Shown here: piece after piece, positions 1 through 36,127 of the stretch
Numbering within the stretch: position 1 is the stretch's first letter
Layout of the letters: each line of letters begins with the position of its first letter
NCBI GenBank assembly: GCA_028712885.1
Contig: JAQTPK010000030.1
Span: forward strand, 1-36,127
DNA length: 36,127 bases
Origin: Syntrophales bacterium
GTDB lineage: Bacteria; Desulfobacterota; Syntrophia; Syntrophales; UBA4778
Direction of reading: 5' to 3'
Made by a program: the position numbers and the translations under genes
The notes under the pieces: generated by a model
What the model was told of the DNA's origin: nothing
What the model saw: only the letters and a program-made list of their open reading frames with translations
Database searches by the model: none

Positions 1-85
1 ACAACTTAGTCCGACTGGCGGAAGGTAGTCAAGCCCAAAAAGCTTCCGGCCCCGGCCGGGATCAGCCCCGCAACAATGAACGTGC

Positions 86-505
86 CTACCGGCTTTTCAG
101 CAGTTTCAGTTCGTAATGAGGAGGCGGCGGGGTGAATACCTTTTGAGCGCGAATCAGATATTCGCAAAATCCGAACGATGGCTGGCACCATCCGGTCGCG
201 TCTGCGCCGCTTCGGACGCACGCTTCCTTTTTGCTTCCGCCCCCACACAGACCCTTTCCCGGAATAATTTCTGCGGAGATACGTTCAAAGCCGGAATCGC
301 CTGTCGAGATAAACAGCACGCGGGCTCCCGGATCGACTATCCCCTCCTCCGGACTCCTTCCGGACAGGACTACCTTGATGGCGCATTCGGTTTCGTTGGA
401 AACCTGAACGCTTGCCCCTTGCGATGCGCCGGCTCCCGCCAACTGAGTTTCCGACACCGTGAAAATGAGCAATAATGTCATCACTACGGGAATAACTGCT
501 TTCAT
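86..505 (-). CDS. Small secreted Cys-rich protein, unknown function
   Basis: A protein of about 139 aa starting MKAVIPVVMTLLL, a clear signal peptide ending near an AGAGA stretch, so it is probably exported. The mature part contains about six cysteines (in ETEC, GLCGGG, EACV, GWCQ and GFCE contexts), suggesting disulfides, and ends in a Pro-rich then basic tail. An AGGAGGAG Shine-Dalgarno sits just upstream. The ATG at 505 has normal spacing from it; the ATG at 514 is only 2 nt away, so 505 is preferred. Longer upstream starts add a non-signal extension and are less likely. I do not recognise the family. It is divergent from the marR gene, with about 290 bp between the two starts. Confidence 0.6.
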   Translation of the reverse strand: MKAVIPVVMTLLLIFTVSETQLAGAGASQGASVQVSNETECAIKVVLSGRSPEEGIVDPGARVLFISTGDSGFERISAEIIPGKGLCGGGSKKEACVRSGADATGWCQPSFGFCEYLIRAQKVFTPPPPHYELKLLKSR

Positions 506-738
506 CTTTTTCATCTCCTCCTGTTCGAGAGCGGGTTTCCTGCCCGGCATTCTACCCGCCGGGCCCGCAGCTATGCAAAGCAATGTTTGTGCCATGGGCA
601 CAATACAGTATGTTCCGGAAATTGCAATATATTATCTTCTCCGCCGCAATCGGGCCGGCTGCTTTCCAGGCACATGCCCACCGGGTTGGCAGTTCTTATT
701 GCTTTTACAGGGGCCGGGACTTCACAATCATTTTTTCC

Positions 739-782
739 TTGACATTGAATTATTTGGCATGCCAAATTTTAGCATACCAAAT
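739..782 (+). promoter_or_regulatory. marR promoter with palindromic operator
   Basis: TTGACA at 739-744 is a consensus -35. It is followed by a perfect 16-bp palindrome, ATTTGGCATGCCAAAT, at 752-767, and a near-copy of its right half, GCATACCAAAT, at 772-782. The palindrome lies where the -10 region must be (weak -10 candidate CAAATT, 763-768). The marR start codon is at 796. Position and symmetry suggest autorepression by the downstream MarR protein (inference). Confidence 0.6.
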
Positions 783-795
783 TAAAGGGAGCATC

Positions 796-1248
796 ATGGT
801 ATCCGATGACAGGGTCATCTATCTGATCTTCACGGCTCAGCAGAAGCTCCGTACCTATCTGAACGCGGCGCTCGCCGCGGAGGGACTGCGTGTAACCTAC
901 GCCCAGGCGGGAATTCTTTTTCTCCTCAAGCATAAAAGCGGCAGGAGCATGACGGAGCTCAGCCAGTTTCTCGGAACCGATAATTCGACCATGACGGGCC
1001 TGGTGGACCGGCTGGAGAAGGCGGGATTTGTTTCCCGTAATTCCAATCCCGGCGACCGCCGGCTTTCCGACGTTTACATTACCGAACAGGGCCTGAATGA
1101 AATCAACAGGGCCAAGTCGGTGATCCGGCGCGTCAACGAGGAAGTCAAATCCGGTTTCACCAGCCGGGAAGTCGAAAATTTCAAAAACATGCTGAACAGT
1201 TTTTTCGAAAAATTCAGCATAAAGGAGAACAAGAACAGAACGACGTAA
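796..1248 (+). CDS. MarR-family transcriptional regulator
   Basis: A 150-aa winged-helix protein of normal MarR length. The recognition region reads SMTELSQFLGTDNSTMTGLVDRLEKAGFVSR, followed by the wing DRRLSDVYIT, where the conserved D-R-R is visible. Flanking helices would form the dimer interface. MarR proteins bind palindromes as dimers and are released by small phenolic or acyl ligands (family knowledge). The ATG at 796 follows AAAGGGAG; an upstream in-frame start at 583 would run through the promoter and is rejected. It heads a rightward run with a DUF3795 gene and an acyl-CoA dehydrogenase-like gene, so its ligand could be an acyl- or aryl-CoA-related compound (inference). Confidence 0.9.
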   Translation: MVSDDRVIYLIFTAQQKLRTYLNAALAAEGLRVTYAQAGILFLLKHKSGRSMTELSQFLGTDNSTMTGLVDRLEKAGFVSRNSNPGDRRLSDVYITEQGLNEINRAKSVIRRVNEEVKSGFTSREVENFKNMLNSFFEKFSIKENKNRTT

Positions 1249-1321
1249 GGTTTCAGATTTCATTACAGTTCAGAATTCATGTCGGGGGAAACATACGGAT
1301 AAAAAGAACGGGAGGGCGAAA

Positions 1322-1846
1322 ATGGAAGGCTGGTCGGAAGAGGAAATAAGGAACAGGAACCTGATGGCTCCCTGCGGCCTGTACTGCGGCGCCTGCGGGG
1401 TGTACATCGCCACCCGGGACAAAAACGACAAATTCAAAGCGATCCTCGGAAAACTCTATGGGACAAAGCCGGAGGAAACGGAATGCCTGGGGTGCATGCA
1501 GCCTGATCCGCCGCAGAATATTTATTCCTACTGCAGGACGTGCGGCATCCGGAACTGCGTCAAGGCAAAGGGCTTCTATTCCTGCCACCAGTGCAAGGAC
1601 TGGCCCTGCGACCGGATAAACAATTTCGGATGGTCCACCGGCATCACCGTTATGAAAAGGGCGATCCCGGTCTGGCGGGCGAAGTCAGCCGAACTCGGAG
1701 ACGAGGAGGGCGGCGTGGAGTGGGCGCGTTCGGAGTGCCTCCGCTATCACTGCGCCGGGTGCGGGAAGGCGCTGTACCGCGGAGCGCAACGGTGCAGGGC
1801 CTGCAACAGGGAAGTCGCTGCCGAACTGGACGGCTCGCTTAAATGA
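1322..1846 (+). CDS. DUF3795 Cys-rich protein
   Basis: A 174-aa protein of the DUF3795 type, with the hallmark opening APCGLYCGACGVY and further Cys pairs: ECLGCM, YCRTCGIRNCV, SCHQCKDWPCD and, C-terminally, HCAGCGKALYRGAQRCRAC. More than ten cysteines in CxxC spacing indicate metal (Zn or FeS) binding. The last pair looks like a zinc ribbon. The biochemical role of the family is not established. GGGAGGGCG precedes the ATG by a few bases. It lies 73 bp downstream of marR and 72 bp upstream of the next gene and is probably co-transcribed. Confidence 0.85.
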   Translation: MEGWSEEEIRNRNLMAPCGLYCGACGVYIATRDKNDKFKAILGKLYGTKPEETECLGCMQPDPPQNIYSYCRTCGIRNCVKAKGFYSCHQCKDWPCDRINNFGWSTGITVMKRAIPVWRAKSAELGDEEGGVEWARSECLRYHCAGCGKALYRGAQRCRACNREVAAELDGSLK

Positions 1847-1918
1847 GTTCTCAGTTCCCGGTTTACAGTTAGCAGCGCACAGTTTTTGAACTGGGAACCA
1901 TCTATATGAGGAAAAAAT

Positions 1919-3052
1919 ATGCCGATGCGGCTGAATTCGGATATTGCGGAGTTTCAGGCGAAGGTCGCGGAATTTGCCCAAAGGGTAATAGCTCCGGAGC
2001 CGTTTCCGCGCATGCTGGCCCCCGATGCCGGCATCTGGAAAAAGATCCGGGAGGAGAATCTCGCCGGGCTTGCCGTTCCGGAGGAATACGGCGGCATGGG
2101 GAAGGACGCCCTTCACATCTCTGCCGCAGCGGAGGCCCTGACTCATCACGGCCGTGACCCCGGAATCGCCCTTTCCTGGCTGATCCATACCGTTCTTTCC
2201 CGGTTCTTCGTTCTCAGATTTGGAACGGAAGGACAGCGCGGCGCCTGGCTTAACCGGCTGGCAGGCGGAGGCGTCATCATCTGCCTTGCAGCATCGGAAC
2301 CCGATGGGGGCGCTCATCCAAAAGCAATCAACACGGCGGCCGAGCGGGCGGGCGGCGATTACGTGCTCACGGGGGCGAAGAATTTTCTGACCAACGGGCC
2401 GGTCGCCGGGCTTTTCATCGTTATAGCGGTAACCGGGCGCACGGGAGAGCAAAAGGAGTTTACGGCCTTCCTCATCCCGAAGGACCGGCCGGGTCTCTCC
2501 CTTACCGAACCGCTGCGGCTCGGCGTGCTGGAATCCTCGCCGCATTGCGGACTGCGTTTGTCCGGCTGCGCCGTTCCGGAGGAAAATATTCTCGGGATTA
2601 AGGGAGGCGCCTACCGCCGGATTCTCATCCCGTTCCGCGATATCGAAGACACTTTCCTGAAGGGAGTGGTTGCCGGCGGGATGTCCCTGGAAATGGAACT
2701 ACTCGTGCGCCTGCTCCGGAAAAGGGAAGCGGCGCCTGACGGCGGATTGAAAGAAAGAATCGGCTCTCTGGTCTGCCGCCTTGAATCACTGCGCATACTG
2801 GCCCGGGAAGCGGCGCATCTCGCGGACCGGGACCCCGAAGATCCCGGCCTGGAAAAGCTGCAGCTGGCGTTCCGGGATTTTGCGGGAGGATTTCAGGAAG
2901 TACTGTCCGGAATCGTTCGCAGCGAAACCGGCCGGGAAGACGCCGAGATGGAGCGGCTGCAGCGGGACCTCTCAGCGGTGATCCATCTCGCAAAAAATGT
3001 CGCGCGGATCAGGCTGGGTAAGATAGGAAACGACTTTGTCAGTTTTAAGTAA
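1919..3052 (+). CDS. Acyl-CoA dehydrogenase-like protein with divergent C-terminal domain
   Basis: A 377-aa protein. Residues 1-225 match the acyl-CoA dehydrogenase N-terminal helical and middle beta domains: PEEYGGMG near 55-61, the flavin-binding AASEPDGG near 124-131, and LTGAKNFLTNG near 150-160. The C-terminal helical domain (about 230-377) is present by length but lacks the usual R-x-x-FG motif, the HGGxGY motif and the C-terminal YEGT-type glutamate. E243-D244 lie near the position of the alternative base on helix G used by isovaleryl- and long-chain-type enzymes, so activity is uncertain. GAGGA precedes the ATG at 1919. It is followed 47 bp later by moxR. It may be a CoA-ester-binding protein or an atypical dehydrogenase. 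Confidence 0.8.
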   Translation: MPMRLNSDIAEFQAKVAEFAQRVIAPEPFPRMLAPDAGIWKKIREENLAGLAVPEEYGGMGKDALHISAAAEALTHHGRDPGIALSWLIHTVLSRFFVLRFGTEGQRGAWLNRLAGGGVIICLAASEPDGGAHPKAINTAAERAGGDYVLTGAKNFLTNGPVAGLFIVIAVTGRTGEQKEFTAFLIPKDRPGLSLTEPLRLGVLESSPHCGLRLSGCAVPEENILGIKGGAYRRILIPFRDIEDTFLKGVVAGGMSLEMELLVRLLRKREAAPDGGLKERIGSLVCRLESLRILAREAAHLADRDPEDPGLEKLQLAFRDFAGGFQEVLSGIVRSETGREDAEMERLQRDLSAVIHLAKNVARIRLGKIGNDFVSFK

Positions 3053-3099
3053 AAAAGGATCGGGCATATTCGCCCGAATTACTTGAGGAGGGTTTTTGA

Positions 3100-4050
3100 A
3101 TGAATTCGGCCCTGGACCCGAAATTTACAGAAATAGATCAGATATCTGAAGGCTATCGCGCCGCCGGCTACATCTGCAACCGTTCCATCGCAACCACCCT
3201 GTATCTGGCCCACCACCTGGGAAAACCGGTTCTCGTAGAGGGGCCGGCGGGGGTGGGGAAAACGGACCTGGCCAAAACCATGGCCACATACCTGGAGCTT
3301 CCCCTCATCCGGCTCCAGTGTTATGAAGGGCTCGATGAATCGAAGGCGCTGTACGAATGGAAGTACGGAAAACAGCTCCTGTACACGCAGCTCCTTAAAG
3401 ACAAGCTCGACCGCATCATCGATCCGGAAGAAAATCTCTCGGAATCGATGGAAAAACTGCACCGGTACGAAGACGTCTTTTTCTCGAAAAAGTTTCTCGA
3501 ACCCAGGCCCCTTTTGAAGGCGCTGGAGCAGGCTGAAGGCGCCGTTCTTCTGATTGACGAGGTCGACAAGGCGGACGACGAATTCGAGGCTTTTCTGCTC
3601 GAGATACTCTCCGATTTTCAGGTATCCATACCGGAGATCGGCACTATCCAGCCGGGCACGCGCCCGTACGTCTTTCTCACCAGCAACAGCACCCGCGAGC
3701 TCAGCGAGGCGCTGAAGCGGCGATGCCTCCACCTCTTTATCCCTTTCCCCGATGCGTCGCTGGAAAGGGACATCGTCCGCACGCGCGTCCCCGGTATTTC
3801 CGGAAGGCTCGAGATACAGCTTGTAACTTTCATCCAGCAGATCCGCCAGATGGATGTCAAGAAGCCTCCCTCGATCGGAGAGACGATCGATTGGGCCAGG
3901 GTGCTGCTGCTTCTGCATGCAAACGACCTGAATCCGGACCTCGTCCGCGAGACGCTGCACGTGATCCTTAAATTCGAAGAGGATATCCGTATCGTCTCGC
4001 AGAACATCTTCACGATGACCGACATTTCGGTCCGGTCGGCCGGAAACTGA
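3100..4050 (+). CDS. MoxR-family AAA+ ATPase
   Basis: A 316-aa AAA+ ATPase of the MoxR branch. Walker A GPAGVGKT is at 48-55, Walker B LLIDEVD at about 150-156, sensor-1 TSN at 194-196, and an arginine-finger-like KRRC at 206-209. MoxR ATPases act as chaperones that, with a VWA-domain partner, activate or insert cofactors into enzymes; the CoxD/CoxE pair for CO dehydrogenase is the best-known case (family knowledge). A GAGGAGGG ribosome site precedes the ATG. The VWA partner begins 10 bp after the stop, so the two are surely co-expressed. The client is not obvious here. The upstream acyl-CoA dehydrogenase-like protein is the nearest candidate (inference). Confidence 0.92.
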   Translation: MNSALDPKFTEIDQISEGYRAAGYICNRSIATTLYLAHHLGKPVLVEGPAGVGKTDLAKTMATYLELPLIRLQCYEGLDESKALYEWKYGKQLLYTQLLKDKLDRIIDPEENLSESMEKLHRYEDVFFSKKFLEPRPLLKALEQAEGAVLLIDEVDKADDEFEAFLLEILSDFQVSIPEIGTIQPGTRPYVFLTSNSTRELSEALKRRCLHLFIPFPDASLERDIVRTRVPGISGRLEIQLVTFIQQIRQMDVKKPPSIGETIDWARVLLLLHANDLNPDLVRETLHVILKFEEDIRIVSQNIFTMTDISVRSAGN

Positions 4051-4060
4051 GGAAAACGCA

Positions 4061-5401
4061 ATGGACCAGGTCCTGCAGAATTTCATATCCGTTCTCAGGG
4101 AATCCGGGGTTCCCGTTTCCATTTCGGAGACTCTGGATGCGGCCCACGCACTGGAAATTGTGGGATACGGAGACAGGAAAGTCCTGAAGGACTCGCTCGG
4201 CTCCAGCCTGGCGAAGTCCGCCCGTGAACGGGAAGTCTTCGACCGCTGCTTCGATCAGTATTTCACGTTGGAGATGCCGTCCGTCGAAACCGCTTCCGAC
4301 CGCTGCGGGGAATCAGCGCAGACCGAATTCCCCCTTTCGCCGCTCTCCCGCATGCTCCTCGTCGGGGACACCCCCGGGCTGATCGCGTCCATGTTCCAGG
4401 CGGCAAGAAGGGCCAATCTCGAATCGCTCCGCTACCCCACCCAGAAAGCCTTCTTCGCGATGAGAATGCTCGACACGATGGGATCAGGAGAACTGGACAG
4501 GGATATCGCCCAGCTCGGAGAATCGGGTTCGCCCCTTCCGCTCAAGATTTCTGCGGACCTGGCGGATGCGAGGCGCTCCCTTTTCGAAAGCATCATCAAG
4601 TTCATCGAGGACCGTTTCGAGATGCTTTCCAATGGGACATACAACCACCTGATAGAGGATTACCTGCGCAATTCCCGCCTGACGCATATAGAGGAGAGGG
4701 ACCTCCACCGGATGCACGCCATCATCCAGAAGATGGTGAAGCGCCTGAACGACCTCCATTCCCGCAGGAAGAGAACCGCGCGACGGGGCATGCTCGATTT
4801 CAAGCGAACCCTCAGGAAAAACATTACCTATGAGGGCTATCTGTTTGTTCCTGCATGGAAAACAAAAAAGATTGAGCGCCCCGACATTATCGTCATCTGC
4901 GATATCAGCCGCTCGGTTTCCCGCCTCGTGCGTTTTTTCCTTCTCTTTCTGTACAGCCTGAACCGGGAGGTCGCCAGGATACGCAGCTTTGTCTTCTGCT
5001 CGAACCTGACCGAGGTCACCGAGTATTTCGAGAAGTATCCCGTAGAGGCGGCGCTTGCCGTAATTCAGAACGGAGCCGGACTTGATATCCTGATGGGGAG
5101 AACGGATTACGGCCGCGCCCTTCAGGATTTCCGCGAGAACGGGATGGATTCCCTGACCAGAAATACCACCGTGATCATCCTGGGGGACGCCCGGAGCAAT
5201 TTCAGCGACCCCCGCCCCGACATACTCCGCTCCATATCCCAGCGCTGCAAGCGCCTGTTGTGGATGAATCCGGAGGTCCCCACCTTCTGGGGCACGGGGG
5301 ATTCAGAGATGTATCGCTATTCACCCTATTGCACCCTTCTTCAGGAATGCAACACCTTGAACCATCTGGAGCGCATTATAGGCTCTCTCCTGCGCCATTG
5401 A
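4061..5401 (+). CDS. CoxE-like von Willebrand factor A domain protein
   Basis: A 446-aa protein with a VWA domain in its C-terminal third. The MIDAS motif D-x-S-x-S appears as DISRS at 281-285, with the distal Thr/Asp in GRTDYG (about 346-351) and the Asp in GDAR (about 375-378), all as in CoxE-type proteins. The N-terminal 270 residues are helical and charged, with a basic stretch HSRRKRTARR near 233-242. No signal peptide or membrane helix is seen, so it is cytoplasmic. CoxE-like proteins bind Mg2+ and partner the MoxR ATPase encoded immediately upstream. The pair probably remodels or matures a metalloenzyme or flavoenzyme (inference). Confidence 0.85.
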   Translation: MDQVLQNFISVLRESGVPVSISETLDAAHALEIVGYGDRKVLKDSLGSSLAKSAREREVFDRCFDQYFTLEMPSVETASDRCGESAQTEFPLSPLSRMLLVGDTPGLIASMFQAARRANLESLRYPTQKAFFAMRMLDTMGSGELDRDIAQLGESGSPLPLKISADLADARRSLFESIIKFIEDRFEMLSNGTYNHLIEDYLRNSRLTHIEERDLHRMHAIIQKMVKRLNDLHSRRKRTARRGMLDFKRTLRKNITYEGYLFVPAWKTKKIERPDIIVICDISRSVSRLVRFFLLFLYSLNREVARIRSFVFCSNLTEVTEYFEKYPVEAALAVIQNGAGLDILMGRTDYGRALQDFRENGMDSLTRNTTVIILGDARSNFSDPRPDILRSISQRCKRLLWMNPEVPTFWGTGDSEMYRYSPYCTLLQECNTLNHLERIIGSLLRH

Positions 5402-5517
5402 GAAGCAGCGGGTCTCACGCGCGGAAATAAACGAGCAACTGATCCGCCGAACTTCCATGCCGCCGGGAAAGCCTTTTACATTTCGTCTCTTCACCTGTAA
5501 AATCGTCAAGGAGACTT

Positions 5518-5718
5518 ATGGAATCAGTAAAAAATGTTAAAAGCAAAGGGAGCTGCCGGGGATGCCTGTTCTTCGGCATCGATTCAGGCCTGGAAAAATG
5601 CCTCCGTTTCGCGAGGTTCGTGGATCACGTCATCCACGATTATTCCTGCGCGTGCGAATACCGGGCATCCTCAGGCCGGTTTGAATCCGGCATCGAGCAG
5701 GGCTCCGGCCGGGGGTGA
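5518..5718 (+). CDS. Cys-rich mini-protein, coupled to HD hydrolase gene
   Basis: A 66-aa protein with CRGC near residues 13-16, one further cysteine in EKCLRF, and C-A-C near 44-46: five cysteines that could bind a metal. An AAGGAG ribosome site lies 4 nt before the ATG. Its stop overlaps the GTG start of the next gene (GTGA at 5715-5718), which argues strongly that it is translated and coupled to the HD-domain gene. No recognised family. The tail after residue 50 is low-complexity and Gly/Ser-rich. Confidence 0.6.
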   Translation: MESVKNVKSKGSCRGCLFFGIDSGLEKCLRFARFVDHVIHDYSCACEYRASSGRFESGIEQGSGRG

Positions 5719-6497
5719 CGAGAACGGGAACGGACCGCTGGGATGAAATTTACCGTCTGCTGTTTTCCGCCTGCGGGGAGATCGCGCTGTCCGTCGGGAT
5801 CCCCCTGTTCTACACGGAAAGGCCTGAGGCGGAAAGGTCGGCCCGGCGCCTCGAAGAGGATCCGGCGGCGCGGAAGTGCATGCAGTCAGCGGCGGAGTTC
5901 GGTAACTTCATGGGCCACGGACTTTCCCATATACGCAAAGTCGCCGCAGACGCCGGCGCGATTATTCTCATCGAAGCGCACCGGAATTCAACAGTTGAAA
6001 ATACGGAGCGCCTGGTTCATCTCGCCCACCTTGCCGGCATTCTTCACGACATAAAGCGCAACGAAAAGGATCATGCGCGGCGCGGAGCCGAGTGCGCCGC
6101 CGGCATCCTGAACGGATTTGATCTGTCACCCGGAGAGAGGGACATGATCAGGGCGGCGATCCGCAACCACGAGGCATTCAAGACGCCGGACCCACTGGAT
6201 GACCCGAGGGCCCAGCTGCTCTCCGACGCCCTGTACGATGCGGACAAATTCCGCTGGGGACCGGACAATTTCACTGAAACACTCTGGACGATAATAGAGG
6301 AGCGCCGGATTGATTTCCGCGTCCTGTTCGACCGATTCCCCCAGGGACTCGAGGGCATCGGGAGGATAAGGGATACCTTCCGCACCGGCTGCGGCAAAAC
6401 TTACGGCCCGGACTTTATCGACCGCGGCCTGGAAATCGGCCGAAGACTGATGGAAAGATATAACGACATAAGCAGGACGGAAGGAGGAGGGAAATGA
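5715..6497 (+). CDS. HD-domain phosphohydrolase
   Basis: A 260-aa protein with an HD metal-dependent phosphohydrolase signature: GHGLSHIRKV (H68, H72), the doublet LHDIKR (H111-D112), then H120, H152 and DADK near 175-178. HD proteins hydrolyse phosphoester bonds in nucleotides or cyclic nucleotides, usually with two divalent metals; the substrate is not evident. It starts with GTG at 5715 overlapping the upstream stop, and its own stop overlaps the start of the ferritin-like gene at 6494. The three genes therefore form a tightly coupled unit. Confidence 0.85.
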   Translation: MTRTGTDRWDEIYRLLFSACGEIALSVGIPLFYTERPEAERSARRLEEDPAARKCMQSAAEFGNFMGHGLSHIRKVAADAGAIILIEAHRNSTVENTERLVHLAHLAGILHDIKRNEKDHARRGAECAAGILNGFDLSPGERDMIRAAIRNHEAFKTPDPLDDPRAQLLSDALYDADKFRWGPDNFTETLWTIIEERRIDFRVLFDRFPQGLEGIGRIRDTFRTGCGKTYGPDFIDRGLEIGRRLMERYNDISRTEGGGK

Positions 6498-6952
6498 AAT
6501 TCGAATCCCTGGAGAAAATCCTGCTGTTCGCAATAGAAAAGGAACGGGATGCATTCGATCTGTACACATTTTTTTCGGAGCTGGTTCGCGACGATTCCGC
6601 CGGGAGGCTTTTGCGCGAATTGGCCGGGCAGGAAGCAGGTCACCGCAGGATGCTCGAGGATGCGCTCGCATCGGGAACCCTGGGGAGCATAAAAGGGCGG
6701 CGGGAGGCGCGCGATCTGCAATTGAGCGACTATATGGTGGTCGAGACCGTCACGCCGGCGAGCGACCCGCACCAGGTCATGCTTTTTGCCATGAAGAAGG
6801 AACAGGAATCGTACGACCTTTACCGGGAGCTCCTCCTGAATTACGGGGACACGCCACTGGGCGGCGTCTTTTCCACGCTCGCAGCGGAAGAACTCCGGCA
6901 CAAGGAAACTCTCGAATCCGAGTACAGCACCCACTTCGCCCAATGGTTATAA
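6494..6952 (+). CDS. Rubrerythrin-like ferritin-family protein without rubredoxin domain
   Basis: A 152-aa four-helix-bundle protein. Two repeats of the di-iron motif are visible: E15/E17 with E47-x-x-H50, and E103/E105 with E133-x-x-H136, with tyrosines at the usual helix positions. The C-terminal rubredoxin CxxC pair of classic rubrerythrin is absent. Such proteins reduce peroxide or sense oxygen in anaerobes (family knowledge). Electron delivery would need a separate rubredoxin or a thiol partner; the Cys-rich mini-protein two genes upstream is one possibility (speculative). It overlaps the HD gene by 4 nt. Confidence 0.88.
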   Translation: MKFESLEKILLFAIEKERDAFDLYTFFSELVRDDSAGRLLRELAGQEAGHRRMLEDALASGTLGSIKGRREARDLQLSDYMVVETVTPASDPHQVMLFAMKKEQESYDLYRELLLNYGDTPLGGVFSTLAAEELRHKETLESEYSTHFAQWL

Positions 6953-6969
6953 AGAAATTGTCCGAAGTT

Positions 6970-7013
6970 GAGAAGATGGGAAGATGAGAAGGCAGGAGAT
7001 TTTTTATCTTCTC
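6970..7013. other. Imperfect hairpin between convergent genes
   Basis: GAGAAGAT at 6970-6977 pairs with ATCTTCTC at 7006-7013 across a purine-rich loop that ends in a run of T. It separates two convergent genes (stops at 6952 and 7017) and may act as a weak terminator. The loop is long, so this is uncertain. Confidence 0.3.
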
Positions 7014-7016
7014 GTT

Positions 7017-7649
7017 TCAGTGGATTCCAGGACAGTAGATATTCATTTCCTTTTCGAATGATTCACGATTTCTGTACCAGAATGTTTTGAATCCGACGGA
7101 GGCGGCGATCGCACAGTTCTCCTCCCGGTCATCCACAAAAAGACACTTTTCGGGATTGAGATCCATCATTTGTGCGACATCTGCAAAATGGGAAGGTTCT
7201 TTCTTGCTCTTTCCCATATGAAAGCTGTTGAACACCAGGTCGAAGCGGCCGAATAGATCATAACGGGCGTCCAGCTCGTCAAGCCAGTTCGTCTGATCGC
7301 TCAAAATAGCCGTTATAAGGCCCATGGTGCGGAGCCGGTCCACCCACCCGAACATCCATGGCCGGGGGACAAACCTGGTCAGGATCTCGCGCCTGAGCGT
7401 GTCGTCATCCCCGTTTATCCCGGAGGATTTCCTTATAGCTTCCCAATAATCCGCCTCTTTGCCTCTCCCCGTAACGTAACCCGTCTCGTGGACAAGCTCG
7501 TGGCCCAGAGATACGAAACGGTCTTTGTCGATCCCGTACTTCCGGGCAATGGCAGCCAGACCGTTTACGAACCCCTCATCAGCCAGCACCCCTCCGAAAT
7601 CGAAAAGAACAGCATCAACAGAACACGTCCGCCCCGGTGTATTAACCAT
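7017..7649 (-). CDS. HAD-superfamily hydrolase (subfamily IA)
   Basis: A 210-aa HAD phosphatase. Motif I is LFDFGGVL (nucleophile D17), with Gly where the second Asp of DxD usually sits, as is common in YihX-like members. Motif II is LSDQTNW, the motif III lysine is in GKSKKEP, and motif IV is VDDREEN. Helices between motifs I and II form a C1-type cap. The likely reaction is dephosphorylation of a small sugar phosphate or nucleotide, with the substrate unknown. The gene is read leftward and convergent with the ferritin-like gene. The ATG at 7649 has GGAGG upstream. Confidence 0.88.
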   Translation of the reverse strand: MVNTPGRTCSVDAVLFDFGGVLADEGFVNGLAAIARKYGIDKDRFVSLGHELVHETGYVTGRGKEADYWEAIRKSSGINGDDDTLRREILTRFVPRPWMFGWVDRLRTMGLITAILSDQTNWLDELDARYDLFGRFDLVFNSFHMGKSKKEPSHFADVAQMMDLNPEKCLFVDDREENCAIAASVGFKTFWYRNRESFEKEMNIYCPGIH

Positions 7650-7867
7650 CAGCTCCTCCTTGAAAAAATTCTCAACAAATTTGCAGAGAACAATTGTAAT
7701 CGCCCTGCCTTCATAAGAAAACTACAGGAAACAGGCCTCCTCACGACCAAAATGTCGAATTGCCCCGAATATACAAGTACTGGATTAAAATCAACATTTA
7801 AGTATAGACAGCAGCAGGGATCGACAATTGCTTCCCCCCGGAATTTATTCTTTTTCTCCCATCGCCA

Positions 7868-8009
7868 TATAATGTCAAGAGTTTACGGGTACTTGCGACG
7901 GAAACCCAAACCAGGCACAGATTGTGCTCATATACTTTTTAAAAAGCGCATATAAAGTCACTTCATGCTGAAGAGAGGCCGATCCCTCCGGCCTCTCTTT
8001 CCTCTTTTT
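7868..8009 (+). ncRNA. Candidate small RNA in AT-rich intergenic gap
   Basis: The gap 7650-8203 has no convincing gene, yet holds a perfect TATAAT (7868-7873) followed about 100 nt later by a strong rho-independent terminator on the + strand (7971-8009). No + strand gene ends in this interval, so the terminator must serve some transcript. A short stem GCACA/TGTGC lies near 7915-7928, and a 12-bp palindrome CTTTTTAAAAAG near 7935-7946. A good -35 is not visible. A transcript of roughly 130 nt is inferred; no known RNA family is recognised. Confidence 0.35.
7971..8009 (+). terminator. Orphan rho-independent terminator
   Basis: A perfect 10-bp stem AAGAGAGGCC (7971-7980) with GGCCTCTCTT (7990-7999), a 9-nt loop and a following pyrimidine/T run. 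The orientation favours + strand transcripts, although the adjacent annotated gene (HAD) points away. Confidence 0.75.
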
Positions 8010-8047
8010 AGGGCCCTCTCACTCAATCCATCGAACCAGAATTTCTA

Positions 8048-8163
8048 GTGCAATACAATATCAGGAAAGCAATATTTCTTCAAAGATATATAAAATCATG
8101 ATAATTAAAAATTTGTGCAATGCAACATTTTTCTCTTGACAATCCCCTCATTCAGTTTATATT
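8048..8163 (+). promoter_or_regulatory. Phasin-like gene promoter with repeated TGCAAT motif
   Basis: A strong sigma-70 type promoter: TTGACA (8136-8141), 16-bp spacer, TATATT (8158-8163). Just upstream is GTGCAATGCAACAT (8115-8128), containing the palindromic core TGCAATGCA; a 12/14 copy lies at 8048-8061. Repeated GC-spaced palindromes at phasin promoters are typical of PHA-responsive repressors such as PhaR (family knowledge); whether that regulator exists here is unknown. Confidence 0.6.
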
Positions 8164-8203
8164 AGCCGCAGCCCGTCAGGGAAATAAATCAGGAGGAAAG
8201 ATT

Positions 8204-8482
8204 ATGGACCCGGCAAAGATGGTTAAGGAAATGGTGGACTACTACAAATCAAGCTTTGACAACACTTACAACACGATCGTGCTCATGCAGGACCAGATGC
8301 AGAAGATGTACAAGATGATTCTGGACCAGTCAACCGGTTTTCCGGAGGAAGGAAAAAAAGCGATCAATGAGTGGACAAAGGCCTACAAAAAGGGATGCGA
8401 AGATTTCAAATCGGCTATCGATGACACTTTCAAAAGAGCCGATTCGTATTTTACCTCCACTCTCCAGACATCCAAGAAGTAA
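8204..8482 (+). CDS. Phasin-like polyhydroxyalkanoate granule protein (paralogue 1)
   Basis: A 92-aa, highly charged, helical protein: MVDYYKSSFDNTYNTI near the N-terminus, a Gln/Met-rich middle (QDQMQKM), GFPEEGKK at 45-52, and ADSYF near the end. Composition and the amphipathic helical pattern resemble phasins, which coat PHA granules, but at about 90 aa it is shorter than classic PhaP. A perfect AGGAGG lies 7 nt before the ATG at 8204. It is flanked by its own promoter and terminator. A paralogue lies at 9921-10193, with about 46 of 85 aligned residues identical by my count. The granule role is inferred from sequence character, not proven. Confidence 0.7.
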   Translation: MDPAKMVKEMVDYYKSSFDNTYNTIVLMQDQMQKMYKMILDQSTGFPEEGKKAINEWTKAYKKGCEDFKSAIDDTFKRADSYFTSTLQTSKK

Positions 8483-8505
8483 CGTCAAGATTTTCAGCCA
8501 GGAAG

Positions 8506-8546
8506 GCCCCGGTCGCCTCTGAAAGAGGTATCCGGGGCTTTTTTAT
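8506..8546 (+). terminator. Rho-independent terminator after phasin-like gene 1
   Basis: Outer stem GCCCCGG (8506-8512) with CCGGGGC (8532-8538), an inner stem CCTCT/AGAGG (8516-8528), then a TTTTTTATT tract. It begins 24 nt after the stop of the phasin-like gene. Confidence 0.85.
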
Positions 8547-8764
8547 TGTGATATCCAGTTTATTTATGAAAGATTATCTGGCCTCCGGGGGCTTTCTTAT
8601 AGACCCTCCCTCCCTCCCTCCGAGGATCACATCATCAGCCGGCTTGTTGATAACATTAGGACTGATTATCACTTTACCGGGGACGATCTCGACCGTCTCC
8701 TCCAGGAATGGGCTGCAAAAATATCTCAAAAGATTAAAGTCGGATTGACCTTCAGCCGATTTTA
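8544..8764 (+). pseudogene. Possible start-less protein remnant
   Basis: In the frame ending at TAA 8762-8764 there is a protein-like stretch from about 8622 (EDHIISRLVDNIRTDY, later DDLDRLLQEWAAKI) with no ATG, GTG or TTG start in frame after the preceding terminator. Codon choice resembles coding DNA. It may be a decayed gene tail or chance; I do not recognise it. Nothing else coding is seen between 8547 and 8847. Confidence 0.2.
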
Positions 8765-8847
8765 ATATATCAGCAGGTAAGAACAACCGCCCCCGGGCGG
8801 ATCGCCGATCGCAGGAGGAGAAGGGGACTTTTTCACAGGAGGGGAAA

Positions 8848-9303
8848 ATGAAACGTATTTTGGTCATTCTGTTAGCCGTGCTCCTTATCGCCGCACCGGC
8901 CTTCGCGGCTGAGAAGGGCACCGCCAAGGAAGCCCAGGCTATGGTGAAGAAGGCAATCGCCTTCTGGAAGGCCAACGGCCAGGACAAGGCATGGGCTGAA
9001 TTCAACAATCCGAAGGGCCAGTTTATCGACAAGGATCTCTACATCTACGTAACGGATATTAACAAGAACGCCAAGATCATGGCCCACGGGGCCAATAAGG
9101 CCCTGATCGGGAAAGAACTTGTGGCCCTGAAGGACAAGAACGGCAAGCAGTTCATGAAAGAACTGATTGATGCAGCGAGAGTCAAAGGCAGCGGATGGGA
9201 AGAATACTTCTGGACCAATCCGGTTTCAAAAAAGGTCGAACACAAGTCCCTTTATTACGAGCGGTATGACCATTATGCGGTCTGCTGCGGTATTTACAAA
9301 TAG
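8848..9303 (+). CDS. Secreted single-Cache-domain protein
   Basis: A 151-aa protein with a textbook signal peptide (KRILVILLAVLLIAAPAFA, cleavage near residue 21). The mature part is a Cache-type sensor domain: KKAIAFWKANGQDKAWAEFNNPKGQF, then DLYIYVTDINKNAKIMAHGANKALIGKEL, then the WTNPVSKKVEHKSLYYERYD strand pattern seen in dCache/Cache_2 modules of chemoreceptors. It has no membrane anchor or output domain after the Cache domain, so it is a free periplasmic ligand-binding protein. It ends in CCGIYK. AGGAGGGG precedes the ATG. It lies between two phasin-like paralogues and has its own terminator. Confidence 0.85.
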   Translation: MKRILVILLAVLLIAAPAFAAEKGTAKEAQAMVKKAIAFWKANGQDKAWAEFNNPKGQFIDKDLYIYVTDINKNAKIMAHGANKALIGKELVALKDKNGKQFMKELIDAARVKGSGWEEYFWTNPVSKKVEHKSLYYERYDHYAVCCGIYK

Positions 9304-9374
9304 GGGCCTGCCGACAGCACAAACGGGAAGTCCCCCTTCTCTCCATCTTACGGCATAGCCGGCGATTTCTGAAC

Positions 9375-9406
9375 GGGAACACGTGATGAGCAGTGTTCCC
9401 TTTTTT
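9375..9406 (+). terminator. Rho-independent terminator after Cache gene
   Basis: Perfect 8-bp stem GGGAACAC (9375-9382) with GTGTTCCC (9393-9400), followed by TTTTTT. Confidence 0.9.
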
Positions 9407-9459
9407 ACGTCAACTCCGGAAGGAGCGCCTGCGCAGTCCCCCGCGCTGGTTCAGTCTCA

Positions 9460-9510
9460 CCGCTTTTCCCCTCCCGCTTTTCCCGCTTTTCCCGCCTTAA
9501 CCGATATAAT
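9460..9510 (+). repeat. Short CCCGCTTTT tandem and TATAAT box
   Basis: The gap 9407-9615 holds tandem copies of CCCGCTTTT (9473-9481, 9482-9490, partial 9491-9496) immediately before a TATAAT at 9505-9510. No consensus -35 is present at the right distance. The repeat could substitute for it as an activator site, or be chance. Nothing coding is seen before 9616. Confidence 0.35.
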
Positions 9511-9615
9511 TCTCTTGCACATTCCTTGATTTCCATTTATAGCTCAACTATCGGTCCCCTGTTCGTTACGGAAATATCTTCTCCTTTTTCGTCCCGGTTT
9601 CTTGAAAGGGCCGCC

Positions 9616-9858
9616 ATGAGCATCATATACGGATTTTCCCAGAGACATCCGATCGGGCAGGAATCAGGCGGGGTGAAAATTACGGCAATCAGTCAGGCCT
9701 CCGTCGGGCATCCGGGTTCGCTGATCCGGCTTGCAGAGGGTGTAAAAGACAGGGTGTCAATCAGCCCGGAGGCCAGAGAAAAGCTGATTGAGCTCAAGGC
9801 GGGAGAATCAAACTTGAAATTGATCACGGCCGTCGATTTATCCGGTAATTCCGGTTAG
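9616..9858 (+). CDS. 80-aa protein with FlgM-like SISPEAREKL motif
   Basis: An 80-aa protein starting at the ATG 9616 with a modest GAAAGGG ribosome site. Its centre reads GVKDRVSISPEAREKLIELK, a phrase typical of short anti-sigma-28 (FlgM-like) and related small proteins, but the rest of FlgM is not recognisable and no flagellar genes are nearby. It is Gly/Ser-rich toward the N-terminus and soluble. The in-frame ATG at 9526 would add a stretch rich in Ser/Phe without family likeness and is less likely. It lies 62 bp upstream of the second phasin-like gene and may be co-transcribed with it. Confidence 0.5.
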   Translation: MSIIYGFSQRHPIGQESGGVKITAISQASVGHPGSLIRLAEGVKDRVSISPEAREKLIELKAGESNLKLITAVDLSGNSG

Positions 9859-9920
9859 TTTTTTATCGGGGAGCGGAGCTCGAACATATGTTATTCCAGC
9901 AGAAACACAGGAGGTGATGA

Positions 9921-10193
9921 ATGGACGCGACGGCTTTCGGAAAACAGATGATCGGATTTTACAAAACAATGTTCGACAACAGCTACGCGGCTCTCCTGGG
10001 AATGCAGGAGCAGATGCAAAAAATGCTTGCCACGCAGCTCGACAGCATCCCTGGATTTCCCGAGGACGGGAAAAAGGTGATTATCGAACTGACGAAGAGC
10101 TATAAAAAATTGTGTGAGGATTTCAAGGCGTCGGCGGATGACAATTTCAAGCGGGCGGAATCTTTCTTCTCGACGGCAGGGGGAAAGAAGTAA
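9921..10193 (+). CDS. Phasin-like polyhydroxyalkanoate granule protein (paralogue 2)
   Basis: A 90-aa paralogue of the protein at 8204-8482. Both share FDN-x-Y, MQ-x-QMQKM, GFPE-x-GKK, YKK-x-CEDFK and FKRA-x-S-x-F in the same order without gaps until the last few residues. A near-perfect AGGAGGTGAT ribosome site lies 6 nt before the ATG, suggesting high expression. It ends in a Gly-Gly-Lys-Lys tail. No copy of the TGCAATGCA motif found upstream of paralogue 1 is seen here, so the two may be expressed under different conditions. A terminator follows. Confidence 0.7.
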   Translation: MDATAFGKQMIGFYKTMFDNSYAALLGMQEQMQKMLATQLDSIPGFPEDGKKVIIELTKSYKKLCEDFKASADDNFKRAESFFSTAGGKK

Positions 10194-10250
10194 GTCCGGG
10201 CTTGAGTGAAGTGTTTAAATGAATCGACTTTCGTTCCGGTCATGTAATTC

Positions 10251-10278
10251 AGGGGGCGTGCAGCCCCCTTTTTGTTTT
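10251..10278 (+). terminator. Rho-independent terminator after phasin-like gene 2
   Basis: Stem AGGGGGC (10251-10257) with GCCCCCT (10263-10269), 5-nt loop, then TTTTTGTTTT. Confidence 0.9.
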
Positions 10279-10389
10279 GACCTGATGCGGCGGAAGTTGC
10301 GCAAACGCTACTGACAGAGGAGAGCACCATAAAGGCTCTGTGCGGGATAGATCGGGCAAATAACGGAAGGCGGACCCGCCCTTCTTCGC

Positions 10390-10887
10390 TCAGCCCTCTT
10401 TCAGGAACATTTCGAACCAGTCGATGACCGCCTGGTTGCTGACCCCTTTTTCCTTTATCCTGTCGATTGATTGAAGCGCGAACCGGCCGGATGAGACCGC
10501 GCACTTCTCCCCTTTCGCGTTCAGGATAATTCCATCGACGACGGCTTCCCGTCCCCCCGGCGGGACCTCGACGATTCTGCCTTCGGCGCGGAAATCCTCT
10601 CCGATGTATACCGGCTTAAGGAAACTGATCTCCATGGACTTCGTCATGCCGGGGGTCTTTAAAAGATAAATAACGGTTCTTCCCATTATCTCATCGAGTA
10701 TGGTGGAGAGTATTCCCCCATGCGCGATGTTTTCCCAGCCGCAGAACCGGCGGGACAGCCGGAGCCGGGAGAAGACGCACTCGCCGTCTGAAAAGAAGTT
10801 CATTTTCAGCCCGTGGGCGTTTGCCGGCCCGCATCCGAAGCAATTATGGTCCGCCATATTAGGCAGGGGTTTTATCCGGTCGCCCAT
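10390..10887 (-). CDS. PaaI-family hotdog thioesterase
   Basis: A 165-aa hotdog-fold protein. It has the N-terminal NCFGCGPANAHGLKM typical of PaaI/YbgC-like small thioesterases, and the active-site helix IAHGGILSTILDEIMG, with the conserved HGG and acidic residue. It should hydrolyse acyl- or aryl-CoA to release CoA. The start lies 8 bp after the stop of the TetR gene, so the two are one unit, adjacent to the beta-oxidation cluster. The likely job is to relieve CoA trapping when degradation stalls (inference). Confidence 0.88.
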   Translation of the reverse strand: MGDRIKPLPNMADHNCFGCGPANAHGLKMNFFSDGECVFSRLRLSRRFCGWENIAHGGILSTILDEIMGRTVIYLLKTPGMTKSMEISFLKPVYIGEDFRAEGRIVEVPPGGREAVVDGIILNAKGEKCAVSSGRFALQSIDRIKEKGVSNQAVIDWFEMFLKEG

Positions 10888-10895
10888 TGCCGACT

Positions 10896-11570
10896 CTATC
10901 TGCTCATCTTCCGTCTTGCCGCGCTGCGGCCTCGGGCCCCTGATTCCCCGGCTTTGATCCCGTCAAAAAGCACCGCACACAGACCAGCGGAAAGCTCATC
11001 CGTGGAAAAGGGCCGGTTATAGATGATACCCGGAAGACACACATGCTCAATCCCGCCGAGGATCGCCTGACGGATCGTCCCGACCGGAATGTCCGTGCGG
11101 ATCTCTCCCCTGCTCCTGCCTTCCTCTATGATTTTCACCAGCGTCCGGCTGTACCGTCTGACCTGCTTATAGCTTTCACTCTCGAAATAGCCGGGGTAGT
11201 TTCTTACCTCCAGGAGAAGGATTTTGGCGACTATCCGGTTGGTCTCATAAAGATGGATGTGCGCCCGGATCAGGGTTGTCAGTTTGTTCAGCGCCCCCTT
11301 GATCCCCTTCAGGTCCGCCTTCAGCTGCTCGAAATGGATGTCGAGAAATTCTCCCAGGACATGATGGAGAAGTCCCCGCTTGTCCCCGAAATACTTGTAA
11401 ATGAGCGCCTCGTTTACGCCGGATGTCCTGGAGATCTGCGCAGTCGTAATCGCGTTGAACTCTTTCCTCTCCAGGAGAAGTTTAAGGGCTTCCGCCAGTT
11501 TTACCCGGCCCGGCGGAACGCGAACAGGAGAAGAGCGGCTTCGTTTGGATGCAAGAGAGATTCTCGGCAT
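10896..11570 (-). CDS. TetR-family transcriptional regulator
   Basis: A 224-aa regulator. The N-terminal HTH reads FNAITTAQISRTSGVNEALIYKYFGDKRGLLHHV, a classic TetR signature with the YKYFGDK turn. The helical C-terminal ligand domain is unspecific in sequence, and the tail is basic (ARGRSAARRKMSR). The ATG at 11570 follows GTGGGG; a GTG at 11582 would add four residues. TetR proteins next to fadB/acd/thiolase clusters usually sense acyl-CoA and repress the pathway (family knowledge). Its targets here could be its own promoter (11598-11626) and the cluster promoter near 18840 (inference). Confidence 0.9.
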   Translation of the reverse strand: MPRISLASKRSRSSPVRVPPGRVKLAEALKLLLERKEFNAITTAQISRTSGVNEALIYKYFGDKRGLLHHVLGEFLDIHFEQLKADLKGIKGALNKLTTLIRAHIHLYETNRIVAKILLLEVRNYPGYFESESYKQVRRYSRTLVKIIEEGRSRGEIRTDIPVGTIRQAILGGIEHVCLPGIIYNRPFSTDELSAGLCAVLFDGIKAGESGARGRSAARRKMSR

Positions 11571-11597
11571 GTTCAACCCCACTCGGTATTTCGCGGC

Positions 11598-11626
11598 AAA
11601 TTAGTACATGGACCGTTTAAAGTCAA
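11598..11626 (-). promoter_or_regulatory. tetR promoter
   Basis: On the minus strand TTGACT (11626-11621), 17-bp spacer, TAATTT (11603-11598). The spacer includes the imperfect palindrome GTCCATGTAC, a possible operator. Transcription would start about 20 nt before the tetR ATG. Confidence 0.5.
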
Positions 11627-11705
11627 TAATTCTATGAAAATAACCCGGTTTCTATTCATTTATGAGCTGCTGCTGACCGGCTTAAAGGTCCACCCCTCGC
11701 AGTTT

Positions 11706-11845
11706 CCGGTTCACTTTCAAGAACCGGCGGCTGTTCCAGAATTGCCCGGATGCAAGGCCCCCGCAGCCCCGAGGCGCGCAGCGTACTGTTTCGTACGTGA
11801 GCACCGAGGGGCAAGGGAAACGCAGCAGACGGGTGATTATGGGCA
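11706..11845. repeat. Structured intergenic element with GTAC hairpin
   Basis: The gap 11627-11849 holds CCGGTTC/GAACCGG (11706-11712, 11721-11727) and a long imperfect hairpin centred on CGTAC-tgtttc-GTACG (11782-11797). Flanks AGCCCC..GAGG and CCGA..GGGGC extend the pairing with a GA/AG internal loop. It resembles abundant intergenic GTAC-hairpin repeats I recall from deltaproteobacterial genomes. It lies just 3' of the acyl-CoA dehydrogenase gene on its transcript. Confidence 0.5.
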
Positions 11846-11849
11846 GCCG

Positions 11850-12995
11850 CTAAAGGCCCATCATGCGGCCGACGATAACCTTCATAACCTCCGTCGTCCC
11901 GGCGAAAATCGGGAAAACGCGGATGTCCCGCGCGAACCGGCAGATCGGGTACTCCTCCATATAGCCGTATCCGCCGTGGAGCTGGACACAATTGTAGGCG
12001 ACGCGGTTGGCCATCTCGCATATCCAGGCCTTCGCCATGGATACCTGCTTCACGATATCCGCGCCTGCAATATGGTTTTCTATCAGAGAATCCATGAAGG
12101 TTCTCCCCAACTCGATCTCCGTTGCCATCTCCACGATCTTGAAGGTATTGTGCTGGAAGGAACTGATCGGCTTTCCGAAAACCGTTCTCTCCCTGCAGTA
12201 CCGGATCGTCATGTCGAGCATCGACTCGGCCATCGCCTGGGCCATGATGCTCGCCACCAGCCTTTCCTGCTGAAGCTTCTGCATCAGATAGTAGAAGCCC
12301 CGCCCCTCCTTGCCGAGGAGATTGGAAGCGGGCACGCGGCAGTCATCAAAGCTCATTTCCGCCGTGTCCTGGCTGTGGAAACCCATCTTGTGCAGTTTGC
12401 GTCCCTTGTTGTATCCGGGCGTGCCGCTTTCGATGCAGATCAGGCTCACCCCCTTCGTCGGCGGATTCGCCTTCGGGTCCGTTTTGGCGGCAACGATCAC
12501 CAGATCATTCAGCAGGCCGATGGAAATGAACGTCTTCTGGCCGTTGATGACGTACTCGTCCCCCTGCCGGACGGCGGTCGTCCGGATCGCGGCAAGGTCC
12601 GATCCGGTATTCGGCTCCGTCATGGCGACCGCCGTAAGGATGTCACCGGTCGCGCAGCCGGGCAGCCACTTTGCCTTCTGTTCTTCCGAACCGAAGCTGT
12701 GGATATAAGGCACAATGATATCGCTGTGCAGTCCTGCGATCAGGCCCTGGCATCCGATGTAGGCCATCTCCTCAATGAGTACGACGGAATACTCGAAACC
12801 GGCGCCGATTCCGCCGTATTTTTCCTCCAGCCAGGGACAGAGAAAGCCGTTCTCCCCCATTTTCTTCCAGGCCTCCCGGGGAACGATCCCGTCTTCCTCC
12901 CATTTTTCCAGGTTGGGTTTGATCTCCTTCTCCAGGAATTTCCTGAAAGCAGCCCTGAAAATTTCGTGCTCTTCCTTGAATATCTTTCTCACCAT
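11850..12995 (-). CDS. Acyl-CoA dehydrogenase (LCAD/IVD-type active site)
   Basis: A 381-aa flavoenzyme of full family length. Seen: FAD-binding AMTEPNTGSD (124-133), NGQKTFIS (151-158), RERTVFGKPI (268-277), and LHGGYGYMEEYP (339-350). The C-terminal motif is FAGTTE (364-369), so the catalytic glutamate of MCAD-type enzymes is replaced by Ala. In compensation, E244 in LQQERLVAS matches the helix-G base of isovaleryl- and long-chain acyl-CoA dehydrogenases. It catalyses the first oxidation of beta-oxidation, passing electrons to ETF. GGAGGG precedes the ATG. It is the last gene of the leftward degradation operon, 93 bp after the fadB/J-like gene. Confidence 0.95.
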   Translation of the reverse strand: MVRKIFKEEHEIFRAAFRKFLEKEIKPNLEKWEEDGIVPREAWKKMGENGFLCPWLEEKYGGIGAGFEYSVVLIEEMAYIGCQGLIAGLHSDIIVPYIHSFGSEEQKAKWLPGCATGDILTAVAMTEPNTGSDLAAIRTTAVRQGDEYVINGQKTFISIGLLNDLVIVAAKTDPKANPPTKGVSLICIESGTPGYNKGRKLHKMGFHSQDTAEMSFDDCRVPASNLLGKEGRGFYYLMQKLQQERLVASIMAQAMAESMLDMTIRYCRERTVFGKPISSFQHNTFKIVEMATEIELGRTFMDSLIENHIAGADIVKQVSMAKAWICEMANRVAYNCVQLHGGYGYMEEYPICRFARDIRVFPIFAGTTEVMKVIVGRMMGL

Positions 12996-13013
12996 ACTTC
13001 CCTCCGCCTGCGA

Positions 13014-13055
13014 AATTCCCCACCCCCCCCTTTTCCAAAGGGGGGCAAGGGAATT
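13014..13055. repeat. C/G-run hairpin repeat element
   Basis: Nested inverted repeats: AATTCCC (13014-13020) with GGGAATT (13049-13055), and CCCCCCTTT (13025-13033) with AAAGGGGGG (13037-13045), loop of 3. This matches the layout of the C-run/G-run intergenic repeats widespread in deltaproteobacteria (recalled, not searched). It sits inside the operon between the fadB/J-like and acyl-CoA dehydrogenase genes. Confidence 0.65.
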
Positions 13056-13088
13056 GTTTTCATCCCATAGTTCTCAGCTTCTCAGCTT

Positions 13089-15089
13089 CTATTGTCGATA
13101 GAATGTCTTGCCGAACAGCTTGCGGCTCAGCCCCGTCAGGTCGGCCCATCGCATGGGTCCGCCCTTGTCGGGCGGGAAACCTACGCCCCAGACCAGTCCG
13201 ACGTCGATCATCCGGACGTCGTCCACGATTTTCCGGTCAAGCAGGTCTTTCCCTACCTTGACCATATCGGTCAGAATACCTTCCTGGATCTCCCCGGCGC
13301 TTCGCTTGCGCTCGCCGCTCCTGGCGATGAGCGGCAGCACTGCGGGATCGACGCTCCCATCTTTCAGGAAAATGCCCTTCCCCGATTTTTTCAGTCCCAG
13401 GCGGCCATCCCCGACAATGTTTTTCAGGCTGTTCTGCGGGATTCCCATGCCCACCAGCACTTTATACGGCACGTCGATCCCCACTTCGTCGGTGAGCCGG
13501 ACAGGCCCTACGGGCATGCCGAAGGAGAGCATGGCCTGGTCCACCGCTTCGATCGTATTGCCCTCTTCCACGTACTTGAGCGCGTTTACGAGGTAAGGAA
13601 GGATCATGGCATTGACCACGAATCCGGGGTTGTCACGGCAGACGATCGGCCGCTTGCGGATGGCACCCGCGAAATTCAGCAGACCGTCCACGGTTTCGCG
13701 GCTTGTTTTATCTCCCTGGATCACTTCGACGAGCTGCATCATCCAGACCGGCGAGAAGAAATGCATTCCGCCGAACCGCTCCGGCTTCAGCACCGCCCCC
13801 GCCATTTTCGTAATGGGAATGGAGGAGGTGTTGCTCGCGATCAGGCAGTCTTCCCGGACCGCCTTGCTCAGCTCTTTGTAAACCTGGTCCTTGACCTTGA
13901 TGTCTTCAAAGACGGCCTCCACGACCAGATCCGCTTCCCCGAAGCCGCTTCCGTATTCGGAGGTGAGATCCAGCCTGCTCAGGATGGCGTCGACGGATTC
14001 CTTCAGCCTTTTCTTTTCCGCCATTCCCTCGAGTATTTTTTTCAAGAATGCCTTTCCGGGCTCGAGTGCTTCCGGCACATCCTTGACCAGAAGCGGGAAA
14101 TTCGTATTGCGGAGGACATCAATGGCAATGCCCCGCCCCATTGTGCCGAATCCGAGGATGGCCACCTTTCGCAGCGGTTTCGGCGTGAATCCCTTCGTCA
14201 TCAGTGCCTTGGGCTTGTCGGTCAGAGTTTTGATGAAAAACGTGTTGATGCTGCCTTTTGCTTCCGGGGTCATGACGACCTCGGTAAAGTACTTTTTCTC
14301 AATCTCCAGGCCCTCGTCCAGCGGCGCCTTGAGACCGTCCCGGATTGCCGCCAGGGCCAGCATCGGGGCAGGCAGCTCGCGGCCGCGAGTCGCCTTGAGA
14401 ACCTCTTTACGGGCGGCGTCCGCCGCCTGGTCGATCCCGGAAAAATCGTGGGCGGGCCTTTTCAATCCCGCGGTACCGGAGATGATCTCTTCGAGAAGCT
14501 TCTTCGCTTCGGCGAGAAGATCCCCGCCGGCCGGAACGAGGCGGTCAATAATTCCCAGTTGATGCGCCCTGGCCGCCGGCAGCATCGTTCCCTTCAGTAT
14601 GAGCTCAATCGCCGGATATCCGATCAGCCTGGGGAGCCGCTGGGTGCCTCCGCCCCCGGGGAACAGGCCGACATTGCATTCCGGCAATCCGATAAGCGTG
14701 GTCTTGCCCTCCCGGGCGATTCGCGCCGTAAACGCCAGGGCGAATTCAAGGCCGCCGCCCAGGCAGTGGCCGTGAACGGCCGCGACGGTCGGAACTCCGA
14801 TATCCTGCAGTTTTTTAAACAACCCGTGAAAAACATCGAGAACCTTCCGGGCCTCCCCGCCGCTTTCTATTTTTTCGATCATCTGGAGGTTTGCACCGGC
14901 AAAAAAGTTATCCGGTTTCCCCGATATAAAAATGGCTCCCCGGAGCCCCTTTGCCGCCTTAAGCTCTTCGAGAACTTCCGCCAGGCCGGCCAGGGCCGCG
15001 TCTGTCCACGTATTCATGGGACCGGGCACGTCAAAAACAACCACGCCGGTTCCATCCTTTTCCAAACTCAGCTTGAAAATGTCTGCCAT
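13089..15089 (-). CDS. Bifunctional enoyl-CoA hydratase / 3-hydroxyacyl-CoA dehydrogenase (FadB/FadJ type)
   Basis: A 666-aa fusion. The N-terminal crotonase domain has GHCLGGGLEFA (E115) and LPECNVGLFPGGGGTQRLPR (E137), the two catalytic glutamates. The Rossmann domain begins near 308, with GFGTMG at 313-318. The dehydrogenase active site has HFFSP (H443) and DNPGF (487-491), followed by the two C-terminal helical domains. It hydrates enoyl-CoA and oxidises the L-3-hydroxyacyl-CoA with NAD+. It is somewhat shorter than E. coli FadB/FadJ (about 715-730). Its start is 9 bp after the ligase stop, with GGAG before the ATG. Because it carries a dehydrogenase, the truncated SDR upstream may be dispensable. 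Confidence 0.96.
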   Translation of the reverse strand: MADIFKLSLEKDGTGVVVFDVPGPMNTWTDAALAGLAEVLEELKAAKGLRGAIFISGKPDNFFAGANLQMIEKIESGGEARKVLDVFHGLFKKLQDIGVPTVAAVHGHCLGGGLEFALAFTARIAREGKTTLIGLPECNVGLFPGGGGTQRLPRLIGYPAIELILKGTMLPAARAHQLGIIDRLVPAGGDLLAEAKKLLEEIISGTAGLKRPAHDFSGIDQAADAARKEVLKATRGRELPAPMLALAAIRDGLKAPLDEGLEIEKKYFTEVVMTPEAKGSINTFFIKTLTDKPKALMTKGFTPKPLRKVAILGFGTMGRGIAIDVLRNTNFPLLVKDVPEALEPGKAFLKKILEGMAEKKRLKESVDAILSRLDLTSEYGSGFGEADLVVEAVFEDIKVKDQVYKELSKAVREDCLIASNTSSIPITKMAGAVLKPERFGGMHFFSPVWMMQLVEVIQGDKTSRETVDGLLNFAGAIRKRPIVCRDNPGFVVNAMILPYLVNALKYVEEGNTIEAVDQAMLSFGMPVGPVRLTDEVGIDVPYKVLVGMGIPQNSLKNIVGDGRLGLKKSGKGIFLKDGSVDPAVLPLIARSGERKRSAGEIQEGILTDMVKVGKDLLDRKIVDDVRMIDVGLVWGVGFPPDKGGPMRWADLTGLSRKLFGKTFYRQ

Positions 15090-15098
15090 CTGTATCTC

Positions 15099-16760
15099 CT
15101 ATTTTCCGAGTTTCTTCTTGATGTCTTCCCGCAGGACCTTTTTCATGATCTTGCCGACCGGGTTTCTCGGAATTGCCGGAACCAGTTCCAGCCTCTCCGG
15201 CAGCTTGTACGCCGCGATCCCCTTCTCCTTCATGAACCCGACGATCTCGGCCAGATCAATGCTCTGCCCGTCGCGCGCAACAACGTACACGCACGTCTTT
15301 TCGCCCAGTGCTTCATCCGGCATGGAAACGGCGGCCACGTCGAGGACCTTGGGATGGCCCAACAGCATATTCTCCACCTCCTGGGCGCTGATGTTGAAGC
15401 CTCCCCGGATGATGATATCCTTGGCCCTCTCAAAGAACCCTATGCACTCGCTGTCTTTAATCTGGAAGAGATCTCCCGTGTTGAAGAATCCTTCCGCATC
15501 GAAGGACTTGGCCGTCAGGTCGGGACGTTTGAAATATCCCGGGATAACATTGGGCCCCTTGTACCAGAGCTCCCCGACTGCGCCGATTTCCGTCAGCTCT
15601 TTTCGCGTCACCGGATCCACAATCTTCATCCTGATGTGCTTCATGATGCTCGTCGCCCATTTCGAATTCGGACCTTTGTACTGCGGGAAATGGTCGATCC
15701 TCATTTCCATATCCGGAATAAACCGCGGGCCCGATACGTTGGCGGTGCCTTCATTCTGGCCCCAGATATTGGCAAATTCGATGCCCCACCGGCGCTTCAG
15801 GTCCTGAACGGACCACAGCGAAGGCGGCGCGGACCCGATCGTTATCGCCCGGACATGATTCAGGTCGAAGAGGTCGACTTTCGGATGCTTGAGCAGGGCG
15901 TTGACGACGGCGGGTACAAGCAGCGTGTACTGGATTCTTTCCGTCATGAGCTGCTGAATAAAGATGGGACCGTCAAACGGATGATGGAGGACGAGTTTGC
16001 CTCCTTCCTTCAGCCATTCTATATAGACGGTGCCGATGGAGGCCATATTGACCAGGGGACCCGCCGTTATCAGATTGTCCTTCGGCTCGATGGGGGCAAG
16101 CTCGTAGCAGAGAGAGGCCTGGAACAGCCAGTTATTGTGGCTGAGCGGGCACCCTTTCGGCTCGGCTTCGGTGCCGGAGGACCAGCAGAGCGTAAAAGCA
16201 TCGTTCGGATCGATCCGGATGGAGTCGAGCTTTCCGGTAACGGCTCCTTTGGACATCTCTCTGACTTCACCCAGGGTGATGACCTTCTTCAGGCGAGGGT
16301 TGGCCGCCTGCAGTTTCTCTCCCATTTCCTTATGCTTGAAGCCGTTGAAGTCCTCAACGGTTATGTAGGCGGCCGCCCCGGTCGTCTTCAGGACGTAATC
16401 CAGCTCCGATTGCCGCCACTGCATGGGGATGGGTGAAATCAGAGCCCCCGCACGGGTAACGGCGAGATACAGCATCGCGAGCTCCCAGCAGTTGGGAAGC
16501 TGCACGATGATGATATCGTCCTTCCTGATCCCACGGGAAATCAGGGCTTCCGCCGTGGCGTCGACCGCCCTGTCCAGCTCCCGGTAATTCAGCTTCTCGG
16601 GCTTGAACCCCGTCAGGGCCTCCTTGTTCAGCGGATCGACGATGCAGACCGTATCCGGCATGCTTTTGACGTGCTTCTTGAAGTAATCGATGAAGGTCTG
16701 ATTTCCCCAGGCTCCCGCTTCCGTCCAGTTCCTGATCGTGTCCTGCGATGTTAGAATCAT
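15099..16760 (-). CDS. AMP-forming acyl/aryl-CoA ligase
   Basis: A 553-aa class I adenylate-forming enzyme. P-loop SSGTEAEPKG is at 194-203 (unusual EAE in place of TGx), with WGQNEGT (333-339), the TGD motif at 428-430, RAKDIIIRGGFNIS (445-458) and the C-terminal catalytic lysine in NPVGKIMKK (K537). It activates a carboxylic acid with ATP to acyl-AMP and then the CoA thioester. Sequence character is closer to the cyclohexanecarboxylate/dihydroxybenzoate ligase branch than to long-chain FadD, so a short, branched or cyclic acid is possible (inference). A strong GGAGGAGG precedes the ATG. It feeds the downstream beta-oxidation genes. Confidence 0.93.
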   Translation of the reverse strand: MILTSQDTIRNWTEAGAWGNQTFIDYFKKHVKSMPDTVCIVDPLNKEALTGFKPEKLNYRELDRAVDATAEALISRGIRKDDIIIVQLPNCWELAMLYLAVTRAGALISPIPMQWRQSELDYVLKTTGAAAYITVEDFNGFKHKEMGEKLQAANPRLKKVITLGEVREMSKGAVTGKLDSIRIDPNDAFTLCWSSGTEAEPKGCPLSHNNWLFQASLCYELAPIEPKDNLITAGPLVNMASIGTVYIEWLKEGGKLVLHHPFDGPIFIQQLMTERIQYTLLVPAVVNALLKHPKVDLFDLNHVRAITIGSAPPSLWSVQDLKRRWGIEFANIWGQNEGTANVSGPRFIPDMEMRIDHFPQYKGPNSKWATSIMKHIRMKIVDPVTRKELTEIGAVGELWYKGPNVIPGYFKRPDLTAKSFDAEGFFNTGDLFQIKDSECIGFFERAKDIIIRGGFNISAQEVENMLLGHPKVLDVAAVSMPDEALGEKTCVYVVARDGQSIDLAEIVGFMKEKGIAAYKLPERLELVPAIPRNPVGKIMKKVLREDIKKKLGK

Positions 16761-16829
16761 GAATGCCTCCTCCGGTGCAAAATCTGCATTTTAGGGGGTT
16801 GACTCTTCCATGCCTACCTTAACAGCTCA

Positions 16830-16965
16830 CACGGTGTAAATCCCAAATCCTGAACAAATCCGAAATTCGAAATCCAAAATCCCAAAGCCGTGAGGCGTAA
16901 GGAGTCAGGCGTAAGGAGCGCCTGATAAACGCCCAAGACCTGATACCCGATACCCGATCCGCTGA
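16830..16965. repeat. Degenerate repeat-rich spacer within the operon
   Basis: The 205-bp gap between thiolase and ligase genes has an AT-rich block of short near-repeats (variants of AAATCC, CGAAATTCGAAATCC, 16838-16890), then two exact copies of AGGCGTAAGGAG (16893-16904 and 16907-16918, 2 nt apart), then a doubled TACCCGA. No hairpin terminator is seen. It looks like insertion or slippage of non-coding repeat material. Confidence 0.55.
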
Positions 16966-18183
16966 TTATACCTTGAGAATCACGGCTTCTCCCTGCGCGA
17001 GGCCTCCGCAGATGGCTGCGACGCCGTAGCCGCCGCCCCTTCGCCGGAGCTCGTAGGCGAGCGTCATTGTTATTCGGCCCGCGCTGGCCCCCACCGGATG
17101 GCCCAGGGCGATCGCACCTCCGTTGACGTTCGTTTTTCCCCTGAGTTCCGCCCACTTTTTTTCGTCTCCGCCTGCGAGGATTTTTGTCGAAACGAGCGGC
17201 ATGGCGGCAAAAGCTTCATTGATCTCGATCAGACTCATATCGTCCAGCTTCAGCCCGGATCGATCAAGCGCCTTCCGGATCGTATATGCCGGGACCACTG
17301 CTATGCCGCGGGGCTCCGTTGCAGAGGATACCGCCGCAACGACGGTGGCCAGGGGCTTGAGGCCTCTCTTGTCGGCCTGCTCCCTGGTCATGAGGAGAAT
17401 CGCGCTCGATCCGGCGCTGATCGGAGGCGCATTTCCCGCCGTCACGGTGGGACTCCCGTATACGGTCCGGAGCTTTGAAAGGGCCTCTATGCTGGTCTTC
17501 CGCGGCGATTCATCCCTGTCGATCACGATCGGATCGCCTTTCTTCTGCGGTATCACTATGGGAGTCAATTCTTCCCCTGTCTTGAATTTGCCTTCCGCGT
17601 AAGCTTTCAGGCACAGTTCCTGGCTCCTGGCCGCCCATTCATCCTGCATGTTCCGCGTCACTCCATGCTCGATGGCGACTTCCCCGGCGTCGAGCGCTAC
17701 AGGGTTGAAACCCTTGGCGGTGTACCCGAGCTCGAAAAGCGCGTCGATCAGCTTTATATGGCCTATCCTTACGCCTTTACGCAACCCCGGGGCAAGGTGG
17801 GGCGTCCGCGGCATGTTCTCAGATCCGACGGACATGACCGTTTTCGCCTCACCGGCCTTCATTGACAACGTACCAAGCCTGAGCGTCGTCAGGGAAGAGC
17901 AGCATGCCCTGTCCAGCGTAACGGAAATGTTCTCCGCCGGAAAACCGGCCAGCAGCGAGGCCTGCCGCGCCGGAACGTCGGTTTCGAGGGCGAATTCGGC
18001 GACAACGCAACTCCCGTAATAGATTTCGTCCACTTCCTCCGGCTTCACCCCGACCCGGTTGATGACCTCTTTCATGACCACCATTCCGAGATCTATGCTG
18101 GGGGTATCCGCAACAGCCGTATCGAAACGGCTGAAAGGGGTCCTCACCGCGCTGACAATAACAACGTCGTCCTTGTTTGACAT
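16966..18183 (-). CDS. Thiolase (acetyl-CoA acyltransferase)
   Basis: A 405-aa thiolase of full length. The nucleophile Cys is in LDRACCSSL (C94), which replaces the usual N-x-x-C-x-S with D-R-A-C-C-S. NEAFA, the GGAIALGHPVGAS histidine motif, and the C-terminal ICGGLAQGEA, holding the second catalytic Cys, are all present. It cleaves 3-ketoacyl-CoA with CoA, or condenses acetyl-CoA in reverse. AAAGGAG lies 9 nt before the ATG. It starts 3 bp after the SDR stop, so it is translationally linked. With the phasin-like proteins elsewhere in the window, a role in PHA precursor supply is conceivable, but the operon points to degradation. Confidence 0.95.
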   Translation of the reverse strand: MSNKDDVVIVSAVRTPFSRFDTAVADTPSIDLGMVVMKEVINRVGVKPEEVDEIYYGSCVVAEFALETDVPARQASLLAGFPAENISVTLDRACCSSLTTLRLGTLSMKAGEAKTVMSVGSENMPRTPHLAPGLRKGVRIGHIKLIDALFELGYTAKGFNPVALDAGEVAIEHGVTRNMQDEWAARSQELCLKAYAEGKFKTGEELTPIVIPQKKGDPIVIDRDESPRKTSIEALSKLRTVYGSPTVTAGNAPPISAGSSAILLMTREQADKRGLKPLATVVAAVSSATEPRGIAVVPAYTIRKALDRSGLKLDDMSLIEINEAFAAMPLVSTKILAGGDEKKWAELRGKTNVNGGAIALGHPVGASAGRITMTLAYELRRRGGGYGVAAICGGLAQGEAVILKV

Positions 18184-18186
18184 TAT

Positions 18187-18807
18187 TCAAATCTCCTTTG
18201 CTTTCATCTTCATTCTACTCAAACCTCTCAACTTCGGGGCTATCGTCACGACCCGGATTCCGTATTCGGCGAATTCACGCGCCAGGGGAAGAGTTAATCC
18301 TACTACGCCCGCTTTCGACGCGCTGTACGCGGGCTGGCCGATCTGCCCGTCAAAAGCCGCGATCGAGGCCGTATTGATGATGACGCCCCTTTCGCCCGTA
18401 TCCTGCGGCTGGTTTCTGATCATCTTCTCGGCGGCAAGCCTGGCAACATTGAATGTCCCGACCAGGTTGATCTGAACGACCCTGTTGAAGAATGAAAGCG
18501 GCATGGGGCCTTTTTTGGAAACGGCTTTCCCCGGGTCTCCGACGCCGGCGCAATTGATGGCCACGTTCAGCCCGCCGAACAACTCCACCGCCTTATTGAC
18601 GGACGCCTGAGTGCTCTCGTCGGAGGTGACGTCGGTCTTGATGAACACGACGTTATTCCCGAGCTCCCGGGCGAGTTTCCCGCCCCGATCTTCCTGGAGA
18701 TCGAAGACGGCGACCTTCGCGCCTGCTCCCGACAGCATTCTTACGCAAGCTTCCCCCAATCCCGAGGCGCCCCCCGTCACGGCGGCCATGCAATCCTTGA
18801 TGTTCAT
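18187..18807 (-). CDS. Short-chain dehydrogenase, C-terminally truncated (3-hydroxyacyl-CoA dehydrogenase type 2-like)
   Basis: A 206-aa SDR resembling HSD10-type 3-hydroxyacyl-CoA dehydrogenases, which are about 255 aa. TGGASGLGEA (11-20), NCAG (85-88) and the active-site S148, Y161-S-A-S-K165 are intact. After VVTIAP (about 191) homology stops abruptly, and a short basic tail leads to TGA just before the thiolase ATG. The substrate-binding loop and the final strands that form the tetramer, roughly 50-60 residues, are missing. Other frames do not restore them, so this is a deletion rather than a frameshift. It may be unstable or inactive. The family-typical start is ATG 18807, with CAGGAG directly adjacent. 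Confidence 0.8.
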   Translation of the reverse strand: MNIKDCMAAVTGGASGLGEACVRMLSGAGAKVAVFDLQEDRGGKLARELGNNVVFIKTDVTSDESTQASVNKAVELFGGLNVAINCAGVGDPGKAVSKKGPMPLSFFNRVVQINLVGTFNVARLAAEKMIRNQPQDTGERGVIINTASIAAFDGQIGQPAYSASKAGVVGLTLPLAREFAEYGIRVVTIAPKLRGLSRMKMKAKEI

Positions 18808-18837
18808 CTCCTGGAAATGCCCCTTTCTTTTTCTGGT

Positions 18838-18868
18838 AAGTAACACATACTTCCAAGCTTGTTGTCAA
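18838..18868 (-). promoter_or_regulatory. Promoter and candidate operator of the degradation operon
   Basis: Minus strand TTGACA (18868-18863), 17-bp spacer, TGTTAC (18845-18840). The inverted repeat AAGTA-N5-TACTT (18838-18852) covers the -10, a position suited to a repressor such as the TetR protein encoded downstream of the operon (inference). The SDR ATG is about 30 nt downstream. Confidence 0.6.
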
Positions 18869-19015
18869 TAAGAACTTCAGGCGGGAAAGGTTCTTCACCG
18901 AAGTTTTACCGCAATTCCGGAAACCTGCATTCCACTCTTCGAAAAACCGTAAAAAGTGAAAGGTGGAAATGTAAAAGGTATCCGGCCTATACTAAAGAAA
19001 AGATCGGATTGCCCC

Positions 19016-19924
19016 ATGAAAATCATCGTATTCATGAATATCCGCTCCGGAGCGGCTTCCGGGCGGGATATCCCCGATCGCCTCCGCCGGGCTTTACATG
19101 ACGCCGGACTCTCAGCGGATATCAGGGAGACGGGAAACGATTTACCGGATGCGGTCCGGAAATCGCTCACGACAAATCCGGATGCGGTAGCGGCGGCGGG
19201 AGGAGACGGCACGGTCAGCACCGTTGCCGCCGCCCTGGCAGGGTCCGGCACGGCGCTCGGCATCATTCCTCTTGGGACACTGAACCACTTTGCGAAGGAC
19301 CTCGGGATACCCGCGGACCTCTCGGAAGCGGCCCGCCTGTTAGCCCGTCCCTGCTTCCGTGATATCGATATAGGCGAGGCGGAAGGCAGATTTTTTATAA
19401 ATAACTGCTCGATGGGGTTATACCCGCGAATGGTGCAGTTCAGGGAGGAGCGGCGCTTCCTGCTCGGCCGGGGCAAATGGTTCCTGATGTCGGCGGCCTT
19501 TCTGGATGTCATGCGGCGGTATCCGCTTATCACCGTGCGGCTGGATTTGGATGGGAGGAGCTACGTCCGCCGTACGCCCTTTCTGTTCGTGGGGAACAAT
19601 TCATACGATTTCAGCCTGTTCTCGCTCGGCGGCAGGGCGTCACTGGACCGGGGGGAACTCTGTCTTTACTCGGCAAGAGGACAGTCCCGCTCCGCCCTTT
19701 TCTCCACGGCGGTGCGGGCCCTGTTCGGCAGACTTGACCAGGGACGGGATTTTGAAGAAAAATGCGTCCAGGAGGTCCGGATAGAAACATCCAGAAGCAG
19801 GATCAGGGCGGCCCTCGACGGTGAGATTGTGACGCTTCCAAATCCGCTCCGCTGCTTTTCCCGCCGCGGCGCTCTGCGGGTTATTGCGCCCCCGCCCGGC
19901 CCCGCGATCCGGAGCGGCCAATGA
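19016..19924 (+). CDS. Diacylglycerol kinase-family lipid kinase
   Basis: A 302-aa protein with the DAGK catalytic signature: N-terminal MKIIVFMNIRSGAASG, GGDGT at 62-66 and PLGTLNHFA at 85-93. The C-terminal half matches the YegS/BmrU/DgkB-like beta-sandwich (FINNCSMGLYP, VGNNSY, CVQEVRIETSR, LDGEIV). It phosphorylates diacylglycerol or a related lipid with ATP. The start at 19016 fits the family; an upstream in-frame start at 18956 is not supported. The stop overlaps the next start by 4 nt (ATGA), so the two proteins are coupled. A TATACT at 18988-18993 may be its -10. Confidence 0.92.
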   Translation: MKIIVFMNIRSGAASGRDIPDRLRRALHDAGLSADIRETGNDLPDAVRKSLTTNPDAVAAAGGDGTVSTVAAALAGSGTALGIIPLGTLNHFAKDLGIPADLSEAARLLARPCFRDIDIGEAEGRFFINNCSMGLYPRMVQFREERRFLLGRGKWFLMSAAFLDVMRRYPLITVRLDLDGRSYVRRTPFLFVGNNSYDFSLFSLGGRASLDRGELCLYSARGQSRSALFSTAVRALFGRLDQGRDFEEKCVQEVRIETSRSRIRAALDGEIVTLPNPLRCFSRRGALRVIAPPPGPAIRSGQ

Positions 19925-20721
19925 GAAAAATCGCCCATATCTCCGACCTGCACTTCGGGCGGATTAATCCCGGCATTGTGGAAGGCCTGCTGCTCGATTT
20001 CAAGGAAAGGGCGCCGGATCTGGTTGTGATCAGCGGAGATCTGACGCAAAGGGCCCGCCGGGGACAGTTCATCCTCGCCCGGAGCTTTATTGGGAGAATC
20101 GGCCGTCCGGTGCTTATCGTCCCGGGCAACCATGACGTGCCCCTCTACGATCTGGGACGGAGAATCATGTCGCCGTTCGGCCGCTTCCGGAGGTATATAG
20201 CCAGGGAACTGAATCCCGTTTACAAGGACAAAGAAATTGCGGTGTTCGGAATCAATACGGCCCGCCGCTTTCCTGTGGTCGGCGGCCGGATATCGGAATT
20301 CCAGGTAAAACGAATATGCAGGAGAAACGATCTTATTCCGCCCGGGGTCTTCAAGGCGGTGGTCACCCATCACCCGCTTCTCCCGATGCCCAGGGGCATT
20401 TCTCAATCGCTCGTAGGGAGGGCAAAGGAGAGCCTGAAGGCTTTCGGCTCGTGCGGGGTCGAGCTGATCTTATCCGGCCATTTTCATTTCGGCTATTCGG
20501 GACCCGCCCATTTCAGGGACCCCGAAAGCAGGGGAAAGATACTGGTCATCCAGGCATCCACCCTCTCCACCCGGTCCCGGGGAGAGCCGAGCGCGTACAA
20601 CCTCATTTGTATCGATCCGCCTGTGCTGAAACTCCTCCGGCCGGCCTGGAACGGCAGGAGTTTTGAAACCGCGTTCTGTGAGGAGTGGAGAAAAACGGGC
20701 AGTGAATGGATAAGAAAATGA
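19921..20721 (+). CDS. Calcineurin-type metallophosphoesterase
   Basis: A 266-aa phosphoesterase with all metal motifs: D9-x-H11, GDLTQR (D40), GNHD (69-72), THHP (H150-H151) and GHFHF (186-190). It lies in the branch of cyclic-nucleotide/lipid phosphodiesterase-like (Icc/LpxH-type) proteins. Coupling to the upstream lipid kinase suggests a shared phospholipid-phosphate role (inference). It is convergent with arsM: the two stops are 3 bp apart and no terminator is visible. Confidence 0.9.
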   Translation: MRKIAHISDLHFGRINPGIVEGLLLDFKERAPDLVVISGDLTQRARRGQFILARSFIGRIGRPVLIVPGNHDVPLYDLGRRIMSPFGRFRRYIARELNPVYKDKEIAVFGINTARRFPVVGGRISEFQVKRICRRNDLIPPGVFKAVVTHHPLLPMPRGISQSLVGRAKESLKAFGSCGVELILSGHFHFGYSGPAHFRDPESRGKILVIQASTLSTRSRGEPSAYNLICIDPPVLKLLRPAWNGRSFETAFCEEWRKTGSEWIRK

Positions 20722-20724
20722 GAT

Positions 20725-21510
20725 CTATCCCGGCTTGATTGCAGATACCCTGATGCTGGCGATTGTTGCCGCCCTGATGAGGCCGTCGTCCTCCTCCGGC
20801 AAAGAGGTTTCTTCGATTATCTTCACATCTTTGAAGCCCGCCGCTCCGACCGCATCGAGGTATTCACCTTTCATGACCGCCCCCGCCAGGCACGCCGTGT
20901 ACGCCTCGATGGAATTACTGATCTCATCCGGCAGCTCTTTCAGAAGAACGATATCCGAAATCATCAGGCGGCCGCCCGGGCGGAGGACCCGGAACGCCTC
21001 ACGGAAAACCCTTCTCTTGTCGTGGGAAAGGTTGATCACGCAGTTTGAAATGACAATGTCGGCGGTATTACCGGCGACAGGCAGATTTTCGATCTCGCCC
21101 AGCCGGAACTCAACATTGCCGTAGTCTCCCTTCCCGGCATTTTCCCTCGCCTTTTCCAGCATTTCGGAAGTCATATCCACTCCGATTACCCGCCCGTTTT
21201 TCCCGACCCGATTCGCGGCCAGAAAGCAGTCGAAACCCGCGCCGGAGCCGAGATCGACGACCGTTTCGCCTTCCCGCAGCGACGCGAGGGCAATGGGGTT
21301 TCCGCATCCCAGCCCGAGGTTCGCGCCGTCCGGAACGGCTGCCAGGTCTTCGGGGCCGTATCCCGCCCCCGATCCCGCTCGAGCTCGATCGCCGGAGCAG
21401 CACGAAGCCGAAGGAAGGCAGCATGAGCCCGCCTCTTTTGCGATATTCCCGTAGCGGTCCCGGACCGCCTTTCTTATCTCCCCGGCTCCAATAAAACTCG
21501 TCTTTCTCAT
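20725..21510 (-). CDS. arsM: Arsenite methyltransferase
   Basis: A SAM-dependent methyltransferase of about 261 aa matching ArsM. It shows VRDRYGNIAKEAGSCC near the start, a second CC pair, GYGPEDLAAVPDGANLGLGCGNP, the SAM-binding VDLGSGAGFDCF, and GVDMTSEMLEKAR. The arsenic-binding cysteines are in SNCVINLS and AYTACLAGA, plus the one in the N-terminal region. It methylates As(III) to volatile or exportable species. The ATG at 21510 has GAGG at good spacing; an ATG at 21534 adds eight residues with a weaker ribosome site. No arsR, arsB or arsC is adjacent, so regulation by arsenic is not evident locally. Confidence 0.92.
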   Translation of the reverse strand: MRKTSFIGAGEIRKAVRDRYGNIAKEAGSCCLPSASCCSGDRARAGSGAGYGPEDLAAVPDGANLGLGCGNPIALASLREGETVVDLGSGAGFDCFLAANRVGKNGRVIGVDMTSEMLEKARENAGKGDYGNVEFRLGEIENLPVAGNTADIVISNCVINLSHDKRRVFREAFRVLRPGGRLMISDIVLLKELPDEISNSIEAYTACLAGAVMKGEYLDAVGAAGFKDVKIIEETSLPEEDDGLIRAATIASIRVSAIKPG

Positions 21511-21572
21511 TTTGCCTGCCTCGCAATCAGTCATATGACTCTTTTCTGAATATCTTGTTTAAGTCCGGCTGG

Positions 21573-22307
21573 TCATTGCAATCTGCGGATGCGGATTTCT
21601 GTGTCCTTTTCGTTTTTGAGGAGATCGACCAGGCGGCCCGTATCGGTATTCCCGTAGTGGTACGGATAGAGGACCTTCGGCCGGAAGGCCTTTGCCGCGT
21701 CGGCGACCATCTCCGGCGTCATCGTATAGGGAAGATTCATCGGCAGGAAGGCGATATCGATGCCTTTCAGCGCCTTCATCTCGGGAGTGTTCTCCGTGTC
21801 CCCGGCAAAATAGACGCGCTTGTCTCCAAACGTGACGATGTAGCCGTTGCCGACCCCTTTCGGGTGAAAAGGCACGCCGGGGCTCCGCATGTGCTTCAGG
21901 TTATACGCCGGCACCGCTTCGATCTTGAATCCCTGCACCGTTTTTGTCTCGCCGTTTTTCATCACAATTGCACCTTTCAGCTGCCTGGCGGCGGTCCCAT
22001 TTGCCACAATTTCCGTTTTATCGGTTTTGATCAGGTTGATCGCCTTGAGATCGAGATGATCGGAATGCTCGTGGGTCACTAGAATGAGATCGGCTTTCGG
22101 CATCTTCGAATAATCCGCTTCCTGCATCACGGGGTCTACGTGGATAACCTTCCCCTCCGCGGCCAGCATCAGAGTGCCGTGGCCGATGAGCGTAATATCG
22201 AGATCCCCGCGGGACGTTTTTATTGTGTCGCGCTCAAAATTATCAGCAAGCGCTGCGGCAGCGCAGAGGAAGAAAAGACCGGCGGACAAGAAAAAAAGCT
22301 TTCCCAT
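21573..22307 (-). CDS. Exported metallo-beta-lactamase-fold hydrolase (YtkL/UPF0173-like)
   Basis: A 244-aa protein with a signal peptide (GKLFFLSAGLFFLCAAAALA). The mature part is a lactonase-like MBL fold: ITLIGHGTLML, THEHSDHLDL (HxHxDH metal motif), YFAGDTENTPEM (D bridging the metals) and YPYHYGNTD (final His). Cytoplasmic homologues are common; this one is exported. Substrate unknown. GAGGAGGG lies 5 nt before the ATG at 22307; a start at 22349 would put non-signal sequence before the hydrophobic core. It is downstream of EFR1, with about 100 bp between. Confidence 0.88.
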   Translation of the reverse strand: MGKLFFLSAGLFFLCAAAALADNFERDTIKTSRGDLDITLIGHGTLMLAAEGKVIHVDPVMQEADYSKMPKADLILVTHEHSDHLDLKAINLIKTDKTEIVANGTAARQLKGAIVMKNGETKTVQGFKIEAVPAYNLKHMRSPGVPFHPKGVGNGYIVTFGDKRVYFAGDTENTPEMKALKGIDIAFLPMNLPYTMTPEMVADAAKAFRPKVLYPYHYGNTDTGRLVDLLKNEKDTEIRIRRLQ

Positions 22308-22409
22308 GGCACCCTCCTCAGCTTGATTATTTTCTGAAACAGGAAACAAAGAAAGATGAATTAATATTGATACTTAGCTACCAGAGAGGCAAAGGATTGT
22401 CAAGGAATA

Positions 22410-23240
22410 TCATTTCCGGCCCTCCCTGGCAGTCCGCGCCAGCGAGATTATATCCTTGAGGGATACTTCGGGATGATGGTATCGGGGATAGCGGGGAGTC
22501 CTCTTCCCAAACTGCACGGCCTCTTGTGGACACCATTGGATACAGGCCAGGCACTGCTCGCAGCGATGCAGCCAGACCGGCCTCTCTCCTTCCATTCTGA
22601 TGTTCCCGCAACTACAGACCTTCTCACAGATTCCGCATCCGTTGCACTTAGGATCGGTCCAGAAACTCCTGTCCATTCCGGGCACCCGCCGGAATGTCAG
22701 GCGGTATGCCGGAGAAAATATTATGTTCTGCCAGAGGGGTCCCTTTTCGACGGGACCGCGCCCGCGGCTGCGGACGATTGAGGCAATTTCACTTATCTTT
22801 CTTTCAGCCGCAGCACATCTTTCACGGATCCTGTCTTCCGGGCCGGGACCGCCCCAGGGTATGTAATTGGATGGCATCGGGATTTCATACCCCGCTGAGA
22901 GCTTCGCCCCCTTCCGTTCCAATAATTTTCGCAACTGCAGCAGAGTGGAGGCGACCTGTCCCCCATTCACGGCAACGGCAAAATAATATCCGGCAGTGTC
23001 CATTATAAGACTGCCGATGAATTGGACCACCCTTCGGGGAACGCCCCAGATGTGAACGGGAAAAACGAATCCCACCGCCTCGGCCCCGCACATTATGATC
23101 TCCCGATTATGCCCGGACATGTCATCATCGGATGCCCCTCCGATCGGGATTATTTCGGACTCTCCAATCCCGCGGGCGAGCAAGCGCGCCGTCCAGAGGG
23201 AATTGCCTGTTCCCGTGTAGAAGAATATCATCGTTTTCAC
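22410..23240 (-). CDS. EFR1-family flavodoxin-ferredoxin fusion
   Basis: A 276-aa protein. The N-terminal flavodoxin-like domain carries the FMN phosphate loop YTGTGNSL (8-15) and FVFPVHIWGVP. Two [4Fe-4S] clusters follow: C199-x2-C202-x2-C205-x3-C209 with an extra C211, and C227-x2-C230-x2-C233-x3-C237-P. EFR1 proteins are small soluble electron carriers or reductases of anaerobes. The GTG at 23240 overlaps the patatin stop (GTGA); an ATG three codons later is an alternative. Coupling to a phospholipase gene is unexplained. Confidence 0.9.
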   Translation of the reverse strand: MKTMIFFYTGTGNSLWTARLLARGIGESEIIPIGGASDDDMSGHNREIIMCGAEAVGFVFPVHIWGVPRRVVQFIGSLIMDTAGYYFAVAVNGGQVASTLLQLRKLLERKGAKLSAGYEIPMPSNYIPWGGPGPEDRIRERCAAAERKISEIASIVRSRGRGPVEKGPLWQNIIFSPAYRLTFRRVPGMDRSFWTDPKCNGCGICEKVCSCGNIRMEGERPVWLHRCEQCLACIQWCPQEAVQFGKRTPRYPRYHHPEVSLKDIISLARTAREGRK

Positions 23241-24637
23241 TTCAGATCGCTCCGTAATCTCCTGAATCCTTCCGCTTCGTCCAGGAGCTTCCCTGCAGCC
23301 GCTCGCAGCCTGTCTGTATCTTTGCGAGGCAGAGAAAAGCTTGTCGGCAGGTTTTTCAAATCCCTGCGCTCCTTCTCGTCCGGGATTGCGTCCAATCCGA
23401 TGACGACCGGATAGAATTTTACTTCATGCGGGGCGGCCCCGGGAAGAGCAGCCTGAGGGCACGATTGCCTGATGGCCTTCTCGCAGCTCTTTCGGGCGGC
23501 ATCGTCCCTGGCCCACTGGTCCAGCCCCTTCTGCAGAAGGTCTATTGTCTCGAAAGAGTAATTGTCCATGGGAGCATTCGCAACGACATTCAGCGTCTCC
23601 AGCAGGCCCGGCGGCGATTCCTTTTTGTCTATGGCGCTGGCCGTTTCGTTCTTGGCATTTACGACGATGATCGCGATCTTGTGCACTTTCTTCAGATTTA
23701 TCATCCGGAGCAGGCTCCAGGGACAGTCGGTCGACCAGAGCGAATACATCGGTTCCCGCAAGCCTATATTATCGGCAATGCCGCCGTCCAGCAGATGAAT
23801 ATAAGGCCGTTCTTTTCCGTCCCGGTACGATCTCACCTGGCTGGCCCTGGCGAAGCGCGCGCGGGCGATGTCCCTGTCCCGAAGCGCGTTCCCGACCCAG
23901 CCCGGCTCTCTATAGCCGCACTTGCCGGCATGGTTGACCAGCGACACCGGGCTGAGGAGTCCCGGAAATGCCGAAGAGGCCGCCACCGCCCTTGCCACGG
24001 GATATCCCGACATATCGGAGCAGAGGAGATCGAACTGATCCTGGGTGAATTCGAACCGGGACCCCAGAGTCATGTCGGTGGCGTTTATGAGAATAAAAGG
24101 TTTTTTTCTCCGCAGATCGTCGAAGGTGGCGTGATCGAAGACGTGTTCGTCGTAATACCTGGCGGCGATATCTATCCGCGAATAATGGGGAGAGGCCAGG
24201 CGGAACCAGTTTGCGGGGTAAAACAACTGCGTCATTAATGCCCGCTCGATATTTTCGTTCAGAAATCTGCCTTCGAATTCTGTGAATACTTTATCTCCCC
24301 GCAGAGCGTAATAAGCGGCGGTGAAGCTCCCGCCGGAAACGGAAGATATGACATCCACCTCGTCGAGCAGGCGTTTCTCTTTTCCCTCCCAGATGATCGT
24401 CGTGTCCCGCAGTTTTTCGAGGACGCCGTAGGAAAAAGCGGCAGCCCGGGTCCCGCCCCCTGAAAAGGTCAGGATCACAAACAAGCTGTCCGAGTTGTCG
24501 CCGGGTGAGATATTTTTATACCGGTATCCGCTTTCCGGTTTGATATTCTTCAGTGCCGCATTTTCGAGGTAATGGGCGCACCCGGTAGAGAAGCCGAATA
24601 TCAGTATCATGCAAAGGATCAGTTTACTTCTTCGCAA
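23237..24637 (-). CDS. Patatin-like phospholipase, probable lipoprotein
   Basis: A 466-aa protein starting at TTG 24637, chosen because AAGGAGG lies exactly 6 nt before it. The ATG at 24664 overlaps the upstream gene by 41 nt and lacks such a site. The N-terminus RRSKLILCMILIFGFSTGC is a signal peptide with a possible lipobox Cys at about residue 20. The patatin oxyanion motif GGGTR is at 60-64, the nucleophile S101 lies in SSVSGGS (first Gly of GxSxG replaced by Ser), and the catalytic Asp is in LDGGIADN near 284. It should hydrolyse phospholipid acyl esters at the cell envelope. It overlaps the PEGA-like gene by 14 nt and EFR1 by 4 nt. Confidence 0.9.
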   Translation of the reverse strand: MRRSKLILCMILIFGFSTGCAHYLENAALKNIKPESGYRYKNISPGDNSDSLFVILTFSGGGTRAAAFSYGVLEKLRDTTIIWEGKEKRLLDEVDVISSVSGGSFTAAYYALRGDKVFTEFEGRFLNENIERALMTQLFYPANWFRLASPHYSRIDIAARYYDEHVFDHATFDDLRRKKPFILINATDMTLGSRFEFTQDQFDLLCSDMSGYPVARAVAASSAFPGLLSPVSLVNHAGKCGYREPGWVGNALRDRDIARARFARASQVRSYRDGKERPYIHLLDGGIADNIGLREPMYSLWSTDCPWSLLRMINLKKVHKIAIIVVNAKNETASAIDKKESPPGLLETLNVVANAPMDNYSFETIDLLQKGLDQWARDDAARKSCEKAIRQSCPQAALPGAAPHEVKFYPVVIGLDAIPDEKERRDLKNLPTSFSLPRKDTDRLRAAAGKLLDEAEGFRRLRSDLK

Positions 24638-24833
24638 AGCGAACCTCCTTCGGCTCAATTTCATCGGTCCCGCTTACCTTGACGGTGCGGGACTTCGGCT
24701 TCGACCGCGGGCAGTCGACGCAGAACGTATGCGTGCCCTCTTCCAGTCTCATGATCTCATTTGTCCAGCCGGACACCTCGCCGTCCACCAGCACCTTCTT
24801 CAAATCCGGATAACATACTTTCACGTATTCCAT
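24624..24833 (-). CDS. PEGA-like mini-protein
   Basis: A 69-aa protein, MEYVKVCYPDLKKVLVDGEVSGWTN and onward, with the VxVDGexxG..L..G.HTF pattern of a single PEGA-like beta-sandwich domain, ending in a basic VRFAKK. No signal peptide is seen with this start. TTGGAGG is 8 nt before the ATG at 24833; the longer frame to 24935 runs through a palindrome cluster and adds no family-like sequence. It overlaps the patatin start and shares its SD region, so the two are coupled. Confidence 0.65.
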   Translation of the reverse strand: MEYVKVCYPDLKKVLVDGEVSGWTNEIMRLEEGTHTFCVDCPRSKPKSRTVKVSGTDEIEPKEVRFAKK

Positions 24834-24909
24834 CCGAGCAGCCTCCAAAAAAAGGAGGGGAGACCGACGCCTGACGCGTTCGAGCCTCCCCGATTCGAAT
24901 GCCTTTTCT

Positions 24910-24959
24910 TCAGATCTGATTTTCTGATTATCCAATATCAGAATTTCTGAGGATAATCA
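24910..24959. promoter_or_regulatory. Dense palindrome cluster upstream of PEGA-patatin-EFR1 operon
   Basis: Within 50 bp lie TCAGATCTGA (24910-24919, perfect palindrome), TGATTATCC (24925-24933) with GGATAATCA (24951-24959), and in that loop TCAGAA-T-TTCTGA (24938-24950). They sit 77-126 bp upstream of the PEGA-like start. They could be operators or a leader RNA structure. No convincing -35/-10 pair was fixed. Confidence 0.45.
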
Positions 24960-25081
24960 ATACAGTTTAAACGCCTTCGGCTTCCCGAATTTATCATGAT
25001 CCGGTGGAAGAGGAAATCCCAATTGTCCTTAAGTTGATTATATGGACTGAAAATATCAGATCGCAGGATATTAATGATAGT

Positions 25082-25109
25082 TCCGCTGATTCATGGACGA
25101 ATCAGCGGA
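25082..25109. repeat. 11-bp perfect inverted repeat
   Basis: TCCGCTGATTC (25082-25092) pairs with GAATCAGCGGA (25099-25109), 6-nt loop, no T run. It lies in the 541-bp gap 24834-25374, which has no convincing gene; a + strand open frame there runs antisense into the next gene. Confidence 0.5.
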
Positions 25110-25189
25110 TCGCGATGGTTTTCGGATGCATGCGGTCCGGGCGTCTTTTCTCTTCGCCGCAGGATGGATTTAACAGACTGAGACGTAAA

Positions 25190-25221
25190 TCGCCGCCGGA
25201 CTATAATGGTCACGGCGGCGA
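25190..25221. repeat. GC-rich hairpin in intergenic gap
   Basis: TCGCCGCCG (25190-25198) pairs with CGGCGGCGA (25213-25221); an inner GAC/GTC pairing (25199-25201, 25209-25211) with one bulged A closes a TATAATG loop. The stem is nearly continuous at 12 bp. It is followed by TTTATT, so it could be a weak terminator on the + strand. Confidence 0.5.
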
Positions 25222-25374
25222 CTTTATTCTCAAGACAGGCGGACCAAGGGACACCCCGGGGAACCGCCGGCGAAATCACAGAGGCGGGCCTTGCCTCTTG
25301 TTTTTTCTGATGTCAGCTTACAATCGGTATAACTATTTTTTTGCCTGGACACCGTCCTGGCTCAGCGCAAGGCT

Positions 25375-25938
25375 TCACCCGCCGGGTGCGCATTCCCCCT
25401 CATCCTTCAGGTTCTCCACATTCTTGCCGAAGGGCCGGGAAGCCGCTTCATCCCTGTCAGAGAGGGCAAGCTCCGCTGCGACTCCGGCGGCCTCCGTTAT
25501 CAGTTCACGGCAAAAAAGAGCGTGGTCACGGCAGAGCCACTGGTCTTTCCACTTGGACGTCAGCTCTCTGCAGAGCGTGTTGCCGAATTTTTCTTGAAGC
25601 TTGTTCGGGATCTGGTTGAATAGCCTGTAGAGGCCCGGCTTGCCGTAAAGCTGCTGCGCGGATTTCTTGGCCGCCTCTTTTCCCTCTCCCTCCGGCAAAG
25701 CGCTCCTGCCATGCACGGTGCCCACGGCGATAACGGCTCCGGTAATGGCGCCGCAGGTATCTCCGAAAAGGCCCACACCGCCGCCGAATCCGGTCGCGAC
25801 CTTCTTGACCTCGGGCGGAAGTCCGGTATCGACAAGGCTCAGCACGGCCTCTGTTACGCACTCGGCGCAGTTGTACCCGAGGCTGAAATTCTTTCTGGCC
25901 CTCTGCCTGATCTGTTCGATTTTTTCCTCTCTGGTCAT
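25375..25938 (-). CDS. C_GCAxxG_C_C family putative redox protein
   Basis: A 187-aa protein of the C_GCAxxG_C_C family. The first conserved Cys pair is in YNCAECV, the signature is GDTCGAITGAVIAVG, and further cysteines lie in TLCREL, WLCRDH and LFCREL toward the C-terminus. Members are cytoplasmic, common in anaerobes, and thought to be redox-active or to bind a cofactor; function is unproven. The start ATG 25938 has GGAGG about 10 nt upstream. It lies downstream of the terminator that follows the AbfD-like gene and probably has its own promoter between 25939 and 26000. Confidence 0.85.
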   Translation of the reverse strand: MTREEKIEQIRQRARKNFSLGYNCAECVTEAVLSLVDTGLPPEVKKVATGFGGGVGLFGDTCGAITGAVIAVGTVHGRSALPEGEGKEAAKKSAQQLYGKPGLYRLFNQIPNKLQEKFGNTLCRELTSKWKDQWLCRDHALFCRELITEAAGVAAELALSDRDEAASRPFGKNVENLKDEGECAPGG

Positions 25939-26000
25939 CTTATCAGTCCTCCGTCGTTTCTCATCATAAAAAGGAATAGCGGAAAAAGTTCTTTGCGTCA

Positions 26001-26030
26001 AATAAAGCCCCCATACCGTCAGTATGGGGG
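26001..26030 (-). terminator. Rho-independent terminator of AbfD-like operon
   Basis: Perfect 9-bp stem CCCCCATAC (26008-26016) with GTATGGGGG (26022-26030), 5-nt loop. On the minus strand it is followed by CTTTATTT. It lies 23 bp after the AbfD-like stop. Confidence 0.8.
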
Positions 26031-26052
26031 ATCTTTCTTATCGCTTCAAAAC

Positions 26053-27501
26053 TTATTCATCCTTCATTCCCATGAGCTTCTTGGCCATTTTCTTCTTGGC
26101 TTCGAAATCCGTAAGAACCGTAAACATGAACCGCTGGGTCTGGGGCGCTCCGGCTCCATGCCAGGTCCCCGGACCGTGGAGTCCCGCGGTCCAGTGCTGG
26201 AGGAACTTTGCAATCTTGAGCCTCTTCTCGGCCGGGGCGGCCGCGGCAAAGGCCTTTTTCAGCATGGGGCCTACTTCGGGGTCTTTAAGGTCCTGCTGTC
26301 TCGGCATGCAGACAACGAGACCGCCGCCGATATCGCCGGCGTTCTTGATGATTTCATAGAAACCGTGGGCGATATTAAGCTTGGCGGCATTCCCGAAGAG
26401 GTCATCCGGCAGAAAGACGCCCGACCCTTTCGGTTCTTCCCTTCCCCTCATGGCGGCCGCGATGGCGCACGCATGGGAGGTCTCGCTGAAGCGCAGCATG
26501 TCAACGATCTTTTCCTGGATATGGGGGACTTTCTCCACACCGATGCTTTCCGCCGCCAGCATGGTCCCGCCGATGATCAGGTCGGCAAAACCGACCTTGC
26601 AGGCGCCGCCGCAGTTCATCCTGTGCGCTTTTGCGAATCTCGTGACGATCTTTCCGCTGTACTTCGTTTCTCCGCAATGGAAAACCCTTTCCCAGGGGAT
26701 AAAGACGTTATCGAAATACATGGTCGATGTTTCGCGCTGGCCAAAAAGGGGATTACCCAGCTCTTCCTCTTTGTACATTTCGCGTTCCGCCGAATAGGCG
26801 TTGTACTGGGTAATATAGGTAAGGCCGGGGGCGCTGTTCTGCACGGCAAAAGCCAGGGCGAAAGGCTCTTCCCCCTCCTTCAGGGCGCCGCCCGGAAGGA
26901 CCAGCGTTTCATGGGAGCCGATCGCGCCGCTCTGGCTGACCTTGATCCCTCGTACGACTATGCCGTCGTCGCGTTTCTCCACCATGCGCAGGAACGTGTC
27001 GGGTTCATCCTGCTGGGAGGGCCTCTTCTTCCGGTCGCCTTTGGCGTCCGTGATCGCCCCGGAAACGGCGAGGTCGTTCGCCTGGGCGTAAGCAAGCCAC
27101 TTGTTGAATCTCTCATTATACTTAGTGCCGAGGGCCTGGTCCATTTCCCAGGTACACGAGGCAAGGCTGTTGAGGGCGTCACAGCCGACACAGCGGTAGT
27201 TACAGGTTCCGACGGTCTGGCTGGTGAGAAGCGCCATTTCCTGTCTCATGTCGAGATCATGAATATTCCGGGCCACGTTCAGGTTCCTGTTGACCGGTTC
27301 CCCCGTAAGATGGGATTTAGCCACCATGACCTCTTTGTTTTTCGGATCTTCGGCCAGGGCGTAAATCATCGAATTTGCCATGACCATGGAACGGGTTACC
27401 GGATTTTCCAGCAGGTTTTTGACCCATTTCCCGCCGCAGTAAACCCGGGGCGCCAGTTTGTTCATATCGTCCAGATACTGTTTTGCTGTCTTTAAAGCCA
27501 T
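26053..27501 (-). CDS. 4-hydroxybutyryl-CoA dehydratase-like (HpaB/AbfD superfamily) flavin/FeS protein
   Basis: A 482-aa protein co-linear with AbfD of Clostridium aminobutyricum. The [4Fe-4S] ligands appear conserved: C100 and C104 in TCNYRCVGCDA, H293 and C301 in AHRMNCGGACKVG. The last spacing is one residue longer than the H-x6-C of AbfD. E257, S191 (Thr in AbfD) and the Lys after C301 match active-site positions as I recall them. The catalytic Tyr after the His is replaced by Cys (C297), and the Glu before HGAG is replaced by Gly. The superfamily dehydrates or hydroxylates CoA esters or phenols using flavin. The reaction here is probably related but not demonstrably 4-hydroxybutyryl-CoA dehydration. 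It follows a 109-aa partner gene by 20 bp. Confidence 0.88.
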   Translation of the reverse strand: MALKTAKQYLDDMNKLAPRVYCGGKWVKNLLENPVTRSMVMANSMIYALAEDPKNKEVMVAKSHLTGEPVNRNLNVARNIHDLDMRQEMALLTSQTVGTCNYRCVGCDALNSLASCTWEMDQALGTKYNERFNKWLAYAQANDLAVSGAITDAKGDRKKRPSQQDEPDTFLRMVEKRDDGIVVRGIKVSQSGAIGSHETLVLPGGALKEGEEPFALAFAVQNSAPGLTYITQYNAYSAEREMYKEEELGNPLFGQRETSTMYFDNVFIPWERVFHCGETKYSGKIVTRFAKAHRMNCGGACKVGFADLIIGGTMLAAESIGVEKVPHIQEKIVDMLRFSETSHACAIAAAMRGREEPKGSGVFLPDDLFGNAAKLNIAHGFYEIIKNAGDIGGGLVVCMPRQQDLKDPEVGPMLKKAFAAAAPAEKRLKIAKFLQHWTAGLHGPGTWHGAGAPQTQRFMFTVLTDFEAKKKMAKKLMGMKDE

Positions 27502-27521
27502 ACCAACCCCTCCTTTTCTGG

Positions 27522-27851
27522 TTAATCTTTCGTTTTCTTTTCCCGGAGTACATTGATTGAAAAACGGGCTCTTCCGCCTTCAGCCGGAAAGGCGCTCATA
27601 TTTCTCAATGCCACATCCATCATCTCCATTATGTCCTTCTCGGAACGATTCCCGGAAAATGTAACAGAAAGGTTAGACTCGTCCCGCTTCGCGCCGGCAA
27701 CCAGGCCTTCTTCATAACAGAAACCGGGCAAGGCCCTCTTCTGCACGCAGTTATAAACCAGGGCCGCAAAAGTCCCCTTATATCCCTTGTAATTCCTTTT
27801 CAGTTTTCCTGCCGTGATCCTGATGATCTCGTCCGTATCAAGCTTGGCCAA
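27522..27851 (-). CDS. Small protein encoded with AbfD-like enzyme
   Basis: A 109-aa soluble protein: AKLDTDEIIRITAGKLKRNYKGYKGTFAAL at the start, Cys in YNCVQ and GFCYE, a SVTFSGNRSEKD middle, and a basic tail. I do not recognise a family. It starts at TTG 27851 with GGAGG 8 nt upstream; no ATG start is available in the right place. It is the first gene of a two-gene operon with the AbfD-like enzyme, which suggests an accessory or subunit role (inference). Confidence 0.65.
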   Translation of the reverse strand: MAKLDTDEIIRITAGKLKRNYKGYKGTFAALVYNCVQKRALPGFCYEEGLVAGAKRDESNLSVTFSGNRSEKDIMEMMDVALRNMSAFPAEGGRARFSINVLREKKTKD

Positions 27852-27914
27852 TTAAAATACCTCCGGATTGGAGAATTTCGAAAGATGTGAAATGCCGGAA
27901 CATCATGAACTGAG

Positions 27915-28042
27915 TCTTTCCGAAATAAGAGGGAATGAAATTAAAAATGTTCTGGTTCTTTCCGAGTTAAGAGTATCTCTACGATGAACCAAAATATCAA
28001 TATGTAAAAAATGCAGATCATATACCTGGTCGATCCAGGTAT
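27915..28042 (-). promoter_or_regulatory. Promoter region of AbfD-like operon with direct and inverted repeats
   Basis: Minus strand TTGATA (28000-27995), 17-bp spacer, GATACT (27977-27972). A 17-bp motif TCTTTCCGA-NN-TAAGAG occurs twice, 15/17 identical: at 27957-27973, overlapping the -10/start region, and at 27915-27931. The copies are 42 bp apart, four helical turns. Upstream, an inverted repeat ATACCTGG/CCAGGTAT (28022-28029, 28035-28042) is centred about 67 bp before the inferred start. The first arrangement suits a repressor and the second an activator. Confidence 0.55.
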
Positions 28043-28106
28043 TTGTCCCGCTGCGGGCGTACTTTAGATGTACAGAGATGCAGCAGGCAATATCAGCGCA
28101 ATACGG

Positions 28107-29573
28107 TTATTTCCCGCTTCTGGTTTTTGTCCTGCCCGCACGGAACAGTTTCCATCCGCGATAGAGGAGAGCAATGCCGAACCAGACGAAAACGATGAAA
28201 ACCGGGTAGGCAATCACGCGAGGAAATACTGCGAACAGGACGGCTAAAACCAGGAATATCCCGCCCATCCATGTCGTCAGTCTCGCTTCCACCGGCCCGA
28301 GGACGCGTCGCCCGGTAAAGGCCGCCCCTACCGTGTTTCCGATGCGTACCGCCCCCGCCGCCGCCCGACCGGCGCTCCCGGTTGCAGCCACTGCGGCGGG
28401 GCGCCGGCCGCGCCGCTTCGCCTGCGGGCGCATCTTTCTTTTCTCATCCAGAACGATCTCGGTCGCGTTCTCCAGATCCTGGAGGAACATTTCTTCCATA
28501 TCGCGGGCGAAAGCGTCGTCTTCGATCACCGCATCCAGCTCGCAGTTGCCCAGCCAGCTGGAGATGTTGAGATTGGTTGAACCCACGCGCGCCCAATGCC
28601 CGTCCGCTGCGGCTGTCTTGGCGTGCATCATCGTGCCGTTCCACTCGAACACGCGGATACCTGATTCCAGGAGCGGCCGGTACCCCGCGCGCGACAGGGT
28701 CCTCAGAAGGGGAATGTCCGACCCGCCCGGGACAAGCAGTCTCACGTCCACGCCGTCCTTCGCGGCCGCCTTGAGCGCCTGCACGTAAGCCGTCATGCCG
28801 GCGTAGTAGGCGTCTGAAATCCACAGCCTCTTTCTTGCCAGCGCGGCGACAAGCTGGTCCAGGCGGAGCAGCCCCGCCGTTGCCGGCACGCTTGCCACGA
28901 TGCGCAGCGCCTTTTCGCCCGCCCGCGCTGCATCCTCCCGGCGCCTCAATTCGCCTTCCGGGACGGGCTTGCCGAGCATCGCCCAGATCTGCGCGAAGGC
29001 CTCCTCTATATCCGCTACCGAGGGGCCGCGCACCTCGATCCCGGTATCTCGCCACGGATCGATGTTCTTTTCCGGAATCCCCTCCCACATTCGCCCGATG
29101 CACAAGCCGGTAATGAAACCGATCTCCCCGTCCACGGCGAGCATCTTGCGGTGGTCGCGCGAGAACCAGCCGAATGGGCTGTCCAGACGGGGCGGATTGT
29201 AGCATCGCACGTCAACGCCGCCTTCGCGCAGCCGATTCCAGAATCCTCGCGACGTCTTCCCGACACCGCCCATCCAGTCATAGATGAGCCGTACTTTTAC
29301 GCCGTCGCGCGCTTTTGCGATAAGCGCATCGGCAAACCTCATCCCGGTTCCGTCATCGTGGATGATGTAGCTTTCGAAATGGATATGACGCTCGGCAGCG
29401 GATATGGCGGCGAGCCATGCCGGGTAATTCTCCCGCGCATCTTTCAACAGCTTTACGTGATTGCCTCCGACCAGAGGCGCGCCCGCGGCGCGCGAGAAGG
29501 CCCGGTCCGCGAGATGCCGGGCTTCCGTCCAGGCATCACGCTCGCCTGTATTGAGAAGCGAGAAAAAACTCAT
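28107..29573 (-). CDS. Cardiolipin synthase-like phospholipase D family protein
   Basis: A 488-aa protein with two PLD motifs: H141-x-K143-x4-D148 (DHRKMLAVD) and H317-x-K319-x4-D324 (MHAKTAAAD), each followed by the GS/GN-type glycine region (GSTNLN). It transfers phosphatidyl groups, most likely to make cardiolipin from phosphatidylglycerol. Unlike ClsA, the membrane segment is C-terminal (about 435-475: [18 protein letters not shown] and [13 protein letters not shown]), after a basic Ala/Arg-rich linker ([10 protein letters not shown]). The gene is visibly more GC-rich than its neighbours, which may mean transfer (inference). The start ATG 29573 has only a weak ribosome site. Confidence 0.88.
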
Positions 29574-29655
29574 GGTCCCTGTCCCGCGGAATGAATTATG
29601 AAGGCCTGACGGCGCCTACCTGAAGAAGATATTTCAAGAAGAAGAAAGAGTAAAG

Positions 29656-29692
29656 GATGAAAAAACAAAAGGAGCGGCATCTGCGCCGCTCC
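29656..29692 (-). terminator. Rho-independent terminator of GMP synthase operon
   Basis: Stem GGAGCGGC (29671-29678) with GCCGCTCC (29685-29692), 6-nt loop; on the minus strand a TTTTGTTTTTTC tract follows directly. It lies about 80 bp after the GMP synthase stop. Confidence 0.85.
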
Positions 29693-29774
29693 CATTGTTT
29701 GACATCGAATATTGAATCTTCTCCTTACATATGCCCCGGTTCCCGCGGACCGGAACGGGTTCACCCCTCTTTGC

Positions 29775-30737
29775 CTATACCGCTTCAATTGTGGAAGGCG
29801 GTTTCGGGGTGATATTGTAGGTCACGCTTACCACGCCGGGCACGTCCTTAGCGATCTTCGCCACCATTCTCTCCAGCAGACTGTAAGGAAGCCTTGTCGG
29901 CCTGGCAGTCCGCGCGTCGATACTGTTCCAGCACCGGATCTCGATCTGAAGACCGAAATCCCTTTTTCCCTTCCGCATCCCCGTGACGCGGTCTTCATGC
30001 AGAATGGCCATATACTGGAATACTCTCATATTCGAAAGCTCCTTTTCCACGATGGAAGTGGCCTTCCTGACTATTTCCACCCGCGCCGGGGTGACTTCGC
30101 CCAGGATCCGCGCCGCCAGGGCAGGGCCCGGGAAGGGAATCCGGTCGAACAGAGCCGCCGGCAGGCCGAGCGCGGCGCCGACCTTGCGCACGCCGTCCTT
30201 GCGGAGTTGAATCAGCGGTTCGATTATTTTGTAGCCGAACTCTTTCTGGGGATCGATGCCGAGCTGTTCGAAGACGTTGTGCTGCCGCTTGATCCCGGCG
30301 ACCGTTTCATCGATGTCGGTGAGAATTGTCCCCTGGAGGAGATATTTCGCCTTGCTCTGCCGGACCAGCTTGCCGAATACTTTTTTGTAAAACGTCCGGG
30401 TGACGGCCTCCCGTTTCTCTTCGGGATCGGTTATTCCTTTCAGGGCCGAGAAGAACTCTCCTTTTGCATCGATGACCTGGACGGGAATGCCGAGCGCCCG
30501 GAACATGGCTTTTACCTGCCTTGCTTCGCCCTGCCGCATAATGCCGTTTTCAATAAAACAGGTTTTAAGCCTTTTTCCCAGAGCGCGGTGGCCCAGGGCG
30601 GTCACTACGGACGAATCCACGCCTCCGGAGAGGGCGTTGATGGCCGCACCGTCCCCGACGGCTCTTCTGATTTCATCCACTTTTTCCGCAATGAACTGCT
30701 TCGTATTCAACTTCGCCGCACGTATTTCTTTTGCCAT
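29775..30737 (-). CDS. GMP synthase ATP-pyrophosphatase subunit (stand-alone)
   Basis: A 320-aa protein containing only the ATP-PPase and dimerisation domains of GMP synthase. PP-loop SGGVDSS is at 37-43, then QGTILTDIDET, HNV, LIQLRKDGVRKVG, and the C-terminal FPGPALAARILGEVT and SVTYNITPKPPSTIEAV that close the family signature. The glutamine amidotransferase domain fused in most bacterial GuaA proteins is absent, as in archaeal two-subunit enzymes, and no amidotransferase gene is in this window. It converts XMP to GMP using ammonia, or glutamine via a separate partner. Start ATG 30737 has GGGAGGAG; a TTG at 30752 is less likely. It lies 23 bp after the serine hydrolase gene. Confidence 0.9.
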   Translation of the reverse strand: MAKEIRAAKLNTKQFIAEKVDEIRRAVGDGAAINALSGGVDSSVVTALGHRALGKRLKTCFIENGIMRQGEARQVKAMFRALGIPVQVIDAKGEFFSALKGITDPEEKREAVTRTFYKKVFGKLVRQSKAKYLLQGTILTDIDETVAGIKRQHNVFEQLGIDPQKEFGYKIIEPLIQLRKDGVRKVGAALGLPAALFDRIPFPGPALAARILGEVTPARVEIVRKATSIVEKELSNMRVFQYMAILHEDRVTGMRKGKRDFGLQIEIRCWNSIDARTARPTRLPYSLLERMVAKIAKDVPGVVSVTYNITPKPPSTIEAV

Positions 30738-30760
30738 TATCTCCTCCCGCAAGATATTCC

Positions 30761-32770
30761 TTACCGCGCAGGCCTTGCCTTGATTTTAAAGACATCGTCT
30801 GCAAAACCGCAAGACTCGATGTAACTGCCTTTCTCCGCGTATACATCGCCCCGGTCCAGCAGGCTGTCGTAGGTTACCTTATCTTCAGGTGAGAAGACGA
30901 TAATTCTTCCCCGCTGCGGTTTCGCAAAGCTCAAGATCACGTCTTCACCCGCAGCCAGCCACTCGCTGTATCCTTCGTTTCCGATTCTGACGGAATTTTC
31001 TCCGGCCTTCAGGCGGGAGGCGCTCTCCGCCTGGCTGTACAATAATTCCGAATTCCTGGCCCACGTAGCCCCGTTCTTCTCGAAGAGATAAAGCTCCGTC
31101 TGGTCCCGAACGGCGTCGAAAGGCATGCCTGCGAACTCCGGGGATTCAATCCTTTTGACGCCGTTGAAAACCACGTAGCCGGGAAGATCCTTGTACAGCA
31201 GAGATTTCACCATGTGCGTTTCCAGCGCTATGACCGACTCAACAGGGTAGACGTTCCGCCGCAGCCAGATCCTGCCGTCCATATTTATCCTGAGGCTTTT
31301 CGGCTTCTTCACCGTCCTTATTTTCTGCAGCATTACAGTATCTATATTGAAGGCCGCCGGATTGCATACGAAATAGCCTTCGTCGCCCGAACCGGCAAAA
31401 TAATAACGGTTGCCCGCGGGGTCGTGGTAATAATTATTGTTGTAAACGAGCGACGTCACCGGCGCTTTTTCCCGTCCCTTGAGACCGTATACAGTTGCCG
31501 TCTTTTTATCGAAGTCGAAAACTATCTGGCCTATTTTACTTTCGCTTGCATACCACCCGCTGAAACCCGTGCTGTCCGGAGGCAGCTTCTGCGCTTCGGG
31601 CCGCACCAGGATCGATTTCTCTTCTCCGGCAATAAGCTTCTTTTCCGTCAGCACCGCATCGAGCATATCAAGCGCTATTTTCATTGCACCGCTTTCAGAG
31701 CCGGAAGCAATGACGGCGACGGATATTCTCTTTGCCGGAACCGTGAAAACCATCGAAGAATAATTTCCCGTTCCGCCGCTCTTTCCCAAAACCTGAATTC
31801 CGGCCGCGTCATACCGCGGCATGCCTGTAAAGTCCCAGCCCAGGCCGTGAGAGAAGGGGGAATTCCTGAATTTCAGGCGGGAAACCGGCGGCTGAGCTTT
31901 CTTCATCTCGAAAAGGGCCCCTTTCCGGAAGAGCCTGTTTCCCGCAAAGGAATCCGCAAACCGGCAGACATCTATGGCCGTTGCCGAAAGCCCGCCCGCG
32001 CCCAGGACGGAAATGACTTCCGACGGATGAGCCTTTCCGGTCCCGGCATCATAGTAAAAAGCAACGGGCTTGCCCCTGATTTCGCCCACGCTCAAGCCCG
32101 TGTTCTTCAGGCCGAGCTTCCGGAAAACACGCTTATTGAGAAAATCGATGTATTTATTCCCACTGACTCTCTCTACAATCATTTCCGCCAGCGTGAACCC
32201 GTCATTGCAGTAAACGGCCATTGTCCCCGGCTCGTGCTTGAGATGCGAACGGGACAGCGTATCGATTGTTTCCCTCTTCAGATTCAAATTGTACTCGTAT
32301 CCGAACGAATTCAGCATCTCGGTTCCCGGTATGCCCGACGTGTGGTTCAGCAGCATGCGGACCGTGATCTTTTTATACCGGTCGTCCGCCATTCGGAATT
32401 CCGGGAGGTAATCGGCGGCCGGCTTATCGAGCGAAACCCTGCCGTCTTCGACGAGCTGCATGATCGCGGCGGCTACGTAAACCTTGCTGATGGATCCGAT
32501 ATTGAAGAGCGTGCCTTTGGTGACCGGGATGCTCTTCTCTCTATCGGCCATGCCGAATCCTTCGGCATAAACGACCTTGCCGTCGACCGTAACGGCGGCC
32601 GTGGCGCTTCCGCATTTTCCGCTGTTGATGGCCCTCCATATTTCGCTGCGCGCCGTGGCGACGGCTTTTTCATAGGGATGCTGTTTTTTCACCGTCTTGC
32701 CGAACGCAGGCGTTGAAATCAGAAGCATGCAGCACAGGAAGACCGACCCGGCACCTCTGGTAATATTCAT
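30761..32770 (-). CDS. Exported serine hydrolase of the beta-lactamase (class C/PBP) family
   Basis: A 669-aa protein with a signal peptide (VFLCCMLLISTPAFG). The beta-lactamase-family fold spans about 40-370: S93-x-x-K96 (SISK), Y187-C-N189, LLNHTSG (conserved structural motif), and GKSGG (330-333) as the KTG-like box. About 300 further residues are beta-rich and probably a substrate-recognition or lipocalin-like extension. It could be a D-amino-acid esterase, amidase or carboxylesterase; true beta-lactam hydrolysis is not implied. It is the first gene of a unit with the GMP synthase subunit. That pairing has no obvious logic. Confidence 0.88.
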   Translation of the reverse strand: MNITRGAGSVFLCCMLLISTPAFGKTVKKQHPYEKAVATARSEIWRAINSGKCGSATAAVTVDGKVVYAEGFGMADREKSIPVTKGTLFNIGSISKVYVAAAIMQLVEDGRVSLDKPAADYLPEFRMADDRYKKITVRMLLNHTSGIPGTEMLNSFGYEYNLNLKRETIDTLSRSHLKHEPGTMAVYCNDGFTLAEMIVERVSGNKYIDFLNKRVFRKLGLKNTGLSVGEIRGKPVAFYYDAGTGKAHPSEVISVLGAGGLSATAIDVCRFADSFAGNRLFRKGALFEMKKAQPPVSRLKFRNSPFSHGLGWDFTGMPRYDAAGIQVLGKSGGTGNYSSMVFTVPAKRISVAVIASGSESGAMKIALDMLDAVLTEKKLIAGEEKSILVRPEAQKLPPDSTGFSGWYASESKIGQIVFDFDKKTATVYGLKGREKAPVTSLVYNNNYYHDPAGNRYYFAGSGDEGYFVCNPAAFNIDTVMLQKIRTVKKPKSLRINMDGRIWLRRNVYPVESVIALETHMVKSLLYKDLPGYVVFNGVKRIESPEFAGMPFDAVRDQTELYLFEKNGATWARNSELLYSQAESASRLKAGENSVRIGNEGYSEWLAAGEDVILSFAKPQRGRIIVFSPEDKVTYDSLLDRGDVYAEKGSYIESCGFADDVFKIKARPAR

Positions 32771-32916
32771 GACTTACTCCTTTTCTGTGCTACGCAAAAA
32801 TCAGTTCAATTGAGGAAAGTACATGCCGGGAGGGGATTTTTCAAGGAAAATCGGAGAGAAGTAACTTATGAGCGGGCAATTATTTTATGATTGACAGCAA
32901 CTGCGGGATAAATGCG

Positions 32917-33330
32917 CTATCTGCAGAACCCGACGGACCCCCACGCGCATAACGACCCGTCTATCCATACCGCCCGGCTTAAATTCGCCGACTTCAGGTT
33001 GGCCCGGCGCAGGTCTGAATGGAACAGGTCCACTCCTGTCAGGTTGGCCCCGCTCAGGTTTGTTCCGTACAGCACCGCCCTGTTCAGACTTGCCCCGGTC
33101 AGGTTCGCTCCGGTCAGGTTCGCTCCGGTCAGCACCGCTCCGTACAGGTTTGCCTTGCTCAGGTTGACCCCCGTCAAGTCGGCTTTCTTCAAGTCGCATT
33201 CAAGGCATTGGTTGGTAGCCTTCAAGGTCTTCAGATGAGCCGGGTCGAAGGCAGAAGCACCGCCGGGCGAAAACATAAGCATCAAAAAAACGGCGACAGC
33301 GGCTGAAATCGTTCTGCTGTTCTGGTTCAT
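32917..33330 (-). CDS. Exported pentapeptide-repeat protein
   Basis: A 137-aa protein. Signal peptide ISAAVAVFLMLMFSPGGASA, then LKTLKATNQCLECDLKKADL, the Cys-pair N-cap common in this family, then about fifteen A(D/N)LxX repeats forming a right-handed beta-helix, and a WIDGSLCAWGSVGFCR end with two more cysteines. The role of the group is structural or unknown. The start ATG 33330 has GAGAGG 8 nt upstream. Its promoter carries a Crp-type palindrome. Confidence 0.9.
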   Translation of the reverse strand: MNQNSRTISAAVAVFLMLMFSPGGASAFDPAHLKTLKATNQCLECDLKKADLTGVNLSKANLYGAVLTGANLTGANLTGASLNRAVLYGTNLSGANLTGVDLFHSDLRRANLKSANLSRAVWIDGSLCAWGSVGFCR

Positions 33331-33392
33331 GGCAATTACCTCTCGATCAGTTTCTGTCTGCACAGCCCGAAGGCGCGCCGCTCCTTGATCTT

Positions 33393-33438
33393 TTTATCGC
33401 CCTCCTGCCCCGGATTTTTTGTGACAGGCGTCACAAAA
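33393..33438 (-). promoter_or_regulatory. Crp-type palindrome at class II position of pentapeptide gene
   Basis: Perfect 9-bp arms TTTTGTGAC (33417-33425) and GTCACAAAA (33430-33438) around a 4-bp centre give TGTGA-N6-TCACA, the Crp/HcpR-type consensus. On the minus strand GATAAA (33398-33393) is a -10 candidate. The inferred start near 33386 places the palindrome centre (33427.5) at about -41.5, the class II activator position. Confidence 0.65.
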
Positions 33439-33542
33439 CGGCTGCATTTAATTCTTTCCCTGGTCCAGGACTTCCCTGATCTTATGCGCCGGAGTCTGCA
33501 TGGTATCTTAAAGCAGATCTTATCCGTAAACTCCTCTTCCAA

Positions 33543-33561
33543 CTCCGGCCTTATGCCGGAG
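33543..33561. other. 7-bp stem-loop in divergent intergenic region
   Basis: CTCCGGC (33543-33549) pairs with GCCGGAG (33555-33561), 5-nt loop, no T run on either side. Its role is unknown; it lies between the two Crp/Fnr-type sites. Confidence 0.4.
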
Positions 33562-33595
33562 GTCTATACCACAAACGAAAATAAATATTCTCCCC

Positions 33596-33638
33596 TTTTG
33601 ACTTAAGTCAAAAGCAATAATCTCATTTATGATATATT
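33596..33638 (+). promoter_or_regulatory. Fnr-type palindrome and -10 of cupin gene
   Basis: Perfect 18-bp palindrome TTTTGACTTAAGTCAAAA (33596-33613), i.e. TTGAC-N4-GTCAA, resembling FNR/FixK/DNR-type half-sites. TATATT (33633-33638) is a good -10. The start near 33645 puts the palindrome centre (33604.5) at about -41, the class II activator position. Confidence 0.7.
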
Positions 33639-33676
33639 GAAATTGAGTGGAAATATAACAGGAAGGGAGGAATCAT

Positions 33677-34015
33677 ATGGGCGGCGATGCAAAGACCGAG
33701 GGGGACCTCATAGGACGGCCGGTCAGGCTTGCCGATCTGGCGGCCTGGCAGACGAACTCTATCGTGAGCCGGGAGATAATCAAGAGAGCGGCGGGAACGG
33801 TAACCGTATTCGCCTTTGACGCCGGCGAAGGCCTGAGCGAGCACACGGCGCCGTTTGACGCCATGGTTTACGCGCTGGAAGGCGGGGCGGAGATCATGAT
33901 TTCAGGCGCACGGCATGCCGTCAAGGAAGGCGATATGATAATCATGCCGGCCGGCAAGCCGCACGCGCTGAAGGCCGTCGAGCGCTTCAAGATGCTGCTG
34001 GTGCTAATTAAATAA
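33677..34015 (+). CDS. Small cupin-domain protein
   Basis: A 112-aa single-domain cupin. Motif 1 is reduced, LSEHTAPFDAMVYALEG with one His and Glu; motif 2 is EGDMIIMPAGKPHALKA with Pro and His. It therefore probably binds one metal with two histidines and a glutamate. Members of this group often lie near oxygen- or nitrosative-stress regulators, consistent with the Fnr-type site before it (inference). GGGAGG is 6 nt before the ATG. It is convergent with the enolase-superfamily gene. Confidence 0.88.
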   Translation: MGGDAKTEGDLIGRPVRLADLAAWQTNSIVSREIIKRAAGTVTVFAFDAGEGLSEHTAPFDAMVYALEGGAEIMISGARHAVKEGDMIIMPAGKPHALKAVERFKMLLVLIK

Positions 34016-34071
34016 ATATAAATCATACAGAACGGATACCTGCGCCCATTCCGCACTGAATCGCGGATCTC

Positions 34072-35304
34072 TCAGCCGCTCTGTGATTCTTTTCTCTTTT
34101 TCAATTCCAATGCGGCTTTCAGCCCTTTCTGCCTGATTACTTTTATCTTCTGCCGCATTTCCGTCAGCTTAAAAAAACGCTTTCCGTATTTGCCGAGCAG
34201 TTTTTTATTGATCTCGAAACCGAGCCCCGGTCCGGTGAACGGCGCCAGCATGCCGTTCTTATCGGGGACGATCGGGTCGATAATCCCCTCCCTCTCTTCG
34301 GGCACCCAGGACGGCTCCTCCAAAGGATATTCCAGGGGGAGGCTGTTTTCTCTATCCGCCAGCACCAGGTTCCAATTGATATAGAAGCCGATCCCGTTTG
34401 TCCATGTATGGGGCGAGTACTCCCTGTCATGGGCATGGCAGGCGTCGATGACTTTTTTCACCTGGGCGATTCCCCCGGCAAAAGTTGCATCGGGCTGGTA
34501 TACATGGAAACAGTCCTTCTCGAACATGATCTTGATTTCATCCCAGCCGTAATTGAGCTCGGCGCCGGATATTTTGACTTTTGATATCTTCTTGAGAGCG
34601 GCGTTGCCGTCGTAATCCCGCGAGTCCAGCGGCTCCTCAAGCCAGGAGATGTTGTTCGCGTAGCATGCCTCCGCGAAGGCTGCGGCGCGATTCAGATCCC
34701 ATGCGGGGATTTTATCCACGATGGTCACCAGCCATCCCTGGTTGGCGTCCACCCCTAAAACAAAATCGTCGCCCATCCCTTTCCTGACGACCTCGATATG
34801 GCGAATATCGTCCTTAAGCTCCCTGTTCTTCACCCGCAGCTTGGCGGTCTTGAATCCCCGCTCTCTCATGGCAAGGAGCTCTTCCACCCTCTTCTCCGGC
34901 TCATGCATTTCTCCCGTAGAGCAATAGACCTCGACAGGTCTCTTCTCCCCGCCGAGAAGCTCATATACCGGTTTTCCCCTGGTCTTTCCGATGATGTCCC
35001 AGCAGGCGGGCTCTATCCAGAAGTTTCTCCATCCCAGAAAACCGGCCTGCTTGAGCAGGCCCTGGACGGATTCGATGTCGGTCGGGTCAGCGCCGAGCAG
35101 GTACCCGCCGATGAGATCGCCGAGGCCTTCCCGCTCGCGTCCCAGCGCCGACCCCGCAGAGTACCCCTCAATGCCGTCATCCGTGACCAGCTTTATCAGG
35201 GTGAACCCGTTGTGCGTCTGGGGGTAGCCGGGGATCCACGTGGGCCAGAACGTCTGCTTTAAAGGAACCTGAACATGAAAAAGCTCAATGGAAGAAATTT
35301 TCAT
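34072..35304 (-). CDS. Enolase-superfamily (mandelate racemase/muconate-lactonising) enzyme
   Basis: A 410-aa enzyme. The capping domain is N-terminal; K155 and K159 lie in TAKLRVK (KxxxK pattern). Metal ligands are likely D186 (VDANQGW), E223/E224 (WLEEPL) and E249 (SGAEL). The other-side residue is likely H299 in YSPHTW, as in sugar-acid dehydratase-like MR-group members. It abstracts an alpha proton from a carboxylate, so it is probably an acid-sugar dehydratase or a racemase; specificity is not visible. ATG 35304 follows GGGAGGG; the longer TTG start adds seven residues. The C-terminus is Lys-rich. Confidence 0.88.
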   Translation of the reverse strand: MKISSIELFHVQVPLKQTFWPTWIPGYPQTHNGFTLIKLVTDDGIEGYSAGSALGREREGLGDLIGGYLLGADPTDIESVQGLLKQAGFLGWRNFWIEPACWDIIGKTRGKPVYELLGGEKRPVEVYCSTGEMHEPEKRVEELLAMRERGFKTAKLRVKNRELKDDIRHIEVVRKGMGDDFVLGVDANQGWLVTIVDKIPAWDLNRAAAFAEACYANNISWLEEPLDSRDYDGNAALKKISKVKISGAELNYGWDEIKIMFEKDCFHVYQPDATFAGGIAQVKKVIDACHAHDREYSPHTWTNGIGFYINWNLVLADRENSLPLEYPLEEPSWVPEEREGIIDPIVPDKNGMLAPFTGPGLGFEINKKLLGKYGKRFFKLTEMRQKIKVIRQKGLKAALELKKRKESQSG

Positions 35305-35420
35305 ACGAGCCCTCCCGTCACGCAAATCTCAATCCTTCAGTACATATCAGCTATATTTGATTTTAATGAAAAAGCAAAGTGCGAAGATAATATTTTTGCA
35401 ATGCCTCCGGGGCATTTCCC

Positions 35421-35448
35421 TTGACAACTGGAACGCACCGCTAATAGT
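35421..35448 (+). promoter_or_regulatory. Promoter of secreted Cys-rich protein
   Basis: TTGACA (35421-35426), 16-bp spacer, AATAGT (35443-35448). It lies about 80 nt upstream of the ATG at 35527. Confidence 0.5.
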
Positions 35449-35526
35449 GTAACTTCGCAGGTGCGTACTCTGCTTTCATTAAGGGTTACCTACATGCATG
35501 AGCAACAGATCAAGGAGGATCGGTTT

Positions 35527-35994
35527 ATGAAGAGATTATCCGGGATTGTTTTTCTGGCCGCGCTTATCGTGATATTCCTGTCCGGCTCCGGCGCATTTGC
35601 GGACGATTCACAGATCTTGTCGATGCAGGCGGACATATACGCCTGCCTGCAGCCGGGGCCTGCCGGAGAGGCGGCCCGGCTGGCGTTTGCACAGAAGTAT
35701 AATGTGCCGCTCAGCAAAATCGAGGAACTTGTCAGAAAAGGTCCGGGCCAGCCTCCCGCCGGCAACGGCGGCTGGGACGAGAGGACGGCCGCTTTCATCT
35801 GCGGTCTGGAATGCTCAGTCCACATAGGCGTCCTCGTCTGGGGCGACAGGGCCAACTCGGTCAAATACAAGTTCCATCAAGGCATGGAAAGGTCCTTGAC
35901 GTATTGCATCGATTACTCTAAGTACTGCCCGCATTTCGACTGGAGCCCCCCGTGCCTTCCCATACACTGGCCGGGCTGCTGCGATAGGCGGTAG
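35527..35994 (+). CDS. Secreted Cys-rich protein, unknown function
   Basis: A 155-aa protein with a signal peptide (KRLSGIVFLAALIVIFLSGSGAFA, cleavage before DD). The mature part contains about eight cysteines: YACLQ, FICGLEC, TYCIDYSKYC, PPCLP and PGCCDRR, so it is likely disulfide-bonded. The C-terminal part is rich in Trp and His (HFDW, IHWPGCC) and could bind metal or haem. No family recognised. AAGGAGG is 8 nt before the ATG at 35527; an in-frame start at 35461 falls just after the promoter and is less likely. Confidence 0.7.
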   Translation: MKRLSGIVFLAALIVIFLSGSGAFADDSQILSMQADIYACLQPGPAGEAARLAFAQKYNVPLSKIEELVRKGPGQPPAGNGGWDERTAAFICGLECSVHIGVLVWGDRANSVKYKFHQGMERSLTYCIDYSKYCPHFDWSPPCLPIHWPGCCDRR

Positions 35995-36127
35995 CCTGAG
36001 GGGGTCAGGTCTTGAGGGCCTGTTGCCCAAATGCCCGAAGCAAAGCTAATCGAACAATGCTATAGTGCAGCCACTTTCCGAGGTCTGCAAGGAGATGTTC
36101 GATATGATGGGTGTTCAGCCTCCGCCT
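35995..36127 (+). other. Window-edge sequence, possible partial gene or IS flank
   Basis: GGGGGTCAGGTCTTGAGG near 36000 recalls flanks of REP-associated (IS200-like) transposases in deltaproteobacteria. After it, one frame reads LSEVCKEMFDMMGV up to the edge without stop, from a possible GTG. Neither is long enough to call. Confidence 0.2.

Follow-up and report, generated by a model that had tools for sequence, protein, structure and literature searches.

The locus described here raises the question of what reaction is catalysed by an enzyme related to 4-hydroxybutyryl-CoA dehydratase (AbfD) in which the predicted iron-sulphur cluster ligands are retained and three other active-site positions are changed, and of whether the small protein encoded immediately upstream takes part in that reaction. 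The window, meaning the whole stretch of 36,127 nucleotides that was analysed, derives from a genome of the order Syntrophales. AbfD itself is the textbook example of a radical dehydration that relies on both flavin and iron-sulphur cofactors, and a sister subfamily of AbfD would separate the machinery needed for the radical step from the parts of the protein that set the substrate. A search of the literature returned no paper linking AbfD to Syntrophales and none describing the altered subfamily. Its members are probably annotated simply as 4-hydroxyphenylacetate hydroxylase or 4-hydroxybutyryl-CoA dehydratase, and the wrong step may therefore be assigned in metabolic reconstructions of anaerobic syntrophs.

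Gene pair and active-site residues of the AbfD-like enzyme

The enzyme gene, henceforth referred to as abf, occupies positions 26053–27501 of the minus strand, starts with ATG behind the SD sequence AAAGGAGG and encodes a protein of 482 aa. A 20 bp gap separates it from sm, the gene for a 109-aa protein, which lies upstream on the same strand (27522–27851) and starts with TTG behind the SD sequence GGAGGT; the coordinates and reading frames given for both genes in an earlier note on this DNA were correct. The sm-abf pair is closed by an intrinsic-terminator-like hairpin of 10 pairs (26008–26030, minus strand), which separates abf from cg (25375–25941, minus strand), the downstream gene for a putative redox protein of the C_GCAxxG_C_C type.

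The 482-aa protein matches the Pfam domains HpaB_N and HpaB. By phmmer it aligns end to end (residues 3–480) with AbfD of Clostridium aminobutyricum (1u8v_A) at an E-value of 1.7e-111 and 42% identity over aligned residues. The second-best solved homologue is vinylacetyl-CoA delta-isomerase (6vjr, E 1.3e-95), and HpaB structures follow at E 1e-38. Possession of both domains and of four putative cluster ligands would place the protein in the AbfD-like FAD/[4Fe-4S] branch of the HpaB superfamily. An AlphaFold2 model built with 22 orthologues reached a pLDDT of 38.

Active-site columns were mapped by aligning the 482-aa protein with 1u8v, whose numbering is used for AbfD. The residues that we take to be the [4Fe-4S] ligands of AbfD, an assignment which, like the other AbfD residue roles used here, reportedly goes back to the AbfD structure study of Martins in 2004, are all retained (C99, C103, H292 and C299 correspond to C100, C104, H293 and C301 of the window enzyme). 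E257 aligns with E257, K300 with K302 and T190 with S191, and the KGDR..PS.Q motif of the flavin region is common to both proteins. In contrast, Q101, Y296 and E455, which presumably handle the 4-hydroxyl side of the substrate in AbfD, are all missing from the window enzyme. Q101 is replaced by Y102 within the C100-N-Y-R-C104 ligand motif (27190–27204, minus strand), and Y296 is replaced by C297 within the signature HRMNCGGACKVG (26591–26625, minus strand, an exact pattern match), which also holds H293, C301 and, ahead of this last ligand, the extra residue A300. Y452–E455 of 1u8v face a four-residue deletion in the segment GLHGPGTWHGAG (residues 440–451; 26149–26184, minus strand), where GPGT is followed by WHGAG. 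Vinylacetyl-CoA delta-isomerase, a member of the same family, keeps the canonical Tyr and the TESMHGAG motif, both of which the window enzyme lacks.

The alignment bears out most of what the earlier note had described, namely the intact ligand set with E257, an H-to-C spacing longer by one residue, and a Cys in the register of the catalytic Tyr. The loss of the Glu before HGAG also stands, although it had been worded as a change to Gly and is in fact a deletion of the Glu-bearing stretch; neither Tyr nor Glu is conserved in register. The Q101-to-Tyr change was absent from that list.

The source genome encodes six members of the family. The best paralogue of the window enzyme (43% identity) carries the full canonical set, with HRQSYGGCKVG and TESMHGAG, and its gene adjoins a gene for an iron-containing alcohol dehydrogenase. 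This paralogue and its neighbour seem already to fill the 4-hydroxybutyrate role, and no genomic link to 4-hydroxybutyrate metabolism was found for the window enzyme itself. Two further paralogues, on contigs C58 and C82 of this genome (loci L005 and L006), show an incomplete set of cluster ligands in our alignment, and their surroundings resemble beta-oxidation gene clusters.

Distribution and conservation of the altered subfamily

Homologues with the altered signature were collected with a search pattern that did not include Tyr at position 101 or the gap at 455. The resulting HRMxCGGxC subfamily comprises 55 sequences from two phyla, Desulfobacterota and Bacillota. All 55 possess C99, C103, H292, C299, E257, K300, Tyr at 101 and the gap at 455, and the H-to-C loop is longer by one residue throughout. 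Cys occupies position 296 in 53 of the 55, the two sequences with Tyr being one locus counted twice. Since neither Y101 nor the 455 gap belonged to the search pattern, their co-occurrence with the signature is independent of how the sequences were found.

In a tree of the 55 signature sequences together with AbfD and other paralogues, the subfamily was monophyletic with a support of 0.82 and sister to canonical AbfD; clade I, to which homology and the tree assign the window enzyme, was monophyletic with a support of 0.99. The altered positions are kept in every clade-I homologue, with C297 of a single locus (L046) as the sole exception. Orthologues of the window enzyme at 81–92% identity were present in 24 genomes, its own included, among approximately 150 genomes of the order. 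Below them lies a gap, followed by relatives at 54% and 47–49%, which have the signature HRM[NT]CGG[AT]CKVG in common, and then by canonical AbfD at ~44%. A degenerate DNA pattern for the signature matched in 33 of 395 Desulfobacterota genomes (~8% of the sample), with no match for the reversed control, and in 5 of 299 genomes of the phylum to which a Bacillota MAG belongs, a count that includes the MAG itself. The dN/dS ratio of the enzyme (0.03–0.09) demonstrates strong purifying selection. On this comparison, the active-site changes are best read not as local drift but as the mark of a monophyletic subfamily that is sister to true AbfD.

The 109-aa protein, its cassette and the neighbouring mutase

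The small upstream gene, sm, is a genuine protein gene, with orthologues at 29–66% identity to the window protein and a dN/dS of 0.14–0.40. Its product is confidently modelled (pLDDT 90) with a predicted b-b-a-b-b-a-b fold. Scanning sm and 20 orthologues against Pfam and NCBIfam gave no consistent family match, and a PDB profile search with the sm family returned nothing. Comparison of the model with PDB structures (best Foldseek E 0.15, best VIA Z 4.0) and with viral proteins (best E 0.064) likewise produced no convincing match. Both the absence of a recognised family and the TTG start, as noted earlier, were confirmed. Weak matches to BolA, DUF59, OsmC and MamB domains were not accepted as evidence. 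Selenocysteine, considered on account of TGA codons in some matches, was rejected because these stops are not part of the reading frames of the genes concerned.

sm lies directly upstream of the enzyme gene in 22 of the 24 enzyme-carrying Syntrophales genomes. Among 23 named loci, 19 show this arrangement, and one of the 19 (L055) is from Bacillota. Whole-genome profile searches gave no match to sm for the genomes carrying L046, L052 and L053, L046 retaining a 28-aa remnant, and it is missing beside one of the two Bacillota copies. Across the phylum it was detected in no more than 3 of the 395 genomes, each of them from the order Syntrophales, and it was not found near clade II or clade III enzyme genes. 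C297 is present without sm in L052, L053, L054 and clades II and III. The possibility that sm is required for the altered active site was accordingly rejected, because the rest of the subfamily (clades II and III, Bacillota relatives and three clade-I genomes) does without it. sm is an accessory of one branch, clade I, and not an obligate catalytic subunit. The earlier expectations that sm would always accompany close homologues and would always be first in its operon both fail, the latter because two or three genes precede it in most relatives. The proposal that sm is a dedicated partner is upheld in part: its linkage within clade I is tight and it decayed jointly with its neighbours in L046, but the same active site exists elsewhere without it.

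In relatives, sm and abf form the end of a larger cassette, overlooked previously along with the mutase link described below, that runs in the order PAS-LuxR regulator, C_GCAxxG_C_C protein (cg), CoA-disulphide-reductase-like flavoprotein (fadox), sm and enzyme. This order was observed in 10 of 23 named loci, and the flavoprotein is a TIGR03385-like pyridine-nucleotide flavoprotein. Such a cassette, with its 109-aa protein, sets clade I apart from AbfD. In relatives it sits between mtnA and a B12-dependent mutase. In the source genome, mtnA and the mutase are adjacent on a separate contig (C44); the window carries the enzyme, sm and, past the terminator rather than upstream of sm, cg. The flavoprotein gene is not adjacent to the enzyme gene in the window.

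A decaying copy of the cassette was found at L046 (8120–9907, HGW-Deltaproteobacteria-12). Its cg gene is frameshifted, its flavoprotein gene is frameshifted and carries a deletion, its regulator is truncated, and its enzyme has an intact reading frame with Tyr at 297. This decay supports the view that the cassette acts as one functional unit. C297 may be linked with an intact cassette in that one lineage, where assembly errors may also underlie the frameshifts. In another genome, G507, which offers the one informative case of co-acquisition, both the cassette and the mutase (contigs C11 and C55) resemble those of a different family (f17), which could be due to joint transfer or to binning contamination.

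A B12 mutase module consisting of genes for the mutase, a B12 subunit, MeaB, an adenosyltransferase and a DUF2284 protein lies directly downstream of the cassette in 8 of 23 named loci. The mutase was present at at least 85% identity in all 23 genomes with sm and the cassette, including one whose contig stops short of the enzyme gene, and at at least 84% in about 18 of 126 other sampled genomes, a comparison counted by eye that ignores kinship. The motifs RMF and IAQKT in 24 mutases put Phe and Gln at what we take to be the Tyr89 and Arg207 positions of methylmalonyl-CoA mutase, and Ala stands where 2-hydroxyisobutyryl-CoA mutase presumably has Asp117. The residue pattern of the neighbouring mutase, as aligned, is of the isobutyryl-CoA mutase type. 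For a syntroph, passages of a published report describe the same gene set (mutase, B12 subunit, MeaB and adenosyltransferase) as the cluster for isobutyryl-CoA mutase; an AbfD-like gene is not mentioned in those passages (PMC5017805). The module is a neighbour of the window enzyme in relatives and not part of it. The mutase is present in many genomes that lack the enzyme, and in the source genome the two lie on different contigs. Their link may be positional or phylogenetic.

Most clade II and III genes stand alone or near unrelated genes, including PHA genes, benzoyl-CoA-reductase-type ATPases and housekeeping genes. At L110 (8752–17747) a clade-III enzyme gene is immediately ahead of the polyhydroxyalkanoate synthase genes PhaE and PhaC. 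At L109 (35–1533) and L140 (2944–4798), clade II/III enzyme genes lie near genes for BcrA/BadF-type ATPases, presumably activators of benzoyl-CoA reductase or 2-hydroxyacyl-CoA dehydratase. A tight operon at L154 (2806–8659) contains GntR, a B12 mutase, a B12 subunit, a CoA ligase and a clade-III enzyme; this mutase is a different one with an unusual active site, having Ile at the position taken as Tyr89 of methylmalonyl-CoA mutase and ETTIGS where R207 is expected.

Proposed function and alternative readings

As the ligand set is intact while the acid/base set is consistently altered, the enzyme likely differs from AbfD in substrate or reaction, as had been suggested earlier; the pattern defines a clade, and the source genome encodes a canonical AbfD as well. 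Our leading reading, put forward tentatively, is that the 482-aa protein is an AbfD-like FAD/[4Fe-4S] acyl-CoA enzyme of a distinct subfamily acting on a different CoA ester, with sm as a clade-specific accessory. To judge from the sequence comparisons, the enzyme is most likely a radical acyl-CoA lyase or isomerase for a CoA ester other than 4-hydroxybutyryl-CoA, perhaps a branched one. The thioester substrate would bind with the flavin on one side and, on the other, a [4Fe-4S] cluster whose ligands are C100, C104, H293 and C301. H293 would remove the alpha proton and the flavin would accept one electron, and the resulting enoxyl/ketyl radical would undergo elimination or a shift of the double bond, so that the overall reaction is redox-neutral. 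Y102, C297 and the shortened Thr-Trp loop would stand in for Q101, Y296 and E455 of AbfD, and with these three replaced, a different CoA ester, probably short and possibly branched, is therefore to be expected. The substrate may belong to an acyl-CoA metabolism that also uses the isobutyryl-CoA-mutase-type B12 mutase. sm would assist in assembly, stability or docking of the cassette redox proteins and would not be needed for catalysis. A bolder form of this reading is possible but doubtful: a new class of radical acyl-CoA enzyme with Cys in place of the catalytic Tyr, acting on a branched or unprecedented CoA ester, and working in clade I as a multi-protein system with sm, the redox protein and an NAD(P)H flavoprotein.

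Alternatively, the enzyme could catalyse a net redox reaction, with electrons passing from NAD(P)H through the flavoprotein and the C_GCAxxG_C_C protein, perhaps via C297, to the FAD/[4Fe-4S] centre while sm docks the partners. Clade I is encoded together with just such a pyridine-nucleotide flavoprotein and putative redox protein, and the flavoprotein, cg and sm decayed jointly in L046, where C297 is Tyr. However, those genes are not found nearby in clades II and III and the Bacillota relatives, whose active site is the same, the flavoprotein gene is not adjacent in the window, and AbfD needs no external electrons. We consider a net redox reaction rather unlikely.

The radical lyase or isomerase reading must also be weighed against a plain AbfD that has undergone drift. 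An identity of ~40% to AbfD-type proteins and the retention of E257 and every cluster ligand would be consistent with drift; joint fixation of the Q101-to-Tyr and Y296-to-Cys changes, the E455 loss and the insertion across two phyla, and the presence of the canonical paralogue alongside this enzyme, make it quite unlikely. Less probable again is that C297 replaces H293 as the fourth ligand, giving an all-cysteine cluster (CxxxC plus CxxxC) for electron transfer or substrate binding. The equal spacing of C100-x3-C104 and C297-x3-C301 and the longer H-to-C loop of the whole subfamily fit such a cluster, but H293 is invariant in all 55 sequences and the L046 orthologue, albeit at a decaying locus, has Tyr297 in an intact frame. 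A flavin-dependent aromatic monooxygenase of HpaB type, although it would share the HpaB_N and HpaB fold family, is very improbable given scores far below the curated equivalog cut-offs (163.4 against 480.2 bits for TIGR02309 and 64.6 against 885.2 bits for TIGR02310), a much closer match to AbfD (E 1.7e-111 against 1e-38), the retention of four cluster ligands that the aligned HpaB proteins lack, and hosts that are, by taxonomy, anaerobic syntroph lineages.

Elsewhere in the window, positions 20725–21534 were judged by eye to encode an arsenite methyltransferase-like protein and positions 32917–33363 a pentapeptide-repeat protein, the latter overlapped by repetitive mirror frames on both strands.
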